Source: Gammaproteobacteria bacterium | GTDB lineage: Bacteria; Pseudomonadota; Gammaproteobacteria; SZUA-229 | Direction of reading: 5' to 3' | NCBI GenBank assembly: GCA_029882215.1 | Contig: JAOULC010000003.1 | Location: forward strand, 1 to 64,000 | DNA: 64,000 bases | Shown here: piece after piece, positions 1 to 64,000 of the stretch | Layout: each line of letters opens with the position of its first letter | How positions within the stretch are numbered: the first letter of the stretch is position 1 | The notes under the pieces: generated by a model | Told to the model about the DNA's origin: nothing | Databases searched by the model: none | The model's input: the letters and a program-made list of their open reading frames with translations, nothing else | Position numbers and translations under genes: made by a program

Positions 1-222
1 GACTGCCTTTGCTACATAATGGAAAGACTGCAGCACGACTAAACTCTGCTGCAAGCTCTTAGAGGTGACAGAAGGACTAAGCAATCGCGTTCCTTCACAT
101 ATCAGCGCTTTTTTAATATAATGGCCTGCGCTTAAGTTTTATTGGGTACTAATAACCTCATTAACTTAAGCAGTATAAGTACTCTCTTTACACACTAGAT
201 ACGTCTGCATCTCGAGATTCCT

Positions 223-771
223 ATGAGTAATCCATTTCAAGAACAACTACTTAAAGCCGGAGTAGTCTCCAAGCAACAGGTTCAAAAAGCTAATCAGGAT
301 AAGAACAGGCAGAAGAAACAGCAAAAACAGGTGTCCAAAAAACACGCTGTGGTTGATGAAACAAAGCTGAAAGTCCAGCAAGCAGCTGAAGAAAAAGCCC
401 GTCGTGATCGCGAATTAAACAAGAAAAAAGAAGAGCAAGCCCGACAAAAAGCCATCTCTGCACAGATTAATCAGCTGATTACTGATAACTGTATTAAACG
501 AAGTGAAGACTGCGACATTGTTTATAACTTTGAGCATGCAAAAAAAGTAAAACGCATCTATGTCAATGCCGAACAAAAGCAGCAAATCATCAACGGCAAA
601 CTGGGGATCGCCCGCATAGAAGGTCGCTATGAACTCGTACCTAAATCCATTGCGGAGAAAATTCAACAGCGCAATGAGAAGCGCGTTGTGCTGATTAGCG
701 ATGAAGAGCAAAAAGTGGATGAAAACGATCCATATGCAGATTACCAGGTTCCGGATGATCTGATCTGGTAA
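223..771 (+). CDS. DUF2058 family protein (YaiL-like)
   Basis: A 182-residue, highly charged soluble protein. It opens with MSNPFQEQLLKAG, followed by a Lys/Gln/Glu-rich helical stretch (about residues 20-80) likely to be coiled coil, then a small C-terminal globular part ending in an acidic tail (ENDPYADYQVPDD). This order is characteristic of the DUF2058/YaiL family of gammaproteobacteria, often annotated as nucleoprotein or polynucleotide-associated; its biochemical role is not established. No signal peptide or membrane segment is visible, so it should be cytoplasmic. It stands alone, converges on the pilZ operon and is followed by a strong terminator. Confidence 0.85.
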   Translation: MSNPFQEQLLKAGVVSKQQVQKANQDKNRQKKQQKQVSKKHAVVDETKLKVQQAAEEKARRDRELNKKKEEQARQKAISAQINQLITDNCIKRSEDCDIVYNFEHAKKVKRIYVNAEQKQQIINGKLGIARIEGRYELVPKSIAEKIQQRNEKRVVLISDEEQKVDENDPYADYQVPDDLIW

Positions 772-811
772 CTCAGACCAGCTACTGCGAATACTGATAA
801 TTAACTGATAT

Positions 812-839
812 AAAAAAAGGCTCAATAGAGCCTTTTTTT
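812..839. terminator. Bidirectional rho-independent terminator
   Basis: GGCTC-AATA-GAGCC flanked by an A-run on the left and a T-run on the right forms a stem of about 12 bp that works in both directions. It separates the rightward DUF2058 gene from the leftward pilZ operon and should serve both. Confidence 0.9.
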
Positions 840-866
840 ATATCTAAAACTTTCTGAATCTCGCCA

Positions 867-1226
867 TTACATCGTGTGAGTCAGTCTGTCTGCATTCAAA
901 GCACCCGCCAGGAAGGTTTCAATTTTACTGCGTGTCTGGCCGTTATCCTGAGCACCAAACTGCACACCGATACCGGTGGTTTTATTACCCTGTGAGCCCT
1001 GCGGTGTTACCCAGACAATTTTACCGGCTACCGGCATACGCGAGGTATCATCCATCAGTGTTAACAACATGAAAACCTCTTCACCAAGGTTGTACTGCTT
1101 GTTCGTCGGGATAAACAGCCCGCCATTAACAATGAACGGCATATAAGCTGCGTACAGTGCTGCTTTGTCTTTAATTGTCAGTGACAAGATACCTTGTCTG
1201 GGATTTTTAGCTGGTGGCGTTGCCAT
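867..1226 (-). CDS. pilZ: PilZ domain protein, type IV pilus biogenesis type
   Basis: A 119-residue single PilZ domain, the usual length for the original PilZ of type IV pilus assembly. The N-terminal part keeps the conserved block PFIVNGGLFIPT, and the C-terminal strand has TGIGVQF. The RxxxR and D/NxSxxG c-di-GMP-binding motifs are not recognisable, as expected for the pilus-type orthologue, which acts with PilB/FimX rather than as a c-di-GMP receptor. It is the last gene of the fab-pab-mltG-tmk-holB operon, 24 nt after holB. The holB-pilZ arrangement is common in gammaproteobacteria and supports the call. Confidence 0.88.
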   Translation of the reverse strand: MATPPAKNPRQGILSLTIKDKAALYAAYMPFIVNGGLFIPTNKQYNLGEEVFMLLTLMDDTSRMPVAGKIVWVTPQGSQGNKTTGIGVQFGAQDNGQTRSKIETFLAGALNADRLTHTM

Positions 1227-1250
1227 ATAATTTTTCTCGTTTCTGAGCCT

Positions 1251-2204
1251 TTAAAAGGCCTGCTTCCACAATATTAACAAATCTTCGAGCAGAAGTTGCG
1301 TATTAAGTGCAATATTAGACTGCTTCTTTCTTTCTATCAATACATCTCGAAACTGATAGAGGCCTTTAATATCACATATTTGTGCCATATTAGACAGTGC
1401 CTCTCTGACATCAATATGCGTTAATTGCGCCTGAGCACCCTGTAATTTCACCCGTATTAGATCATCACAGAAGTCGATGCACCAATCCAGCACAGCCTTC
1501 AGCGGTATCTTGTCAATGTCTTTCATCGACATTGATATTGGCTGCCCTCTGGATGTTTTTATCAGGTTCTTCAACACGACTTTTCTTTGTTCAGATAATT
1601 CATCTTCGGCCATCATGGCCGCTTTTAACGGCGAGCCATGCGCCAGCTGCAAATACAGCTCCGGCTCTTTAACGGCTTGCTGGTGCAGATACGACAGTGC
1701 CAGCTGTTTATCGGGCGTTGCAAAGTTCAGTTGTAAACAGCGGCTGCGAATGGTTGGCAGCAACCTGTGCGGGTAAGAACAGACCAGTATCAGTATCGTA
1801 TTGGGGGTCGGTTCTTCCAGCGTTTTTAATAAAGCATTGGCAGCGTTACGGTTAAGTTGCTCTGCGTTTTCTATGATCGCTACCGTTTTACCACTGAACT
1901 GACTGGTTTTGTTGAGCTTAACAATCAGTTCACGAATCAAGTCCACACCAATCTGTTTACCTTCTTCGGCGGGGGCGACATTGAGGTAATCGGGGTGAGT
2001 ATCTGCTGCAAGGACTTCGCAGGAATGACAGTGGCCGCAGGCTTCATCCTGATCGGATTGGCAGAGTATTTTTTCTGCGTATTCAGTTGCAAACGCCGTT
2101 TTACCTGTGCCATCAGGGCCGCTAAATAATAATGCGTGCGGGAATTTATCAGCCCGCAACATTTCATTCAGGTAGTCGCGCTGTGCAATTTGCCAGTTAA
2201 ACAT
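1251..2204 (-). CDS. holB: DNA polymerase III subunit delta' (clamp loader)
   Basis: The delta' subunit of the gamma/tau clamp-loading complex. I chose the ATG at 2204 (MFNWQIAQRD, 317 residues), which lies 4 nt beyond the tmk stop; the open frame continues upstream into tmk but that extension is not family-like. Visible features are an AAA+ P-loop-like motif GPDGTGKT (about residues 29-36), a CxxCxxC zinc cluster (C56, C59, C62) and the SRC motif of the sensor region (RSRCLQL). It is co-transcribed with tmk and pilZ. Confidence 0.93.
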   Translation of the reverse strand: MFNWQIAQRDYLNEMLRADKFPHALLFSGPDGTGKTAFATEYAEKILCQSDQDEACGHCHSCEVLAADTHPDYLNVAPAEEGKQIGVDLIRELIVKLNKTSQFSGKTVAIIENAEQLNRNAANALLKTLEEPTPNTILILVCSYPHRLLPTIRSRCLQLNFATPDKQLALSYLHQQAVKEPELYLQLAHGSPLKAAMMAEDELSEQRKVVLKNLIKTSRGQPISMSMKDIDKIPLKAVLDWCIDFCDDLIRVKLQGAQAQLTHIDVREALSNMAQICDIKGLYQFRDVLIERKKQSNIALNTQLLLEDLLILWKQAF

Positions 2205-2208
2205 ATTA

Positions 2209-2844
2209 TTAGCTGTCGCTGTGGCTGAAGAAAAGTTTAATCTGGTCGCTGATCTGTGATTTGACCGCATCCAGATCCAGTGCTGCATTAATAATTTTCA
2301 TGCGCTGCGGGTCACTCTTTGCCCGGCTTAAATAAGCCTCACGCACTTTATTAAAAAAGTCGGTTTGTTCTTTTTCAAAGCGGTCCGGAGCACTGCGTTG
2401 ATTAGCACGTTCACGCCCTATTTCTATCGGCGCGTCCAGCAGTAGTGTTAAGTCCGGGCGACAATCGCCCTGCACATAGTCTTCTAAAATCCGGATGCGT
2501 TCAAAGTCTATGCCGCGTCCACCACCCTGGTAAGCATAGGTTGCATCAGTAAAACGATCGCATAACACCCATTGACCATTTGCCAGTGCCGGTTTAATCA
2601 CTTTATCCAGATGTTCAGCGCGCGCCGCAAACATCATTAACAGTTCGGTTTCATCGGCCATACCGTCGTGTTTATGGCCTAATAACAATTCACGTAGCTG
2701 TTCACCCAGCGCGGTTCCGCCTGGCTCTCTGGTGACGATAAAATCGATACCCTGAGCGCTTAACAGTGTTTTTATGTACTCCAGATTGGTTGTTTTACCA
2801 ACGCCTTCTGAACCTTCTAATGTAATAAATCTCGCTTGCGTCAT
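2209..2844 (-). CDS. tmk: Thymidylate kinase
   Basis: Phosphorylates dTMP to dTDP in the cytoplasm for dTTP synthesis. The protein has 211 residues, the usual length. The P-loop GSEGVGKTT is at residues 11-19, the DRF motif is at CDRFTDATYAYQGGGRG and the LID-like region contains RFEKE. It is followed closely by holB and preceded by mltG with a 53-nt gap, which is the normal mltG-tmk-holB order. Confidence 0.96.
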   Translation of the reverse strand: MTQARFITLEGSEGVGKTTNLEYIKTLLSAQGIDFIVTREPGGTALGEQLRELLLGHKHDGMADETELLMMFAARAEHLDKVIKPALANGQWVLCDRFTDATYAYQGGGRGIDFERIRILEDYVQGDCRPDLTLLLDAPIEIGRERANQRSAPDRFEKEQTDFFNKVREAYLSRAKSDPQRMKIINAALDLDAVKSQISDQIKLFFSHSDS

Positions 2845-2897
2845 TTTATGGCTTCTTTAGTTGGCTTTTTTATGCGCTATTTTAAACCTGGCTGTCG

Positions 2898-3923
2898 CTA
2901 TTTATTATTTTTTTTACGTTTATAGCGCTGATATTTCGTCACCGCACGCTGATGCTCATCATTCGTGGATGAGAAATAATGCCGGCCACCTTCACCCGTC
3001 GCCACAAAATACAAATACTCTGTGGCTTGTGGATTTAATGCCGCTCTTATGGATTCCAGACCCGGCATGGCTATCGGCGTTGGTGGCAGGCCTTTTCGGG
3101 TATAGGTATTATACGGTGTATCTTCTCTTAAGTGGCGAAAACGAATATCCCCTTTATAGGCATCACCCAGCCCGTAGATCACCGTAGGGTCTGTCTGTAA
3201 GCGCATATTTTTAAATAAGCGATTGACGAACACGCCGGCAATAACAGGTCGTTCTGAAGGTTCTGCGCTTTCTTTTTCAACAATCGAAGCCAGTGTTAAT
3301 GCCTCATAGGCATTTTTTAATGGCAAGCCGCTTTCGCGGTTATCCCACTCTTTTTGCAGGTGCTGCTCCATCTGCTGGTAGGCACGTTTTAAAAACTGAA
3401 TATCGGTCGTGCCCACAGGGTAATGATAGGTATCCGGAAAAAAGCGTCCTTCCGGATGTATGCCAGCATAACCCAGTGAATGCATGACCGATTCATTACT
3501 GATGTTCTTAGCTAATTTATGAACAAGGTTTTTGTCACTCTGAACGGCCTGAAGCAGTTGCTTGAAGTTCCAGCCCTCAATAATGCTAAAAGCATAAAGT
3601 TTTACCTCGCCTTTATCCATTTTATTCAGCAGCTGGAAAGGTGTCAGGCCTTTTTCAAACACATACTCTCCGGCCTGTAGTTTTTTACTTTTACCGGAAA
3701 GCTTGCCCCATAATTTAAAATAAAAAGGATGGGAAATGATTTTTTTTGATGACAGTTCACGTAGCAGGTGTGATGCAGACGAGCCGCGTTGAAATGTATA
3801 ATTTAAACCGGACTCCGGCAGGTTCATGGCCGTTTGCATAAAGCGGTAACTGTCCCAGACAAAATACAGCATGACAATGATGGTTAAACTAATCAGTAGT
3901 TTTATTTTACTTTTAAATAACAT
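2898..3923 (-). CDS. mltG: Endolytic murein transglycosylase MltG
   Basis: An inner-membrane lytic transglycosylase that cleaves nascent glycan strands and sets their length. The ATG at 3923 gives MLFKSKIKLL, a short cytoplasmic tail followed by one transmembrane helix (about residues 7-23), then the LysM-like and YceG domains. The catalytic Glu is in the family motif SIVEKESAE, followed by RLQTDPTVIYG and YNTYTRKGLPP. This start overlaps the pabC stop by 11 nt. A longer frame to 4010 would lie deep in pabC and is unlikely. No clear Shine-Dalgarno sequence is seen, suggesting translational coupling to pabC. Confidence 0.93.
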   Translation of the reverse strand: MLFKSKIKLLISLTIIVMLYFVWDSYRFMQTAMNLPESGLNYTFQRGSSASHLLRELSSKKIISHPFYFKLWGKLSGKSKKLQAGEYVFEKGLTPFQLLNKMDKGEVKLYAFSIIEGWNFKQLLQAVQSDKNLVHKLAKNISNESVMHSLGYAGIHPEGRFFPDTYHYPVGTTDIQFLKRAYQQMEQHLQKEWDNRESGLPLKNAYEALTLASIVEKESAEPSERPVIAGVFVNRLFKNMRLQTDPTVIYGLGDAYKGDIRFRHLREDTPYNTYTRKGLPPTPIAMPGLESIRAALNPQATEYLYFVATGEGGRHYFSSTNDEHQRAVTKYQRYKRKKNNK

Positions 3924-4749
3924 AAGGAGCCGATTTTGTATCCTGTTCAAGTTCTGTTTGCAATCGTTTAATATCATCAGCTGACTTAAACTCGTAAGAC
4001 TCACACGCACGTACCGGGACTATTCCCCATATACTGTTACAGACAAACATCTGTTCTATTAATGGTAGTTCAGATTGATGCACGTGTCGTTGTGTTATCT
4101 GTAAACCTGCTTTAGCGGCCCGCCTAAGAACCGCCTCTCGCATAACACCAGCCACTGCACAGTGACTGTCAGGTGCGGTCAGCCACTGCTTGTTTATTTT
4201 CATAAAGACATTACTACTGATGCCTTCGACAATATTATCATTCTGATCCAGCATTAAGCCTTCCTGAATCATATTATTTTGCCACTCACTTCTGGCGAGC
4301 ACCTGATCCAGCCGGTTCAGGTGTTTAATTCCGGCTAAGGCAGGATTGATCAGCAGCCGGTGCTGACAGAGCCTGACAGTTATGCCCTGCTGCTGATAAC
4401 TCTCAACATAATCAGGCCACAGATTATTGCTGATAATAACCGTCGGCTGATTTTGCGGGTCACTGGCATAACCGCGACCACCCTGTCCCCGGCTAACGAT
4501 AATTTTTACAACAGAAGAGGCTTCCGTAAAACTTAATTTGGTAATGTCTGTTAACAGTGTTGCCTCTGCCGGCGCAGCAATACCTAAACGCTCACAACCG
4601 GCTTTTAAGCGGCGGTAATGCTCAGCCCAGTAATACAGCTTATTAGTCTGCACGGCGATCGTTTCAAACACCCCGTCACCATAATTCAGGGCACGATCTT
4701 TCACCGATATTTGATCCGTCGCGATACCATTAACAATTGTCGTGATCAT
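3913..4749 (-). CDS. pabC: Aminodeoxychorismate lyase
   Basis: A fold-type IV PLP enzyme (278 residues) that converts 4-amino-4-deoxychorismate to p-aminobenzoate and pyruvate for folate synthesis. The PLP lysine is K142 in GIKHLNRLDQV, and the N-terminal DRALNYGDGVFET and C-terminal SIWGIVPV regions are typical. It overlaps pabB by 4 nt (ATGA), so the two successive steps are translationally coupled. Location between fabF and mltG is a familiar place for pabC, while having pabB directly beside it is less common. Confidence 0.94.
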   Translation of the reverse strand: MITTIVNGIATDQISVKDRALNYGDGVFETIAVQTNKLYYWAEHYRRLKAGCERLGIAAPAEATLLTDITKLSFTEASSVVKIIVSRGQGGRGYASDPQNQPTVIISNNLWPDYVESYQQQGITVRLCQHRLLINPALAGIKHLNRLDQVLARSEWQNNMIQEGLMLDQNDNIVEGISSNVFMKINKQWLTAPDSHCAVAGVMREAVLRRAAKAGLQITQRHVHQSELPLIEQMFVCNSIWGIVPVRACESYEFKSADDIKRLQTELEQDTKSAPYVI

Positions 4750-6164
4750 TTGCCAGCACCGTCAATATCGCTCGTAGCGCTATGATTGCTCAGGGCATTG
4801 ATCATGCCCTTCGCTTTGGCTCTGGTTTCGGCCAGTTCATGCTCTGGCTGTGAATCAACCACAATACCCCCGCCGGCCCGAAAACGGATAGTCTGACCCG
4901 TTTGTACCAGTGTGCGAATCAATATGTTCAGGTCCATATCGCCGTTACGATTGATGTAACCTATCGAGCCGGTATATGCTCCACGACCTGTCTTTTCCAG
5001 CTCGGCCAGGATTTCCATGCACCTGACTTTTGGGCAGCCGGTAATCGTGCCACCGGGAAAGACAGCCTTGATCACATCAATCGGGTTCACACCCTCGCGA
5101 CACTGGCCGCTGACATTTGAAACGATGTGATGTACATGCTGATAACTTTCTATTTTCATCAGCTCATCAACTTTGATCGTGCCGGGTACGCAAACCCGGC
5201 CCAGATCATTGCGCTCCAGATCCAGCAGCATAATATGTTCGGCGCGCTCTTTTGGATGAGCGATGAGTTCATCACTTAACAGCTGATCGGTATCTTCATC
5301 GCTGGCGCGTGGCCTCGTTCCGGCAATGGGCCGGGTATCAAGGCGCTGCTGTTTTTTACTCACCAGGCGTTCAGGGGATGATGAAACAATGCTGCCACCG
5401 GGCAGCGTCGATACACAGGAAAACGGTGACGGGTTATTGAGTTTTAATAATAAATAAAGCTCGCTGTCTGTGATTGATTCGGCCAGCGACACCTGCCATA
5501 AACGCGACAAATTTGCCTGAAAAATATCACCATCAACGATATATTGATGAATAGTTTGCAGATTTTTCAGGTGCAGCTCAGCTGGCTCTTCGTTAAAGCG
5601 GGCACCAACCTGTTTTAACTGCACCGCTGGGGCTGTGCTGCAATCCTGAATAATCTGCTGACAACGACTCTGGTGTGCAACACCCTCTTCAGACACCACA
5701 TACGCCGTATTGGCCAGATGATCAATCACAACAGCGGTCTGAAAACGAGTTGCCAGCGCTACCGGTAAACCACTGATATCGGCAGGTAAATCTAAGCCCG
5801 GCTCAACCTCGGCCGCCATCTCGTAAGACAGATAAATATACCAACCGCCAATAAAAGGCAGACCGGTAAGATTGGGCTCATCAATAGAGGTTTGCTGCCA
5901 CCAGCTGGCCATGGCCGTAAAAAAGCTTTGGTTATCAGTCTGCTGAGCAAAGGATTGATGTAAGCCCTGCGGGTCGAGACAAAGCGTTTCAGCCGGAAAG
6001 GCAAACAAAATATCGTAGCGAGATTTAGCGCCGGTCGCGGCACTGGAGAGTAAATGAGGGTAAATATCCGGCTGTGCGGCATGCAAGGCCAGCAGATCAG
6101 GAATAAATTTGAGTTGCGTAACTACAGTATGATTTGACTGAAAGGCTAATGAGGCATCATTCAT
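4746..6164 (-). CDS. pabB: Aminodeoxychorismate synthase component I
   Basis: A chorismate-binding enzyme (472 residues) that with the PabA glutaminase forms 4-amino-4-deoxychorismate. The N-terminal half carries GLPFIGGWYIYLSYE (about residues 101-115) and the C-terminal catalytic domain carries DGDIFQANLSR, FPGGTITGCPKVR and AGGGIVVDS. The motif usually PIKGT in E. coli-type PabB reads PIAGT here (A281), as in anthranilate synthase TrpE. The direct coupling to pabC and the absence of a neighbouring trp gene argue for PabB. A TrpE-like activity cannot be fully excluded from sequence. Confidence 0.88.
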   Translation of the reverse strand: MNDASLAFQSNHTVVTQLKFIPDLLALHAAQPDIYPHLLSSAATGAKSRYDILFAFPAETLCLDPQGLHQSFAQQTDNQSFFTAMASWWQQTSIDEPNLTGLPFIGGWYIYLSYEMAAEVEPGLDLPADISGLPVALATRFQTAVVIDHLANTAYVVSEEGVAHQSRCQQIIQDCSTAPAVQLKQVGARFNEEPAELHLKNLQTIHQYIVDGDIFQANLSRLWQVSLAESITDSELYLLLKLNNPSPFSCVSTLPGGSIVSSSPERLVSKKQQRLDTRPIAGTRPRASDEDTDQLLSDELIAHPKERAEHIMLLDLERNDLGRVCVPGTIKVDELMKIESYQHVHHIVSNVSGQCREGVNPIDVIKAVFPGGTITGCPKVRCMEILAELEKTGRGAYTGSIGYINRNGDMDLNILIRTLVQTGQTIRFRAGGGIVVDSQPEHELAETRAKAKGMINALSNHSATSDIDGAGK

Positions 6165-6223
6165 AAAACAACTACCCCATCAACCTTAAGCACCATCAGT
6201 GATCAAAAAGAGAAAGCCTGAGC

Positions 6224-7462
6224 TTAAACCTTTTTAAATACCAAAGTACCGTTAGTACCACCGAAGCCAAATGAATTCGACATAGCCACATCGATTTTCA
6301 TTTCACGGGCTGTATGCGGTACATAATCCAGATCACATTCAGGATCCTGATCGTCCAGATTGATGGTTGGTGGTGCCACCTGATCACGAATAGCCAGTGC
6401 AGAGAACACCGCTTCGATACCACCGGCAGCGCCCAGCAGGTGACCTGTCATCGACTTAGTCGAACTCACCGCTACTTTAGCGGCATGATCACCGAGAGCC
6501 GTCTTAACTGCCATGGTTTCCGCGACATCACCAGCGGGTGTAGAGGTACCGTGTGCATTGATATAATCACAGCTTTCCATATTCAGACCCGCGTCTTTCA
6601 TCGCAGAGATCATACACCGCGCCGCACCTTCACCGCCCTGAGATGGCATGGTCATGTGATAAGCGTCGCCACTCATACCAAAACCGGCCACTTCGGCGTA
6701 AATGGTCGCACCACGTGCTTTAGCGTGCTCGTATTCTTCTAAGACAACGCAGCCGGCGCCATCACCCAGTACGAAACCGTCACGATTCACATCCCACGGA
6801 CGACTTGCCGCTTCCGGATCATCGTTACGCTTGGACAAAGCACGGGCAGCAGCAAAGCCACCCAGTCCTAACGGGCTGGTTGCATTCTCAGCACCACCGG
6901 CAACCATGACGTCCGCATCGTTATAAGCGATGATACGGGCGGCATGACCAATACTGTGTGTGCCGGTAGTACAAGCGGTAACCAGTGCGATATTCGGGCC
7001 TTTAAGACCACGCATAATCGACAGGTTACCTGAGATCATATTAATGATGGTGCTGGGTACAAAGAAAGGTGAAATCTTGCGTGGACCATTTTCCATCCAG
7101 TTAGCATGATTGCTTTCAATCAATGGTAAGCCACCAATACCTGAACCGACGGCCACACCGATACGCTCAGCATTTTCATCTGTTACCTCGATACCACTGT
7201 CATCCAGTGCCTGAATACTGGCGCCAAGACCGTACTGAATGAATAAATCCATTTTCTTCAGGTCTTTTCTATTGATGTACAGTTCAGGGTCAAAATCTCG
7301 CACAGAGGCAGAAAACTGGGTACTAAAATCGCTAACATCAAATGTTTCAATTTTAGCCGCACCACTTTTACCTTTAAGGATATTATCCCAGGAGGTTTTA
7401 ACATCATTGCCGACCGGAGTAACCAGACCGACACCTGTAATAACAACACGACGCTTTGACAA
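6224..7462 (-). CDS. fabF: Beta-ketoacyl-ACP synthase II
   Basis: Condensing enzyme of fatty-acid elongation. The Cys-His-His triad is visible: [14 protein letters not shown] (Cys), [11 protein letters not shown] (His) and [12 protein letters not shown] (His), ending with [10 protein letters not shown] chose a TTG start at 7462 because it gives [12 protein letters not shown] and 412 residues, the length and N-terminus of E. coli FabF, with AAGGTGAG just upstream. GTG at 7471 or ATG at 7504 would add 3 or 14 unusual residues. It lies downstream of acpP, separated by a stem-loop. Confidence 0.95.
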
Positions 7463-7527
7463 GGGGCTCACCTTTAAACTTTGTATGACACTGAAATGTG
7501 TCAAAAAATCTTAATAGAATAAACAAC

Positions 7528-7553
7528 AAAGGGGCTTAAATAATAGCCCCTTT
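7528..7553 (-). terminator. Stem-loop between acpP and fabF (possible partial terminator)
   Basis: Perfect 9-bp arms AAAGGGGCT / AGCCCCTTT around an 8-nt loop lie just after the acpP stop. On the transcribed strand the stem is followed by GTTGTTTATTCT, only a weak U-tract. It probably ends or stabilises part of the acpP transcript, so that acpP mRNA exceeds fabF mRNA. Confidence 0.6.
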
Positions 7554-7577
7554 GCTTAAAAATGTATAACGTAGAAA

Positions 7578-7814
7578 TTAATCTAAGTTTGCATTCACAA
7601 AATCAATTGCCTGCTGAACAGTCGTAATCTTTTCAGCTTCTTCATCAGGAATTTCACATTCGAATTCTTCTTCTAACGCCATTACTAATTCGACTGTATC
7701 TAATGAGTCTGCGCCCAGGTCATCAACAAATGAAGCTGTGTTAACGGCTTCTTCTTCTTTAACGCCTAATTGCTCTACAACAATTTTACGAACTCGATCT
7801 TCGATACTGCTCAT
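7578..7814 (-). CDS. acpP: Acyl carrier protein
   Basis: A 78-residue, very acidic four-helix protein that carries growing acyl chains. The phosphopantetheine-attachment serine is in [16 protein letters not shown] (DSL motif, about residue 36), followed by the helix III region [23 protein letters not shown] precedes the ATG at a good distance. It sits between fabG and fabF with stem-loops on both sides, which fits the need for a separate, high expression level. Confidence 0.97.
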
Positions 7815-7949
7815 TTGAAATTCCTCAAAAATTCTTATATTGGTGGGCGGTATTGTAGTGAATAACTGGCTAGCTTTCTACCCTAAAAGCATAAAAAGTT
7901 ATGGTTTTAATAACGCCCAATATTTAATTTAAAAACAATGACTTATACA

Positions 7950-7969
7950 ATAAAGCTAATCTGCTTTAT
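7950..7969 (-). other. Stem-loop after fabG
   Basis: Perfect 7-bp arms (ATAAAGC / GCTTTAT) with a 6-nt loop lie 10 nt after the fabG stop, in the 165-nt fabG-acpP spacer. There is no real U-tract, so it is more likely an attenuator or an mRNA-end stabiliser than a full terminator. Confidence 0.4.
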
Positions 7970-7979
7970 AATATAAGGA

Positions 7980-8726
7980 TTACGGCATATACATGCCACC
8001 ATTAACATTAATCGTTTCACCAGTGATATATGAAGCCTCATCAGAGGCCAGAAAACTCACTGCGTTTGCGATATCTTTTGCATCACCGAGCTTGTTCAGC
8101 GGGATCTGGCTAATTAAAGCTTCACGCTGTTCTTCAGGTAACTCACGTGTCATATCCGTATCAATAAAGCCCGGAGCTACCGTGTTAACCGTTATATTGC
8201 GTGAACCAATTTCTCTGGCCAGCGATTTGGTAAAGCCTAATATACCGGCTTTAGCTGCCGAGTAGTTAGTTTGACCCGGATTACCGGTTAAACCAACGAC
8301 TGAGCCTATATTTATAATGCGGCCTGTACGCGCTTTCATCATAGGGCGAATTACCGCCTTAGACATTCTGAAGATAGAGGTCAGATTGGTGTTGATGATG
8401 TCATCCCACTGCTCATCTTTCATCATCATCAGAAGATTGTCTTTTGTAATACCCGCGTTATTCACCAGAATACCAATGGCACCAAACTCATCTGAAATCG
8501 CTTTCAACACGTTTTTGATCGAATCGGCATCGGCCACATTAAGGCACATGCCTTTGCCTTTAATACCGGCATCCGCAAGGTAGTCAGAGATGCTGTCAGC
8601 ACCGCCATCAGAGGTTGCTGTACCGATGACAATGGCGCCATCCTGACCTAATTTTTCAGCAATAGCCCGGCCAATACCACGACTTGCGCCGGTTACCAGA
8701 ACCACTTTATCCTGTAGTTTTGTCAT
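7980..8726 (-). CDS. fabG: 3-oxoacyl-ACP reductase
   Basis: NADPH-dependent short-chain dehydrogenase (248 residues) that reduces beta-ketoacyl-ACP. The Rossmann glycine motif TGASRGIG is near the N-terminus, NNAG follows in LVNNAGITKDN, the catalytic Ser lies in INIGSVVG and Tyr/Lys in YSAAKAG. The C-terminal GETINVNGGMYMP is typical of FabG. It lies 15 nt after fabD in the same operon. Confidence 0.96.
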   Translation of the reverse strand: MTKLQDKVVLVTGASRGIGRAIAEKLGQDGAIVIGTATSDGGADSISDYLADAGIKGKGMCLNVADADSIKNVLKAISDEFGAIGILVNNAGITKDNLLMMMKDEQWDDIINTNLTSIFRMSKAVIRPMMKARTGRIINIGSVVGLTGNPGQTNYSAAKAGILGFTKSLAREIGSRNITVNTVAPGFIDTDMTRELPEEQREALISQIPLNKLGDAKDIANAVSFLASDEASYITGETINVNGGMYMP

Positions 8727-8741
8727 ACTAAATCCCCAGCC

Positions 8742-9671
8742 TTAAGCTTTTAAGTCTTCAATTACTTTTTGCATGCCTTCAGGGCTAACCAGTGCCAGTG
8801 AAGGAATTGCTTTATTGATGCGTTTATTTAAGCCCGAAAGCACCTTGCCCGGACCGCATTCAACCGTCGCTTCTACGCCCGCATCAATCAGGTTATTAAC
8901 CGTATCAACCCATAATACCGGGTTATACAACTGCTCTTTCAAAGCCGCCTTCATGGCATCCACCGAACCGGTGGCTAACGCCGTTACGTTATGAAAAACA
9001 GGTACACTGGGCATGCTCAGTTCGGTGACTAATAATCGATCAGCTAACTTATCAGCCGCGCCTTTCATTAATGAACTGTGCGATGGCACAGACACCGGTA
9101 GAGGCAACGCCCGTTTTGCTTTCGCTTCTTTGCACAGTTCAATTGCCGCATTAACTGCCGCTGTCTCACCGGCAATAACAACCTGACCAGGTGAATTAAA
9201 ATTTACCGCCTGCACCACGCCATCAACCTGCGCACAAATATTGATCAGTGTTTCATCATCAAGACCGAGGATAGCCGCCATGGCACCCTCACCTTCCGGT
9301 ACAGCTTGCTGCATCAGACGTCCACGCTCTGCAACTAACTGCACGCCATCTGCCAGCGACATGCTACCGGCACAAACCAGAGCGGCATACTCACCTAAGC
9401 TGTGGCCCGCCATCATCGCAGGCTGTAAATCACACGAAGCAGTAAACGCACGGTACATCGCAACACCCGCGGTTAACACAGCCGGCTGGGTGAATTCTGT
9501 TTGATTTAGCTTTTCTTCAGGGCCATTTTGCACCAGATCCCAAAGATCATAGCCGAGCGCCTCATTAGCCTCATCGAAAGTTGCTTTAACTTCTGGAAAT
9601 GCGGAATAAAAATCCGCCATCATACCGACTGATTGAGATCCCTGTCCGGGGAATACAAACGCAAACTTCAT
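8742..9671 (-). CDS. fabD: Malonyl-CoA:ACP transacylase
   Basis: Transfers malonyl groups from CoA to ACP to start and extend fatty acids (309 residues). FPGQGSQ is at the N-terminus, the nucleophile serine is in GHSLGEYAAL (about residue 92), and the catalytic His region is PSHSSLM. It is the first gene of the visible operon. fabH and plsX, often upstream of fabD, are absent from this window: the next gene upstream points the other way. Confidence 0.96.
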   Translation of the reverse strand: MKFAFVFPGQGSQSVGMMADFYSAFPEVKATFDEANEALGYDLWDLVQNGPEEKLNQTEFTQPAVLTAGVAMYRAFTASCDLQPAMMAGHSLGEYAALVCAGSMSLADGVQLVAERGRLMQQAVPEGEGAMAAILGLDDETLINICAQVDGVVQAVNFNSPGQVVIAGETAAVNAAIELCKEAKAKRALPLPVSVPSHSSLMKGAADKLADRLLVTELSMPSVPVFHNVTALATGSVDAMKAALKEQLYNPVLWVDTVNNLIDAGVEATVECGPGKVLSGLNKRINKAIPSLALVSPEGMQKVIEDLKA

Positions 9672-10028
9672 TAAAAAGCCACCCTGAATATCATTGCTTT
9701 ATTATAAGAGGCGGCATTATATCGAATGGGGCCTAAAAAGCCTATGATTTAACACAGATACACAGACCGTTTAGATGATGAATATTGACGTTCATGACTT
9801 TTATCAACATTTTGCTACAAATTGAAACATTTTTGACCTATAGCAGAGTCTGCAGCTGCAATAGGATGAGCTGACCACCCCTAACCGATTATTATTCAAC
9901 ACAATACTATTGAATGCCTTCGATATTGTACGGAAAGACTATCTTAAAAAGTTCTTAATTATCCAGACACTATCCAGTCAGTCTGTCGGAAAGTTGCATA
10001 TCATCGGTATCTTTCATATATTGGAGCG
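9672..10028. other. Divergent intergenic region between fabD and a binding-protein-like gene
   Basis: About 357 nt without a convincing gene. A TATAAT match on the minus strand (9716-9721) is a candidate -10 element for the fabD operon, but no good -35 is seen at the right distance. AT-rich with no strong repeats. Confidence 0.4.
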
Positions 10029-10922
10029 ATGCGCACTCAACTACAATGGCCAGTTGAATCTAGCCAGTCTAAGCATGAGAAAACCCTGCACTGGAATCAG
10101 GCCGAGTCAAACCTTTGTCTGGATTTTCACGGCAATCCGCTAACAGCAAAACTGGTCGTATTTTCTGATGGCAATCATCACATGGCACTGCAAGACTGTT
10201 GCCAGCTATTTTTAAAACGCCATCCGCAAATTATCGATATCTTTTACGCCACCACCCCGCCGCGGGTCATTTTACAGTCGGTTTTACAGGGCGATTTAAT
10301 GTTAGGCAACCTGAATCTGAACATCCAGCCTGATGTTTTTATCAGCCCGCCTCAAATACTTAATCAGCTTGTCAGTAACGAATTGATGAATTCACATCAG
10401 GCCTTTGCAAAAAGCCGTGGCAATGTTCTGCTGGTGAAAAAAGGTAATCCAAAAAACATTCTGGGAATTGCAGACTTACTGCGCAGCGATGTGCAATTAA
10501 CACTGTCAAATCCAGTGACTGAAGCCGCCAGCTATGAGGTTTATCAACAAACATTATTAACCATGGCAGAACAACAAGGGCTGGATAAAGAAAGATTTAG
10601 CCAGCTGATTGACAAGCAATCTACTGCGGTTGTTTTTGGTGAGTCCATACACCACCGTGAGATTCCGCAGACCATCTTCTCAGGTCAGGCTGATGTAGCT
10701 GTTGTTTATCATCACCTGGCCTTACGTTATACACGCATTTTTCCTGAGCACTTTGAGCTGGTGGAACTTAATTCAAAAGCACATGTATGCACAGATTATC
10801 ATATTGGTTTGATAAATAAGGCTGGCGAATGGGGACAAAAGTTTTTGGATTTCATGCTAAGTGCTGATGCAATAAGTCTTTATCAAAAACACGGTTTGCA
10901 AGCTGCTCAGAACACAAAATAA
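10029..10922 (+). CDS. ModA-like substrate-binding-fold protein lacking a signal peptide
   Basis: A 297-residue protein with the layout of a type II periplasmic-binding-protein fold like ModA/SBP_bac_11: LVVFSDGNH at the first strand (about residues 43-51), NVLLVKKGNPKNILGIADLL (about 130-149), LTLSNPVTEAASYE, and SGQADVAVVYHH (about 215-226). The start is fixed by TTGGAG just upstream of the ATG. The first 40 residues are polar and contain no signal peptide or lipobox, so it may stay in the cytoplasm, or the true N-terminus may have been lost. No permease or ATPase gene is adjacent. The ligand is unknown; molybdate or another oxyanion is only a fold-based guess. Confidence 0.6.
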   Translation: MRTQLQWPVESSQSKHEKTLHWNQAESNLCLDFHGNPLTAKLVVFSDGNHHMALQDCCQLFLKRHPQIIDIFYATTPPRVILQSVLQGDLMLGNLNLNIQPDVFISPPQILNQLVSNELMNSHQAFAKSRGNVLLVKKGNPKNILGIADLLRSDVQLTLSNPVTEAASYEVYQQTLLTMAEQQGLDKERFSQLIDKQSTAVVFGESIHHREIPQTIFSGQADVAVVYHHLALRYTRIFPEHFELVELNSKAHVCTDYHIGLINKAGEWGQKFLDFMLSADAISLYQKHGLQAAQNTK

Positions 10923-10991
10923 TTAGAACAAATCAGCAGGTACTGAGAAACCCTTGATATTAAAGGCTTCTTCAGCACAGCAGATTAATTA

Positions 10992-13382
10992 TTATTTTTT
11001 AAATGTCATAAACAAAGCCGAGGTCCAGATTTTCGCATCATCTACCTGACGGGCAACCACATAGACAGGACGATGACCGTGCGGACCATTTTTCGGTGCG
11101 ACTTCAAAGTTACCGCTTACTTCACGCGGGGCAGCCGAATCACTCATCCGCTCCATCGCCAGAAACATCTCAACCCCCGGCAAGTCTTTCTTTAAGCGGG
11201 CCGCCTGCAGTAACTCGGCACCGGTAAACTCCCATTCAAAAGCTGGACAGTGTACAAATGGATTACCTTTTAACGGGTCACCGACTTTCACATAACCGTC
11301 GATCGTGCCTTCTATTTTGATCTTTGCGGTTGCTAAGTGCGAAACATCCATCTCGATAGCATCAACATCGCCATAGGTATCACTCTTAAAGCCGATTGTA
11401 GTTGCCGTTTCACGCCAGCAGGTTTCTTCCTTGTGTTCAAAACCTAAACCTTCAAACTCATTGATGACCGCATTGATAATGGTGATTTTGCCTTTCCATA
11501 CTGCCCAGCGATAACGGTCTTTGATACGAGCACCACCCCAGCGAAAACGTACTTTACGATCTGAATAACCCAGCTCTTGTTGCAGATCACGTCGCCATAT
11601 TTCGCCGTCTTGATCGTAAGCCACGATTTCATCCCAGCCCGCATCACCAAGAAAACGATAATTGACCTGTGCTGCGCCCTTGTGCTCAAACTCATCGCCC
11701 ATGATGTACTGACCACAGCTGGTTAAACCAAAAGTACGCTCACCGGTTGAGGCAAAAGTATGACGCTGACGTAAGGCAACACCAATGGCCTTGCGCGATA
11801 ATTCAGGAGAAATAACACCGGAGATACCGCCTTTAGTACCGAAGACGGCAGTACCCGGCACACCGCCACCGCACCGGCCACGGTGTTCATCACCTGCCAT
11901 ACTGGCACCGATTTTATAACCACGCTGCATCGCATCCTGATATAACCAGCCAAAGTGCCCCCAGGCGGAACCAATTTCAATTAATTTTTCTAACTCAGGA
12001 TGATGCCAGTCCATAATACAGCGACGACCACCAACATGGGGCGTTAGCAAATGTCCTTCCGGATCATGAATATAAGCAGCCCATAACTCCTCCAGAGGCC
12101 AGGCTCCGGGATTGGCAACCGTCGTGCCGGAGTCTTCATTCCAGTCTACCGAGCGGACATGTGTGCCGTCTTTTAAATAGGGAAACTCGGGCTCACCATC
12201 GTGCAGAAAAATAACATTATGATCGCCACCGGCACAGGAACTGCCACACCATTCTGTTCCCGGGTAAGCCACAAACTCGCCGTCTTTGGTAATTTCACGA
12301 ATTAGTTCAACGGTTTTTTTCCAGCGCTCCGTTGTGATATTAAAATCATTATGTGCAAACGCCAGTACATCTAGACCTGTGACATCACGGCCATAGGTCA
12401 GATTATAACTGGTTGAGTTGGTACCTACGGTATCTTCTGAATGCACATGCAAGTCGGTATAGAAAATACGCGGGAAATTCAGTTCCTTATCCACCGTCAC
12501 ATAAAAGGTATGAGGTTTCACCGCCGGGTGATCAGGCATTGTTGCCGTCACCACCAGCTCTCCTGGTTTATCGGTTGGCATGTCATCCAGTAACTGCACC
12601 GACCAGCCTTGCCCCGGCAGGACAATGTCTTTTTCATAGCAAGTATGGCCATTAATGCTGGCAGCGATATGAACTTTTTCAGCGCGACTCCAGCAGGTAT
12701 TACCCCATTCATCTTCGGCGCGAATACGCAGCGGTATTTTTTCGCCCTGTTTAACCAGACGCGAACCTGCCCATTGTAATAATGCAGGGTGCCCCGGCCG
12801 TATATTGATTGTGAGATCGGGCTCAACGGCAGCAAATCGGGAGGTACCCAGAGGATCGGCATAACAGCGAAACTTAAAGAACTCTTCGGTAAAGGTTTGT
12901 ACACGTGTACCCGGACCACCAAAGCGGCGATCACCCAAACGAATCACAATCTGATCACCCGCTTTTAAATAGCCATCATATGTATCAACGATGACCGCTT
13001 TCTGGAACGGACGCTCATGCCCTTTCTGATCAAAACGAACAGAAAGTTTTTGCACTGACGCAGGGCTTTGTCCTTCCAGTGTGGCTGAAGCATGGTATTC
13101 AGCAGAAACATAATTAGCCCCTATAGGATCTGTTGTCTGAAATAGCTCCCAGTCCGAATAAAAACGGAAGGTTGCTTTAAACCACGAGCCGTCTGCCATA
13201 CCCGACTGACCGAGCGTATAAACGATGATGACTTCTTGCCATGAACCTGCAATCATCTCTTCGATATTGCAACTTACCGAACCAAGAAACGGCATATCTT
13301 TGGTCTTTTGATACAATCCAATCGGGGCCGTGTAAGTATCACCCAGTTTTGATTTTAGTTCGGCATCCGTCATTTTTTTCAT
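10992..13382 (-). CDS. DUF3604 family putative metal-dependent hydrolase
   Basis: A 796-residue cytoplasmic-looking protein (no signal peptide) of the DUF3604 family. The central region has PHP-like metal-binding motifs: D310-x-H312-x-H314 in TDLHVHSED, H344 in AFAHND, E377 in GTEW, H388 in GDHNV, then TPHVGG and AGDEHRG. The N-terminal 300 residues look like beta-sandwich domains, and so does the C-terminal part. Metal-dependent hydrolysis is inferred from the motifs; the substrate is unknown. AGGGGAAA precedes the ATG. It lies downstream of tctA in the same direction, suggesting it processes whatever TctABC imports. Confidence 0.75.
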   Translation of the reverse strand: MKKMTDAELKSKLGDTYTAPIGLYQKTKDMPFLGSVSCNIEEMIAGSWQEVIIVYTLGQSGMADGSWFKATFRFYSDWELFQTTDPIGANYVSAEYHASATLEGQSPASVQKLSVRFDQKGHERPFQKAVIVDTYDGYLKAGDQIVIRLGDRRFGGPGTRVQTFTEEFFKFRCYADPLGTSRFAAVEPDLTINIRPGHPALLQWAGSRLVKQGEKIPLRIRAEDEWGNTCWSRAEKVHIAASINGHTCYEKDIVLPGQGWSVQLLDDMPTDKPGELVVTATMPDHPAVKPHTFYVTVDKELNFPRIFYTDLHVHSEDTVGTNSTSYNLTYGRDVTGLDVLAFAHNDFNITTERWKKTVELIREITKDGEFVAYPGTEWCGSSCAGGDHNVIFLHDGEPEFPYLKDGTHVRSVDWNEDSGTTVANPGAWPLEELWAAYIHDPEGHLLTPHVGGRRCIMDWHHPELEKLIEIGSAWGHFGWLYQDAMQRGYKIGASMAGDEHRGRCGGGVPGTAVFGTKGGISGVISPELSRKAIGVALRQRHTFASTGERTFGLTSCGQYIMGDEFEHKGAAQVNYRFLGDAGWDEIVAYDQDGEIWRRDLQQELGYSDRKVRFRWGGARIKDRYRWAVWKGKITIINAVINEFEGLGFEHKEETCWRETATTIGFKSDTYGDVDAIEMDVSHLATAKIKIEGTIDGYVKVGDPLKGNPFVHCPAFEWEFTGAELLQAARLKKDLPGVEMFLAMERMSDSAAPREVSGNFEVAPKNGPHGHRPVYVVARQVDDAKIWTSALFMTFKK

Positions 13383-13492
13383 CGATATTTCCCCTTTTAA
13401 CTTATCCTACTCTGAATGATTATTAGCTAACTGATTACCCTATAAAGGACGGACTGTTTTTTGTCCGCCACGCTGTATCGGGGCATTTAAGT

Positions 13493-13529
13493 GTTAACTA
13501 TTTTCCTGCCAGTCAGGCAGACGGTTAAC
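13493..13529 (-). other. Stem-loop between tctA and the DUF3604 gene
   Basis: Inner arms CTGCC / GGCAG with a 5-nt loop are enclosed by two GTTAAC copies that can pair with each other. It lies in the 152-nt spacer just after the tctA stop. No U-tract follows, so it could be an attenuator or a processing site. Confidence 0.35.
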
Positions 13530-13534
13530 AATAG

Positions 13535-15085
13535 TTACTCAGTCACTTTATGTTGCGCGGCCGCAACCGCCGCTGCTTGTATTTTCTTATTTTTACGTTT
13601 GGCGTGAATGCTTGTCCAGAATGTCCTTACAACCACAAAAAGCGTCAGCGCCATCAACATCATCGCGACAGGTCGCTGAAAAAACATATAGCTATCATAT
13701 TCTGAAATGATGACCACCTGCTGCAATGCACGCTCCCACTCTGGCGCCAGAATAAAGCCGATCAGGAAGGCCACGTATGAGTAGTCAAACTTGCGCATGT
13801 AATAACCAATAAAACCAAATGCGAGCATAATGCCGACATCAAACATCGATGACTTACCCAGATATGCGCCCATAATGCAGGTGAACATAACAATCGGATA
13901 AAGAATCATGGCTGGAATGTTCACAGCCTTACAGAAAAACCGTAATCCAAACCGGCCTATCAGAAGCAGCAACAGACTAGCCAGCACCAGGCTGCCATAA
14001 ATGCCATACATGAGCTGGGCATTTTCCTTAAACAAAAGCGGCCCGGGTTGCATACCGTGGATCATAAAAGCACCCATCAACATCGCCGCAGCGAGGTTAC
14101 CGGGAATACCCAGTACAAACAGTGGTATCAGACTCGCTGCCACCACAGAACTGTTTGCCGACTCAGACGCCGCTATTCCTTCAAGACTGCCTTTACCGAA
14201 CTCGTGTTTTTTCTTTGATCGCTTCATTGCCTGGTCATAAGACATGAACGACGCAACCGGCGCACCCAGCCCTGGCATAGCACCAACACCAACACCGATC
14301 AGGGTGCCACGCAGTAATGCCTTAGTGGTTGCGAAGAACTCCTTTAAAGACACCAGTCGATCTTCAGATTTTTTTGAGAAGACGGTGACGCAGTGTTCAC
14401 CGCTGCCATTAACGGCTAATCTTTCCAGTTGCAGCAGAATTTCTGAAAACGCAAGCAGACCTATCGCCACCGGAATCAGCGACAAGCCACTACCAAGCTG
14501 ATAAACATCGAAGGTGAGCCTGGGCAAGGCGGTGACCGGTTCAGTGCCGATCAGTCCCAGTAAAATGCCAAATCCGGCCGCTATTAAACCGCGGGAAATA
14601 GAAGTAGTACCAATACCGGCAATCACCGTCAGCGAAACTGAAATCAGTGCAAAGATTTCCGCCGGTCCCATAAACAAAGCCACTGCCGCCAGTGGTGCTG
14701 CTATCGCAATCAGTACGATTGTAGAAAGAAAGTCACCGGCCACCGAACTGTATAACGCCATGCGTAATGCTTTTTCCCCTTTTCCCTGCTGAGTCAGCGG
14801 ATAACCATCCCAGGCTGTGGCTGCTGCTTCAGGTGTTCCCGGGGTGCGCAGTAAAACAGCCGACACAGCGCCACCAAAAAATGCGCCCTTATTCAGACCC
14901 ACCAAAAAACCAATAGCAGTAAGCGGTGTCATGTAATACGTTATCGGAATAAACAGAGCGATAGCCATCGGGCCATTGATACCAGGAATCGCACCTATCA
15001 GTACACCCACAGCAACACCAGCCAGTAAAAATATCAGACTTGCAAGCGATATTGAATCCAGCAGTCCCGCGATTATCATATCCAT
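13535..15085 (-). CDS. tctA: Tripartite tricarboxylate transporter large permease TctA
   Basis: The 516-residue large membrane subunit of a TTT-family secondary transporter. It has about 11-12 hydrophobic segments and the duplicated glycine/proline-rich signatures: GAIPGINGPMAIALFIP near residues 32-48, GAFFGGAVSAVLLRTPGTPEA near 67-87, and GVGAMPGLGAPVASF with ESANSSVVAASLIPL in the second half. The C-terminus is a basic, Ala-rich tail. It follows tctB by 40 nt. The substrate (often a carboxylate) cannot be read from the permease. Confidence 0.92.
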   Translation of the reverse strand: MDMIIAGLLDSISLASLIFLLAGVAVGVLIGAIPGINGPMAIALFIPITYYMTPLTAIGFLVGLNKGAFFGGAVSAVLLRTPGTPEAAATAWDGYPLTQQGKGEKALRMALYSSVAGDFLSTIVLIAIAAPLAAVALFMGPAEIFALISVSLTVIAGIGTTSISRGLIAAGFGILLGLIGTEPVTALPRLTFDVYQLGSGLSLIPVAIGLLAFSEILLQLERLAVNGSGEHCVTVFSKKSEDRLVSLKEFFATTKALLRGTLIGVGVGAMPGLGAPVASFMSYDQAMKRSKKKHEFGKGSLEGIAASESANSSVVAASLIPLFVLGIPGNLAAAMLMGAFMIHGMQPGPLLFKENAQLMYGIYGSLVLASLLLLLIGRFGLRFFCKAVNIPAMILYPIVMFTCIMGAYLGKSSMFDVGIMLAFGFIGYYMRKFDYSYVAFLIGFILAPEWERALQQVVIISEYDSYMFFQRPVAMMLMALTLFVVVRTFWTSIHAKRKNKKIQAAAVAAAQHKVTE

Positions 15086-15125
15086 GGTTTTTTATTCCGC
15101 ATTTGATTTAGATGTTTATATTTTA

Positions 15126-15644
15126 TTATTCGAAAAGCTGTGGACCTGGCACCGGAACACCGAAGCCGTAACGCATAATAATGTAAAGCAAAAGAGTCAA
15201 AGTGACAGACACCACAAACGACTGCAGCCATTTACGATTACCAATGGCATATTGCAGAATCATCAGATAAGCGAACGATGCAAGAGCGTAGCCAATTAAA
15301 TCTATCGCCAGTAACAATAAAACACAGGGGATCATGATCCTCCCAAGCTGCATAATATTGACGCGCCCGACCTGAGTAAAACCACCACCGTCTTTCAGGT
15401 CTTCCGGAAATTCACTTTCCTCTGGCGGTAAAGGCTTGTTAGTGAACACCGATATTGCGATTGTTAGCAGTGACAAGATTGCCATCGATAACATAATACC
15501 GACTGCAACATTCGTCACCAAAGCCGGCGAAGCACCATAACCGGGGTAAGCTGGCGTGTAGGTAGGAATTGCCCAGCTCAGCATTACCACACAAAACCCG
15601 ACAACCAGCAGATAAGCGATCGTATCTCTTTTTATTCTTGTCAC
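15126..15644 (-). CDS. tctB: Tripartite tricarboxylate transporter small subunit TctB
   Basis: A 172-residue integral membrane protein with four predicted helices (about residues 8-25, 40-60, 97-118 and 128-165) and a polar cytoplasmic loop between helices two and three. Size, topology and position between tctC and tctA identify the small permease subunit, whose sequence is poorly conserved across the family. Confidence 0.85.
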   Translation of the reverse strand: MTRIKRDTIAYLLVVGFCVVMLSWAIPTYTPAYPGYGASPALVTNVAVGIMLSMAILSLLTIAISVFTNKPLPPEESEFPEDLKDGGGFTQVGRVNIMQLGRIMIPCVLLLLAIDLIGYALASFAYLMILQYAIGNRKWLQSFVVSVTLTLLLYIIMRYGFGVPVPGPQLFE

Positions 15645-15724
15645 CTGTCTATCCTGTTTTCATAGTTACAGCCGCTATTAAATTCACTGCTGAGCGGAAA
15701 TGTTATCTGCGCTGGCAGCATTCT

Positions 15725-16663
15725 TTATTTCATTTTTGCTAATTTGCCGAAAGTCTCGTACAAATCTCTTGCCGTTTTATCCGCATGCGCCTCTCCCCAT
15801 TTAACCGGTCGCATTAACAAGTTGCCGGTAATAAAATCCTGAGTTTCCTTATCGTTTGCAAGCGTATTCGCCGCACTCAAAATCTTTGCCTTGGCTTTAG
15901 CATTCAGGCCTTTCGGGGCCACCAGCGCAACAATCATTTCGACCTGCTCATCGTAACCCTGCTCACGCAATGTCGGGACATCGGGAATCGGCGGTAAACG
16001 CTCAGCCAGTGCTGCAGCAATTAACTTGATTGAACCGGCTTCTACATGCTTGTATAGAATAGCTCCAACATAGCCAACACTGGCATGACCTCCGGTCACA
16101 GCCTTGATAACGGAAGGACCGCCTTTGGACGGGATAAGAGAAAGTTTTACGCCTTCTTTTTTGGCAATGCGGGTAAGCGCGTCGCGGTCATCAGCACCAT
16201 GAAACATGGCGACCATGGCTTTGTTGTTGTTCTTATGCCAGGCGAATGCTTCTTTTAAAGTGTTCCATGGTTTATCTTTCTGAGAAATAAAACCACTGGA
16301 ATTGAGTGCTACCAGCGACAGGTAGTCAAAGTCTTGCTGCTTATAAGCCAGTTTAGAGTGATGAGGTGCATAGGTATAAGCAGTCAGTGAGGTAATACCA
16401 AGATTGTAACCATCAGGCCTTGATTTACTGAGCTCGGTAGCCATCACGGTACCGTGTGAACCGGTGACGTTTTTTACATTAATCGGCTCACCTAAAAGCT
16501 TACTCATGCGCTGCCCCAGTCCGCGTGCCAGGCGATCGATCTGTGCGCCGGGCTGAGTCATGGTCATAAAGGTAATCGGACGGTTTGGATATTCGGCAGC
16601 GTTAACACCGGTAAATACCGCAACCAGCATGAATATGAGTACCAGATTCATAAATTTTTTCAT
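15725..16663 (-). CDS. tctC: Tripartite tricarboxylate transporter substrate-binding protein TctC (Bug family)
   Basis: A 312-residue periplasmic receptor. A signal peptide with a long hydrophobic core ends near VNAAEYPNRPI. The mature start YPNRPITF, followed by PGAQIDRLARGL and NVTGSHGTVM, is the hallmark of Bug receptors. The last third contains LREQGYD and VALVAPKGL. It is the promoter-proximal gene of tctC-tctB-tctA-DUF3604 and is transcribed away from the Crp/Fnr gene. Confidence 0.92.
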   Translation of the reverse strand: MKKFMNLVLIFMLVAVFTGVNAAEYPNRPITFMTMTQPGAQIDRLARGLGQRMSKLLGEPINVKNVTGSHGTVMATELSKSRPDGYNLGITSLTAYTYAPHHSKLAYKQQDFDYLSLVALNSSGFISQKDKPWNTLKEAFAWHKNNNKAMVAMFHGADDRDALTRIAKKEGVKLSLIPSKGGPSVIKAVTGGHASVGYVGAILYKHVEAGSIKLIAAALAERLPPIPDVPTLREQGYDEQVEMIVALVAPKGLNAKAKAKILSAANTLANDKETQDFITGNLLMRPVKWGEAHADKTARDLYETFGKLAKMK

Positions 16664-16873
16664 TCTACTACTCCTTGTTTTAGATTGACTTAAATTTGCA
16701 GGCTTTATTCATTAAGAAATTTCTGTTTTTTTATTACTCATATAATTAATAATAAATTCGATCTTTGTATTTCCAGCAAATATCTTTTTTAATTTAATCA
16801 TTAGTAATCTATTTATCAGCTGCACAGACAAAATTTAACTGATTAATAGATAGAATTTTCTTGCTCTCGAGTA

Positions 16874-16886
16874 TGCATCGAATGCA
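16874..16886. promoter_or_regulatory. Short palindrome TGCAT-N3-ATGCA
   Basis: Perfect 5-bp arms with a 3-nt centre, 11 nt before the larger palindrome. It may be a second operator half-site array or chance; no family assignment is possible. Confidence 0.3.
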
Positions 16887-16897
16887 CAATGTAATAC

Positions 16898-16913
16898 TGT
16901 CGTCCAGACGACA
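16898..16913. promoter_or_regulatory. Crp/Fnr-geometry operator candidate
   Basis: TGTCG-N6-CGACA is a perfect dyad (7-bp arms around CA) with the same 16-bp geometry as the Crp site TGTGA-N6-TCACA. It lies 53 nt upstream of the Crp/Fnr-family gene, so autoregulation or divergent control of tctCBA is a natural inference. Confidence 0.55.
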
Positions 16914-16965
16914 ATTGAAAAGAAAATTTCTTCATTAGAACGTATTAACTTTAATATAAGCCAAT

Positions 16966-17664
16966 ATGGTTGAAGTCAGAATGAGCACGGAATCAATCAG
17001 TAAAAATAAATCTTTAATTACCTTAGACAAGGATATGCTGCAGAGATTTAAACCCTATATAACGATTAACACTCTCTGCAAAGGCAACTTTGTATTTCAG
17101 GCCAGCACACCAAAGAAATGTTTTTATATTGTATTAAAAGGAAGGGTAAAACTTTTCCGTGTATCAGAAATTGGCAGAGAAATAACACAATGGTTTTGCT
17201 TTCCGGGTGAAATATTTGGCCTGGCTGAATCACCTGAAACAAATCAACATTCAATATTTGCCCAGTGCTGTGAACCCTGCGAAGTAATTGCTATCCCGTT
17301 AAACCAGTTCAACAACTTCATTCAGTCTTCTCCCGACGTTGCACTGAAAATAATCGAACAGCTTTCGGTCAGATTAAAAATTGTTGGTGATACCTTGCTG
17401 GATTTCACATCCGATGATGTTAAGACAAGACTGGTTAAATTATTAAAGCGGCTGAACAAGCGTTTTGGTGTGACACACAATGACGGGGTGATTATAAATA
17501 TTGTATTAACTCATAAAGAGATTTCAGATATGATCGGTGCCTGCAGACAGTCTGTAACAACTGCCCTCGGTGAATTAAAAGCTGAAGGAAATATTTCGCT
17601 GATTGATAACCGTTTCTTTATTCCGTCGGTCGAGAAATTCGAGAAGCTTGGAACAATGCCTTAG
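16966..17664 (+). CDS. Crp/Fnr family transcriptional regulator
   Basis: 232 residues: an N-terminal cyclic-nucleotide-binding-like beta-roll (about 30-145, with GEIFGLAES), a dimerisation helix (about 135-165) and a C-terminal winged helix whose recognition region is THKEISDMIGACRQSVTTAL. The N-terminal Cys cluster of FNR is absent, and the canonical cAMP-binding RxSA element is not recognisable, so the effector is unknown. ATG codons at 16966 and 16981 are both possible; neither has a strong Shine-Dalgarno sequence. It is divergent from tctC with a Crp-like palindrome between them, making it the likely regulator of that operon. Confidence 0.85.
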   Translation: MVEVRMSTESISKNKSLITLDKDMLQRFKPYITINTLCKGNFVFQASTPKKCFYIVLKGRVKLFRVSEIGREITQWFCFPGEIFGLAESPETNQHSIFAQCCEPCEVIAIPLNQFNNFIQSSPDVALKIIEQLSVRLKIVGDTLLDFTSDDVKTRLVKLLKRLNKRFGVTHNDGVIINIVLTHKEISDMIGACRQSVTTALGELKAEGNISLIDNRFFIPSVEKFEKLGTMP

Positions 17665-17671
17665 TGAAGTC

Positions 17672-17699
17672 TGTTTTACTTTCACTAAAAAGTAAAACA
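17672..17699. terminator. Convergent stem-loop between the Crp/Fnr gene and dapB
   Basis: Perfect 10-bp arms TGTTTTACTT / AAGTAAAACA around an 8-nt loop lie between two convergent genes. The stem is A/T-rich and lacks a clean U-tract, but its position fits a shared terminator. Confidence 0.6.
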
Positions 17700-17744
17700 T
17701 CACTCATTTAATTAATCTTTCAGCTAACAACTATAAGGCTGGTA

Positions 17745-18575
<831 letters not shown>

Positions 18576-18582
18576 TTATTAA

Positions 18583-19734
18583 TTATTTTTGTGTCATTTC
18601 ATCAAAGAATTTTTTCACACTGTCGACAAAGCCTCGTGATTGCGGACTGTGTTTGTTCGAGTCACCCTGCAAAGTGTCATCAAATTTTTGTAACAGTTCT
18701 TTTTGAGCTTTTGTCAGATTAACCGGAATTTCAACATTAACACGACAAAGCAGATCACCTTTTGGACCACCACGAACAGGAACAACACCCTGATTACGCA
18801 GTCTGAACAGTTTACCGGACTGCGTTTCAGGCGGAATTTTCAGTTTGACTTTACCGGTCAGTGTTGGCACTTCAATCTCGCCACCCAGTGCCGCCAGTGT
18901 CATACTGATAGGCACAGAACAATGCAGGTTATTCTCTTCGCGCTCAAAAATCTTATGCGGTTTTACTTTTACCTGTACAAACAAGTCGCCTGATGGCCCG
19001 CCATTTTCACCGGCCTCACCTTCACCGCCTAAACGGATACGGTCACCGGTATCGACACCGGCAGGTACTTTAACAGAAAGTGTTTTGGTTTCCTCAACCC
19101 GGCCCTGACCATGACAGGAGCCACAAGGATCGGTAATCACTTTACCCTGACCATGACAATGCGGACAGGTCTGCTGAACAGAGAAGAACCCCTGCTGCAT
19201 TCTTACCTGACCAACACCACCACAAGTGGTACAGGTGGATGCATCTGAGCCTTTTTTAGAGCCGCTGCCATCACAGGTTTTACAGCTGACCAGTGTCGGG
19301 ACTTTAATTTTTACAGAGGTTCCGGCCACCGCATCTTCAAGTGTAAGATCAAGGTTATAACGCAGGTCTGAGCCACGGTAAGCGCGCTGACGCTGACGGC
19401 CACCACCACCTCCTCCGCCGAAAATATCGCCAAACACATCGCCAAATACATCATTAAAATTAGCGCCACCGGCACCACCGCCATAGCCTCTGCCACCACC
19501 CATACTCTGATCAATGCCGGCATGGCCAAACTGATCATAGGCCGCACGCTTTTGTGAATCAGAAAGAATATCGTAAGCTTCTTTCGCTTCTTTAAATTTT
19601 GTTTCAGCTTCAGGGTTATCCTGATTACGGTCCGGGTGAAACTTCATTGCCAGGCGCTTGAAGGCCTTTTTCAAATCACGTTCATTGACGTCTTTTGCGA
19701 CACCCAGTACTTCGTAAAAATCACGTTTTGACAT
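18583..19734 (-). CDS. dnaJ: Chaperone protein DnaJ
   Basis: Hsp40 co-chaperone of DnaK (383 residues). It has a J domain with HPD (KFHPDRN), a Gly/Phe-rich linker (about residues 75-115), and four zinc motifs: [24 protein letters not shown] and CGSCHGQG. C-terminal substrate-binding domains follow. It is separated from dnaK by 186 nt with two stem-loops, so dnaJ is probably expressed at a lower level than dnaK. Confidence 0.97.
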
Positions 19735-19834
19735 ATATTTGCGCTACTCGTAAATATTTTAATAGTTAAATCTGAGATTAATAAAGACCCGATAAAAAAC
19801 ACGCAACAGATTTTTATTAATCGCTGATACGAAC

Positions 19835-19865
19835 AAATCCAGCGCATGTAAACATACCTGGATTT
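19835..19865 (-). other. Second stem-loop in the dnaK-dnaJ spacer
   Basis: Perfect 8-bp arms AAATCCAG / CTGGATTT enclose an inner ATGT-AA-ACAT mini-stem. On the transcribed strand the stem is followed by TTTGTT, so it could act as a leaky terminator or a processing site between dnaK and dnaJ. Confidence 0.5.
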
Positions 19866-19876
19866 ATCCTTTGCCC

Positions 19877-19905
19877 TGGTTCAGTAACAAGATGTTACTG
19901 AACCA
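19877..19905 (-). other. First stem-loop in the dnaK-dnaJ spacer
   Basis: A perfect 13-bp inverted repeat (TGGTTCAGTAACA and its complement) with a 3-nt loop lies 15 nt after the dnaK stop. There is no U-tract downstream. This is the shape expected of a 3'-end stabiliser or attenuator that favours dnaK over dnaJ. Confidence 0.65.
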
Positions 19906-19920
19906 TACATACCGACGGTA

Positions 19921-21846
19921 TTACTTCTTATCGTCTTTAACTTCTTCAAACTCTGCATCAACCACTTCATCATCCTTTGAAGCCTGTTCAGCATCCTGCT
20001 GACCATCTGCAGCGCTTTCCTGCTCTGCTTTTTGTGCGTAAGCTTTCTGAGCAATGGCACCAGCTGCTTCAGTCAAAGCCGTTGTTTTAGCTTCGATTGC
20101 ATCTTTATCATCGCCTTTGACAACTTCCTGGAGTTCTGCAATAGCGGCTTCAACTTTAGTCTTCTCATCGGCATCAACCTGATCACCCAGATCCTTGATT
20201 GATTTCTCAGAAGCATTAATCATGTTTTCTGCTGCGTTACGTGCCTCAACCAGTTCCTTCACTTTACGGTCTTCATCAGCATGCGCTTCAGCGTCTTTGA
20301 TCATGCGATCGACTTCTTCATCCGATAAACCAGAAGAGGCTTTAATCACGATCGACTGCTCTTTGCCAGTTGCTTTATCTTTAGCTGATACATTTAAGAT
20401 ACCGTTAGCATCGATATCGAAGCTAACTTCAATCTGTGGTGTACCACGTGGTGCAGGCGGAATATCAGACAGATCAAAACGACCCAGTGATTTATTATGC
20501 GCTGCTAACTCACGCTCACCCTGTACCGCATGAACCGTTACCGCACCCTGATTATCTTCGGCAGTCGAGAAAACCTGACTTGCTTTAGTCGGGATAGTTG
20601 TGTTCTTGTCGATCAGTTTAGTCATGATGCCACCCATCGTCTCGATACCCAGAGATAATGGTGTTACGTCAAGTAACAGTACATCTTTAACGTCACCGCC
20701 TAATACACCACCCTGGATTGAAGCACCTACAGCTACTGCTTCATCCGGGTTTACATCTTTACGTGGCTCTTTACCAAAGAATTCCTGAACCGCCGCCTGT
20801 ACTTTAGGCATACGAGTCTGACCACCAACCAGAATAACATCGTTAATATCACCAACACTTAAACCAGCATCTTTCAGGGCCTGTTTACATGGAGCGATAG
20901 TGCCGGCGATTAAGTCATCAACCAGTGATTCCAGCTTAGCGCGGCTCAGTTTCATTGTTAAATGCTTAGGACCGGTTGCATCAGCTGTAATGTATGGCAG
21001 ATTGATATCAGTCTGTTGTGCAGATGACAGTTCGATCTTGGCTTTCTCAGCCGCTTCTTTAAGACGCTGCAGAGCCATCGGATCATTGTGCAGGTCAAAG
21101 TTATTTTCTTTCTTGAACTCATCAGCCAGATAGTCGATCAGACGCATGTCAAAATCTTCACCACCAAGGAAGGTATCACCATTGGTCGATAGTACTTCAA
21201 ACTGATGCTCGCCATCGATGTCTGCAATTTCGATGATAGATATATCAAAAGTACCGCCACCTAAGTCGTATACAGCAATCGTGCTGTCACCTTTGGCTTT
21301 GTCCATACCATAAGCCAGCGCTGCTGCAGTCGGCTCATTGATAATACGTTTTACATTCAGACCGGCAATCTTACCGGCGTCTTTAGTCGCCTGACGCTGT
21401 GAGTCATTAAAGTAAGCAGGTACCGTAATAACCGCTTCTGTTACGGCCTCACCTAAATAGTCTTCGGCTGTTTTCTTCATTTTCTGCAGGATACGTGCAG
21501 ATACTTCAGGTGCAGCCATCTTGTTGCCACGAGCTTCTACCCAGGCATCACCGTTATCAGCTTTGATGATTTTATAAGGCACCAGTTTGATATCACGCTG
21601 TACCACTTCTTCATCAAAACGACGGCCAATTAAACGCTTAACCGCAAATATTGTGTTCGCAGGATTAGTCACTGCCTGACGTTTAGCAGACTGACCCACT
21701 AATACTTCGTCGCCTTCACCAAAGGCAACAACTGAAGGGGTCGTACGATCGCCTTCACTGTTTTCAATAACCTTGGCGACACCACCGTCCATTACTGCAA
21801 CGCATGAGTTAGTGGTACCTAGATCAATTCCGATAATTTTTGACAT
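19921..21846 (-). CDS. dnaK: Chaperone protein DnaK (Hsp70)
   Basis: ATP-dependent chaperone (641 residues). The ATPase domain begins [15 protein letters not shown] and contains [13 protein letters not shown] and the VGGQTRMP motif. The linker [13 protein letters not shown] joins the substrate-binding domain, and the C-terminal tail ends [12 protein letters not shown]. It follows grpE and has its own sigma-32-type promoter at 21891-21918. Confidence 0.98.
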
Positions 21847-21890
21847 CTTAAGTGCTCTCCAAAAAAGCTAAATTCGTTATCTGCTAAATA

Positions 21891-21918
21891 AGATAGGGTC
21901 TTAAATCACTATTTCAAG
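21891..21918 (-). promoter_or_regulatory. Sigma-32 (heat-shock) promoter of dnaK
   Basis: On the minus strand CTTGAAA (21912-21918), a 13-nt spacer and CCCTATCT (21891-21898) closely match the RpoH consensus CTTGAAA / CCCCATnT. The -10 lies about 45 nt upstream of the dnaK start. Confidence 0.75.
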
Positions 21919-21943
21919 CCCCCCCTAAAATAATTAACCTTAA

Positions 21944-22546
21944 TTATTCTGTATCTTTTTCTGTGTCTTCTGCTGCCGGTTCAGCCGGTGCTTTAGACAC
22001 CATCACCATCGCCGGTCTTATCAGCCGGCCACCCAATGTATAACCTTTCTGCATAACGGCCATAACCGAGTTAGGCGGCACATCGGCAGACTCCTGAATT
22101 GACATCGCCTGATGGAATTCAGGGTCAAAGTTATCACCTTGCGGGTTGATACTTTCAATTTCAAATTTTTCCAGCAACTGATAGAACATGGTGGTTGTTA
22201 AATCCATACCCTCTTTCAGCTTTTCTATATCGGTCGCTGTTTGCGCGGCTTGCTGTCCCAGCTCTAAACTGTCGATAACAGGAATCAGGGCGTTAACAAA
22301 TTTTTCAACGGCATACTTATGTGCATTTTCTAGTTCACGCTGAGAACGCTTACGCAGGTTATCCAGCTCTGCCTTGTTGCGTAGTAACTGATCATAATGT
22401 TCATCAGATTTTGCCAGTGCCTCTTCCAGCTTCTGCTGCAAGTCAGCCACATGATCTTCACTCAGACCCTCAACAGGATGCACTACCTCGCCTGCCTCAT
22501 CTGTGATATCAACACTGCTTTGCTCTACTTTCTCGTCGTTAGACAT
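21944..22546 (-). CDS. grpE: Nucleotide exchange factor GrpE
   Basis: Exchanges ADP for ATP on DnaK (200 residues). An acidic N-terminus is followed by a long helix (about residues 30-95, with LRNKAELDNLRKRSQRE) and a C-terminal beta domain with GYTLGGRLIRPAMVMVSK. It lies between hrcA and dnaK with a dedicated sigma-32-type promoter located at the 3' end of hrcA. Confidence 0.96.
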   Translation of the reverse strand: MSNDEKVEQSSVDITDEAGEVVHPVEGLSEDHVADLQQKLEEALAKSDEHYDQLLRNKAELDNLRKRSQRELENAHKYAVEKFVNALIPVIDSLELGQQAAQTATDIEKLKEGMDLTTTMFYQLLEKFEIESINPQGDNFDPEFHQAMSIQESADVPPNSVMAVMQKGYTLGGRLIRPAMVMVSKAPAEPAAEDTEKDTE

Positions 22547-22669
22547 GCAATCAACTCCGCTACACTATTAAATTTAAAAAAACACTCTGAACAGATCTGG
22601 ATAAACAGATTCTTTAATGGATAAGAAGACGGCGTTAATTAACCCTAAAGCTGATCAGAATATGCTTTA

Positions 22670-22686
22670 CCCCATCATTGATGGGG
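22670..22686. promoter_or_regulatory. Palindrome CCCCATCA-T-TGATGGGG overlapping the grpE promoter
   Basis: Perfect 8-bp arms around a single T, between the hrcA stop and grpE. Its right arm contains the -10 element of the heat-shock promoter. It could be an operator or an RNA hairpin at the end of hrcA mRNA. It does not resemble CIRCE. Confidence 0.55.
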
Positions 22687-22706
22687 GTCAAGATTCTGAT
22701 TTCAAG
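22681..22706 (-). promoter_or_regulatory. Sigma-32 promoter of grpE inside the hrcA 3' end
   Basis: CTTGAAA (22700-22706), a 13-nt spacer and CCCCAT (22681-22686) on the minus strand; same spacing as the dnaK promoter. The -35 lies within the last codons of hrcA. Confidence 0.75.
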
Positions 22707-23719
22707 GCCTGCCCTAATAATTTTGCGGTTATTTCAACAACGGGGATTACATTTTTATAATTCATCCGGGTCGGGCCGACCACACCCAGCACACCCAGTA
22801 CTTCACCATCTGCCATATAGGGCGCGGTGATAAGGCTGCAACTACCCAGGCCTTCAACCCCGGACTCACGGCCGACATAGACTTTGACGCCTTCGGCATT
22901 AATGCAGCGATCAAGAATATTGAGCATATCCCGGGTATTATTAAATACCTGAAACATTTGCTGTAACTTGCCGGTTTCTTCCAGCTCCGAGAAATTCAGC
23001 AAATTGGATGCTCCCTGCATCACATAATTCGAGTTTTTATCATCCTGCTGTAATGCTTTATCCGCAATACTGGCGGCGACCCGCATTTGCTGGTCCAGCC
23101 GGGTACTGGCTTGATGCAGTGTTTCTACCAGCGAGGTACGTATACTGAAGATATCTTTACCGGCGTACTGACTGTTGACGATATTAGAAACCGTCTGTAG
23201 TTCGCTTTGCGTGTATTCCCGGTCGGCCTGAATAACGCGGTTTTCCACTTCCTTTTCATTGATCACCAGAATCGCCAGAATCCGTTTGCCGGGCAATGGC
23301 AAAAATTCTATTTGTCTTAATTTTAGCTGACTGCGTTTGGGTATCGTGACTATCCCCGCCATTTTTGTAAAATCGGATAATAAGGTCGAGGCGGTGTTGA
23401 TCAGGTTATCAGTGGACTGATTGGCATTAAGTTCAGCATTCATCATACCCAGCAGGTCAGTCGTCAGCGGCTGCATTTCCATCAGGCTGTCGATAAAAAT
23501 GCGGTAACCCTGCTCTGTTGGAATGCGACCAGCTGAGGTGTGCGGTGCCTGCACCAGTCCTTGTTTATCGAGTTGTGACATCACATTACGAATGGTGGCT
23601 GAGCTAACATCAAGCCCGGAAGTTTGTGCCAGCGTTTTTGAGCCTACCGGCTGACCGTCTGTGATATAGATATCAACCAGAGCTTTTAACAGAAGTTGCG
23701 CACGCGGGTTGAGATTCAT
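22688..23719 (-). CDS. hrcA: Heat-inducible transcription repressor HrcA
   Basis: 343 residues with an N-terminal winged helix (LKALVDIYITDGQPVGSKTL, then SSATIRNVMSQLDKQGL, about residues 10-55), a central GAF-like domain, and the C-terminal VLGVVGPTRMNYKNVIP block typical of HrcA. HrcA normally binds the CIRCE element. No CIRCE sequence was found in front of grpE, dnaK or dnaJ here, so its target (often groESL) is presumably elsewhere. It lies 21 nt after lolD. Confidence 0.95.
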   Translation of the reverse strand: MNLNPRAQLLLKALVDIYITDGQPVGSKTLAQTSGLDVSSATIRNVMSQLDKQGLVQAPHTSAGRIPTEQGYRIFIDSLMEMQPLTTDLLGMMNAELNANQSTDNLINTASTLLSDFTKMAGIVTIPKRSQLKLRQIEFLPLPGKRILAILVINEKEVENRVIQADREYTQSELQTVSNIVNSQYAGKDIFSIRTSLVETLHQASTRLDQQMRVAASIADKALQQDDKNSNYVMQGASNLLNFSELEETGKLQQMFQVFNNTRDMLNILDRCINAEGVKVYVGRESGVEGLGSCSLITAPYMADGEVLGVLGVVGPTRMNYKNVIPVVEITAKLLGQALKSES

Positions 23720-23740
23720 AAAGCTGGCTATCCTGATATC

Positions 23741-24478
23741 TTATTTGATTTTGGATAAGTGCCCATCTTCGATGGTATATATAGAGTCCATGCGATTTGC
23801 CAGCTCCATATCATGCGTCACAATCACCAAACTGGTGTGGAAATCTCTGTTGAGCTTAAAGATCACATCAACCACCTGCTCTGCAGTCGAAGGGTCGAGA
23901 TTGCCGGTCGGTTCATCAGCCAGAATGCATTTTGGCTCCGCACAGAGCGCCCGCGCAATTGCGATGCGCTGACGTTCACCACCCGACAACTCAGATGGTT
24001 TGTGATGCAAGCGACCAATCAAACCCACTTTTTCAAGTAACAGTCTGGCACGTTGGGTGGCTTTTTTAATGCTGGAGCCACGGATAAACATCGGCATAGC
24101 GACGTTTTCCAGTGCGGTAAACTCCGGTAATAAATGATGAAACTGATAAATAAAACCTAGATTTTTATTGCGCATACCACAGCGTACCGCTTCTGACATC
24201 TCCGCAAAGTCCTGATTATCAATCAGCACATGACCACTGCTGGGCTGATCCAGGCCGCCTAATATATGCAGCAAGGTACTTTTGCCGCAACCTGAGGAGC
24301 CGACAATAGCAATTTTTTCTGAACTGCGAATCGTCAGATTGATTCCCTTGAGAATGTCCAGCTTCGCGCCACTGCCTTCATGATAACTCTTACTGACATT
24401 ATCGGCTTCAAGCACAATATGCTCACCGGCTTTTGCAGGGGGCAGGATAATCTGACTGGTGAAGTGATTTAAACTCAT
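23741..24478 (-). CDS. lolD: Lipoprotein-releasing system ATPase LolD
   Basis: Cytoplasmic ABC ATPase (245 residues) that powers extraction of outer-membrane lipoproteins. Walker A is GSSGCGKST, the signature is LSGGERQR, and Walker B is ILADEPTGNLD. The segment IYQFHHLLPEFTALENVAMP is the Q-loop region of the LolD/MacB class. It overlaps no gene and follows the permease by 2 nt. Confidence 0.94.
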   Translation of the reverse strand: MSLNHFTSQIILPPAKAGEHIVLEADNVSKSYHEGSGAKLDILKGINLTIRSSEKIAIVGSSGCGKSTLLHILGGLDQPSSGHVLIDNQDFAEMSEAVRCGMRNKNLGFIYQFHHLLPEFTALENVAMPMFIRGSSIKKATQRARLLLEKVGLIGRLHHKPSELSGGERQRIAIARALCAEPKCILADEPTGNLDPSTAEQVVDVIFKLNRDFHTSLVIVTHDMELANRMDSIYTIEDGHLSKIK

Positions 24479-24480
24479 GA

Positions 24481-25728
24481 TTATTCAAACCTCAATGCAT
24501 CAATCGGGTTAATTCTGGAGGCACGCCATGCCGGGTAAATAGTAGCCAGAAAGGACAGCGCCATGGCAATCAGCGAAATACCGATCGTGTCGTCTGTATG
24601 CAAATCCGATGGCAAATCACAAATATAATAAACATCACAAGGCAGAAAATCGGTCTGGAAGTAAGCCTCGATAGCCGGTATTAATGTTTCCAGATTAACC
24701 GCAACCGGCACCCCAATCGCCAGGCCGAGTAGCACCCCCATAAAGCCGATGATGGTTCCCTGAATCATAAAGATCGCCATGATACTTCCCGGCGTCATAC
24801 CAATGGTTCTGAGAATCGCAATATCAGACTGTTTATCGGTTACCGTCATAACCAGAGAAGACACAATATTGAATGCAGCAACAGCCACTATCATAAACAA
24901 GATAATGAACATCACCGTTTTTTCCATCTTCAATGCACGGAAAAAATTAACATGTCGCTTGGTCCAGTCGCTCACCCAGTATTCATCTCCCAGCTGCCTG
25001 GTGATATCAGCGGCGATCACCGGCGCTTCAAATAAGTCATCCAGTTTCAAGCGCAGCCCTGAGATATTATCTTTAAAGCCGAATACTTTTTGTGCGTCGT
25101 CCATATGAACAAGTGCGGTATTACGATCGAACTCCTGCATACCGACTTCAAACACACCGACCACTGTAAAACGTCTTAAGCGCGGTACAGCGCCGATCGG
25201 GGTAAAATTTGCCTGCGGTGTAATTAATGTAACTTTATCGCCTTCATAAGTACCGAGTACATTAGCCAGCGCACTGCCAAGAATAATGCCATAACTGCCT
25301 GACCTTAAATCATCAATACTGCCCGACACCATGGATGATGCCACTTTGGAAACATTGCCCTCTTTTAACGGCAGAACACCGCGCACAATAGCACCACTGA
25401 CACGACGGCCATTATTCAACATCGCTTCATTGGATATATAAGGTGCCATACCAACAATCCGCTGATGTCCTTCGAGCTTTTTAGAGAGGGATTTCCAGTC
25501 AGAGAGCGTGCCGGTCACATCCGACACAGTGGCGTGTGAGGTCATGCCCAAAATCCTGTTGCGCATTTCCTGTTCAAAACCATTCATCACCGATAAGACG
25601 ATAATCAGCGCCGCCACCCCTAAGGTCACACCGAGGATAGAGGTCATTGAAATAAAGGAAACAAAATGATTACGCCGTTTTGCACGTGTATAGCGTAATC
25701 CTATAAACAATTCCTTGGGTTTAAACAT
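24481..25728 (-). CDS. lolC: Lipoprotein-releasing system permease (LolC/LolE family)
   Basis: 415 residues: an N-terminal transmembrane helix, a large periplasmic domain (about 50-265) and three C-terminal helices, the MacB/LolC/LolE topology. The N-terminus (FIGLRYTRAKRRNHFVSFIS) and the ending YPAWRASRINPIDALRFE are family hallmarks. Only one permease gene accompanies lolD here, so it may work as a LolF-like homodimer, or a partner may be encoded elsewhere. The gene symbol is tentative. Confidence 0.85.
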   Translation of the reverse strand: MFKPKELFIGLRYTRAKRRNHFVSFISMTSILGVTLGVAALIIVLSVMNGFEQEMRNRILGMTSHATVSDVTGTLSDWKSLSKKLEGHQRIVGMAPYISNEAMLNNGRRVSGAIVRGVLPLKEGNVSKVASSMVSGSIDDLRSGSYGIILGSALANVLGTYEGDKVTLITPQANFTPIGAVPRLRRFTVVGVFEVGMQEFDRNTALVHMDDAQKVFGFKDNISGLRLKLDDLFEAPVIAADITRQLGDEYWVSDWTKRHVNFFRALKMEKTVMFIILFMIVAVAAFNIVSSLVMTVTDKQSDIAILRTIGMTPGSIMAIFMIQGTIIGFMGVLLGLAIGVPVAVNLETLIPAIEAYFQTDFLPCDVYYICDLPSDLHTDDTIGISLIAMALSFLATIYPAWRASRINPIDALRFE

Positions 25729-25917
25729 GCCGTTGTTATAGCCTTTAAATATTATAGGGTTAGGTCAGGTTGATCTGTGAAGTTTCACTTTTATGATAAA
25801 ATGAGCGGACTCAAAATCGACACAACATTTTTATTTGTCAGCAGAGTATACAGAGAGTTCCAATAACATGCGACGATTTCTAATACAGAATAACCATTAA
25901 GTGATTATAATAACTAC

Positions 25918-26955
25918 ATGAATATACAGACAAAAGTTAGCTTACCTGCTGAATGGTCATCTCAGGATGGCATTTTATTATGCTGGCCCCATCATTCGAT
26001 GGACTGGCAGCCCATTCTACTTGAAGTTGAAAAAGCCTTTGATGAAATAGCCTGCTACATCTGCCTTGATCAGACACTGGTCATTATTGCGCATAATGAC
26101 GAACATCAGCAGCAAATCCTTGCCCGGCTAACGCAAATAAACGCCAATACCGACAATATAAAATGGTTGATTCATAACAACAACGATACCTGGTGCCGTG
26201 ACTTCGGGCCGATCACCGTTGTAAGAGATCAGCGCACGGTTGCCCTCGACTTCCGGTTTAATGGCTGGGGCGACAAATTTGATGCTGAAAATGACAACCT
26301 GAGTAACCAGCAACTGGCAAAAGACAAATTGCTAAAATGTGAGCTTGAGTCGATAGACATCGTACTGGAAGGCGGCAGTATTGATAGCGACGGTGAAGGC
26401 ACATTGCTTACAACCACACAATGCCTGCTTTCTGATAAAAGAAACCCCGCGCTCAACAAACAGGATATTGAAAACGAGCTGTCAGCCAGGCTCGGCACAA
26501 AACGCATCTTCTGGTTAGAGCATGGTCATCTGGAGGGTGATGACACCGACTCACACGTCGACAATCTGGCACGTTTTTGCAATCCCAATACCATTGCCTA
26601 TGCCTGTTGTGATGAAAACGATGAGCACTACCCAAGCCTGCATGCCATGCAGTTAGAGCTTGAGCAGTTAAGAACCAGCGCTGGTGAGCCGTACAATTTA
26701 ATACCTCTTAAAATTCCGCAAGCGTCTTATAATGATGGCGAGCGCCTGCCTACCAGTTATGTAAATTTTTTAATTACTAATCAGTACATCTTAATGCCAA
26801 CCTATAACGATGCCGAGGATGCTATCAACCTCGCCAAACTACAGGCTGTTTTTAGCGACCGCAAAGTCATTGGCATTGACTGCAGCGACATCATAAAACA
26901 ATCCGGCTCGATTCACTGCCTGACCATGCAGCTACCCCGACACACTCTATATTAA
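25918..26955 (+). CDS. aguA: Agmatine deiminase
   Basis: Converts agmatine to N-carbamoylputrescine and ammonia (345 residues). It belongs to the guanidino-group-modifying peptidyl-arginine-deiminase-like family: WCRDFGPI (about residues 97-104), VLEGGSID, HGHLEGDDTDSHVDNLARF with the catalytic His, and the nucleophile Cys in GSIHCLTMQLP near the C-terminus. It is followed 13 nt later by aguB, so both steps to putrescine are in one operon. Confidence 0.95.
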   Translation: MNIQTKVSLPAEWSSQDGILLCWPHHSMDWQPILLEVEKAFDEIACYICLDQTLVIIAHNDEHQQQILARLTQINANTDNIKWLIHNNNDTWCRDFGPITVVRDQRTVALDFRFNGWGDKFDAENDNLSNQQLAKDKLLKCELESIDIVLEGGSIDSDGEGTLLTTTQCLLSDKRNPALNKQDIENELSARLGTKRIFWLEHGHLEGDDTDSHVDNLARFCNPNTIAYACCDENDEHYPSLHAMQLELEQLRTSAGEPYNLIPLKIPQASYNDGERLPTSYVNFLITNQYILMPTYNDAEDAINLAKLQAVFSDRKVIGIDCSDIIKQSGSIHCLTMQLPRHTLY

Positions 26956-26968
26956 TGAGATCAGCACT

Positions 26969-27853
26969 ATGACATCACGCTCTATTCATCTCGCACTGAT
27001 TCAGTCTCAGGTATTTGCAACGCCTGCCGAGAACATTCAATACCTAAGCGAACAGATTGCTAGTGCCACCACTAATGGCGCCAACCTAATCCTGCTGCAG
27101 GAACTCCATAACACGCCTTATTTTTGCATTGAAGAAAATCCGGCCTGCTTTGATCTGGCTGAAACCATTCCCGGCCCCAGTACCGAGGTGTTTTCAAAAC
27201 TAGCCAATGAGCACGGTGTGGTGATCGTCGCCTCTTTGTTTGAAAAAAGAACCGGCGGTTTGTATCACAACACCGCTGTGGTGTTTGAAAATGACGGCTC
27301 AATTGCCGGTAAGTACCGCAAAATGCACATACCGGACGATCCCGGATTTTATGAGAAATACTATTTCACACCGGGTGATTTAGGTTTTACACCTATCCAA
27401 ACCAGTGTCGGCAAACTCGGCGTGTTAGTTTGCTGGGACCAGTGGTTTCCTGAAGCAGCCCGATTAATGGCACTGGCCGGTGCAGAGATTCTGCTTTACC
27501 CAACGGCGATTGGCTGGGACCCGCAAGACACAAAAAAAGAACAAGCCCGGCAACTGGATGCATGGATTACCATTCAGCGCAGCCACGCCATTGCCAATGG
27601 CATTGCTGTCGCCAGCTGCAACCGAATCGGTAGCGAGTCGGTTGCAGACATGACATCGACATTCTGGGGCAACAGCTTTATTTGCGGCCCTCAGGGTGAG
27701 TTTCTTGCCCGCGCTTCAAGCGACAATAACGAAATACTCAGCGCCAGCATAGCGCCGGAAAAAACCGAACAGGTCAGACGCATCTGGCCGTATTTAAGAG
27801 ACCGCCGGATAGATGCTTATGGTGATTTAACACGACGTTATATTGACAATTGA
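26969..27853 (+). CDS. aguB: N-carbamoylputrescine amidase
   Basis: Nitrilase-superfamily enzyme (294 residues) that hydrolyses N-carbamoylputrescine to putrescine, CO2 and ammonia. The catalytic triad is visible: Glu in LLQELHNTPYF, Lys in GKYRKMHIPDD, and Cys in VLVCWDQWFPEAARL. The ending YGDLTRRY is typical of the AguB group. The aguA-aguB pairing confirms function. Confidence 0.96.
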   Translation: MTSRSIHLALIQSQVFATPAENIQYLSEQIASATTNGANLILLQELHNTPYFCIEENPACFDLAETIPGPSTEVFSKLANEHGVVIVASLFEKRTGGLYHNTAVVFENDGSIAGKYRKMHIPDDPGFYEKYYFTPGDLGFTPIQTSVGKLGVLVCWDQWFPEAARLMALAGAEILLYPTAIGWDPQDTKKEQARQLDAWITIQRSHAIANGIAVASCNRIGSESVADMTSTFWGNSFICGPQGEFLARASSDNNEILSASIAPEKTEQVRRIWPYLRDRRIDAYGDLTRRYIDN

Positions 27854-27872
27854 GACCAGAGCATAGAGTCAG

Positions 27873-27915
27873 GCCGAGTTAGTCAGACCGGCCTTTAGGC
27901 TCTGACTAACTCGGC
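27873..27915. terminator. 15-bp inverted repeat shared by aguB and nudF 3' ends
   Basis: GCCGAGTTAGTCAGA (27873-27887) is the exact complement of 27901-27915, with a 13-nt loop. The right arm encodes the last residues of the Nudix protein. It sits exactly between convergent genes and probably acts as a bidirectional terminator, though U-tracts are absent. Confidence 0.6.
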
Positions 27916-28479
27916 GTGATGTAATTGTAACCACTGCAATGCCAGTATTGGCGTTGCAGAATTAATACGGCCACAGGCTAACTGCGCCATCGCTTCCTGA
28001 TAGTCCATCACAATGACCTTTATATCTTCACCCTCCGTCGCCAGGCCATGTATCCCGCCGGCTGTTGTGCTGTCAACTTCAGCATAATAGAGCGTTATCT
28101 GCTCACTGCAACCACCCGGGCTTGAGTAATATGTAAACAGTTCGCGCACATCATTTACCTCAACCCCTGCTTCTTCTTTGCATTCTCGACTCACCACCTC
28201 TTCAGCCTGCTCACCGTCTTCAATCATGCCCGCCACCAGCTCAACTAACCACGGTCCGTTTGGATCGGCTTTGGCACCAATGCGGAACTGCTCAATCAGT
28301 ACCAGGCGGTCTTTAAGCGGATCAAATAACAACACTGCCACAGCATGACCGCGTTCCATTAACTGCCGGTTGAGCACAGCCGTCATGCCGCCTGCATACA
28401 GTTCGTGCTGCAATGCGTAAGACTCAATCGATAAAAAGCCTTTGAATAGTATTTCTTTTGTAATAACCTTCCAGTACAT
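27895..28479 (-). CDS. nudF: ADP-ribose pyrophosphatase (Nudix, NudF-like)
   Basis: A Nudix hydrolase (194 residues from the ATG at 28479, MYWKVITKEI). The full Nudix box G-x5-E-x7-REUxEExGU is present in GMIEDGEQAEEVVSRECKEE followed by AGV. The N-terminal region with HAVAVLLFDPLKDRLVLIEQFRIGA and the C-terminal SATPILALQWLQ are like NudF/TrgB, which cleave ADP-ribose to AMP and ribose 5-phosphate. A longer open frame to 28617 overlaps the divergent cytochrome gene and lacks family resemblance. Confidence 0.87.
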   Translation of the reverse strand: MYWKVITKEILFKGFLSIESYALQHELYAGGMTAVLNRQLMERGHAVAVLLFDPLKDRLVLIEQFRIGAKADPNGPWLVELVAGMIEDGEQAEEVVSRECKEEAGVEVNDVRELFTYYSSPGGCSEQITLYYAEVDSTTAGGIHGLATEGEDIKVIVMDYQEAMAQLACGRINSATPILALQWLQLHHAELVRA

Positions 28480-28570
28480 CCTACTCTCTACTATAAAATT
28501 GATTTGAATCAGTGAAAACTCATTAGGTAATGCTAATATTGATTTAGATCTGAACAAACTACGGACCGAA

Positions 28571-29605
28571 ATGAAGACATTAATCTCTATTGCTTTACTC
28601 ATGCTCAGCCCTATCATGGTAAATGCCAGCCCAAACGGTCAACAATTATTTGAAAATAATTGCTCGGTTTGCCATGGCACCAAAGGGGGCGGTGGCGTTG
28701 GAATCCCGCTTGCCTTACCTTCATTTATTAATTCAGTTAGTGATAACTATTTAAGAAAAACCATCCGTTATGGCCGGCCCGGGCGCGTCATGCCATCGTT
28801 CAACAATCTGTCAGATGATGAGATCTTATCGATTGTGAATTACATGCGAACCTGGACCGGAAAAAAAGGCAAGACCTTCTCAAAACATAATATTACTGGC
28901 AACCCGCAGGCTGGCGGCAAACTCTTTAACAAACTCTGCATCAGTTGTCATGGTGTCGGTGGAATCGGCGGTGCCGGTACGGGCGTTACTTTTTCGCGGC
29001 CACGTAATTCCCCCATCATCGCACCTTCTTTAAATAACCCCGGCTTTCTCTCCTCGGCTGAGGATGAGTTCATAAAAGAAACATTAGTCAATGGCCGCGC
29101 CGGTACGCCGATGATTTCATACAAACAGTTCGGTTTATCCGATCAGGACATCAACAACCTTGTCAGTTACATTCGTGGTTTTGAAGCGGGTCCATACCCT
29201 TTCAAATCCTATGATACTGAATCTGCCGTGATCAAAGTCGACTCGCCTTACAGCATTGAAGAAACCATTAACAATGTTAAAGATGCCATCATTGGTAAAA
29301 ACTTTAAGCTCATTCGGGTACAGGAACTGAATCAGGGTTTAGTTGAGGCTGGTAAAGAAAATAAAAAATCATACATCATTTATTTCTGCAACTTCAACTT
29401 TCTGAATAAAGCTCTGGCGATAGATCCGCGCGTGGGAATGTTCTTACCGTGCCGCGTCACAGTGATTGAACAAAATGGCAAAGTCAGCATCATCAGCACC
29501 AACCCGCTTAAACTGGCCAGCTTATTTAATAACCATGAACTAAGCGAAGCCTGTAAAGAGATGCACACTATCTACTCAGAATTATTAGAAGAGGCTAGTC
29601 TATAA
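28571..29605 (+). CDS. Di-heme cytochrome c fused to a DUF302 domain
   Basis: 344 residues with a signal peptide (cleavage near VNAS, about residue 19). Two class I cytochrome c domains follow: CSVCH at residues 31-35 with probable distal M74, and CISCH at 123-127 with probable distal M181. Residues about 225-340 form a DUF302-like domain (SIEETINNVKDAIIGKNFKL, then IYFCNFNFLN and FLPCRVTVIEQNG). The product should be periplasmic, receiving or passing electrons; the role of DUF302 is unknown. The stop codon is directly followed by the ATG of a second DUF302 gene. The fusion is the unusual part. Confidence 0.88.
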   Translation: MKTLISIALLMLSPIMVNASPNGQQLFENNCSVCHGTKGGGGVGIPLALPSFINSVSDNYLRKTIRYGRPGRVMPSFNNLSDDEILSIVNYMRTWTGKKGKTFSKHNITGNPQAGGKLFNKLCISCHGVGGIGGAGTGVTFSRPRNSPIIAPSLNNPGFLSSAEDEFIKETLVNGRAGTPMISYKQFGLSDQDINNLVSYIRGFEAGPYPFKSYDTESAVIKVDSPYSIEETINNVKDAIIGKNFKLIRVQELNQGLVEAGKENKKSYIIYFCNFNFLNKALAIDPRVGMFLPCRVTVIEQNGKVSIISTNPLKLASLFNNHELSEACKEMHTIYSELLEEASL

Positions 29606-30067
29606 ATGAAATTTCCTACAGCCATCAGCCGTCTGGCCGGATTATTCATACTGCTCTGCGTTAGCTTTAACAGCTATGCAGATGATTTAATTATGATGCG
29701 TGTTAAACAGAGTTTTCCGGAAACCATGACCAGCCTGCAAATCGCCATCAAAAAAGCAGGCTATACCATCTCCCGTGTGCAACGGGTTGATATCGGCCTG
29801 ACTAAATCCGGTTTCAAAACCGATAAATACCGCGTGGTGTTTTTTGGAAAAGCAGAAGAAGTGGAAACGCTGTTAAATCAGTACCCTGACCTCGCCGCTT
29901 TCCTGCCGTTAAAAATTTCCATCTTTGCAGAAAATAATGACACCATTCTGGTATCCAACAACCCGATAATATTGCAGCGCTACTTCAAACAAATCCCTGA
30001 ACATTACTTTACCCGCTGGGAAAAAGATGTTCAGAAGATATTCAGTCTGGCCAGCATCGAAGACTAG
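29606..30067 (+). CDS. Secreted DUF302 domain protein
   Basis: 153 residues: a signal peptide ending near SYADD (about residue 25), then a single DUF302-like domain with the family pattern (TSLQIAIKKAGYTISRVQRVD, then YRVVFFGKAEEVETLLNQYPDLAAFLPLKISI split across two strands, and ILVSNNPIILQRYF). It starts immediately after the stop of the cytochrome c-DUF302 gene, and the two DUF302 parts align in layout, suggesting partners in one periplasmic complex. Function unknown. Confidence 0.82.
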   Translation: MKFPTAISRLAGLFILLCVSFNSYADDLIMMRVKQSFPETMTSLQIAIKKAGYTISRVQRVDIGLTKSGFKTDKYRVVFFGKAEEVETLLNQYPDLAAFLPLKISIFAENNDTILVSNNPIILQRYFKQIPEHYFTRWEKDVQKIFSLASIED

Positions 30068-30086
30068 TTACGGCTGATCTGCCCGT

Positions 30087-31115
30087 TTATCGGGACTGGT
30101 TATCGGCCAAAGCCCGTGCACACTGATAAACCAGTTCCGGACCTTTATAAATAAAGCCGGAGTAAATCTGTACCAGTTGTGCACCGGCGGCCATTTTTTC
30201 CAGCGCATCCTCAGCCGACATAATACCGCCAACAGCAATCACTGGAATCTTATTGTCAAACAACTGACAAAACTGCCGCACAACCTCGGTTGAAGATTGC
30301 ATCACCGGTTTACCACTCAAACCACCCTGCTCATCTGCATACTGCAAGTCTTCCACACCGGCACGGGAAAACGTGGTGTTGGTAGCAATAACCGCATCAA
30401 TCTCTGTATTTAAAAAAGTCTCAGCCAGTTCTTTAATTTCATCTTCTGTCAGATCAGGCGCAATTTTTACTGCCAGCGGTACATAGCGTCCGCTCTGTGA
30501 CTGCAGCTCTTTTTGTTTGAGCTTAAGCTGCGACAACAACTGCTGTAAGGCTTCACCATGCTGCAGTGAACGCAGCCCAGGAGTATTAGGCGATGAAATA
30601 TTAATGGTGACGTAATCGGCAATAGCGTGCACCGCTGCAAAACAAATCAGATAATCATCAACCGCATTTTCAACCGCCGTGGAAAAGTTTTTACCGATGT
30701 TAATACCAATCACACCATCGTAGGACGATTTTTTAACCGCAGCAATTAACTGATCAACACCCTCATTATTAAAGCCCATACGGTTAATAATGGCGCTGGC
30801 TTCAGGCAAACGAAATAATCGTGGCTTATCATTTCCCGGCTGTGCAACGGGTGTCACTGTGCCCACTTCAATAAAGCCAAAACCGCATTGTGATAACGCA
30901 TCAATATATCGGGCATTTTTATCCAGCCCGGCTGCCAGACCGACTTTATTCTTAAATTCAAGACCCATAACCGTCACCGGCGCATTAATCACCGGCTTAA
31001 ACAGTAACTTTAAAAGCCCGGCCGATGCAAAAAGATTAAGTGCTTTCAAAGCCATATTGTGAGACTTTTCTGCATCAAATCTGAAAAGCACGGATCGTAT
31101 TACGTTATAAAGCAT
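30087..31115 (-). CDS. pyrD: Dihydroorotate dehydrogenase (quinone), class 2
   Basis: Membrane-associated FMN enzyme of pyrimidine synthesis (342 residues). The N-terminal amphipathic helices (FRFDAEKSHNMALKAL) mark the quinone-dependent class 2. Family blocks include GLAAGLDKNA, GFIEVGTVTP, NRMGFNNEG, the catalytic serine region NISSPNTPGLR, and IAVGGIMSAEDALEK. The ATG at 31115 overlaps the recJ stop by one base (TGATG), so translation is coupled. Confidence 0.96.
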   Translation of the reverse strand: MLYNVIRSVLFRFDAEKSHNMALKALNLFASAGLLKLLFKPVINAPVTVMGLEFKNKVGLAAGLDKNARYIDALSQCGFGFIEVGTVTPVAQPGNDKPRLFRLPEASAIINRMGFNNEGVDQLIAAVKKSSYDGVIGINIGKNFSTAVENAVDDYLICFAAVHAIADYVTINISSPNTPGLRSLQHGEALQQLLSQLKLKQKELQSQSGRYVPLAVKIAPDLTEDEIKELAETFLNTEIDAVIATNTTFSRAGVEDLQYADEQGGLSGKPVMQSSTEVVRQFCQLFDNKIPVIAVGGIMSAEDALEKMAAGAQLVQIYSGFIYKGPELVYQCARALADNQSR

Positions 31116-32845
31116 CAAACAGGCTCCAAATATTCAATCATTAATTGCAATGTTTTATTATTTCTAAATTCATTAACATCGAGTTTATACACGGCGCGTA
31201 TTTTATCGCTGTTCTGGCCCAATTGCTCGTTTGTTGTGTTAAACGCAATCGCATCAATCTGTAGCGTACTGTTCTCCGGCTGTAGTTTTAGTTTTAAATG
31301 CTTTTCACCGACAATTCGCCATTCCATCACATTAAAGCAATTATCGAATAAAGGTTCAGGAAACTGCTGCCCCCAGGGCCCGGAATAGCGCAGCAAATCC
31401 GCCAGCTGTATATTAAAATCGGCTTCCGCTAATTCACCATCAGTGAACAGTACATTAACCAGATCGTCTTTCGATAATAAGCCGTCCACCACACTGACAA
31501 AGCCGGCCTTAAAGGCTGCAAAATCCGCCTCATCCATCGACAATCCGGCTGCCATAGCATGACCTCCAAATTTCTTAATAATGGAAGGATGTGTCTTATC
31601 CAGCAGATCGAGGGCATCGCGAATATTCAGCCCCTTGATTGAACGCGCCGAGCCTTTGATTTCACCATTATCGGATTTTGCAAAAGCAATCACCGGCCGG
31701 TGAAACTGCTCTTTAATACGGGAAGCTAAAATGCCGATCACACCCTGATGCCAGTCTTCATGATAAATAACAATAGCAGAGGGCAGTTCGCTTACATCCA
31801 GCGCTGAAATCACTTTATCTAACAAAACCATGGCCTGCTCTAACATGTCTGTTTCGATAGAGCGTCGCTGACTGTTTAATTCGTGTAATTGTTCAGCAAT
31901 CTGCTTGCAAAAGCGGCTATCATCACTGAGTAAACAGTCGATACCTAAAGACATATCTTCAAGCCGGCCTGCTGCATTTAAGCGTGGGCCCACAGCAAAA
32001 CCAAGATCAGATGACACACAGTTGGCCTGGTTTCGCCCCGCCACTTTCAACAGCGCCGCTATGCCAGGACAACACTCTCCCGCACGAATCCGCTTGAGTC
32101 CCTGATCAACCAGGATGCGGTTATTCTTATCCAGTGGCACTACATCCGCCACCGTACCCAGCGCCACCAGATCCAGCACTTTTGCCAGATTAGGTTCCTT
32201 GCGTGCGGCTGTAAACCAGACGCTTTGACGCAGTGAAGCACGCACCGCCATCATCACATAAAAAATAACCCCAACACCGGCAATCGACTTACTGGGAAAA
32301 GTGCACGCGGGCTGATTTGGATTAACAATCGCCCTCGCAGCGGGCAGGTTGTCAGCAGCTAGGTGATGATCGGTAACCACCACATCAATCTCCTGTTTGT
32401 TAGCCGCCTGCACACCTTCAATGCTCGATATACCATTATCAACTGTGATAATGAGATCCGGCTTTAACTGCGCCGCATATTCCACCAGTTCAACCGTCAG
32501 GCCGTAACCAAAATCAAAGCGGTTTGGTACAAGGTAGTCCACATGACTGGCACCAAACAGGCGCAATGTTCTCACAGCAACCGCCGTACTGGTTGCACCG
32601 TCGGCATCAAAATCACCGACTACCAGTATTTTTTTATTCTGCTTTATTGCATCAACAATCACTTCAACCGCATCATTGATACCGGCTAAACTATCAAACG
32701 AAAGCAGCTTTGATAGCTGATTATCAACATCATCTAATGAGCCTACCTTGCGATGCCGGTAAATGCTTTGCAATACAGGATGAACACCGGCAACGGCGGC
32801 TATACTTTCATCATTCGCATGACGTTCAATTAAAACTGTTTTCAT
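31115..32845 (-). CDS. recJ: Single-stranded-DNA-specific exonuclease RecJ
   Basis: 5'-3' ssDNA exonuclease of recombination and mismatch repair (576 residues from the ATG at 32845, MKTVLIERHAN). The DHH-family motifs are GDFDADGATSTA, TVDNGIS and TDHHLAADNLPAA; the DHHA1 motif is GGHAMAAGLSM. It overlaps the upstream rpfE-like gene by 4 nt (ATGA) and the downstream pyrD by one base, giving a tight three-gene unit. Confidence 0.96.
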   Translation of the reverse strand: MKTVLIERHANDESIAAVAGVHPVLQSIYRHRKVGSLDDVDNQLSKLLSFDSLAGINDAVEVIVDAIKQNKKILVVGDFDADGATSTAVAVRTLRLFGASHVDYLVPNRFDFGYGLTVELVEYAAQLKPDLIITVDNGISSIEGVQAANKQEIDVVVTDHHLAADNLPAARAIVNPNQPACTFPSKSIAGVGVIFYVMMAVRASLRQSVWFTAARKEPNLAKVLDLVALGTVADVVPLDKNNRILVDQGLKRIRAGECCPGIAALLKVAGRNQANCVSSDLGFAVGPRLNAAGRLEDMSLGIDCLLSDDSRFCKQIAEQLHELNSQRRSIETDMLEQAMVLLDKVISALDVSELPSAIVIYHEDWHQGVIGILASRIKEQFHRPVIAFAKSDNGEIKGSARSIKGLNIRDALDLLDKTHPSIIKKFGGHAMAAGLSMDEADFAAFKAGFVSVVDGLLSKDDLVNVLFTDGELAEADFNIQLADLLRYSGPWGQQFPEPLFDNCFNVMEWRIVGEKHLKLKLQPENSTLQIDAIAFNTTNEQLGQNSDKIRAVYKLDVNEFRNNKTLQLMIEYLEPV

Positions 32846-33867
32846 GCCTCTACCACACAAATGTCTTGCAGCGATTTTTTCTTGCGGAAAAAACGGTATT
32901 TATAAATGTTTTTAAACTGATAAAATGTCTCGTCTGTATCGTGAATATTCACTTCAGTTATTTTTCCGCTTTTTAATAATTCAATAAGTGGTCGTAAAAT
33001 TTCAGTTTCAACTTTAGCCAGTTGTGTCAGCCATAAATCCATATCACCGCAGGACGACGCCAGCAGCAATGACTCATCAACCAGCTGAAAGTTATGCCTG
33101 GCACTGGCAGCAATATCAGCAAGCTGCAGTCGCTCAATATTATGTTGCTGACAAAAACCTTCTGCCCAGCTGGCATCACTAATCAAAGCATCTCTCTCAA
33201 AGTCAGATGAAACAGCACTGCCGCCACCAAAAAACCAGAAGCCGTTCAGTAAGCGCCCGGCAAACAGTTTATCCTGATGCTCAATATACTCGTGTAAAAA
33301 CATCTGCACTTCATTAGTAACCCGCAGCCAAAAAGCACTCTGCTCACCGCGTGGTAAAAAATGTTTCATATCACGCCCATAAACGGCATAGGCTGAAGTC
33401 ATCTCCGCAACAACAGGACTTGATGAGTGGCAGATAATACGCCCGGACGGCAGATATTTTAAACTCAGTCCATCAGCTGAAAAATGCTGGTTAAATTGCG
33501 TGATGATATTTTCAATCGTTTCAATATCTGGCTCACTAATAGCCAGCGGATAAGCCACAATATGATCCGACTTGAGCTCAATATTCACCGGCTCGGCATA
33601 CAAAACAGTCGCCGGCTCTTCACTGCCGGCATCTTCATAAGCCGCCAGAGAATACGTGGTGGCGTAATCTACCGGAAACGAGCGGGTATTTTTATCTTTT
33701 GTGCAGCGATAGGTGGCTTGTGTGAAAAACTGCTGAATTAACTTTAAATGCGAGGCCTGTGAAACATCAAACTCCCCGGCCTGAAATGACTTAAACAAGC
33801 CAGGTAATACAAGATTTACACGTTTTGAGTTCACAGAATAAAGCCAGAAGCAGAGCGGATACAGCAC
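32842..33867 (-). CDS. RpfE-like conserved protein upstream of recJ
   Basis: 341 residues with no signal peptide or membrane segment. The pattern LVLPGLF near the N-terminus and NGFWFFGGGSAV in the middle, together with a position directly upstream of recJ, match the COG4255/RpfE-type family known beside recJ in Xanthomonas and other gammaproteobacteria. The molecular function is unknown; some relatives are labelled phosphoglycerate-mutase-like without proof. The listed start is a GTG with GGA 9-11 nt upstream; another GTG at 33834 is possible. The last 4 nt overlap recJ. Confidence 0.7.
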   Translation of the reverse strand: MLYPLCFWLYSVNSKRVNLVLPGLFKSFQAGEFDVSQASHLKLIQQFFTQATYRCTKDKNTRSFPVDYATTYSLAAYEDAGSEEPATVLYAEPVNIELKSDHIVAYPLAISEPDIETIENIITQFNQHFSADGLSLKYLPSGRIICHSSSPVVAEMTSAYAVYGRDMKHFLPRGEQSAFWLRVTNEVQMFLHEYIEHQDKLFAGRLLNGFWFFGGGSAVSSDFERDALISDASWAEGFCQQHNIERLQLADIAASARHNFQLVDESLLLASSCGDMDLWLTQLAKVETEILRPLIELLKSGKITEVNIHDTDETFYQFKNIYKYRFFRKKKSLQDICVVEA

Positions 33868-34026
33868 TGATTGTATCCAATCGACCGGTCACAGAACAGA
33901 ATTAAATCCATAATACGGCTGTAAGAGGCGAAAGCTGACTAAAATTCGTACGAGCGAGAATACTCAGGAAACGTAAAACCGGATAGTGACAGCAATATCG
34001 GGCTTAGCCAGCTATAAGTGGTAAGG

Positions 34027-35430
34027 CTAGAACAGACGATCAAACAGCTCATCCATGACTTTTTCACCGGCTTTACGTACCGCATAATCGCCCAGCTGCT
34101 GACCAACACTCTGGCTCTGATTGGTTGTTGTTGGTCGCGATGCATTAATCTGATTCTGAATTTTACTGATTTTGCTATTTTGCTCGAGCTGCATGCGCTT
34201 CATTTCAGCCAGCTTTTCATCCATCAGGCGCTGTTGCTTGATATTTTCCATACGCTGTTTATAAATCGCATCAACCCGTTTGCCTTTATAGTATTCACAT
34301 TTCTCCGGATCGTTATTATGAAAGCATATGCCCACGCCATTAGGGCGTCCACTACTAACCGGGCCATCGTACATCTCGACGCCATTAAGAGAAATCATAC
34401 CATTAACCCTGACACCATTTTTAAACACACCATCAAAACGCAGGTCGTTTACAAAATTTACAGCATAGCCTTTGCCATGAGCCAAACCATTTTTACACGC
34501 GCTGGCTTTATATAACCAGTAACCGGTTTCTTTTAAACGACATTTTTGTGTGGCATACAGATCTTTAAGGATTTTTTCTTTTTTACCTTTTGCCATTGCA
34601 ATGTATTTTTGAGGCATCTCAAGACTTAAAACATTTTCATCAAACGTTTTCAAGTCAGCCAGATAGTACTGTATTAATTCCTGATATGAATTTAATTTCA
34701 CAGCGCCCTTTTGGGGCTTATAATTGTCAGGGCGTACTGACGGATAAGCCGTTAGCGTTATAACCTTATTATCACGAACCAACTTTAACTTTAAGCCGTC
34801 ACCATATTTAGTATTAACTATCAGCTGCAAAAACTCCGTATTATTTGCAGGAGTAATATTATTGATCGCCACTATCTGATCTGATTTTATTACACCGGCA
34901 AGGTAGGCAGGGCTATTATATTCAATAGATTGAACATCAAAATATCCGGTTTTTTTATTAAAATTAAAAGTTAAACCAAGATAAGCTTTCTCACCCCGTT
35001 CTTTGAAGGCTGTTTCAAAAGCGGCTTTTTTTATGCTGACAGATAATAGTGTTTCTTTTTTAACAAACTTTCCATCAGCGTAGGTGCTGATAATGGTTAG
35101 GTCATTAACAGGGTTAAAGAGTCGAGTTGTTCCGTTATAAAAATCACCCTTTTCTACAACACCAGAAGAAGTTGTTTTTGAGCCGTTAACCAACAACCAC
35201 TTTACCCACTGACCTTCGAGCCTGCTATTATCAGATGCTGTCAGCACCCCATAACCACGTGGCATACCGTCTTTTACAGAACCGGTATATTTCCATGTAA
35301 CACCATTCTTATAGGCACCCGTTAATACGCTGCCTGGCTTCACTGACGTTGAAGCAGCCGGTTTGATATTTTGTTCATTACAAGCCGATAAAAAGATTGC
35401 TATCAGCAAAATAAATAAATTTTTATTCAT
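34027..35430 (-). CDS. Lipoprotein with MORN-like repeats and a PDZ domain
   Basis: 467 residues from the ATG at 35430 (MNKNLFILLIAIFLSAC). The lipobox LSAC puts the lipid-bearing Cys at residue 17. MORN-like motifs (YTGSVKDGMPRGYGVLT, LEGQWV, KGDFYNGTTRLF) span about 46-105. A PDZ-like domain spans about 148-228 (LGLTFNF, NSPAYLAGVIKSDQIVAIN). A second MORN-like block (NGLAHGKGYAV, FDGVFKNG, YDGPVSSGRPNGVG) is at about 305-370, and a Gln/Lys/Met-rich helix ends the protein. It is likely anchored in the outer membrane facing the periplasm. No close family is recognised, and no operon partner is visible. Confidence 0.72.
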   Translation of the reverse strand: MNKNLFILLIAIFLSACNEQNIKPAASTSVKPGSVLTGAYKNGVTWKYTGSVKDGMPRGYGVLTASDNSRLEGQWVKWLLVNGSKTTSSGVVEKGDFYNGTTRLFNPVNDLTIISTYADGKFVKKETLLSVSIKKAAFETAFKERGEKAYLGLTFNFNKKTGYFDVQSIEYNSPAYLAGVIKSDQIVAINNITPANNTEFLQLIVNTKYGDGLKLKLVRDNKVITLTAYPSVRPDNYKPQKGAVKLNSYQELIQYYLADLKTFDENVLSLEMPQKYIAMAKGKKEKILKDLYATQKCRLKETGYWLYKASACKNGLAHGKGYAVNFVNDLRFDGVFKNGVRVNGMISLNGVEMYDGPVSSGRPNGVGICFHNNDPEKCEYYKGKRVDAIYKQRMENIKQQRLMDEKLAEMKRMQLEQNSKISKIQNQINASRPTTTNQSQSVGQQLGDYAVRKAGEKVMDELFDRLF

Positions 35431-35740
35431 CAAATACCCCAAAAAATCTAAAACAATATTAATAATTCTACTATAAATGAGATAACTCCTATGCACATCA
35501 CCCAAATGGGGTAAAGACTTACAAATCATACAGATGGCCGCCTGCTAAGCCAGCTATGCACCTAGTATCTTCGTAGTTAATAGCAGAGTAACTCATGACT
35601 CGGACCGCTTGTCTGTTTTTATTAACACGGACATACCGCCTTTGCAGTAAGGCTTTAGTTTCAGCATGACCTTGAATTACAAGCTAGTCGTGCACACTTT
35701 AATAAAAGTAATTAACTGATAGCATATATGGAGAGATGAA

Positions 35741-36127
35741 ATGTTTGAACCGATAACAATACCCTTTGGCAGTGTGATGTTATACAACCTTGTAAAACTA
35801 AAAGAAGGTGTGACTGTTGAAGACGTTGAACTGGCGCTTGGTGAAATGTGCAATGTTGTAAAGAACACTTACGGCGATGACGCTGGAGGTTTTATCGGCG
35901 GTCAGGTATTTGAAAACAGTGGATTTATCTCCGAACAGGGTTCGATTGACACATCTAAACATACCGATCATGATGTGGTCATCATGACCTATTGGAAGTC
36001 ATTCGAGCAGCATGAGGCATCACATGCCGATAGTGTCTTCAAAGAAAAATTCGATAAGGTTGCTGAGTACTGTTCAGATACACATGAAATCGGTTACAAA
36101 ATGTTATGGCAAGGAATCCCTGAATAA
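35741..36127 (+). CDS. ABM-like ferredoxin-fold protein
   Basis: 128 residues with GGAGAG upstream. The strand/helix pattern (MLYNLVKLKEGVTVEDVE, then DDAGGFIGGQVFENSG, and DVVIMTYWKSFEQHEASHADSVF) resembles dimeric alpha-beta-barrel proteins of the antibiotic biosynthesis monooxygenase class. The helix with HEASHADSVFKEKF is typical of the ABM C-terminal helix. No cofactor or substrate can be assigned. It is a single-gene unit between two leftward loci. Confidence 0.6.
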   Translation: MFEPITIPFGSVMLYNLVKLKEGVTVEDVELALGEMCNVVKNTYGDDAGGFIGGQVFENSGFISEQGSIDTSKHTDHDVVIMTYWKSFEQHEASHADSVFKEKFDKVAEYCSDTHEIGYKMLWQGIPE

Positions 36128-36241
36128 ACCAGCCATTACGACATTGAAATCCTGACAGATGCTCATTGGCAATCAGGGTTGAAACATCCCCCGGAAGTGA
36201 TGTTGATGGACTATTTCTTGTGGTTTCAGACTAAGTTTTAG

Positions 36242-36274
36242 CATTCTCTGTTTGCAGTACGCAAACAGAGAATG
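36242..36274. repeat. Perfect 14-bp inverted repeat
   Basis: CATTCTCTGTTTGC and its exact complement around a 5-nt loop (AGTAC), between the convergent ABM-like and TerB-like genes. It is a strong hairpin in either strand but lacks U-tracts; probably a shared terminator. Confidence 0.7.
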
Positions 36275-36328
36275 AACTGATCAGACAGGCACCATAGCAG
36301 ACACAGACAAGGCTTCTAATGAGTCTTG

Positions 36329-37183
36329 CTAGTCCTTTTTAAAAACATTAATCCCGTTGTTGACAACAGTCCCTAGCGAATCTGTTATTTTATTAACCCT
36401 CCCTTTAATATTTCTCGTCACATCATGCTGACCCACTTCGGAAAAAATACTTTCAACAACAGCAAGCACCCTCTCCTCTCGCTTATCAATGATGCCATCA
36501 GACTCCATCAGTTCATTTAACAGTTTTAATATATCGCGTGACATCGAGGCATAATTGCAGTCAGGGTTTTGTTTTTTAAATTCAGCTAAACCTCTGGCAA
36601 GTGCTTCGATGGAAAAATCAGAAAGCTTATCCTCAGTGTAGGCCATTCCTTTCTCAACAAACTCAGGATCATAACCCCACTCTTTAACAAAATAATTGTA
36701 AATAATCTGTCGCTCTGACGGATCAATGCAGCCATCAACCTCGGACATTTTCAGCGCCAGCGGTGATATAAAATCAAACAAAGCAAGAGCCAGAAAATCC
36801 ATTGGCGTGTTTATAAATTCAGGTATCACAATCACCCGGTCATTTGTCTGGTCCTTTATAAAGCGGGTAACACCCACCCAGGCACCAACACTAACAACCC
36901 CGGCAGCAACAACCCAGCCAACCGGAGTAACCGCTGTACCAATGCCAATAGCTGCCAAAATACCGCTAGGGGCAAAAAAAGTAGAAGCTACAACAGACGA
37001 CTTAGCAATAGTCACAGCGGTAGCACCGGCACCTAATGCATCCCAGGCATCAATCACCTTGTTTTTAACTCTTAATGAAGTGTACGCATCTTCACCAATT
37101 GCCAGCTTGGCTTTAAACCGCAGCGGTTCTGTGATGACTGTTTCAATGCCATCAAACCACTGTAAAGTATCATTATCCGTCAT
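36329..37183 (-). CDS. TerB-like protein with a hydrophobic glycine-rich segment
   Basis: 284 residues from the ATG at 37183 (MTDNDTLQWF). The N-terminal 45 residues are polar. Residues about 50-110 are Gly/Ala/Val-rich and hydrophobic (likely two membrane-inserting helices: SSVVASTFFAPSGILAAIG and VGWVVAAGVVSVGAWVG). The C-terminal half has two acidic TerB-like motifs, SEVDGCIDPSERQII and MESDGIIDKREERVL, as in tellurite-resistance-type helical domains. The gene follows the upstream hypothetical gene by 4 nt, so the two form a module. No other ter genes are nearby and the function is unknown. Confidence 0.6.
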   Translation of the reverse strand: MTDNDTLQWFDGIETVITEPLRFKAKLAIGEDAYTSLRVKNKVIDAWDALGAGATAVTIAKSSVVASTFFAPSGILAAIGIGTAVTPVGWVVAAGVVSVGAWVGVTRFIKDQTNDRVIVIPEFINTPMDFLALALFDFISPLALKMSEVDGCIDPSERQIIYNYFVKEWGYDPEFVEKGMAYTEDKLSDFSIEALARGLAEFKKQNPDCNYASMSRDILKLLNELMESDGIIDKREERVLAVVESIFSEVGQHDVTRNIKGRVNKITDSLGTVVNNGINVFKKD

Positions 37184-37187
37184 TACA

Positions 37188-37733
37188 TTAAGCTTTAAGA
37201 GGTGAAAACTTTGCATTAATCTCGGCAATCTTTCGCGCCAGTGCTTTATCCTTAATGTCTTCTTTCATGCCTAAAGTCATTCCAAAAGCGATTAAAATCG
37301 GGGTTACAACAGATGAAAGTAAGCCTAAGACAGGAATAGATGCGATTAAAAAACCAGCAACTGCACCAAAGATAATACCAAAAGATGTTGACGGAAATCT
37401 CGTGAATAACTCACATATAAAGTCTACAATTTTGCGACCAACCTTTATCACAAACTCCCCAGCTTTTATTGTTGCTTTAGAAAAACTATAAAGTAACGCC
37501 TTCGTATCCGCAGACACATCCAGATTATCAATCGTTTTTTTAACTTTAGCTTCAGTCATACTCAAGACTGAAACCCAATCAATAAAGTCTTTATCGATAT
37601 TACATTCTTGCGTCTGAAATATTTCACCAGTACCAGAGTTATTTCCTTCACCTTTAACTGTCATCATTGAGCCTTTATCCATTCTGAGTGCAGATACATC
37701 TGCATTATTATTTATAAGTGATTGACTATTCAT
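37188..37733 (-). CDS. Hypothetical membrane protein, partner of the TerB-like gene
   Basis: 181 residues from the ATG at 37733. A polar N-terminus (MNSQSLINNN; residues 1-70) precedes helices with Lys/Ile-rich faces and a hydrophobic hairpin (about 118-158: FGIIFGAVAGFLIASIPVLG, then SSVVTPILIAFGMTLG). This resembles the glycine-rich membrane segment of the downstream TerB-like protein, so the two may sit together in the membrane. I recognise no family. Gene distance is 4 nt, indicating co-translation. Confidence 0.55.
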   Translation of the reverse strand: MNSQSLINNNADVSALRMDKGSMMTVKGEGNNSGTGEIFQTQECNIDKDFIDWVSVLSMTEAKVKKTIDNLDVSADTKALLYSFSKATIKAGEFVIKVGRKIVDFICELFTRFPSTSFGIIFGAVAGFLIASIPVLGLLSSVVTPILIAFGMTLGMKEDIKDKALARKIAEINAKFSPLKA

Positions 37734-38009
37734 CAATCCTATACCAACTAAAGCCCTATTCTTAATTCTTACTATAAAATGCCCCTGATTGCTCTAAGAA
37801 CAACTTTTGCTTTGCAAACAGCGGACTTATTTATTACCGAAAAAGCACCAGAGCGAGCACTATTTAACCATATATCACACAAATCGCTTTTTATGCCTCC
37901 ACCTTTTACGCACTTAGGCAGAGCCAGATCTTTTTAACCAGCTAATAGTTATATTTATCTAGTTGCTCTAGTCAATACATACCGATTCTAATTAACATGA
38001 TAATTATAT

Positions 38010-38037
38010 TTGATAAAGCTTAAATGAATAGAATAAT
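38010..38037 (+). promoter_or_regulatory. Sigma-70-type promoter candidate
   Basis: TTGATA (38010-38015) and AATAAT (38032-38037) are 16 nt apart, about 45 nt upstream of the lipoprotein start. The -10 lies within the Fur-like palindrome. Confidence 0.5.
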
Positions 38038-38044
38038 TCTCATT
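38026..38044. promoter_or_regulatory. Fur-box-like palindrome
   Basis: GAATAGAAT-A-ATTCTCATT. The right half is a perfect match to the common Fur half-site ATTCTCATT, and the left half matches 6 of 9 positions of its mirror. Overlap with the -10 element would suit iron-dependent repression. This is inference from the sequence pattern only. Confidence 0.4.
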
Positions 38045-38080
38045 ATAATTTAAATGAAAAGCAAAATTTTGGAGATATTT

Positions 38081-38671
38081 ATGTTTAATATAAAAAACTT
38101 AATTGTAGCCTCGGCAGCAACGATGCTCTTAAATGGCTGCGCTAGCAACAGCGACAGCATTTCGTCAGCAATATCAGTTTTGTCCATATCCGGTGCAATG
38201 GTCAGCCTTGATGGTACATATGACACAGGTTGTGTTGACCGGTCTTTGGAAGGAGGCAGTGGTTATTATAGAGACACTACCATCATTTCAGGCAACATAT
38301 TATCCAACTCGGGAGCTGAATACAGTGACTCAGCCTGTACACTAGACGAAGTACCCGGCGCACTGACAGGTTCAATTGCTGTAACAGGGACAACAGCAAT
38401 TACTGGCTGGACTGGCGCTGGCGACATGACCGGTGCCTTTATACCGGAAGCGGCCGATGGTTCAGGTCCGATAGGTACGTCAGAGTCAGTTACAACACTT
38501 GCAGTAACTGTATCTTCTGCAACAGGATATAACGCTGGCATTCCTGCTAACTTTGCAGCACCAATCTTTTTTGTAGTAGATGATACAGGCGCTAAGAAAG
38601 TACTCTATGAAGATGATGATTATTTCAGTGGATCCACGTTGGCAAATAATATTGCGAAAACTGAAATATAA
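38081..38671 (+). CDS. Hypothetical lipoprotein
   Basis: 196 residues from the ATG at 38081 (MFNIKNLIVA), chosen because GGAG lies 7 nt upstream; an upstream in-frame ATG at 38054 has no such site. The lipobox LLNGC places the lipidated Cys near residue 19. The mature part is rich in Gly, Ser, Thr and Ala with four more Cys-poor beta-like segments and two cysteines (TGCVD, SACTLDE) that could form a disulphide. No family is recognised. Confidence 0.6.
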   Translation: MFNIKNLIVASAATMLLNGCASNSDSISSAISVLSISGAMVSLDGTYDTGCVDRSLEGGSGYYRDTTIISGNILSNSGAEYSDSACTLDEVPGALTGSIAVTGTTAITGWTGAGDMTGAFIPEAADGSGPIGTSESVTTLAVTVSSATGYNAGIPANFAAPIFFVVDDTGAKKVLYEDDDYFSGSTLANNIAKTEI

Positions 38672-38712
38672 CTTGAGCATTTAAGATCATTTAATTTTAA
38701 ATGGCCAAAACG

Positions 38713-38785
38713 GACATCCATCTTAGAAGACACCGGAATATACAGTAATGTCGGTTAATTCTGGTCTCTTCTTAAAATGGGTGTC
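38713..38785. repeat. Long imperfect inverted repeat
   Basis: Arms of about 27 nt (38713-38739 and 38758-38785) pair at roughly four in five positions, starting GACATCCAT and ending ATGGGTGTC. It lies between the convergent lipoprotein and mrr genes. Could be a terminator or a small mobile-repeat remnant. Confidence 0.5.
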
Positions 38786-38819
38786 TTGGGGCGAGCGTCG
38801 TAACACTCATCCGGTTACG

Positions 38820-39755
38820 TTAATCATCTTGCATCTTATCCCAGAAATCACTATCCATCCGTTTAATGATTACAGATTGCTCAGTTTGCATTCCTAGATC
38901 ATAGTCATAAATAAACTCTGCTAATCTTGCACCATCTATAAGAACCACGTTAGTTGAACCATTCAAGTTATCGGCATATTCAATCGCTGCCTTTGAGTAA
39001 GAAGATGTAGTTATGAAAACACCTTTATTAGACTGTGCAACTGCTAAAGCGCCTACAAATTTTTGAACATCTTCCCGGCCAATTACGCTGTCACGCTTAT
39101 ACCGTTTAGCCTGGATATGTATCCGTCCTAACCCCAGTACATCCTCTTTTATAATCCCATCAATTCCACCATCGTTAGACTGTTGTGTAACTTGACCAGC
39201 ATTTTTTACGACACCGCCATAGCCCATTTTTTCTAATAGTCTAACAACCAGTCTTTCGAATTCGTAAGGTTTCTTACTTAAAATTGTATCCAGAATATCT
39301 TCATATACATTATCACGTATATTTTGAGCCGCTTGATTTAGTGCTTCATCAGGTGTCACTTCAGAGTTTAATACAGGACCTGGCTCTACACTATCATCGG
39401 CTTCCTTATTCGCCTTTCTTTGAGCATCATGCTCTGTAATTTTTCCTTTTACATGTGCTTTAATTTCATCTTTTTTTCCTACCAATGAAAGACCGACCTT
39501 TGTTATTTCACAATATCCGCGCTTAGGTCGTTCAATTAGTTTTGATATTGCGAGATAGCTTAATGCCCAGCCAATACGATCTAAAAAAACACGTCCATTA
39601 CCAGACTCATATTCAGTATTCTTTTCTTCTTCAGTTAAATCGAAATATTTAGCCAGTGGATCTTCTAATGACTTCCATTCAAGCATACCAATATTTGGCT
39701 TTGCCAGCTCAGCAAGAACAGCAGGCATAATTTCATCATATTTTGGCACCGACAC
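38820..39755 (-). CDS. mrr: Mrr-type restriction endonuclease
   Basis: A type IV-like endonuclease (311 residues from a GTG at 39755 giving MSVPKYDEIM, close to the N-terminus of E. coli Mrr; GGAG lies upstream). The N-terminal Mrr_N winged-helix domain spans about 1-90. The C-terminal catalytic domain has FERLVVRLLEKMGYGG, the acidic DGGIDG and the QAKRYK motif (PD-(D/E/Q)xK type), then GVFITTSSYS. Mrr cleaves methylated foreign DNA, and no methyltransferase gene accompanies it, as expected. It lies between convergent and co-directional accessory genes. Confidence 0.88.
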   Translation of the reverse strand: MSVPKYDEIMPAVLAELAKPNIGMLEWKSLEDPLAKYFDLTEEEKNTEYESGNGRVFLDRIGWALSYLAISKLIERPKRGYCEITKVGLSLVGKKDEIKAHVKGKITEHDAQRKANKEADDSVEPGPVLNSEVTPDEALNQAAQNIRDNVYEDILDTILSKKPYEFERLVVRLLEKMGYGGVVKNAGQVTQQSNDGGIDGIIKEDVLGLGRIHIQAKRYKRDSVIGREDVQKFVGALAVAQSNKGVFITTSSYSKAAIEYADNLNGSTNVVLIDGARLAEFIYDYDLGMQTEQSVIIKRMDSDFWDKMQDD

Positions 39756-39926
39756 TTTCTTACATCTCCAACAATACAATACGGTTCATACTTCTTACTC
39801 CACGGGTAAATCGAATACCCACATTAGGAAACATTAGAAAAAACAGTCGTTTCGGCTAGTCATAGATCTCCTTAGTAAGGGTAACCTAACAAGCGAGATC
39901 TCAAACTTAATCACCAATTAAAAGAC

Positions 39927-39944
39927 GCAGGTTATTAAACCTGC
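39927..39944 (-). terminator. Terminator overlapping the symporter stop codon
   Basis: GCAGGTT-N4-AACCTGC includes the TAA stop in its loop, followed on the transcribed strand by GTCTTTTAATT. A compact rho-independent-like terminator for the symporter gene. Confidence 0.6.
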
Positions 39945-41350
39945 TTACTTTGCCCTTGTCCACTCTGAAAAAAAATGCCTGCATATAAAACAATGATGCC
40001 AGTCAAAATACCTGGCAGGCCTTCATAAACCATTTCTTGCAGACCAAGTAAACGCCAAATGAGAGCAACTGAAAAACCAGCAAGGATTGCGATAATACTG
40101 ATAAATTGTGATGGCTGCTTAGCAAAACATAAAAATATTAACAACGGTACAAACGCACTGGCCAAGCCCGACCAGGCCATGATCACCATACTAAAAACAC
40201 TTTGATTATTCGACAGTGCAATTAAAAGCGCGATGCCGGTAATCATTATGGTTGCCAACTTTAACAGCCAGGTTTTCTCAATGTTGTGAGGCAGAATGTC
40301 GTGAGTGATAGCCGCAGAACAGCTCAATACCAATGAGTCTGCTGTCGACATGGTAGCTGCAAAAATACCCGCCAGAATTAACCCCACAAGAACCGATGGC
40401 AGTAACTGTTGCGCCATAAGTGGCAGTGCTAGCTCCGCATCAAACGACCCTGTATCGGACAAATAAAGGCGAGAAAGCAATCCGACACCTGTCGCCATGC
40501 CGTAGAAGAGCGTAAACCATAAGTAATACCAAACCTTCGCCTGACGCATACTTGCTAAGTCATTTAGTGCCATAAAACGCACCATGATGTGGGGCTGACC
40601 AATAACGGATAAGCCTGCGAATAGCCAGCTCACAATAAACAATGCAGCGCCAATCCAGCCGGAAAATACCAGGTCTTTTGGCAGCCAGTCCATAAATCCT
40701 TTCACGCCGTTCAACTGCGCAAGCGATTCAGATAAACCTCCCAGGTTAAAGACAGCTACAAACAAAAGTACTCCCATTGCAAAAATCATAACAATAGACT
40801 GGGCTGCATCAGTCCAGATCGATGCGCGAATTCCGCCCGCAAAACAATACAGACTGACAAGTACAGCGCCGGCAACTGCACCCGACCATAAAGGCCATTC
40901 CAGTAGCACGTGCAGTGCTTTGCCCCCGGCTACGAGCTGAGCAGATGCATAGGTTAACAAAAACAATAAGGAGATTATTCCAATCAGGCGCTGAACAGAA
41001 GAGTGTTTTTGACCATACCAATTACTGAGCACGCCGGCATAACTGACTTCACCACTCGCGCTGGTTGCGCTACGTAAACGTTTGTGTACATACAACGAAG
41101 CAAGGAAATCACCAGCGATCCAGCCGATCATCAACCAAATGGAAGCAAGTCCAGTCGCATAAGTATAACCAATAACACCGATAAACATATAGCCGCTATT
41201 ATTGGTTGCCACTGCCGATAAACCGACTAACCAGGGACGCACGTTGCCACTGGCCAGATAGTAGTCTTCTTTGGTACCGCGGCTGAACCAGACAGACGAC
41301 AAACCAATTAATGTAAACAGCAACAAAAACCCAATAAATGAATAAACCAT
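39935..41350 (-). CDS. Sodium:solute symporter (SSS family, PutP-like)
   Basis: 471 residues from the ATG at 41350 (MVYSFIGFLL). About 12-13 transmembrane helices. The SSS signatures are visible: LSAVATNNSGYMFIGVIG near helix 2 (sodium-site region), SYAGVLSNWYG, GGIRASIWTDAAQSIVMI, and AGIFAATMSTADSLVL in the helix 8-9 region. Sodium/proline symport is the nearest functional match, but the substrate is not certain. It appears to be a single-gene unit. Confidence 0.85.
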   Translation of the reverse strand: MVYSFIGFLLLFTLIGLSSVWFSRGTKEDYYLASGNVRPWLVGLSAVATNNSGYMFIGVIGYTYATGLASIWLMIGWIAGDFLASLYVHKRLRSATSASGEVSYAGVLSNWYGQKHSSVQRLIGIISLLFLLTYASAQLVAGGKALHVLLEWPLWSGAVAGAVLVSLYCFAGGIRASIWTDAAQSIVMIFAMGVLLFVAVFNLGGLSESLAQLNGVKGFMDWLPKDLVFSGWIGAALFIVSWLFAGLSVIGQPHIMVRFMALNDLASMRQAKVWYYLWFTLFYGMATGVGLLSRLYLSDTGSFDAELALPLMAQQLLPSVLVGLILAGIFAATMSTADSLVLSCSAAITHDILPHNIEKTWLLKLATIMITGIALLIALSNNQSVFSMVIMAWSGLASAFVPLLIFLCFAKQPSQFISIIAILAGFSVALIWRLLGLQEMVYEGLPGILTGIIVLYAGIFFQSGQGQSKQV

Positions 41351-42260
41351 CAATATTTTCCCAACTAAATAATAAATAAACCGCTCAGAGTAGACCTTTC
41401 CGGCATAACAGACATGCTTCAAAGGCTATAAAGTATCAAACTAATTCTGATAAGCCAAACCAGACGGCGGTCTTAGTAAACACTAAGATAAATAATTTTT
41501 AACTAATTATGGTTTTTTCTTAGTATAGGTATGCCGATAAGGGTGGTTAAAAAACATTCATTCATCAACACATCATTAAATTTCGTCAGCCTGAAAAGCA
41601 AAGCGCCTTCAGGCATCAGCAATAACAATGTTTCAAAAAATAAATAGCCTGACAATACCGCTTCATTCCAGGGACGATGTGTCACGCCGGATGGCGACAC
41701 CGCATTCGAATTTACTGTGATGATATTTTAGAGTCATTTTTTATCATGCATTATTATAAGTTGCTTGTGGTGGATGGCGCTGTCGCTTATCCAGTCTACC
41801 TGCTAACAGCAGCGCTTTTTTTGGCAGAGAGATTGATACATTTTTTTCTGAAATGTATTTAATCGTTATATTGATCAGGCACTGCCACAGGTTAAGCCTG
41901 AAACAGCTACATTAATTAGACATTAATTTGCCATAAACTCATAACACCAAAACCTGATCAGATCTGCCTTAAGCCAGTTCGAATGGTATTTAGAAGACTC
42001 TCAGATAGTCATATCATTGCTGCATGTTAAAGTGTCAGTCTTAATGTCTCTTATTGCCGGTTGATTTTCATACACCCGCAACAAAATACCATTTTACCGA
42101 TCTATTGAGAAGCAACAGGGACAGGCTCGACATAACGATGAATCTGTGAGAACAGGATGAATTGGTTACTTATGAAAAGTTTTAAACGCTGTAAGCTAAG
42201 CAAGCCAGGTAAAGTTAGTTTTAATAACCGTACCTACGCTCTGCATTGTCTTAAGTAAAT
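41351..42260. other. About 0.9-kb region without a convincing gene
   Basis: AT-rich sequence between the leftward symporter and a leftward lipoprotein pseudogene. Open frames of 60-65 codons (41503-41700 minus, 41677-41862 plus) have no recognisable features. A small basic ORF (42157-42258 plus) is noted separately. Possibly decayed coding DNA. Confidence 0.5.
42157..42258 (+). CDS. Possible small basic protein
   Basis: 33 codons from ATG (MNWLLMKSFKRCKLSKPGK...) to TAA, with an internal in-frame ATG at 42172. The product would be Lys/Arg-rich with two Cys. Only a weak AACAGG precedes the ATG. No family is recognised, and the short length makes chance likely. Confidence 0.2.
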   Translation: MNWLLMKSFKRCKLSKPGKVSFNNRTYALHCLK

Positions 42261-42871
42261 TTAATTAAGTGTTAAGACGGGTATCGAGAATGGTGTAGAA
42301 ACAGTGCCAACGTAAGTACCATTAGCTGTATATGAAGAACTTGCTGCCCCACCATTGATAGGATCTTCAATGAACTCCTCAAAACTATAAACCGTTGAAG
42401 AATTTGCTGTATCCAAGGTATATTCGGCAGAATTAAGGTTGGCCGTATTCCAAATATTAATTAGCGGGTAAAACTGACCGGTTACACTGCCAGCTGGAAT
42501 ATTTATATTAACAACAAGCATTGTTGCATCGGTGGCTGTTTTAGCTGTTGTGGTTGTAGCAAGTCTTCCCTGTCCACTAGGTTGTGATGGCATTTGTTCA
42601 AAAGTAATCGAGCTAAAATTACTTGTATCAATAGTATCTGTGCCACCAGCAATGGTTAATGTCACAATAATACCGGCAGCAGCAGATGCTGTGAACGTGT
42701 TTAAATCTAAAACGGGAGCGGCAGATAAACAAGGTGATTGACAATTTAACGGATCAACACCTGAAACAGGAGCATCATTACTACTGCTACAGGCAGAGGT
42801 TAGAACCGTGATCGCAACAAGTGTTAGCAGTTGAATCTTATGTTGACGGGGCTGTTGCTTGTTGTTGACAC
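42261..42871 (-). pseudogene. Frameshifted lipoprotein gene
   Basis: A leftward frame encodes a lipobox signal (LLTLVAITVLTSAC, lipid Cys codon at 42789-42791) and a Ser/Thr/Ala-rich beta-type domain ending in FSIPVLTLN. No ATG, GTG or TTG exists in this frame upstream of the lipobox before a stop. A GTG at 42871 with AAAGGATG upstream starts a different frame (MSTTSNSPVN), which would run into the lipobox frame if one base were added near 42845. This looks like a one-base deletion, or a sequencing error, or a rare ATT start. Function unknown. Confidence 0.6.
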
Positions 42872-43260
42872 TTAACTCATCCTTTAGATTTATTATTCTT
42901 ATAGATATGTATCGCTTATTTCGATACTACCCCAAGTCCCTTTGTATTTATACTGCTAAGTTTCTGTTTTTTATTAAAAATTTGTAGATTGAGTTTTTTC
43001 GCTATACCATACTGCCAGCTTAAGAAAGCTTGAAACCTCTAAATTCTGAAACTACTAGAGGCTTTCTTTATATAAGCCTAAAAACATACGGCTGAGAATG
43101 TTTGAGTATTGATTTTATAATCCATTAAAGCCAGTATTATTGCGTTTGAGTTTACCACTCTCTTAAATGCAGCCCTCGGCACCATAGTACAGGCCGACTT
43201 TAATAAAAAAGCCCGGCTCATAATGGGATAACAATAATTATAAAATCAGGGAATACCATA
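42872..43260. other. Divergent region before the LpxR-like gene
   Basis: About 389 nt with one hairpin (43022-43068) and no ORF. AGGGAAT near 43247-43253 is the ribosome-binding site of the next gene. Confidence 0.5.
43022..43068. other. Two-part stem-loop
   Basis: Outer arms AAGAAAG / CTTTCTT and inner arms CCTCTA / TAGAGG form a branched or bulged stem. The right arm is followed by TTATATAAG. It could be a terminator for a short rightward transcript or chance; no transcript is evident. Confidence 0.3.
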
Positions 43261-44328
43261 ATGAAAAATAATAAATATATTATTGCTGTATTGTTTTATA
43301 TCTGTTCTGCAAACGCACTTTCTGGGCAGGAAAAGGACAGCTTTTACTGGTCGTCTATATCCAGTTACCACGTCGACCAGGATCTTCTGGCTGGTGAATA
43401 CAATGAAGACCGGAACTATACAATGGGCGTTACACTGGTATGGGCCGGTGATATCAGTCGAGACCATATTCTGAGCACTCATAGTTTTTTAAACGCTCTT
43501 GACCGCTATTTAGGGATCACTACAACTCCATCGAGTGCCAGTGTGAGCCTTGGGGTAACGGCTTTTACACCGGATAATTTACAGGATAGCAGCCCGATAT
43601 TTACTGATCGCCCTTATTCTTCGCTATTATTTTCAAGCAGTTCTCAGGTATACAAACGAAGCGATACCTTTGCCACAGAGAGTTCTCTTACGCTGGGAGT
43701 TTTAGGTTTGCCGATTGCCGAAGTGGTGCAGACAGCTATTCACGTTGTTAGCCGCTTTCTACGGAATAGAGACAGACCTTATAATCCAGAAGGCTGGGAT
43801 CATCAAATATCAAATGGCGGCGAACCTACCTTTAAGTACACCTGGACAGCTTATCAGTATTTACCTGTCGCTAAATATTTTGATGCTGCTTTATCCTTTG
43901 ACGGCTCATTTGGTTATTACACTAATGTCAGTGCCGGTGCCGGTATGCGGCTTGGTAAGTTTAATGACAGGGATAAATTCTGGAATATTATTAAACTTCA
44001 AGACCCTCAGTCGGATGCTAATAAAATGCTAAGCAACCGCTCGCTTGCAAAAATGATTGCGCCCGAAGAGATTTATTTTAGCGCCGGCTATCGTCAACGA
44101 TATGTCGAATATAATGCTTTATTACAATGTCAGGTGGGAGACTCTGATGTTTGTCTGGATGCCAGTGATATAGAAAATAATATAGAAGAAATATCATTAG
44201 CGATAACTTATACACCGGTGGATAGTGGTACCTGGTCAGTAAATTGTAACAAACGCAGTTCTGAACATAAATTAGCAGACGCGCGAGATCATCGCTGGTG
44301 TGGCATCAATTACTATCGACTATTCTGA
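43261..44328 (+). CDS. LpxR-like outer-membrane lipid A deacylase (DUF2219)
   Basis: 355 residues with a signal peptide (cleavage near ANALSG, about residue 20) and an outer-membrane barrel ending in aromatic residues (INYYRLF). LpxR-family blocks are present: NYTMGVTLVW (residues 52-61), AFTPDNLQDSSPIFTDRPYSSLL (about 101-123) and the helix with the probable catalytic His, VVQTAIHVV (H161), then GWDHQISN. LpxR removes the 3'-acyloxyacyl chain of lipid A. Assignment to the family is firm, but activity on lipid A is inferred. Confidence 0.78.
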   Translation: MKNNKYIIAVLFYICSANALSGQEKDSFYWSSISSYHVDQDLLAGEYNEDRNYTMGVTLVWAGDISRDHILSTHSFLNALDRYLGITTTPSSASVSLGVTAFTPDNLQDSSPIFTDRPYSSLLFSSSSQVYKRSDTFATESSLTLGVLGLPIAEVVQTAIHVVSRFLRNRDRPYNPEGWDHQISNGGEPTFKYTWTAYQYLPVAKYFDAALSFDGSFGYYTNVSAGAGMRLGKFNDRDKFWNIIKLQDPQSDANKMLSNRSLAKMIAPEEIYFSAGYRQRYVEYNALLQCQVGDSDVCLDASDIENNIEEISLAITYTPVDSGTWSVNCNKRSSEHKLADARDHRWCGINYYRLF

Positions 44329-44864
44329 GATTAAGATCTAAATTGCCCCCTGTTGGTTGACTGGTTTTAAGCATTATTACAATGAGCCAATTAAAAATCC
44401 CTTTAGTGGTTGCTCACTTGATCAATTAATACACATTAAAAATTCGCTATTTTCGTTGCGCTGGCTAAAAAACAACCGTCTTCAGGCTATTAGACCTTAT
44501 AAAATAGAAGACTATGAAATAGATATTGTCTACAATGTGCGCTATAAGGGATAACTACTATCTAGTTGCTGGTTACTCTTGCTGTCGAGTCAACTATCTA
44601 CGCTCAAATATCGGAACTGAGGATCGAAAACGTCACGTTTAGGGACTGACGCTTAAAGCCTTATGTTTTACGGTTTATTATTGAGTGGATTTGTCGAGCA
44701 CAGAGAGATCGGATCACTAGAGTAAGGACAGTAAACAAACGACTGAGTGGTTTGTTTGCAACAAAACTACGATTTGACTGTTGCTGTATGCCTTAACCCC
44801 CGGGTTTTATGTGCATGTCGGTGAGCAGTACATAATCACATCACAAGAGTAAAAGGGGAAATAA
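44329..44864. other. About 0.5-kb control region before the HAAT ABC operon
   Basis: A 65-codon frame with only a TTG start (44357-44554) is the single open frame and shows no recognisable features. A perfect 8-bp inverted repeat lies at 44733-44757. The strong Shine-Dalgarno sequence AAAAGGGGAAA precedes the first operon gene. Confidence 0.5.
44733..44757. promoter_or_regulatory. Inverted repeat AAACAAAC-N9-GTTTGTTT
   Basis: Perfect 8-bp arms with a 9-nt centre, 107 nt upstream of the binding-protein gene. Candidate operator for the transporter operon; no regulator gene is adjacent. Confidence 0.4.
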
Positions 44865-46217
44865 ATGAGTAACGATGATAAGAAATTTGACGAGCTTTCA
44901 CGCCGTGGCTTTTTAAAAGCCGGTGCCGGTGTGGTCGCAGCTGCGTCAGCTCCTGCTTTCTTTATGAAAGATGCCTGGGCTGCGGACTTCCGTAACAACC
45001 CTGGCCGTTCAAAAACAGTTAAATTTGGTTTTAATGTGCCACAAAGTGGTGCATATGCTGATGAAGGCGCTGACGAATTACGCGCTTACAAACTGGCTGT
45101 TAAGCATATCAATGGCGAAGGTGATGGCGGTATGTTGAATACCATGAAGCCTATTTCACTGAAAGGCGATGGTATCTTAGGTAAAAAATTAGAATATGTA
45201 ACAGGTGATACTCAGACTAAATCTGATGCGGCGCGTGCTTCTGCTAAGCGTATGATCGAAAAAGACGGTGTTCTGATGGTAACCGGTGGTTCTTCTTCTG
45301 GTGTGGCGATTGCGGTACAGAGTCTGTGTCAGGAAATGGGCATTGTGTTCATGACCGGTTTAACTCACTCTAATGACACCACTGGTAAAGATAAGCGTCG
45401 TTATGGCTTCCGCCACATGTTCAACGCACACATGTCTGGTTCTGCACTGGGCCCGGTACTGAAGAAAGAATACGGTACTGATCGTCAGGCTTACCACTTA
45501 ACAGCTGATTACACATGGGGCTGGACACAGGAAGAGTCAATCAAGAACACGACTGAAGCGATGGGCTGGAAAACAACAGCGACTGTTCGTACTCCTGTAG
45601 GCGCTGGTGACTTCTCTCAGTACATTACTCCGGTATTAAACTCGGGTGCTGACGTGCTGATCCTTAACCACTATGGTAAGGATATGATTAACTCTTTAAC
45701 ACAGGCTGTTCAGTTTGGTCTGCGTGACAAGAACGTTAATGGCAAGAACTTTGAAATCATCGTTCCTTTATTCTCTCGCTTAATGGCACAGGGTGCTGGC
45801 GATGCCATCAAGGGTATTCTTGGTAGCACAAACTGGAACTGGTCTTTAACTGATGCTGGCACTAAAGCGTTTGTTAAGTCTTTTGGTCAGGAATACGGCT
45901 TCCCACCTTCACAGGCGGCTCACACTTGCTATGTTCAGGCTCTGCAATATGCTGATGCTTGCCAGCGTGCCGGTACTTTCTACCCACCAGAAGTGATCAA
46001 GCAACTTGAAGGTCACAAGTTTGACGGTATGGGTAATGGCCCGACTGAATACCGTGCAGAAGATCACCAGGCATTTAAAGATGTGTTGGTTGTACGTGGT
46101 AATGAGAATCCATCTTCTCAGTTCGATCTGCTTAAAGTTGAGCAAATTGTTCCCCGTTCTCAGGTTGAGTACGATGCCAAAATCTTCGGCGGTGAGTTAG
46201 GTCCATATGTAGTCTAA
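44865..46217 (+). CDS. HAAT-type ABC transporter substrate-binding protein, Tat-exported
   Basis: 450 residues. The N-terminus SRRGFLKAGAGVVAAASAPA has the twin-arginine motif (residues 9-17), and cleavage is expected near DAWAAD. The mature protein is a type I periplasmic-binding fold: VKFGFNVPQSGAYADEG, then VTGGSSSGVAIAVQ, FRHMFNAHMSG and SGADVLILNHYGKDM. It belongs to the broad branched-chain amino acid/urea/amide receptor class, but the ligand cannot be named; UrtA and LivJ signatures are not seen. It heads the operon and is followed by a terminator that should raise its level over the permeases. Confidence 0.85.
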   Translation: MSNDDKKFDELSRRGFLKAGAGVVAAASAPAFFMKDAWAADFRNNPGRSKTVKFGFNVPQSGAYADEGADELRAYKLAVKHINGEGDGGMLNTMKPISLKGDGILGKKLEYVTGDTQTKSDAARASAKRMIEKDGVLMVTGGSSSGVAIAVQSLCQEMGIVFMTGLTHSNDTTGKDKRRYGFRHMFNAHMSGSALGPVLKKEYGTDRQAYHLTADYTWGWTQEESIKNTTEAMGWKTTATVRTPVGAGDFSQYITPVLNSGADVLILNHYGKDMINSLTQAVQFGLRDKNVNGKNFEIIVPLFSRLMAQGAGDAIKGILGSTNWNWSLTDAGTKAFVKSFGQEYGFPPSQAAHTCYVQALQYADACQRAGTFYPPEVIKQLEGHKFDGMGNGPTEYRAEDHQAFKDVLVVRGNENPSSQFDLLKVEQIVPRSQVEYDAKIFGGELGPYVV

Positions 46218-46233
46218 GTCAGACTCGAAATCA

Positions 46234-46277
46234 GCCGCCGGTAACCGTTCTATTGTTATCGGCGGCTTTTCTTTTTT
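46234..46277 (+). terminator. Intra-operonic rho-independent terminator
   Basis: GCCGCCGGTAAC pairs with GTTATCGGCGGC (12 bp with one G-T) followed by TTTTCTTTTTT, between the binding-protein gene and the first permease gene. Likely a partial terminator. Confidence 0.85.
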
Positions 46278-46305
46278 ACATTCTCAAAAATGGTTTTACA
46301 CGGTT

Positions 46306-47325
46306 ATGGACGTTTTCCTTCTTCAGCTCCTTAATGGCCTCGACAAGGGTGCAGCTTATGCACTCATTGCCTTTGGTCTGACACTTGTTTTCGGTACCTT
46401 GGGTGTTGTTAACTTTGCCCACGGCGCGCTGTTTATGCTGGGTGCTTTTTGCGCCGTCACGCTACAGAAAATACTGACGATTTCTAAAAAGGTAAAAGAT
46501 GAAAGCATTACCTTTTTTGATGCTTATAAAGAAACGCCCTACCTTGAAATTTGGTGGGGTGATACGGGCGCCGCGATTATCGACTGGGTGATCCCGATAT
46601 CCATTTTCCTGGCAATCCCGATCATGTTACTGATTGGCTTGTCGATGGAACGTGGCCTGATACGCCACTTTTATAAACGCCCGCATGCAGAACAGATTCT
46701 GGTGACTTTTGGTTTGGCCATTGTTTTACAGGAACTGATCCGGGCATTTTTTGGTGCCAACCCTATTCCTGTCTCGGCTCCTGAAATATTGTCTGGCAGT
46801 GCCGACATTGGCTATATCCTGGGCATGGGTGCAGATTATCTTACCTATCCCTGGTGGCGGATCATTTATGTATTATTCTCCGGTGCCATCATTCTCTCGG
46901 TGTTCGCGTTTTTACAATTTACCACCTTCGGTATGGTGGTGCGGGCCGGTATGCACGACCGTGAGACGGTCGGCCTGTTAGGAATTAATGTACAGCGACG
47001 TTTTACCATTGTTTTTGGTATGGCTGCCGTGGTTGCCGGTTTAGCCGGTGCTATGTACGTGCCAATTTTGCCGCCTGATTATCACATGGGTATGGATTTT
47101 TTAGTGCTGTCGTTTGTTGTCGTGGTTGTCGGTGGTATGGGCTCGCTGGGTGGAGCTGTGGCCGCCGGTTTCTTGCTGGGCATTTTGCAGTCTTTCTCTT
47201 CCCTGAATGAAATTAAAAACATCATACCTGGCATTGATCAGATCATTATTTATCTGGTTGCTGTCGTTATCATTCTCGTTCGGCCTCGTGGTCTGATGGG
47301 ACGTAAAGGTGTGATGGAGGATTAA
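46306..47325 (+). CDS. HAAT ABC transporter permease (LivH family)
   Basis: 339 residues, about eight to nine transmembrane helices. The N-terminal [37 protein letters not shown] pattern and the C-terminal [21 protein letters not shown] (EAA-like loop) identify the LivH-type subunit. A polar insert of about 40 residues follows helix two. It forms the membrane pore with the LivM-type protein encoded next. Confidence 0.92.
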
Positions 47326-47326
47326 T

Positions 47327-48496
47327 ATGAATAAGCAGTTTTTTCAAAGCGACCTGGGCACCATGTTGCTGTTCTCTGTCGCCATTTTGACGATGCCAGT
47401 CTGGTTAGATCCGGTCGGTGCTAACTACCCTGATCTGTTACAGAAATTTGCCATCTTTGGTATTTTTGCGATTGGCTTTAATATTTTATTCGGCCTTACC
47501 GGTTACCTTTCATTTGGTCACGCAGTGTTTCTTGGCGTGGGTTCTTATACTGCAGTATGGTCATTCAAACTACTATCGATGAATGTATTACCCGCCATCA
47601 TGTTCAGTATGATTATTGCCGGTATATTTGCCATCGGTATCGGCTATTTGTGTTTGCGCCGATCGGGGATTTACTTCTCGATTTTAACGCTGGCGTTCGC
47701 TCAAATGTCATATAACATGGCCTACTCTGTGTTAACACCAATCACCAATGGTGAAACAGGTTTACAGCTGAGCAGTCAGGACCCGCGTATTGTCGACAAT
47801 GCATTTTCCGACGCTGTGGTTGAAGGCCTGCCTTCAACCAATCTGTTTGGTATGGAAATGAGTGGCTACCCGGGCTTTTATTTCTGCGCGGTACTGTTGA
47901 TTATTGCTTTCTTTTTTTCATTGAGAATTTTCCGCTCGCCTTTTGGCATGAAACTGCAGGCCATTAAATCTAATCAGACACGGATGCGTTATACCGGTTT
48001 CAACACCCGCCCTTACCTGTTAACGGCGTTTGTTATTTCCGGTATTTATGCCGGTCTGGCCGGTTCACTATTAGCCGTAACCGATCCGCTGGCAGGTGCA
48101 GAACGTATGCAATGGACAGCTTCCGGTGAAGTGGTATTAATGACCATTCTGGGTGGCATGGGCACACTAGTCGGGCCACTGCTGGGTGTGGGTATTATTA
48201 AATATTTTGAAAATATTTTTTCCTCACTCAATAGCAATCGTTTGCATGAAATATTCTCCTGGCTGCCTGACGGGCTGGAAGATTTTGTCGTCACCGTTGT
48301 ATCGCATTTTGTCGGCGAAGGCTGGCAGCTGACTCTGGGTCTGCTGTTTATGCTGGTGGTTATTTTCCTTCCGGGTGGTGTTATGGAAGGTATTCGACGC
48401 ACCTCGACAGTGATTAAAAACTACAACGCTAAGCGCTCCCAAAACAAAGAAGCCGTTACAGCTGCGGCCAGCAAGGAGTCCGACGATGGAAAATAA
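47327..48496 (+). CDS. HAAT ABC transporter permease (LivM family)
   Basis: 389 residues, about ten hydrophobic segments. The conserved LivM blocks are visible: [22 protein letters not shown] (about 63-84), [18 protein letters not shown] and [19 protein letters not shown] (cytoplasmic coupling loop). It starts one base after the stop of the LivH-type gene and overlaps the next gene by 11 nt. Confidence 0.92.
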
Positions 48497-49265
48497 TTCA
48501 ACAGAAAACAACACTGTGCTTAATATCAGCAATGTCAACGTAACCTTCGGTGGTTTACATGCATTATCTGAAATTAACCTGCAGATCGAAGAAGGCAAAA
48601 CGCATGCGATCATCGGCCCTAACGGTGCCGGTAAGTCTACCCTGCTGAATGTCTGCATTGGCAAGCTGGTACCCGATACCGGTACCGTCACCTTAGACGG
48701 TGAAATTATGACCGGTAAATTACCGCATGAAATTAATCATGCCGGTATGGTGCGGGTATTTCAGACGCCGGAAATTTTTCCGGAAATGAGCATTTTGCGT
48801 AACATGATGATCCCGGCTTTTGCCAAACGTGACGGCATGTTTAAGTTCAATGCCTTTACCAGTATGGCCGATGAAAAAGAGATCGAAGCCGAAGCTATAC
48901 ATGTATTGCAAGACTTTGGTCTGGTCGATCAGATGCATCATCATGCCGGCAGTATGTCACGCGGTGATAAGCGCCGTCTGGAACTGGGCATGGGACTTAT
49001 TCAACACCCGCGTATCCTGTTACTGGATGAGCCAACAGCCGGTATGGCGCGACATGATACTAATCGCACCATCGAGTTATTACAGAGCATTAAAGAACGC
49101 GGTACCACCAAAGTCATTATCGAGCATGACATGCACGTTGTTTTCAGCCTGGCTGATCGCATCAGCGTACTGGCACAGGGCCGTATTATTGCCGCCGGTA
49201 CACCGGATGAAATCCGCGCTAACCCCAAAGTCCAGGAAGCCTACCTGGGTGGAGCAGAAATATGA
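48486..49265 (+). CDS. HAAT ABC transporter ATPase (LivG family)
   Basis: 259 residues. Walker A is GPNGAGKST, Walker B is [11 protein letters not shown], and the H-loop lies in [10 protein letters not shown]. The C-loop reads [12 protein letters not shown] where LSYGQQRRLE or LSGGQ is usual, an unusual signature. Overlaps both neighbours (11 nt before, 4 nt after), indicating coupled translation. Confidence 0.92.
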
Positions 49266-50023
49266 GTAGTGTAAAGAAGGCACCACAGGTTCCGACTGTT
49301 AAAGCCCAGGGTTCACAGCCGGCTTTTTTTTCCTGCTGGGATATGCATTCCTATTATGGTGAAAGTTATATCGTTCAGGGTGTCAGTTTTGATATTCGTG
49401 AAGGTGAAGTACTGGCTTTATTAGGCCGTAATGGTGCCGGTAAAACATCAACCTTGCGCTCTATTGCCCGCGTTGACAGCCCGCAGGTGACACACGGTGA
49501 GATCTGGCTGGATCATAAGCCTCTGCATAATATGCAATCACACGAAGCGGCACAAAATGGTGTCGCACTGGTACCGGAAGACCGCCGTATTATTCCCGGC
49601 TTAACGGTTGAGGAAAACCTTGTGTTATCGCAAATAGCGCCGCCTATTGGCTGGTCGATTGAGCGCATTTATGATCACTTCCCGCGTTTAGCCGAACGCC
49701 GCGATCAGGAAGCCATCACGCTTTCAGGTGGTGAACAACAAATGCTTGCGGTTGCACGGGCTCTGGCCCGTGACATAAAACTGCTGTTACTGGATGAGCC
49801 ATATGAAGGACTGGCTCCGGTTATCGTTCACGAAATTGAACGCATTGTTGACAGCATTAAAAAGTTAGGCATCACCACGATTATTGTTGAGCAAAATGCG
49901 ATTGCCGCATTACGCCTTGCAGACCGTGCGATTATTCTTGATATGGGCCAGATTGTTTTTGATGGCCTGGCTCAGGAAGTGCTTGATAATGAAGAACTGC
50001 GCCAACAATATTTAGCCTTGTAA
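49262..50023 (+). CDS. HAAT ABC transporter ATPase (LivF family)
   Basis: 253 residues. Walker A is GRNGAGKTS, the signature is LSGGEQQML, Walker B is LLLLDEPYEGLAP, and the H-loop is VEQN. An N-terminal extension of about 30 residues precedes the family-typical WDMHSYYGESYIVQGVSF. Completes the five-component importer, followed by tandem stem-loops. Confidence 0.92.
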   Translation: MSSVKKAPQVPTVKAQGSQPAFFSCWDMHSYYGESYIVQGVSFDIREGEVLALLGRNGAGKTSTLRSIARVDSPQVTHGEIWLDHKPLHNMQSHEAAQNGVALVPEDRRIIPGLTVEENLVLSQIAPPIGWSIERIYDHFPRLAERRDQEAITLSGGEQQMLAVARALARDIKLLLLDEPYEGLAPVIVHEIERIVDSIKKLGITTIIVEQNAIAALRLADRAIILDMGQIVFDGLAQEVLDNEELRQQYLAL

Positions 50024-50030
50024 AAAAGCC

Positions 50031-50056
50031 GGCGGAAGGGTCACCATCTTTCCGCC
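50031..50056 (+). terminator. First stem-loop of a tandem terminator
   Basis: GGCGGAAGG / CTTTCCGCC, 9 bp with one G-T, 8 nt after the LivF stop. Lacks a U-tract of its own; followed 10 nt later by a classical terminator. Confidence 0.6.
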
Positions 50057-50066
50057 TCCAGTCAAT

Positions 50067-50099
50067 AAAAAAGCCTCACCAATTTTGTGAGGCTTTTTT
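50067..50099 (+). terminator. Rho-independent terminator of the HAAT operon
   Basis: AGCCTCAC-N7-GTGAGGCT flanked by A-run and T-run; strong and potentially bidirectional. Confidence 0.9.
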
Positions 50100-50442
50100 A
50101 TTTGAGCTGAAGCTGCAATAAAGCACACCGGCATAACAAAGCAGTTAACCATAGGCAGTGCAGGCTTCGGTTTATCTGATTTAGTATATTTGCTGGATGC
50201 TATTTAAAATTGACTGGCGCTTAGGATGGGTGGCAATTCAAATTAACTCTAATATAATAGGTAAAAAATTAGACAGATCGCGTCTTGAGTACGCTTATTA
50301 TGCAGACCGGATCAAGTTTACAAAACCCGTGCCATAGCTTTTATTTTTTGCACTTTTGCTTCGTCTACCTAGCCTGCTGGCTTTCCTATCATTACAGGGC
50401 TCTAACAAATGCCGCAAATAAACAGATTATTCGGTGCACTTT

Positions 50443-51111
50443 ATGAATAAAATCATGTTGCTGATTTCAATATCAGTTAGCTTGTTCAGTACTAATGCAT
50501 TGGCTTTTGATATTTTTCTTGGTGTTGAGTCAGGTGCCAAGTCAGTGACAGTAAAAGAACCGGAGTTTGGGAATGAGATTATATCCACTGTTAAAAGCGA
50601 GCCGGAGTTAAGTCCGTCATTTACTTTCCGGTCTAAAGAGAAATATTTCAGTGAAAAGAGTAAGTGGGCGTATCATTTTCAGGTTGATGCGGCTGAATTT
50701 GATGTGAATATGCAACAATTACAACCAACAGCCGGTCTGGTTAATCTCGGTACTTCATTAGACGGTTATTCTTTGTATGCGTTGCCTGTCGTTTATTATC
50801 ACTTTAATAAAAATTTGGTAAAAAAATGGACTTACAGAGCCGGCTTCGGGCTTGGTATTGGTTACATGAAGCTGGATGGTAATTTTAAAATTACTGACCC
50901 TGGCCATCCTCAATACAACCAAATTAAAGCGGTACAAATTAAAGGTTACGGCAGCTCAGTTGGTTTGTATTTTGAAGCAACTTATAAACGTCATATGATA
51001 GTGCTGCAGAGTTATGGCCCGGTTCTTACTGATGAACCATATCAGTACCATCAGGTCAATACGGTGCTGGCATATCGCTATAAGTTTGATTTTTTTAAAT
51101 CAGATAATTAA
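50443..51111 (+). CDS. Hypothetical outer-membrane beta-barrel-like protein
   Basis: 222 residues from the ATG at 50443 (MNKIMLLISI); an in-frame GTG 9 nt earlier is also possible. A signal peptide ends near NALAFD. Alternating amphipathic strands rich in Tyr/Phe (GYSLYALPVVYYHF, TYRAGFGLGIGYMKL, YGSSVGLYFEATY) and a C-terminal strand LAYRYKFDFF suggest a small outer-membrane barrel of eight strands. No family is recognised and it stands alone. Confidence 0.6.
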   Translation: MNKIMLLISISVSLFSTNALAFDIFLGVESGAKSVTVKEPEFGNEIISTVKSEPELSPSFTFRSKEKYFSEKSKWAYHFQVDAAEFDVNMQQLQPTAGLVNLGTSLDGYSLYALPVVYYHFNKNLVKKWTYRAGFGLGIGYMKLDGNFKITDPGHPQYNQIKAVQIKGYGSSVGLYFEATYKRHMIVLQSYGPVLTDEPYQYHQVNTVLAYRYKFDFFKSDN

Positions 51112-51568
51112 AGCTAAATCACGGGAGGCTTAGTTTAATCTCCCCGTATTTTCATCCCCCTTAGTCCTCTCTACTATGCTAACCTCAATATTTGGCCGGC
51201 CCCTCCCTGCGATTTTCGTCATAAAAATCAGCTTTCTCGATCAGCACAAACTGACTGGTTTCCTGCTGACCTTTTGTTTATGCGGCTCACTGTTTAACAG
51301 ACCGGCAGCTTAAAGTTTATACGATCAAAAAAACCAATCATCACCACCTGAAAATATCATTAGTAAATTATTTATTTTCAATTATTATTCGCAAACTTCT
51401 TGTTGATAGCCAATCCGAGTACATCGCCCCAGCGCGACAAGGCAATAGAAACAACTATCCAGGAGTGACTTTGACTGCTTTTAAACAGTCGACCTCGCTC
51501 GACCCGCTCTCAGCCAGGAATGGTACCGGGTTTAGTTTTTTAATTGATTGATTGCTTGGAGGGCTTAG
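51112..51568. other. Leader region of the decarboxylase gene
   Basis: About 457 nt. The left part is AT-rich without features; the last 110 nt carry a short ORF with ribosome-binding site and small stem GACTG/CAGTC (51473-51490). GGAGGG lies 6 nt before the decarboxylase ATG. Confidence 0.5.
51471..51551 (+). CDS. Possible leader peptide of the decarboxylase gene
   Basis: A TTG start with GGAG 5 nt upstream opens a 26-codon frame (MTAFKQSTSLDPLSARNGTG...) ending in TGA 17 nt before the decarboxylase ATG. A small stem overlaps its first codons. A coupled leader that senses polyamines is conceivable by analogy with speF-type leaders, but only the ORF and its site are seen. Confidence 0.3.
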   Translation: MTAFKQSTSLDPLSARNGTGFSFLID

Positions 51569-52780
51569 ATGTCCATCACACCTATTACATTACCTGTTGA
51601 ACCTGCTTTTTCATCATCAGCTCGCACAGATTTGCCTGAAATACAGCACATTGAATCCATTGTGGCAATTCATGGTTCACCATTGATGTTAATTGACTGC
51701 GATGTGATTCGTGCTCAGTACCGTTCACTGAAAAACGCATTACCTAATGTTGACCTGCACTTTGCATTAAAGCCATTACCTCACGCTTCTGTGGTCAGTA
51801 CTTTACTGGAAGAAGGTGCGTGTTTTGATCTGGCATCAAGTGGTGAAGTCGACATGGTTCGCGATGCCGGTGTACCTGCTCAACTGACTATCCACACTCA
51901 CCCGATTAAGCGCGACTCTGATATTCGCCATGCTCTTGAATATGGCTGCACCGTTTTTATTGTTGACAACCTCAACGAGCTTGAAAAGTTCATTCCTTAT
52001 AACGACCAGGTAGAAATACTGGTGCGTTTAAGCTTCAGAAATGCTGAGTCTTATGCTGACCTGTCGAAGAAGTTCGGTTGCAGCCCGGAAAAAGCCATTG
52101 AAATTATCAGCTATGCTAAAGAACTGGGCATCCGTATTAAAGGCCTGTCATTCCATGTCGGCTCGCAAACGGCAAAACCTGAAAAATTTGTGCAGGCGAT
52201 TGCCAGCTGTTCACAATTATTACAGCAAGTGGTTCAGCTTGACCTGCCTGCTCTGAGCACCATCGACATAGGTGGCGGTTTTCCGTTTAACTATCATAAT
52301 GATGTGATGCCGATTGATGAATTCTGCGCACCGATTCGTGAAGCACTGTCTCTGTTACCGGAAACTGTAAAAGTGATCGCTGAACCAGGTCGTTTTATTG
52401 TTGCACCGTCGGTGACTTCAGTCAGTTCTGTGATGGGTCAGAATGAGCGTGATGGCAAGATGTGGTATTACCTGGATGATGGTATTTACGGCTCTTACAG
52501 CGGTATTGTCTTTGATCATGGCAAATACCCTATTGATGCACTGCACGCAGAAGGTGAGCGCTTTCCTTGCGTACTGGCCGGTCCGACCTGCGACAGCATT
52601 GATGTCGTCGCTGAGGAGATCTTATTACCTAAACTTAACAATGGTGATCTTATCATTGGTCGCCTGATGGGCGCTTATACCACTGTAACAGCAACTGATT
52701 TTAACTTTTTCAAAAAAGCTGAAATTGTCGTGCTGAATGAATCCGCTGGCTTCTATGAAGACGCTTTAATTACGGCATAA
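51569..52780 (+). CDS. Ornithine decarboxylase-like fold-type III PLP decarboxylase
   Basis: 403 residues. The PLP lysine is in FALKPLPHASVV (about residue 68), followed by FDLASSGEVDM, FHVGSQ, DIGGGFPF, AEPGRF (PLP phosphate site), GPTCDSIDV with the active-site Cys of the second subunit, and MGAYT. This set is that of eukaryote-like ornithine/lysine decarboxylases (group IV); the carboxynorspermidine decarboxylase and DapDC/LysA groups differ in the CDS-D region. Ornithine to putrescine is the most likely reaction; lysine may also be accepted. It is a monocistronic gene with a well-placed GGAGGG. Confidence 0.82.
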   Translation: MSITPITLPVEPAFSSSARTDLPEIQHIESIVAIHGSPLMLIDCDVIRAQYRSLKNALPNVDLHFALKPLPHASVVSTLLEEGACFDLASSGEVDMVRDAGVPAQLTIHTHPIKRDSDIRHALEYGCTVFIVDNLNELEKFIPYNDQVEILVRLSFRNAESYADLSKKFGCSPEKAIEIISYAKELGIRIKGLSFHVGSQTAKPEKFVQAIASCSQLLQQVVQLDLPALSTIDIGGGFPFNYHNDVMPIDEFCAPIREALSLLPETVKVIAEPGRFIVAPSVTSVSSVMGQNERDGKMWYYLDDGIYGSYSGIVFDHGKYPIDALHAEGERFPCVLAGPTCDSIDVVAEEILLPKLNNGDLIIGRLMGAYTTVTATDFNFFKKAEIVVLNESAGFYEDALITA

Positions 52781-52806
52781 TAACCAACAGCAGCGTAAGG
52801 TGTAAA

Positions 52807-52836
52807 TGGCCGGGTACACTGATGCGTGTCCGGCCA
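52807..52836 (+). terminator. Stem-loop after the decarboxylase gene
   Basis: TGGCCGG / CCGGCCA with an inner ACAC / GTGT extension. A T-run starts 20 nt further on (52857-52864). Probable terminator, imperfectly spaced; it also lies in the convergent gap with the rhombotail lipoprotein gene. Confidence 0.55.
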
Positions 52837-52895
52837 GTTATCGTTTGCCTGCGATCTTTTTTTTAAGTCACAGACTTTAATACTGTTCGCTGTGA

Positions 52896-53756
52896 CTAAG
52901 ACTGATGCTTTTGACGAAACGAAAAAGTAAAGCGACTCGCCACTAATACAAACAAAAACAGAGCCGTCATCCATCCTAAGCTGCCGCTACCTGAGCGATA
53001 ATGGACGTTGACAGCGACTTTTTTAGCTTTCACTTTTTGTTTAAATTGTTCGAGTGCTTTATCGGTATTGAGTGCCAGATCATCGATTGAAAGATCAAAG
53101 CCTTTCTGACTATTGAGCCGAAGTTCTTCGGAGATAAAGGCTGAGGCCGCACTGGATTTTACTTTGCTATTACCGGAGCTGCTGAACAACAATTCCTGAC
53201 TGTCGATATCGTAAACGGCGGCATTGATTAGAGTAACTGTGTCATTTTTCTCACCTTCAAAAATATAACGCCCTACCACTGTCCAGTAATAGATTAACGA
53301 TATGCCTGTTCTTTCGGTGTACTGAACCTGATCGTAGGACAGCAGCACCATGATATCGACATTCAGCTGTTTCTTAATATCACTGAGGTTATTAAAACTG
53401 CCTTTGCGCCGCAAATAGGTGGCAGGAACCACTTTCACCACATCAATAATCTCTTTATTTTCAAATTGAGTGGATATTTTTGTCAGCAATTTATTTTTCA
53501 GCGTCTCGTTCAGATCATGACGCATAAACGTGCCGCAGGAATCCGGTACAAAAGCGATACCTACGCGTAGTGGCAGACTGAGCTGCGGAATTTTAGGCTG
53601 GATTTGTATTGCACCGCGTGAGTTTGGATATAAAAAATCCACTAAACTGCTTCTGCTGCGCTGCTGGTCATTATAGTTTAAACCCAACATGCTCTGAAAA
53701 GTTGAACAGCCGCTTAGCGACAGTAATACGATAATGCTGATCAGTATTTTTTTCAT
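52896..53756 (-). CDS. Rhombotail lipoprotein (GlyGly-CTERM)
   Basis: 286 residues with a lipobox LLSLSGC (lipid Cys near residue 17) at one end and a C-terminal sorting signal at the other: SGSGSLGW, a hydrophobic helix (TALFLFVLVASRFTF) and a basic tail (residues about 252-286). That Gly/Ser-rich motif, helix and basic end are the GlyGly-CTERM signal cut by rhombosortase, and the double-anchored layout matches the TIGR04179 rhombotail family. Central region: LRVGIAFVPDS and VDIMVLLSYDQVQY. Its function is unknown. No rhombosortase gene lies in this window. Confidence 0.78.
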   Translation of the reverse strand: MKKILISIIVLLSLSGCSTFQSMLGLNYNDQQRSRSSLVDFLYPNSRGAIQIQPKIPQLSLPLRVGIAFVPDSCGTFMRHDLNETLKNKLLTKISTQFENKEIIDVVKVVPATYLRRKGSFNNLSDIKKQLNVDIMVLLSYDQVQYTERTGISLIYYWTVVGRYIFEGEKNDTVTLINAAVYDIDSQELLFSSSGNSKVKSSAASAFISEELRLNSQKGFDLSIDDLALNTDKALEQFKQKVKAKKVAVNVHYRSGSGSLGWMTALFLFVLVASRFTFSFRQKHQS

Positions 53757-53854
53757 ACTACTCCCTTATAATTTATTTTTATTAATTTGCCTTAAATCGC
53801 TTACTTATTAAGACAGTTTTTATTTTTTCAGTTCTTTATCATCTGCGCGGAGTA

Positions 53855-55174
53855 CTATTTGTGCGTTTTTAATGCATTCATAAAGTTCTCGGCCAGAGCC
53901 ACGTAGATGGGTTTTTTGCAGACAAATTTTGAAGCGCCGGTTGCAATCAGTGAGGTCGCCATCAGTGCAAACACAATGTCCTGATTATCAACCATTTCCA
54001 TGACAATAATAAAAGCCGTTACCGGTGTTTGTACCACACCCGAGAAATAACCCACCATGCCCAGCAGCACAACCGTGGTTGCTAAACTGGCCGGAAACAA
54101 TAATGATAAATCACTACCCAGCCCTGCTCCGCTGGCCAGTGAAGGGGCAAATATGCCACCGGGTATACCGGTTAAGTAAGTGGCCGTTGTAGCGGCAAGT
54201 TTATACAGTGGGTACAGAAAATCGACAGTGTTTTCACAGCTACCGGAGCCGGTACAGCTGACGATTTCCTGAGCTTCGATATAGCCTGTGCCATATACCT
54301 GGCCACCGGATATAACACCCAACACGGCAACCGCCAAACCGAAAAAAAACGCCAGACGATAGGGATTTTTTTGTGTATACGGTCTGAGTTTTCTGCCACT
54401 TATAATCAGTATCTGGCTAAAGCCACCACCGAGTAAACCACCCAGCACACCACTGACGACAACCGCCAGCCAGAGTAAACTCAAGTCGGCCTCTGCTGAC
54501 ACGCTGCCATAATAATTATAATTTGACTGGTGAACGCTGATGGCAGTCATGCCGGCAAGAATGACACCGATTAAAATCATGCCGATGTTGCGGCGGTCAA
54601 ATTCACGCGCCAGTTCTTCAATGGCAAACATAATGCCGGCCAGCGGGGTATTAAACGCAGCGGCCACCCCGGCACCGCCACCGGTTAGTATCAAACCACG
54701 TTTCATATAGCGTGCTGATAAGTGGGTGTATTTTCCAAGGTTGTACATGATGGCGGCGCCAATATGCACAGTCGGCCCTTCCCGGCCTAATGAAGCGCCA
54801 CAAAATAAACCGATCAGTGACAGCAAGACTTTGCCGATGGCAACGCGTATCGACAGCAACCTGTCGGTTAATGACGGACCGCCTTTATCTTCTATGGCTA
54901 TGATGGTTTGCGGAATACCGCTGCCCTCAGCGCCGGGAAAAAAGCGCCGGGTCAGATAAACCGTTAACATTAACCCCAGCGGGGTCATGCAAAAAGCCAG
55001 TATTGGCCAGCGCTGATAAATAGTAAGGAAACTGTGCTCTGCGAAGTCTGCTGACAATGCAAACAAGGCGGCAACCAGGCCGACAAACACAGCACCACCC
55101 CAGAATATGATTCTGGTCTTCCATTTTTTAAACTGCAGGTACTGGTTTTTATGCCGGCGTATATAGTGACGCAT
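53855..55174 (-). CDS. clcA: ClC family chloride channel / H+:Cl- antiporter
   Basis: 439 residues, about ten to twelve membrane segments. The selectivity motifs are GSGIP (in GAEGSGIPQT), GREGPTVHIG (gating Glu), and GGIFAPSLASG. The second Glu used for proton transfer in E. coli ClcA is matched in FAIEELAREF, so coupled antiport rather than a channel is likely. A single-gene unit; the symbol is by family. Confidence 0.88.
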   Translation of the reverse strand: MRHYIRRHKNQYLQFKKWKTRIIFWGGAVFVGLVAALFALSADFAEHSFLTIYQRWPILAFCMTPLGLMLTVYLTRRFFPGAEGSGIPQTIIAIEDKGGPSLTDRLLSIRVAIGKVLLSLIGLFCGASLGREGPTVHIGAAIMYNLGKYTHLSARYMKRGLILTGGGAGVAAAFNTPLAGIMFAIEELAREFDRRNIGMILIGVILAGMTAISVHQSNYNYYGSVSAEADLSLLWLAVVVSGVLGGLLGGGFSQILIISGRKLRPYTQKNPYRLAFFFGLAVAVLGVISGGQVYGTGYIEAQEIVSCTGSGSCENTVDFLYPLYKLAATTATYLTGIPGGIFAPSLASGAGLGSDLSLLFPASLATTVVLLGMVGYFSGVVQTPVTAFIIVMEMVDNQDIVFALMATSLIATGASKFVCKKPIYVALAENFMNALKTHK

Positions 55175-55279
55175 GTAGTTTCCTTGGTTTACTGATTAAT
55201 GACTGTTGTTGCACTGGTCCGCATAGAGTGGCGTTGTCTCGCTGGCCATATACGGATACAGGCTATCACTGTGGATAAC

Positions 55280-58200
55280 TTAATAAAGAATTTTCACGCT
55301 CTCTTCGTCGACAAGGTTTCTGAGGCGGCTGATTAATTCATCGGTCGGAGTGACGTTCCAGTTTTTATCCAGCTCTAAAGTAGCGATCGCTTCAGGGGTT
55401 CGGTAGTGTACCCAGACCGGAAAATTTCCCTCGGTAAATGGTTTTAATGTAGCGGCCAGTCCGTTCATAAAACCATTGGCCGCCCGGGCCGAATCAAGTT
55501 TGATATCGACGCGTTTTGCAAAGCGTTCACGTGCCGATTCAATGTCATATATTTTTTGTGCGGTGATGCGATGACCGCCAAAATACTCATCATAAATAAC
55601 CGGGCCTTCAACCACCATCAGTTTGTCTTTATTGATCAGGTAGGCATATTCTTCGTACACTTCTTCGTAAATCTGTACTTCTATGCGTGCGGTGCGGTCG
55701 TCTAATACCGCCGAGACGATTTTTTTACCGGCTTTGGTTTTACGCGCACGCACATCAACCATTAAACCGGCCAGACAATAAACGGTATTGTTTTTTCGCG
55801 CCCGGTAACCATCGGTGGGTGCTTCGATGATGTCGTGTAATTTGATAAAGCTGCACTGGGTAAATTTTCGCAGCTCTTCTTCATAGCGTTCAATCGGATG
55901 ACCCGTCAGATATAAGCCTAAGGTTTCTTTTTCCGCACGCAGGCGCTGCTCATCATCCCACTCGGCCACATTGGTCTGACTGATCGGTGCCATGTTGAGG
56001 TCTTCATCGGCTGCACTGCCGAATAAATCATCCTGCCCCTGTTCAAAGTTTTTCTGGTGCTGGTCAGCCATCTGGCTGGCTTCCGGCAAGCGTGCCATTA
56101 AGGTGGCACGGTGTGCGCCCAGATCATCCATGGCACCGGATCGGATTAAGCCTTCCATCACCCGCTTATTGACCTTGCGGCTATCAACCCGCCGGCAAAA
56201 CTCGTATATGTCTTTATAAGGCCCGGTCTGGCGGCGCTCTTCGATCACCGATTCCAGTGCCGCTTCACCCACGCCTTTAATGGCCCCTAAACCATAAACG
56301 ATGGCTTTGTTGGCATTCACACTGAATTTGATTTCCGAGCTGTTGACATTAGGTGGCAGAACTTCCAGTCCCATCGAATGACAGTCTTCAATCAGGGTCA
56401 CCACTTTATCGGTGTTATCCATGTCGGCAGATAATACCGCAGCCATAAACTCTGACGGGTAATGGGTTTTTAGCCACATGGTCTGATAAGACAATAAGGC
56501 ATAAGCGGCAGAGTGAGATTTATTAAAACCGTAACCCGAAAAATACTCCATCAGGTCAAAGATGCCGGATGCGGTTTTCTGATCGATATTGCGTTCGGCT
56601 GCACCCTGCTCGAATATTAATCGCTGCTCTGCCATGACCTCGGGTTTTTTCTTACCCATGGCCCGGCGTAACATGTCGGCACCACCGAGCGTGTAATTCG
56701 CCAGTACCTGGGCGATTTGCATGACCTGTTCCTGGTAAAGAATAACGCCATAGGTCGGTTCAAGTACCGGTTCGAGATCGGGATGCGGATAGGCCACATC
56801 GGCCCGGCCATGCTTACGATTGATAAAGTCATCTACCATGCCGGAGCCTAACGGACCCGGCCGGAACAGTGCCACTAAGGCAATGATATCTTCAAAGCAA
56901 TCGGGCTGCAGGCGTTTGATCAGGTCCTTCATACCACTGGATTCCAGCTGGAAAACAGCAGTGGTATTGGATAGTTTTAACTGGGTAAAGGTTTCCGCAT
57001 CAGCCAGATCAATAAACTCAATTTGCAGCGGTTCTTCACCTGCTTTGATTTTATCGACATTTATATTTTTAACCGCCCAGTCGATGATGGTTAAGGTTCT
57101 TAAGCCCAAAAAGTCGAACTTTACCAGACCGGCCGCTTCGACATCGTCTTTGTCAAACTGGGTGACGATGCTGGTGGCACCATGCTCACAATAAACCGGG
57201 GCAAAGTCGGTTAACACCGAGGGCGAGATCACTACACCACCGGCATGTTTACCGGCATTTCTGGCCAGACCTTCCAGCGACAGTGCGATATCAATTAACG
57301 CGCGCACCTCTTCATCGTCATCATAGGCGCTTTTTAATTCATCGGATTCAACCAGCGCCTTGCTCAGGGTCATGCCAATTTCAAACGGAACGGCTTTAGA
57401 GATGCGATCAACAAAACCATAAGCATGGCCCAGCACCCGGCCAACATCCCGCACCACCGCTTTGGCGGCCATGGTGCCGTAGGTGATGATTTGCGATACC
57501 CGGTCTCGTCCATAGGTACGCGCCACATAGTCGATAACGCGGTCACGACCGTCCATGCAGAAGTCGATATCGAAATCCGGTAAGGATACCCGTTCCGGGT
57601 TAAGGAATCGCTCAAACAGCAGGTCGTATTCCAGCGGATCCAGGTCGGTGATGAGCATTGCATAGGCCACTAGCGAGCCGGCACCGGAGCCACGACCCGG
57701 ACCTACCGGTACATCGTTTTCTTTAGCCCATTTAATGAAGTCGGCGACGATCAGAAAGTAACCCGGAAACCCCATGTCGATGATGGTTTTTAATTCAAAC
57801 TCAAGACGGTCTATGTAAACCTGACGCTGCGCTGTGTAATCAGCTGCCGATTTATCCAGCAGTACATCCAGTCTTTTTTCCAAACCATCAAACGCTACCA
57901 GTCTGAAATAGCTGTCGGTGGTCTCACCTTCAGGGATAGGGAAATCCGGCAGAAAGCTTTCACCCAGTCGAATTTCCATCGAACAGCGTTTGGCAATCTC
58001 TACACTGTTTGCTAAGGCTTCCGGTATGTCTGAAAAAAGCTCGCTCATTTCCTGCGGGCTGCGTAGATATTGCTGATCACTGTAATCTTTTTCGCGCCGC
58101 GGATCATCGAGTGTACGACCTGATGATATGCAGACCCGGATTTCATGGCTGTCGAAGTCGTCCTGTTTTAAAAACCGTACATCATTGGTAGCCACAACCG

Positions 58201-58780
58201 GGGTTTGCGTTTCACCGGCTAAGACAAGCGCCGCTTCAATATAGGCCTGCTCATTTGGCCGTCCTGTTCTTTGTAATTCAATATAAAAGCGGTCGCCATA
58301 AACAGCGCGCCACTCATCCAGTAACTGGCCCGCTAAGGCCAGATTTCCGGCCAGGATGGCTTTACCAATTTCACCATCACGCGCACCCGATAAGGCGATT
58401 ACACCCTCGGCGTGTTGTTTTACCCAGTCCACTTCGACCAGCGGCTGACCACTGTGCTGGCCCTGCAGATAAGCTTTGGAAATTAATTCAGATAAGTTGA
58501 TATAGCCGATATGATTTTGGGCCAGCAATATCAGTTTGGTGGGCTTTTCATTTTTCTCGCGTGGTTGTACCAGTACATCAAGTCCGATGATTGGTTTTAC
58601 CCCGGCAGCCCGCGCAGCACGATAGAATTTTATCGTTGCGAACATATTGCTCTGGTCGGTTAAGGCAACCGCCGGCATGCCATTTTCAGCACAGGCCTGC
58701 ATCAGGGATTTGATACGGATAGCACCGTCCACCAGTGAAAACTCAGTATGGAGGTGTAAATGTATAAATGAAGGTTGCAT
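55280..58780 (-). CDS. dnaE: DNA polymerase III subunit alpha
   Basis: The replicative polymerase catalytic subunit (1166 residues, normal length). The N-terminal PHP domain begins FIHLHLHTEFSLVDGAI. The active site is in GRGSGAGSLVAYAM and PDFDIDFCMDGRDRVI; the HhH region is KGVGEAALE, and an OB-fold follows (about 990-1070). It is transcribed in the same direction as rnhB, with a 198-nt gap that holds a stem-loop. Confidence 0.97.
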   Translation of the reverse strand: MQPSFIHLHLHTEFSLVDGAIRIKSLMQACAENGMPAVALTDQSNMFATIKFYRAARAAGVKPIIGLDVLVQPREKNEKPTKLILLAQNHIGYINLSELISKAYLQGQHSGQPLVEVDWVKQHAEGVIALSGARDGEIGKAILAGNLALAGQLLDEWRAVYGDRFYIELQRTGRPNEQAYIEAALVLAGETQTPVVATNDVRFLKQDDFDSHEIRVCISSGRTLDDPRREKDYSDQQYLRSPQEMSELFSDIPEALANSVEIAKRCSMEIRLGESFLPDFPIPEGETTDSYFRLVAFDGLEKRLDVLLDKSAADYTAQRQVYIDRLEFELKTIIDMGFPGYFLIVADFIKWAKENDVPVGPGRGSGAGSLVAYAMLITDLDPLEYDLLFERFLNPERVSLPDFDIDFCMDGRDRVIDYVARTYGRDRVSQIITYGTMAAKAVVRDVGRVLGHAYGFVDRISKAVPFEIGMTLSKALVESDELKSAYDDDEEVRALIDIALSLEGLARNAGKHAGGVVISPSVLTDFAPVYCEHGATSIVTQFDKDDVEAAGLVKFDFLGLRTLTIIDWAVKNINVDKIKAGEEPLQIEFIDLADAETFTQLKLSNTTAVFQLESSGMKDLIKRLQPDCFEDIIALVALFRPGPLGSGMVDDFINRKHGRADVAYPHPDLEPVLEPTYGVILYQEQVMQIAQVLANYTLGGADMLRRAMGKKKPEVMAEQRLIFEQGAAERNIDQKTASGIFDLMEYFSGYGFNKSHSAAYALLSYQTMWLKTHYPSEFMAAVLSADMDNTDKVVTLIEDCHSMGLEVLPPNVNSSEIKFSVNANKAIVYGLGAIKGVGEAALESVIEERRQTGPYKDIYEFCRRVDSRKVNKRVMEGLIRSGAMDDLGAHRATLMARLPEASQMADQHQKNFEQGQDDLFGSAADEDLNMAPISQTNVAEWDDEQRLRAEKETLGLYLTGHPIERYEEELRKFTQCSFIKLHDIIEAPTDGYRARKNNTVYCLAGLMVDVRARKTKAGKKIVSAVLDDRTARIEVQIYEEVYEEYAYLINKDKLMVVEGPVIYDEYFGGHRITAQKIYDIESARERFAKRVDIKLDSARAANGFMNGLAATLKPFTEGNFPVWVHYRTPEAIATLELDKNWNVTPTDELISRLRNLVDEESVKILY

Positions 58781-58828
58781 AAATCCCGGTTATTAAATGA
58801 GCAAGTGGATGGTTTATTATTGTTTTAA

Positions 58829-58860
58829 AGTGCTGCAATAATAGCGAAAAAGCCAGCACT
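58829..58860 (-). other. Stem-loop between rnhB and dnaE
   Basis: AGTGCTG / CAGCACT, 7-bp arms with an 18-nt loop, in the gap upstream of dnaE. On the transcribed strand it is followed by TTAAAAC. Weak terminator or chance. Confidence 0.3.
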
Positions 58861-58978
58861 AATAATAGTCTTTTTTAACGTTCAATATAAGCTTAAAAAC
58901 ACAAAATTATAAATAACCAGTGAAGACAATTTACTTTAAATAATGATCGCAAGTAATTGATTATTATAAACCTAAAAC

Positions 58979-59548
58979 TTAAAGTACTTTCTTAACAGGC
59001 GAGAAAGTTTTGCGATGTTCGGGGCAAGCCCCGTGTGTCTTCAGCGCCTCTACATGTAGCTTGGTGCCGTAGCCTTTGTGGCGATCAAAACCGTACTGCG
59101 GATAGCTTTCATGCAGCGTTTGCATTTGCTGATCACGTTCCACTTTAGCAAGAATTGAGGCGGCGCTGATTGCCTGTACTTTGTCATCGCCTTTGATAAT
59201 GGCTTCAGCCGGCAATGCGATATCAGGGCAGCGATTACCATCCACCAGCACTTTTCCCGGTGTAATGTTCAGGCCCTCAACGGCCAGCTTCATCGCCTTC
59301 ATTGTGGCCTGCAGGATATTGATTTGATCTATTTCTGCTGCCGATACACTGGCTATCGACCAGGCAAGAACAGACTCTTTTATTTCTATTGCCAGCGCCT
59401 GACGTTTTTTTTCCGTCAGTTTTTTGGAATCGGCAAGGCCAGCGACCGGCTTATCAGGGTTCAAAATAACGGCAGCGGCAACCACCGCGCCAACCAGTGG
59501 ACCGCGACCGGCTTCATCGACCCCGGCTATTAGTAAATCAGAATTCAT
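58979..59548 (-). CDS. rnhB: Ribonuclease HII
   Basis: Removes ribonucleotides from DNA-RNA hybrids (189 residues from the ATG at 59548; an in-frame TTG sits one codon upstream). The motif [19 protein letters not shown] carries the first two catalytic acids, followed by [17 protein letters not shown] and KVERDQQM, with [13 protein letters not shown] near the end. It is divergent from lpxB, with 111 nt between. Confidence 0.96.
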
Positions 59549-59659
59549 CAACGACTCGATTGAAATTAAGGTAAAATGCCCACACTTATTTATCAGGCTG
59601 CTGATGCCGGCGATTCGTCACATCAGTGCAGCTGCTATTGTATCGACTCGGAGTTTAGA

Positions 59660-60832
59660 TTGCCCGTTAAAAATATCATGATCAGTGCCGGTGAAGCATC
59701 CGGTGATTTACACGCTGCAAACTTAGTGACAGCGCTGCATAAAATGGACCCGACGATTAAGGTACATGGTATGGGCAGTGATCATATGCGCGAAGCCGGT
59801 GTTGAACTGCTGTATGACTGCCGTGATATTGCGGTGATGGGTATCGTTGAAGTACTGGCAAAATGGGGCACGATCATGGCGGCTCTGGATATCCTGAAAG
59901 AGTCTCTTGAAAAGCGCCCTCCTGATCTGTTGATTCTGGTTGACTATCAGGAGTTCAATATGAAGCTTGCAAAAGCGGCAAAAAAACTGGGCATTAAAGT
60001 CATGTTTTATATCGGCCCTTCTGTCTGGGCCTGGCGCTCACACCGGGTTAAAAAAATTGGCCGCCGCGTTGACATGATGGCAGTACTGTTTCCATTTGAA
60101 GAGGATTTTTACCGGCGTGCAAATGTACCGGTACGCTTTGTCGGCAACCCGCTTGTTGATGAAGTAAAAGCCACCATGAGCCTTGCGGCGGCGCAGGCTA
60201 AATTTGATCTTGACCCGGCGAGAACAACCATCGGCCTGTTCCCCGGTAGCCGGCGCAGTGAAATTTACAATTTGCTGCCAACACAGCTGGCAGCGGCCAG
60301 TCTTATTCATCAGCAACAGCCTGCCACACAATTTATCCTGCCGCTGGCCAAATCCGTCAGTGAGACTGAGCTGCAACCGATGCTGGCATTGCATCCTGGC
60401 TTACCGCTGCGAATTGTGCACAGTCATATCCATGATGTGATGCAATGTTGTTATGCAGTGATATCGGCCTCCGGTACCGCAACACTGGAAACCGCCTTAA
60501 TGGCCACACCGATGGTGATTATTTATAAGATGTCGAACCTGACCTATAAAATCATGAAGCGGATGATTACGATCGAGCATGTCGGTCTGCCCAATATTGT
60601 GGCCGGCAAAGGCGTTGTGAAAGAGCTACTACAGGATGATGCCAGCCCAGAAAACATTGCCGGTGAAATCCTGCTGATGATCAATGATAAAAACTATCAC
60701 CAGCAGATTACCACTGAACTACAGGCTATCCGCAGTAAACTGGGCAGTGCAGGTGGCTCGCAAAAGGTGGCTGAATTAGCCCTTGGAATGCTGCACAGCC
60801 CTCAAACCACATCTAACAAAAGCGGATCATAA
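59660..60832 (+). CDS. lpxB: Lipid-A-disaccharide synthase
   Basis: Glycosyltransferase (GT19) joining UDP-diacylglucosamine and lipid X in lipid A synthesis; peripheral inner-membrane protein. I chose the TTG at 59660 because GGAG lies 6 nt upstream and the product then starts MPVKNIMISAGEASGDLHAAN (390 residues; E. coli has 382). Conserved blocks are DLLILVDYQEFN, GPSVWAWR, PFEEDFY, LFPGSRRSEI and SASGTATLETAL. lpxA and lpxD are not nearby. The stop overlaps the next ATG by one base. Confidence 0.95.
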   Translation: MPVKNIMISAGEASGDLHAANLVTALHKMDPTIKVHGMGSDHMREAGVELLYDCRDIAVMGIVEVLAKWGTIMAALDILKESLEKRPPDLLILVDYQEFNMKLAKAAKKLGIKVMFYIGPSVWAWRSHRVKKIGRRVDMMAVLFPFEEDFYRRANVPVRFVGNPLVDEVKATMSLAAAQAKFDLDPARTTIGLFPGSRRSEIYNLLPTQLAAASLIHQQQPATQFILPLAKSVSETELQPMLALHPGLPLRIVHSHIHDVMQCCYAVISASGTATLETALMATPMVIIYKMSNLTYKIMKRMITIEHVGLPNIVAGKGVVKELLQDDASPENIAGEILLMINDKNYHQQITTELQAIRSKLGSAGGSQKVAELALGMLHSPQTTSNKSGS

Positions 60833-61515
60833 TGTTATTTATAGAATTCCCGGGTGCTTTTGAGCGCCAGTTACAACGCAAATATAACCATGCCTCACTG
60901 TTTGCTCTTAGCAAAGAGGATATTAAATCCGAGCAGGTGCTGATGGAACGGCAAAAAGACAGTGAGGAACTGGAGCAATTTATGAACAGCTTTCGCTCGG
61001 TGGTAGAGCGTGCTGTCGGCCTTAAACCCAATGAGCAAAGCGATGTGATTTTAAAGCTCAAAGAAGAGCTCGATCAGCACTATCAACACTGCTGCAGTTT
61101 GCAGGGAGACATGACACAGATAAAAACCGCGCTGAAAACACTGATTCAGGCCATTATGAATGCGGTACGCAGCGGGGCTGGCAATGACCTTGCGGCACAG
61201 GCCAAACTCGATGAAGAAGACAGTGCCAGAGCTGAACATTTCAGACTGCAGGAGTTTGCTTTTATCAGCGATATCATGCGAGACAATAAGTCCATTCCAC
61301 CGGCTGAACTGGCACTGACGCTGATCACCGAGCCGATGAATATCGTGACGGAGGTTCTGGAGTTATTTCAGGCGCGAGAAATTGGCACCTTAATCTCTGA
61401 CCTGCATGATCAGTTTACCAGCCTGGATGATGAAACCATCAAACCCTATCAGGATAAAATCACCGCCATCTCAAACAAGCTTACCTTAGCGGCGGATGAC
61501 TCTTTAACTAACTAG
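60832..61515 (+). CDS. Hypothetical helical protein coupled to lpxB
   Basis: 227 residues, cytoplasmic, with no signal peptide or membrane helices. It is strongly helical and charged (KLKEELDQHYQHC, DEEDSARAEHFRLQEF) with likely coiled coils at about 30-60, 75-95 and 180-225. I recognise no family. The start overlaps the lpxB stop (TAATG), so it is translationally coupled to lpxB and may have a role in envelope synthesis. Confidence 0.55.
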   Translation: MLFIEFPGAFERQLQRKYNHASLFALSKEDIKSEQVLMERQKDSEELEQFMNSFRSVVERAVGLKPNEQSDVILKLKEELDQHYQHCCSLQGDMTQIKTALKTLIQAIMNAVRSGAGNDLAAQAKLDEEDSARAEHFRLQEFAFISDIMRDNKSIPPAELALTLITEPMNIVTEVLELFQAREIGTLISDLHDQFTSLDDETIKPYQDKITAISNKLTLAADDSLTN

Positions 61516-61572
61516 GCGCTTAGCGGTTAATCACTTAAACGATGGTATTTTCTTTTAACGTAAGCGGTCTCA

Positions 61573-61617
61573 CCACAGAGCCCTATGAGCTTTGTGGGGC
61601 AAATGGTTATTTTTTAT
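61573..61617 (+). terminator. Terminator of the lpxB operon
   Basis: CCACAGAGC / GCTTTGTGG, 9 bp with one G-T and a 7-nt loop (61573-61597), with a T-run at 61608-61616. Convergent with the ABC exporter gene. Confidence 0.55.
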
Positions 61618-61700
61618 TAAGAGCTTTCCCCAGCTTACAGCAAAACAAATAACAAACGACAGTTGCCTTTAGCGCTACGCATTTAAAACACCTTTGACTT

Positions 61701-63503
61701 TCAGCCCTCTTCCGGCAGCTGTTTTTCTGATTGCTGTAATGACCACAGGTGTTCGTATTTTCCTTTTTTTGCAATCAGTTCTGCATGCGAGCCTTTTTCA
61801 ACTATACCACCTTCATCCATTACCAGAATGGTATCAGCATCCACCACGGTCGATAAGCGGTGCGCAATCACCAGTGTGGTATGTGACTGCGAGATATCTT
61901 TTAAGGATTGTAAAATCGCCTGTTCTGACTTTGAATCGAGCGAAGATGTTGCCTCATCAAACACCATGATTCTTGGCTGACTGATAATAACTCTGGCGAT
62001 TGCAACTCGCTGTTTTTCACCACCCGATAATTTCAGCCCTCTTTCACCGACAATGGTTTGATAACCTTCCGGCAAGCTGCTGATGAATGTGTGTATATTG
62101 GCCATTTCAGCCGCTTTATAAACATCCTGCTCGCTAGAGTCCGGTTTTGCATAAATAATATTATTGTATATGGTGTCATTAAACAGCACCGTATCCTGCG
62201 GTACGATGCCGATGGCATCTCGTAAACTTTTTTGACTGACGTCCTTTATATCCTGACCGTCAATTAATACCGCGCCGCTATCGGTATCATAAAATCTGAA
62301 CAATAAACGAGTAATCGTGGACTTACCGGCACCGGAAGCACCGACAATGGCCACTTTATGGCCAGACGGTACTTTGAAACTGATATTATTTAATATCTGG
62401 CGGTCGCTGTTATAGCAAAAGCTGACATTGTTAAATTCAATTTCAGCGGCCGTTAAGATTAAAGTCGCCGCATTGGCTTTATCCTGAATCTCTGCTTTTT
62501 TATCTAACAGTTTGATCATCAGATCCATGTCGGCCAGTGAATATTTAAGCGCCCGGTATATCACCCCTAAAAAACCCAATGGCATAAACAGCTGCAACAT
62601 CATGGTATTGACCAGTACCAGATCACCCAGTGTCATATTGCCATCGACCACACCTTTGGCGGCGTATATCATGATAAAGGTAACGCCGACGGTAATCACA
62701 GCACCCTGACCAAAGTTCAGCAATGACATGGAGTTCTGGCTTTTAACCGCGGTGTCTTCCCATTCATTCATGGTTTTGTTGTAACGGCTTATTTCATATT
62801 CTTCGTTGGTGAAATACTTTACCGTTTCATAATTAATCAGTCCGTCAATAGCCTGGCTGTTAGCCTCAGAATCCAGCCGGTTCATGGCATGGCGGTAATG
62901 CATGCGCCACTCGGTAATGGCCAGTGTAAAGACGATATAAACCACCACGGTCAGTGCAGTAACGAGCGCAAACTTCCAGTTATACTGAGTTAATAAAATA
63001 CCGGCAACCAGCAAAAACTCTGCAATGGTCGGGACGATATTAAACACCAGATAATTCATGATTGAACTGAGGCTCTGTGTGCCACGTTCAAGATCGCGGC
63101 TAATGCCACCGGTTTTCCGCTCAAGATGAAAGCGCAGCGACAACTGATACAGATGCGTTAATACCTGCATGGAGAGTTTTTTAATCGCGCCGTAACGAAC
63201 CCTGGCAAACACTGCATCACGCAGTTCATTAAACAAGCCACTGGTGAGGCGCAATGCACCATAACCCAGTAATAATGAGAGCGGCAAATACAGCGTCAGG
63301 GTATCTTTTGAATGATCCAGCAGATCAATAATTTCTTTTAATACTAACGGCATTCCCACCACCGCCAGTTTCGAAACCACCAGAAACAACAGCGCCATTA
63401 ATGCCCTGCCCTTGTAATCCCAGAGAAAGGGCAGCATTCTTTTAATGTTTCTAATGTCGGTGCGGGAACGGTGTGGTGCAGTTACGGGTCGGCTATCAAT
63501 CAT
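61701..63503 (-). CDS. ABC exporter, Atm1/HMT1-like, fused membrane and ATPase domains
   Basis: 600 residues: six N-terminal transmembrane helices (about residues 30-330) with the Atm1-class blocks LERKTGGISRDLERGTQSL and NYETVKYFTNE, then an ATPase domain with GASGAGKST (Walker A), LSGGEKQRVAIAR (signature) and VFDEATSSLD (Walker B). This N-terminal pattern is like the mitochondrial Atm1/bacterial heavy-metal or glutathione-conjugate exporters. Substrate not determinable. It is divergent from the efflux lipoprotein gene. Confidence 0.88.
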   Translation of the reverse strand: MIDSRPVTAPHRSRTDIRNIKRMLPFLWDYKGRALMALLFLVVSKLAVVGMPLVLKEIIDLLDHSKDTLTLYLPLSLLLGYGALRLTSGLFNELRDAVFARVRYGAIKKLSMQVLTHLYQLSLRFHLERKTGGISRDLERGTQSLSSIMNYLVFNIVPTIAEFLLVAGILLTQYNWKFALVTALTVVVYIVFTLAITEWRMHYRHAMNRLDSEANSQAIDGLINYETVKYFTNEEYEISRYNKTMNEWEDTAVKSQNSMSLLNFGQGAVITVGVTFIMIYAAKGVVDGNMTLGDLVLVNTMMLQLFMPLGFLGVIYRALKYSLADMDLMIKLLDKKAEIQDKANAATLILTAAEIEFNNVSFCYNSDRQILNNISFKVPSGHKVAIVGASGAGKSTITRLLFRFYDTDSGAVLIDGQDIKDVSQKSLRDAIGIVPQDTVLFNDTIYNNIIYAKPDSSEQDVYKAAEMANIHTFISSLPEGYQTIVGERGLKLSGGEKQRVAIARVIISQPRIMVFDEATSSLDSKSEQAILQSLKDISQSHTTLVIAHRLSTVVDADTILVMDEGGIVEKGSHAELIAKKGKYEHLWSLQQSEKQLPEEG

Positions 63504-63591
63504 CTGGTAGTATTCTTAATTTAAGGCTGACTTTATCTTGTATAAAATTGTATTTAAAGACACAATTCAGCGATATGAAAATTATAAAGAA

Positions 63592-64000
63592 ATGAATATG
63601 CAATATGCTAAAGCATTCATAGCCATCTTAATCTCAGGGTTATTACTATCGGGCTGTGATCAGTCACCAAAACAGTCAGCTAAAGACAAATCAAACCCGC
63701 ATCAGGTCAACAGCGAACTGCTAACGATTGAAAGCAGCACTGTTAAGCGCCGTTTCAATGGTCTTATCATCGCACCAAACACAATAAAAATCAGCAACCA
63801 AATCGACGGCAATATCATCAGCATGCCTTACCGGGTTGGCTCGGTTGTCAATAAAGGCGACGTACTGGTTCAGCTCGACAGCCGCCTGACGAAAGCCGAA
63901 CACCTTAAAGCCCTGGCCAGCCTTGAAAAAGCCACACAGGACTTACAAAGAATAAAACAATTAATACCCAGACAACTGGCTTCCGCTGAGGAATTATCGG
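63592..64000 (+). CDS. Membrane fusion lipoprotein of an efflux system (5' part)
   Basis: A partial gene cut by the window end (136 codons visible). The lipobox LLLSGC puts the lipidated Cys near residue 22; a second ATG (63598) could be used. The lipoyl-like/barrel-sandwich start is clear: NQIDGNIISMPYRVGSVVNKGDVLVQLDSR (about 83-112), followed by the helix EHLKALASLEKATQDL that leads into the coiled-coil hairpin. This is typical of RND-type periplasmic adaptors. The partner RND pump presumably lies beyond the window. Confidence 0.85.
   Translation, partial: MNMQYAKAFIAILISGLLLSGCDQSPKQSAKDKSNPHQVNSELLTIESSTVKRRFNGLIIAPNTIKISNQIDGNIISMPYRVGSVVNKGDVLVQLDSRLTKAEHLKALASLEKATQDLQRIKQLIPRQLASAEELS

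Follow-up and report, generated by a model that had tools for sequence, protein, structure and literature searches.

A cytochrome c–DUF302 fusion and its constant DUF302 partner gene in Gammaproteobacteria that mostly carry soxB

We analysed a stretch of 64,000 nucleotides (hereafter the window) from a Gammaproteobacteria bacterium (GTDB SZUA-229; assembly GCA_029882215.1, contig JAOULC010000003.1, positions 1 to 64,000). Two adjacent genes on its forward strand, here termed A and B, encode a fusion of two cytochrome c domains with a DUF302 domain, and a secreted DUF302 protein. This arrangement had been described in an initial annotation, the coordinates of which are right, and both its parts are confirmed by Pfam and by fold comparison. 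The features are listed below. Fractions refer to the window with 80 relatives from public loci (81 sequences), to 45 genomes of the class that carry the full fusion (carriers), or to related, cytochrome-free proteins (A'); the signal peptides of A and B were called by reading the sequence.

28571..29605, forward strand: gene A, 344 aa, a signal peptide followed by two heme c domains and a DUF302 domain (open reading frame, translation, Pfam, AlphaFold2)
28571..28627, forward strand: signal peptide of A, residues 1-19 (MKTLISIALLMLSPIMVNA), read from the sequence
28661..28675, forward strand: heme c site 1 of A, CSVCH, residues 31-35 (81/81 relatives, 45/45 carriers; Pfam stretch 22-92)
28790..28792, forward strand: Met74 of A, likely axial ligand of heme 1 (81/81, 45/45)
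28937..28951, forward strand: heme c site 2 of A, CISCH, residues 123-127 (81/81; 44/45 plus one alignment gap; Pfam stretch 114-202)
29111..29113, forward strand: Met181 of A, likely axial ligand of heme 2 (81/81, 45/45)
29219..29602, forward strand: A-type DUF302 domain, residues 217-344 (Pfam 256-312; 1q9u match over 217-343, Z 18.1)
29387..29389, forward strand: Cys273, FCN motif of A (81/81, 44/45; present in 1q9u and 1j3m, absent in 7tj1)
29450..29452, forward strand: Cys294, LPC motif of A (81/81, 44/45; present in 1q9u and 1j3m, absent in 7tj1)
29552..29554, forward strand: Cys328, C-terminal helix of A (81/81; 39/45 in the wider survey; 7/7 aligned cytochrome-free A' proteins)
29606..30067, forward strand: gene B, 153 aa, a signal peptide and a B-type DUF302 in which the cysteine pair is absent (open reading frame; Pfam 4.2e-8; AlphaFold2)
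29606..29680, forward strand: signal peptide of B, residues 1-25 (ending VSFNSYA), read from the sequence
29678..30055, forward strand: B-type DUF302 domain, residues 25-150 (1q9u match over 25-150, Z 16.9; 125 columns aligned to the DUF302 of A)

Judged by its sequence, A is a secreted diheme class I cytochrome c with two predicted heme-binding sites. Pfam matched Cytochrome_CBB3 (4.7e-25) and Cytochrom_C (1.6e-22), each over two stretches, together with DUF302 (3e-13; 49.9 bits, against a gathering score of 23), and NCBIfam returned cytochrome matches only, all of them below cut-off. The class I diheme pattern of two CxxCH motifs, each with a downstream Met, is complete in A, with all four elements present in 81/81 sequences; the heme sites are kept in all 45 carriers, the second CxxCH being gapped in one alignment row. 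The initial annotation had proposed M74 and M181 as ligand candidates, and these were well chosen, as both are invariant in the 81 sequences and in the 45 carriers. It had also considered DUF302 as a heme ligand; the invariant Met that each heme domain has of its own makes this unlikely. The two heme domains have the appearance of electron carriers and not of catalytic hemes, so that any catalysis would sit at the DUF302 domain or on a docked partner. The DUF302 domain in the AlphaFold2 model of A (mean pLDDT 86.9, pTM 0.73) matches 1q9u (Z 18.1, 127 residues aligned), 7tj1 (16.6) and 1j3m (14.8), all of them crystal structures of DUF302 proteins.

For B, Pfam again identified DUF302 (33.4 bits, gathering score 23), and no NCBIfam family was matched. 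Folded alone, B gave an AlphaFold2 model with a pLDDT of 92.6 and a pTM of 0.80, which resembles 1q9u (Z 16.9 over 125 residues), 1j3m (15.3) and 7tj1 (15.0), and the DUF302 domains of A and B could be aligned with each other over 125 columns with 97.9% probability. The DUF302 parts of both window proteins thus lie above the Pfam cut-off; across the profile alignments, DUF302 was matched at E<=0.01 in 66/66 A rows (the window and 65 of a non-redundant 70) and in 52/65 B rows (the window and 64 of the 70). No cysteine is conserved in B among the window and its 80 relatives, and the residues that are invariant (81/81) include R32, F37, M41, Q45, Q59, Y75, P94, P101 and E109. At the junction in the window, the TAA of A abuts the ATG of B, as originally noted, and reading through the stop codon of A leads into B in the same frame. 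When an artificial A+B chain, with the stop read as Q, was aligned in MAFFT, five of six settings placed the B rows on the DUF302 of A, and the sixth put roughly half of every A row in the wrong place.

A and B are one two-gene unit. A GTDB genome scan yielded 283 relatives of the fusion, 80 of which were kept, and B was found directly behind A in 80/80 of these public loci. The genes overlap by 4 nt in 73 loci, by 1 nt in six, and abut in one, under a choice of starts that favoured positions -4, -1, 0, 1 or 2. The zero distance of the window, found in one other locus, is therefore the exception and the 4-nt overlap the rule, and this spacing fits translational coupling. In a search for relatives, a DUF302 gene lay right behind A in 30/30 loci, including the window's own and one partial A, and the 4-nt overlap was present in 26, i.e. 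those outside the window's genus. Carriers in a survey of the class had B behind A in 45/45 cases (30 + 15 loci, the latter spanning the most diverged carriers); the sets of 80 loci, 30 loci and 45 carriers overlap in part. A conserved operon extending beyond A/B was dropped, as the next commonest neighbour clusters, in flanks of up to 10 kb, occurred in only 20/80 and 19/80 loci.

We additionally considered a 298-aa double-DUF302 reading frame (L182) as a gene fusion of A and B, and rejected it, as it matched neither the A nor the B profile and has no cysteine pair. This secreted protein (L182:2080-2976, reverse strand) contains two DUF302 domains without the pair and adjoins mobA- and xdhC-like genes, identified by eye.

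Cys273, Cys294 and Cys328 of the A-type DUF302 domain are each present in 81/81 sequences of the window and its 80 relatives. In the wider class survey, the Cys273/Cys294 pair was retained in 44/45 carriers and Cys328 in 39/45; a fully invariant three-cysteine site accordingly holds for the 80 nearest loci and fails beyond them. In only one carrier (G241) does A have none of the three, and soxB is absent from this genome and just one other carrier, a coincidence that is suggestive but a single case. At this locus (L202; G241:C38:25200-27900) gene B is retained behind the cysteine-less fusion. Among the aligned sets, the third cysteine was found in A-type proteins only and is absent from the other DUF302 groups. 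The pair, in contrast, is present by eye in 5/7 DUF302 domains of the host genome, and is not peculiar to cytochromes, since it occurs also in 1q9u, in 1j3m and in a host DUF302 protein without a visible signal peptide (own_C59). We conclude that the CN...LPC pair is an old feature of DUF302, common and not universal. In A it does not form a CxxC motif, and no His outside CxxCH is invariant among the 81 sequences.

We also identified, by eye, cytochrome-free tandem pairs in eight regions of eight other genomes. Each consists of an anchored or secreted DUF302 protein (A'), with the three cysteines in 8/8 cases, followed by a DUF302 protein without the pair (B'); the genes overlap by 4 nt in 6/8 pairs as listed, and a lipobox was seen by eye in five B' proteins. 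Seven of the eight genomes carry the fusion as well, and G172 does not. In one region (L159:6563-10706) the tandem lies downstream of an assimilatory nitrate-reductase-like gene, named by eye, and a similar gene is located about 1.5 kb from a DUF302 gene on contig C82 of the window's host genome (L152).

A tree of 53 hand-picked DUF302 domains, drawn from 13 A/B pairs (the window and 12 of the 80), 8 tandem pairs and 11 others, was inferred with IQ-TREE. A-type domains resolve into one clade (UFBoot 98) and B-type domains into another (UFBoot 96), and in each of the two clades the fusions and the tandem proteins form separate branches (90/72 and 92/84). The separate A and B clades, together with the existence of cytochrome-free tandem pairs, indicate that the A/B pairing predates the present architectures. 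Divergence of A from B before the split into fused and tandem forms is the pattern that a heterodimer would leave, and is consistent with, not proof of, contact between the two domains.

A second fusion of a diheme cytochrome c with DUF302 was identified with Pfam in two loci of two genomes (L184:1544-2650, reverse strand, 368 aa; L165:1470-2588, reverse strand, 372 aa), in which the DUF302 is of the type found in sox clusters. Their cytochrome parts are 56% identical to one another and 28-31% identical to that of the window over about 110 residues, and the one in L184 resembles a cytochrome of a sox cluster (L164; 28% over 190 residues). Their DUF302 domains fall within a six-member clade of sox-type proteins (UFBoot 99), and constraining all cytochrome fusions to a single group gave a tree that was rejected (delta logL 114, AU p=7e-7). 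On these phylogenetic grounds, fusion of DUF302 with a diheme cytochrome c occurred on two or more occasions. The earlier proposal that DUF302 acts outside the inner membrane beside c-type hemes gains support from the signal peptides of both proteins, from the constant unit and from this second independent fusion, and DUF302 homologues do indeed occur with cytochromes.

We investigated the distribution of the fusion in 275 evenly drawn genomes of the class, with carriers defined by a full fusion scoring at least 296.7 bits (next best, 141.7), and found it in 45/275. An above-cut-off soxB was present in 43/45 carriers and 70/230 others (odds ratio 49), RuBisCO (at E<=1e-60) in 41/45 and 93/230 (odds ratio 15), and dsrA in 34/45 and 50/230 (odds ratio 11). 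For ccoN, our control, the values were 38/45 and 105/230 (odds ratio 6.5), the 38/45 being tallied by eye with a best E below about 1e-180 counted as above cut-off for some genomes. Only two carriers are without soxB above cut-off (G091 and G241); 11/45 are without dsrA above cut-off, one of which (G290) has a truncated match, and 70 soxB-positive genomes are without the fusion. Among RuBisCO-positive genomes soxB still separates carriers from others (39/41 against 55/93, p=1e-5); among those with soxB, neither RuBisCO (p=0.12) nor dsrA (p=0.10) adds significantly, all of these p-values being optimistic because genomes were treated as independent.

The host genome contains soxB, dsrA, RuBisCO and ccoN, with soxB about 63 kb from A/B on the same contig. 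Proximity was assessed from listed coordinates (soxB in 43 genomes, dsrA in 34, ccoN in 36 and RuBisCO in 34). The A/B pair lay within 10 kb of a listed soxB copy in 0/43 soxB-positive carriers, on fragmented contigs, and any DUF302 gene did so in 3/43, none of them the A/B pair; DUF302 and sox were on this count rejected as generally linked genes. The same test gave 4/34 for RuBisCO, and 1/36 for ccoN, again not with the A/B pair. Carriers of A/B are thus overwhelmingly soxB-positive, yet A/B is not physically linked to sulfur genes. The sulfur role raised in the initial annotation draws on just two lines of evidence, the co-occurrence with soxB and the conserved cysteine pair.

Beyond the class, a draw of 299 genomes of the phylum contained only two full-length fusions, both within the window's own class, and seven further genomes matched the cytochrome part only; an occurrence of the full-length fusion outside the class was hence rejected for this draw. 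Titles among the 80 loci include Thiobacillus, Thiobacillus denitrificans, Sulfuriferula multivorans, Thioalkalivibrio and Thiohalomonas, and one record (L100) is titled Flavobacteriales, a bin label given here as it stands.

We tentatively favour a reading, whose probability we put a little short of even, in which A and B form a secreted heterodimer that transfers electrons in the periplasm during lithotrophic sulfur oxidation, and in which DUF302 is the site for a substrate or a partner. The DUF302 domains of A and B would pair as a heterodimer, and a sulfur compound, or a partner that carries sulfur, would be bound or oxidised at the pocket or cysteine site of the A domain, B being the structural or regulatory half. 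The two hemes of A would then take up the electrons and pass them to a terminal oxidase, for example cbb3. A more specific proposal, which we consider unlikely, is a novel sulfur-redox enzyme, in which the cysteine pair of A, within the DUF302 heterodimer, is where a small sulfur compound or a (per)sulfide bound to a carrier is oxidised, the electrons going directly to the fused hemes c. Were it true, DUF302 would be a sulfur-handling fold that became connected to cytochromes c on two or more occasions, and the single cysteine-less carrier would also have lost sox.

The strongest rival, itself somewhat unlikely, is that DUF302 is a docking or dimerisation handle only, and that A is an ordinary diheme shuttle put in place by pairing with B, without chemistry at DUF302. 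The invariant Met ligand candidates of both heme domains are typical of electron carriers, B is kept though it has no conserved cysteine, the unit is retained in G241 where A has lost all three cysteines, and the nearest DUF302-free cytochromes adjoin a molybdenum enzyme, all as such a shuttle would predict; a cysteine pair conserved in 81/81 sequences, in 44/45 carriers and in 7/7 A' proteins nevertheless exceeds what a handle needs.

Distinctly improbable, in our assessment, is a role in thiol redox or maturation, in which the DUF302 cysteines would engage in disulfide exchange with thiol proteins of the periplasm, apo-cytochromes among them, and the electrons would go to the hemes, as periplasmic housekeeping in cytochrome-rich cells and not as sulfur catabolism. 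Such a setting is suggested for another DUF302 group by one region (L183:1475-6049), where two proteins of 470-489 aa, each with two CN/CS...LPC-type motifs recognised by eye, flank two TlpA/ResA-like genes for CxxC thioredoxins. This is however a single locus with a different DUF302 architecture, and the cysteine pair of A is not of the CxxC type. The enrichment of ccoN among carriers would fit cytochrome-rich cells as well, but soxB distinguishes carriers much more sharply (odds ratio 49, against 6.5 for ccoN).

We hold it very unlikely that the DUF302 cysteines form a site for copper or some other metal, as part of a metal-dependent oxidase or a respiratory metallochaperone. The conserved Cys set would suit a metal site, and the portion of PMC6515984 available to us lists the Bradyrhizobium DUF302 gene blr5777 beside ccoG and as raised in microoxia; against this, A has no invariant His outside CxxCH, and the single carrier of 36 with DUF302 near ccoN owes this to a gene other than the A/B pair. 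Finally, little probability attaches to A/B meeting a general need of autotrophic, micro-oxic members of the class, the sox link reflecting shared ancestry: RuBisCO is enriched too and no genomic neighbour beyond A/B is widely common, but it is soxB that separates carriers within RuBisCO-positive genomes, and not the reverse.

DUF302 has solved structures and no assigned function in the literature found, which was available in part. Both domain families, and DUF302 genes in sox clusters, were already known; the cytochrome fusion and the constant A/B pair appear to be new, in that the titles, abstract openings and passages covered in the DUF302 literature searched, which leaves most subscription papers outside, describe neither. 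Two matches of that search (PMC10846046 and PMC10412643) concern, in the parts accessible, DUF3025, a separate family. The A/B pair ties DUF302 to electron transfer outside the inner membrane, and the function of the domain becomes testable because it is joined here to a redox chain, has a constant partner and a conserved cysteine pair, and shows a strong link to lifestyle. A/B therefore has a real chance of opening DUF302 function. If the sulfur reading is true, the pair would be an added electron-entry point to periplasmic sulfur oxidation, and would help to explain the role of DUF302 genes in sox clusters.

Compared with known DUF302 proteins (PF03625; 1q9u, 1j3m (TT1751) and 7tj1), A and B score above the profile cut-off and have the same fold, and A shares its CN...LPC cysteine pair with 1q9u and 1j3m, 7tj1 being without it. 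They differ in that the A copy is fused to two hemes c, mostly with a third cysteine, that the B copy is secreted and without the pair, and that A and B are encoded as a constant pair.

The DUF302 protein of sox clusters likewise belongs to sulfur oxidisers and has the same cysteine pair as A. According to the accessible parts of the respective papers, a DUF302 gene lies between soxA and soxB (PMC5037610, PMC5248467), an order found in Thermithiobacillus and Acidithiobacillus with a speculated role in trithionate oxidation (PMC5037610), and between soxF and soxH in several Sulfitobacter (PMC11034169). We found the soxA-DUF302-soxB order in L187 (sox genes besides soxB named by eye), where the DUF302 copy falls outside the six-member sox-type clade in the IQ-TREE analysis. 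A further sox cluster (L164:2419-8148, reverse strand; names other than soxB by eye) has, next to soxB, genes for DUF302, for two cytochromes c, for a multiheme protein and for a rhodanese-like protein; its DUF302 is of the same type as those of L184 and L165, and its cytochrome c genes are separate. Sox-type DUF302 differs from A/B in standing apart from both in the tree and in having its own cytochrome fusion (L184, L165), and no B partner was seen for it.

In thiosulfate dehydrogenase cytochromes of the TsdA/SoxA type, the catalytic heme has a Cys for its axial ligand. In the 81 sequences of A, no Cys other than those of CxxCH is invariant in the heme domains, each of which has its invariant Met instead. 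The SoxA-TsdA profile (PF21342) gave no match to the A of the window at E<=0.1 and matched 3/66 A rows, the best at E 0.003, short of membership, and Foldseek matched A only weakly to TsdA (4wq8; E 0.017, TM 0.20/0.27). Scores against the sulfite dehydrogenase subunits SorB and SorU were likewise below the NCBIfam cut-offs (15.0 against 93 and 16.8 against 100 bits).

With the diheme cytochromes CcoP and QcrC, A shares the Pfam family Cytochrome_CBB3 and weak NCBIfam matches to ccoP and QcrC, and QcrC appeared in the fold search. Its scores, however, are 49.3 bits against a cut-off of 179.95 for CcoP (TIGR00782) and 43.4 against 200 for QcrC, and, unlike these proteins, A is not in an oxidase operon within the window.

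The best-scoring DUF302-free relatives of the cytochrome part of A are diheme proteins with 33-36% identity over about 180-200 aa, and the cytochrome of L173 is 31% identical over 193 aa. These best-scoring relatives adjoin a NapA-like molybdenum enzyme in 11/11 places read (L170-L181), NapA being the best NCBIfam name for the two enzymes tested, both truncated proteins scoring below cut-off. By eye, these regions consist of a NapA-like operon with a CcoP-like diheme cytochrome c, followed by NapG-like genes in 4/5 of the longer regions. They differ from A in having no DUF302 and a molybdenum enzyme alongside, whereas A/B has no such constant neighbour. Their position beside this enzyme indicates that the cytochrome type of A can serve as a dedicated redox partner, and in A that partner seems either to be part of the protein already, as the DUF302 domain, or to bind to that domain.
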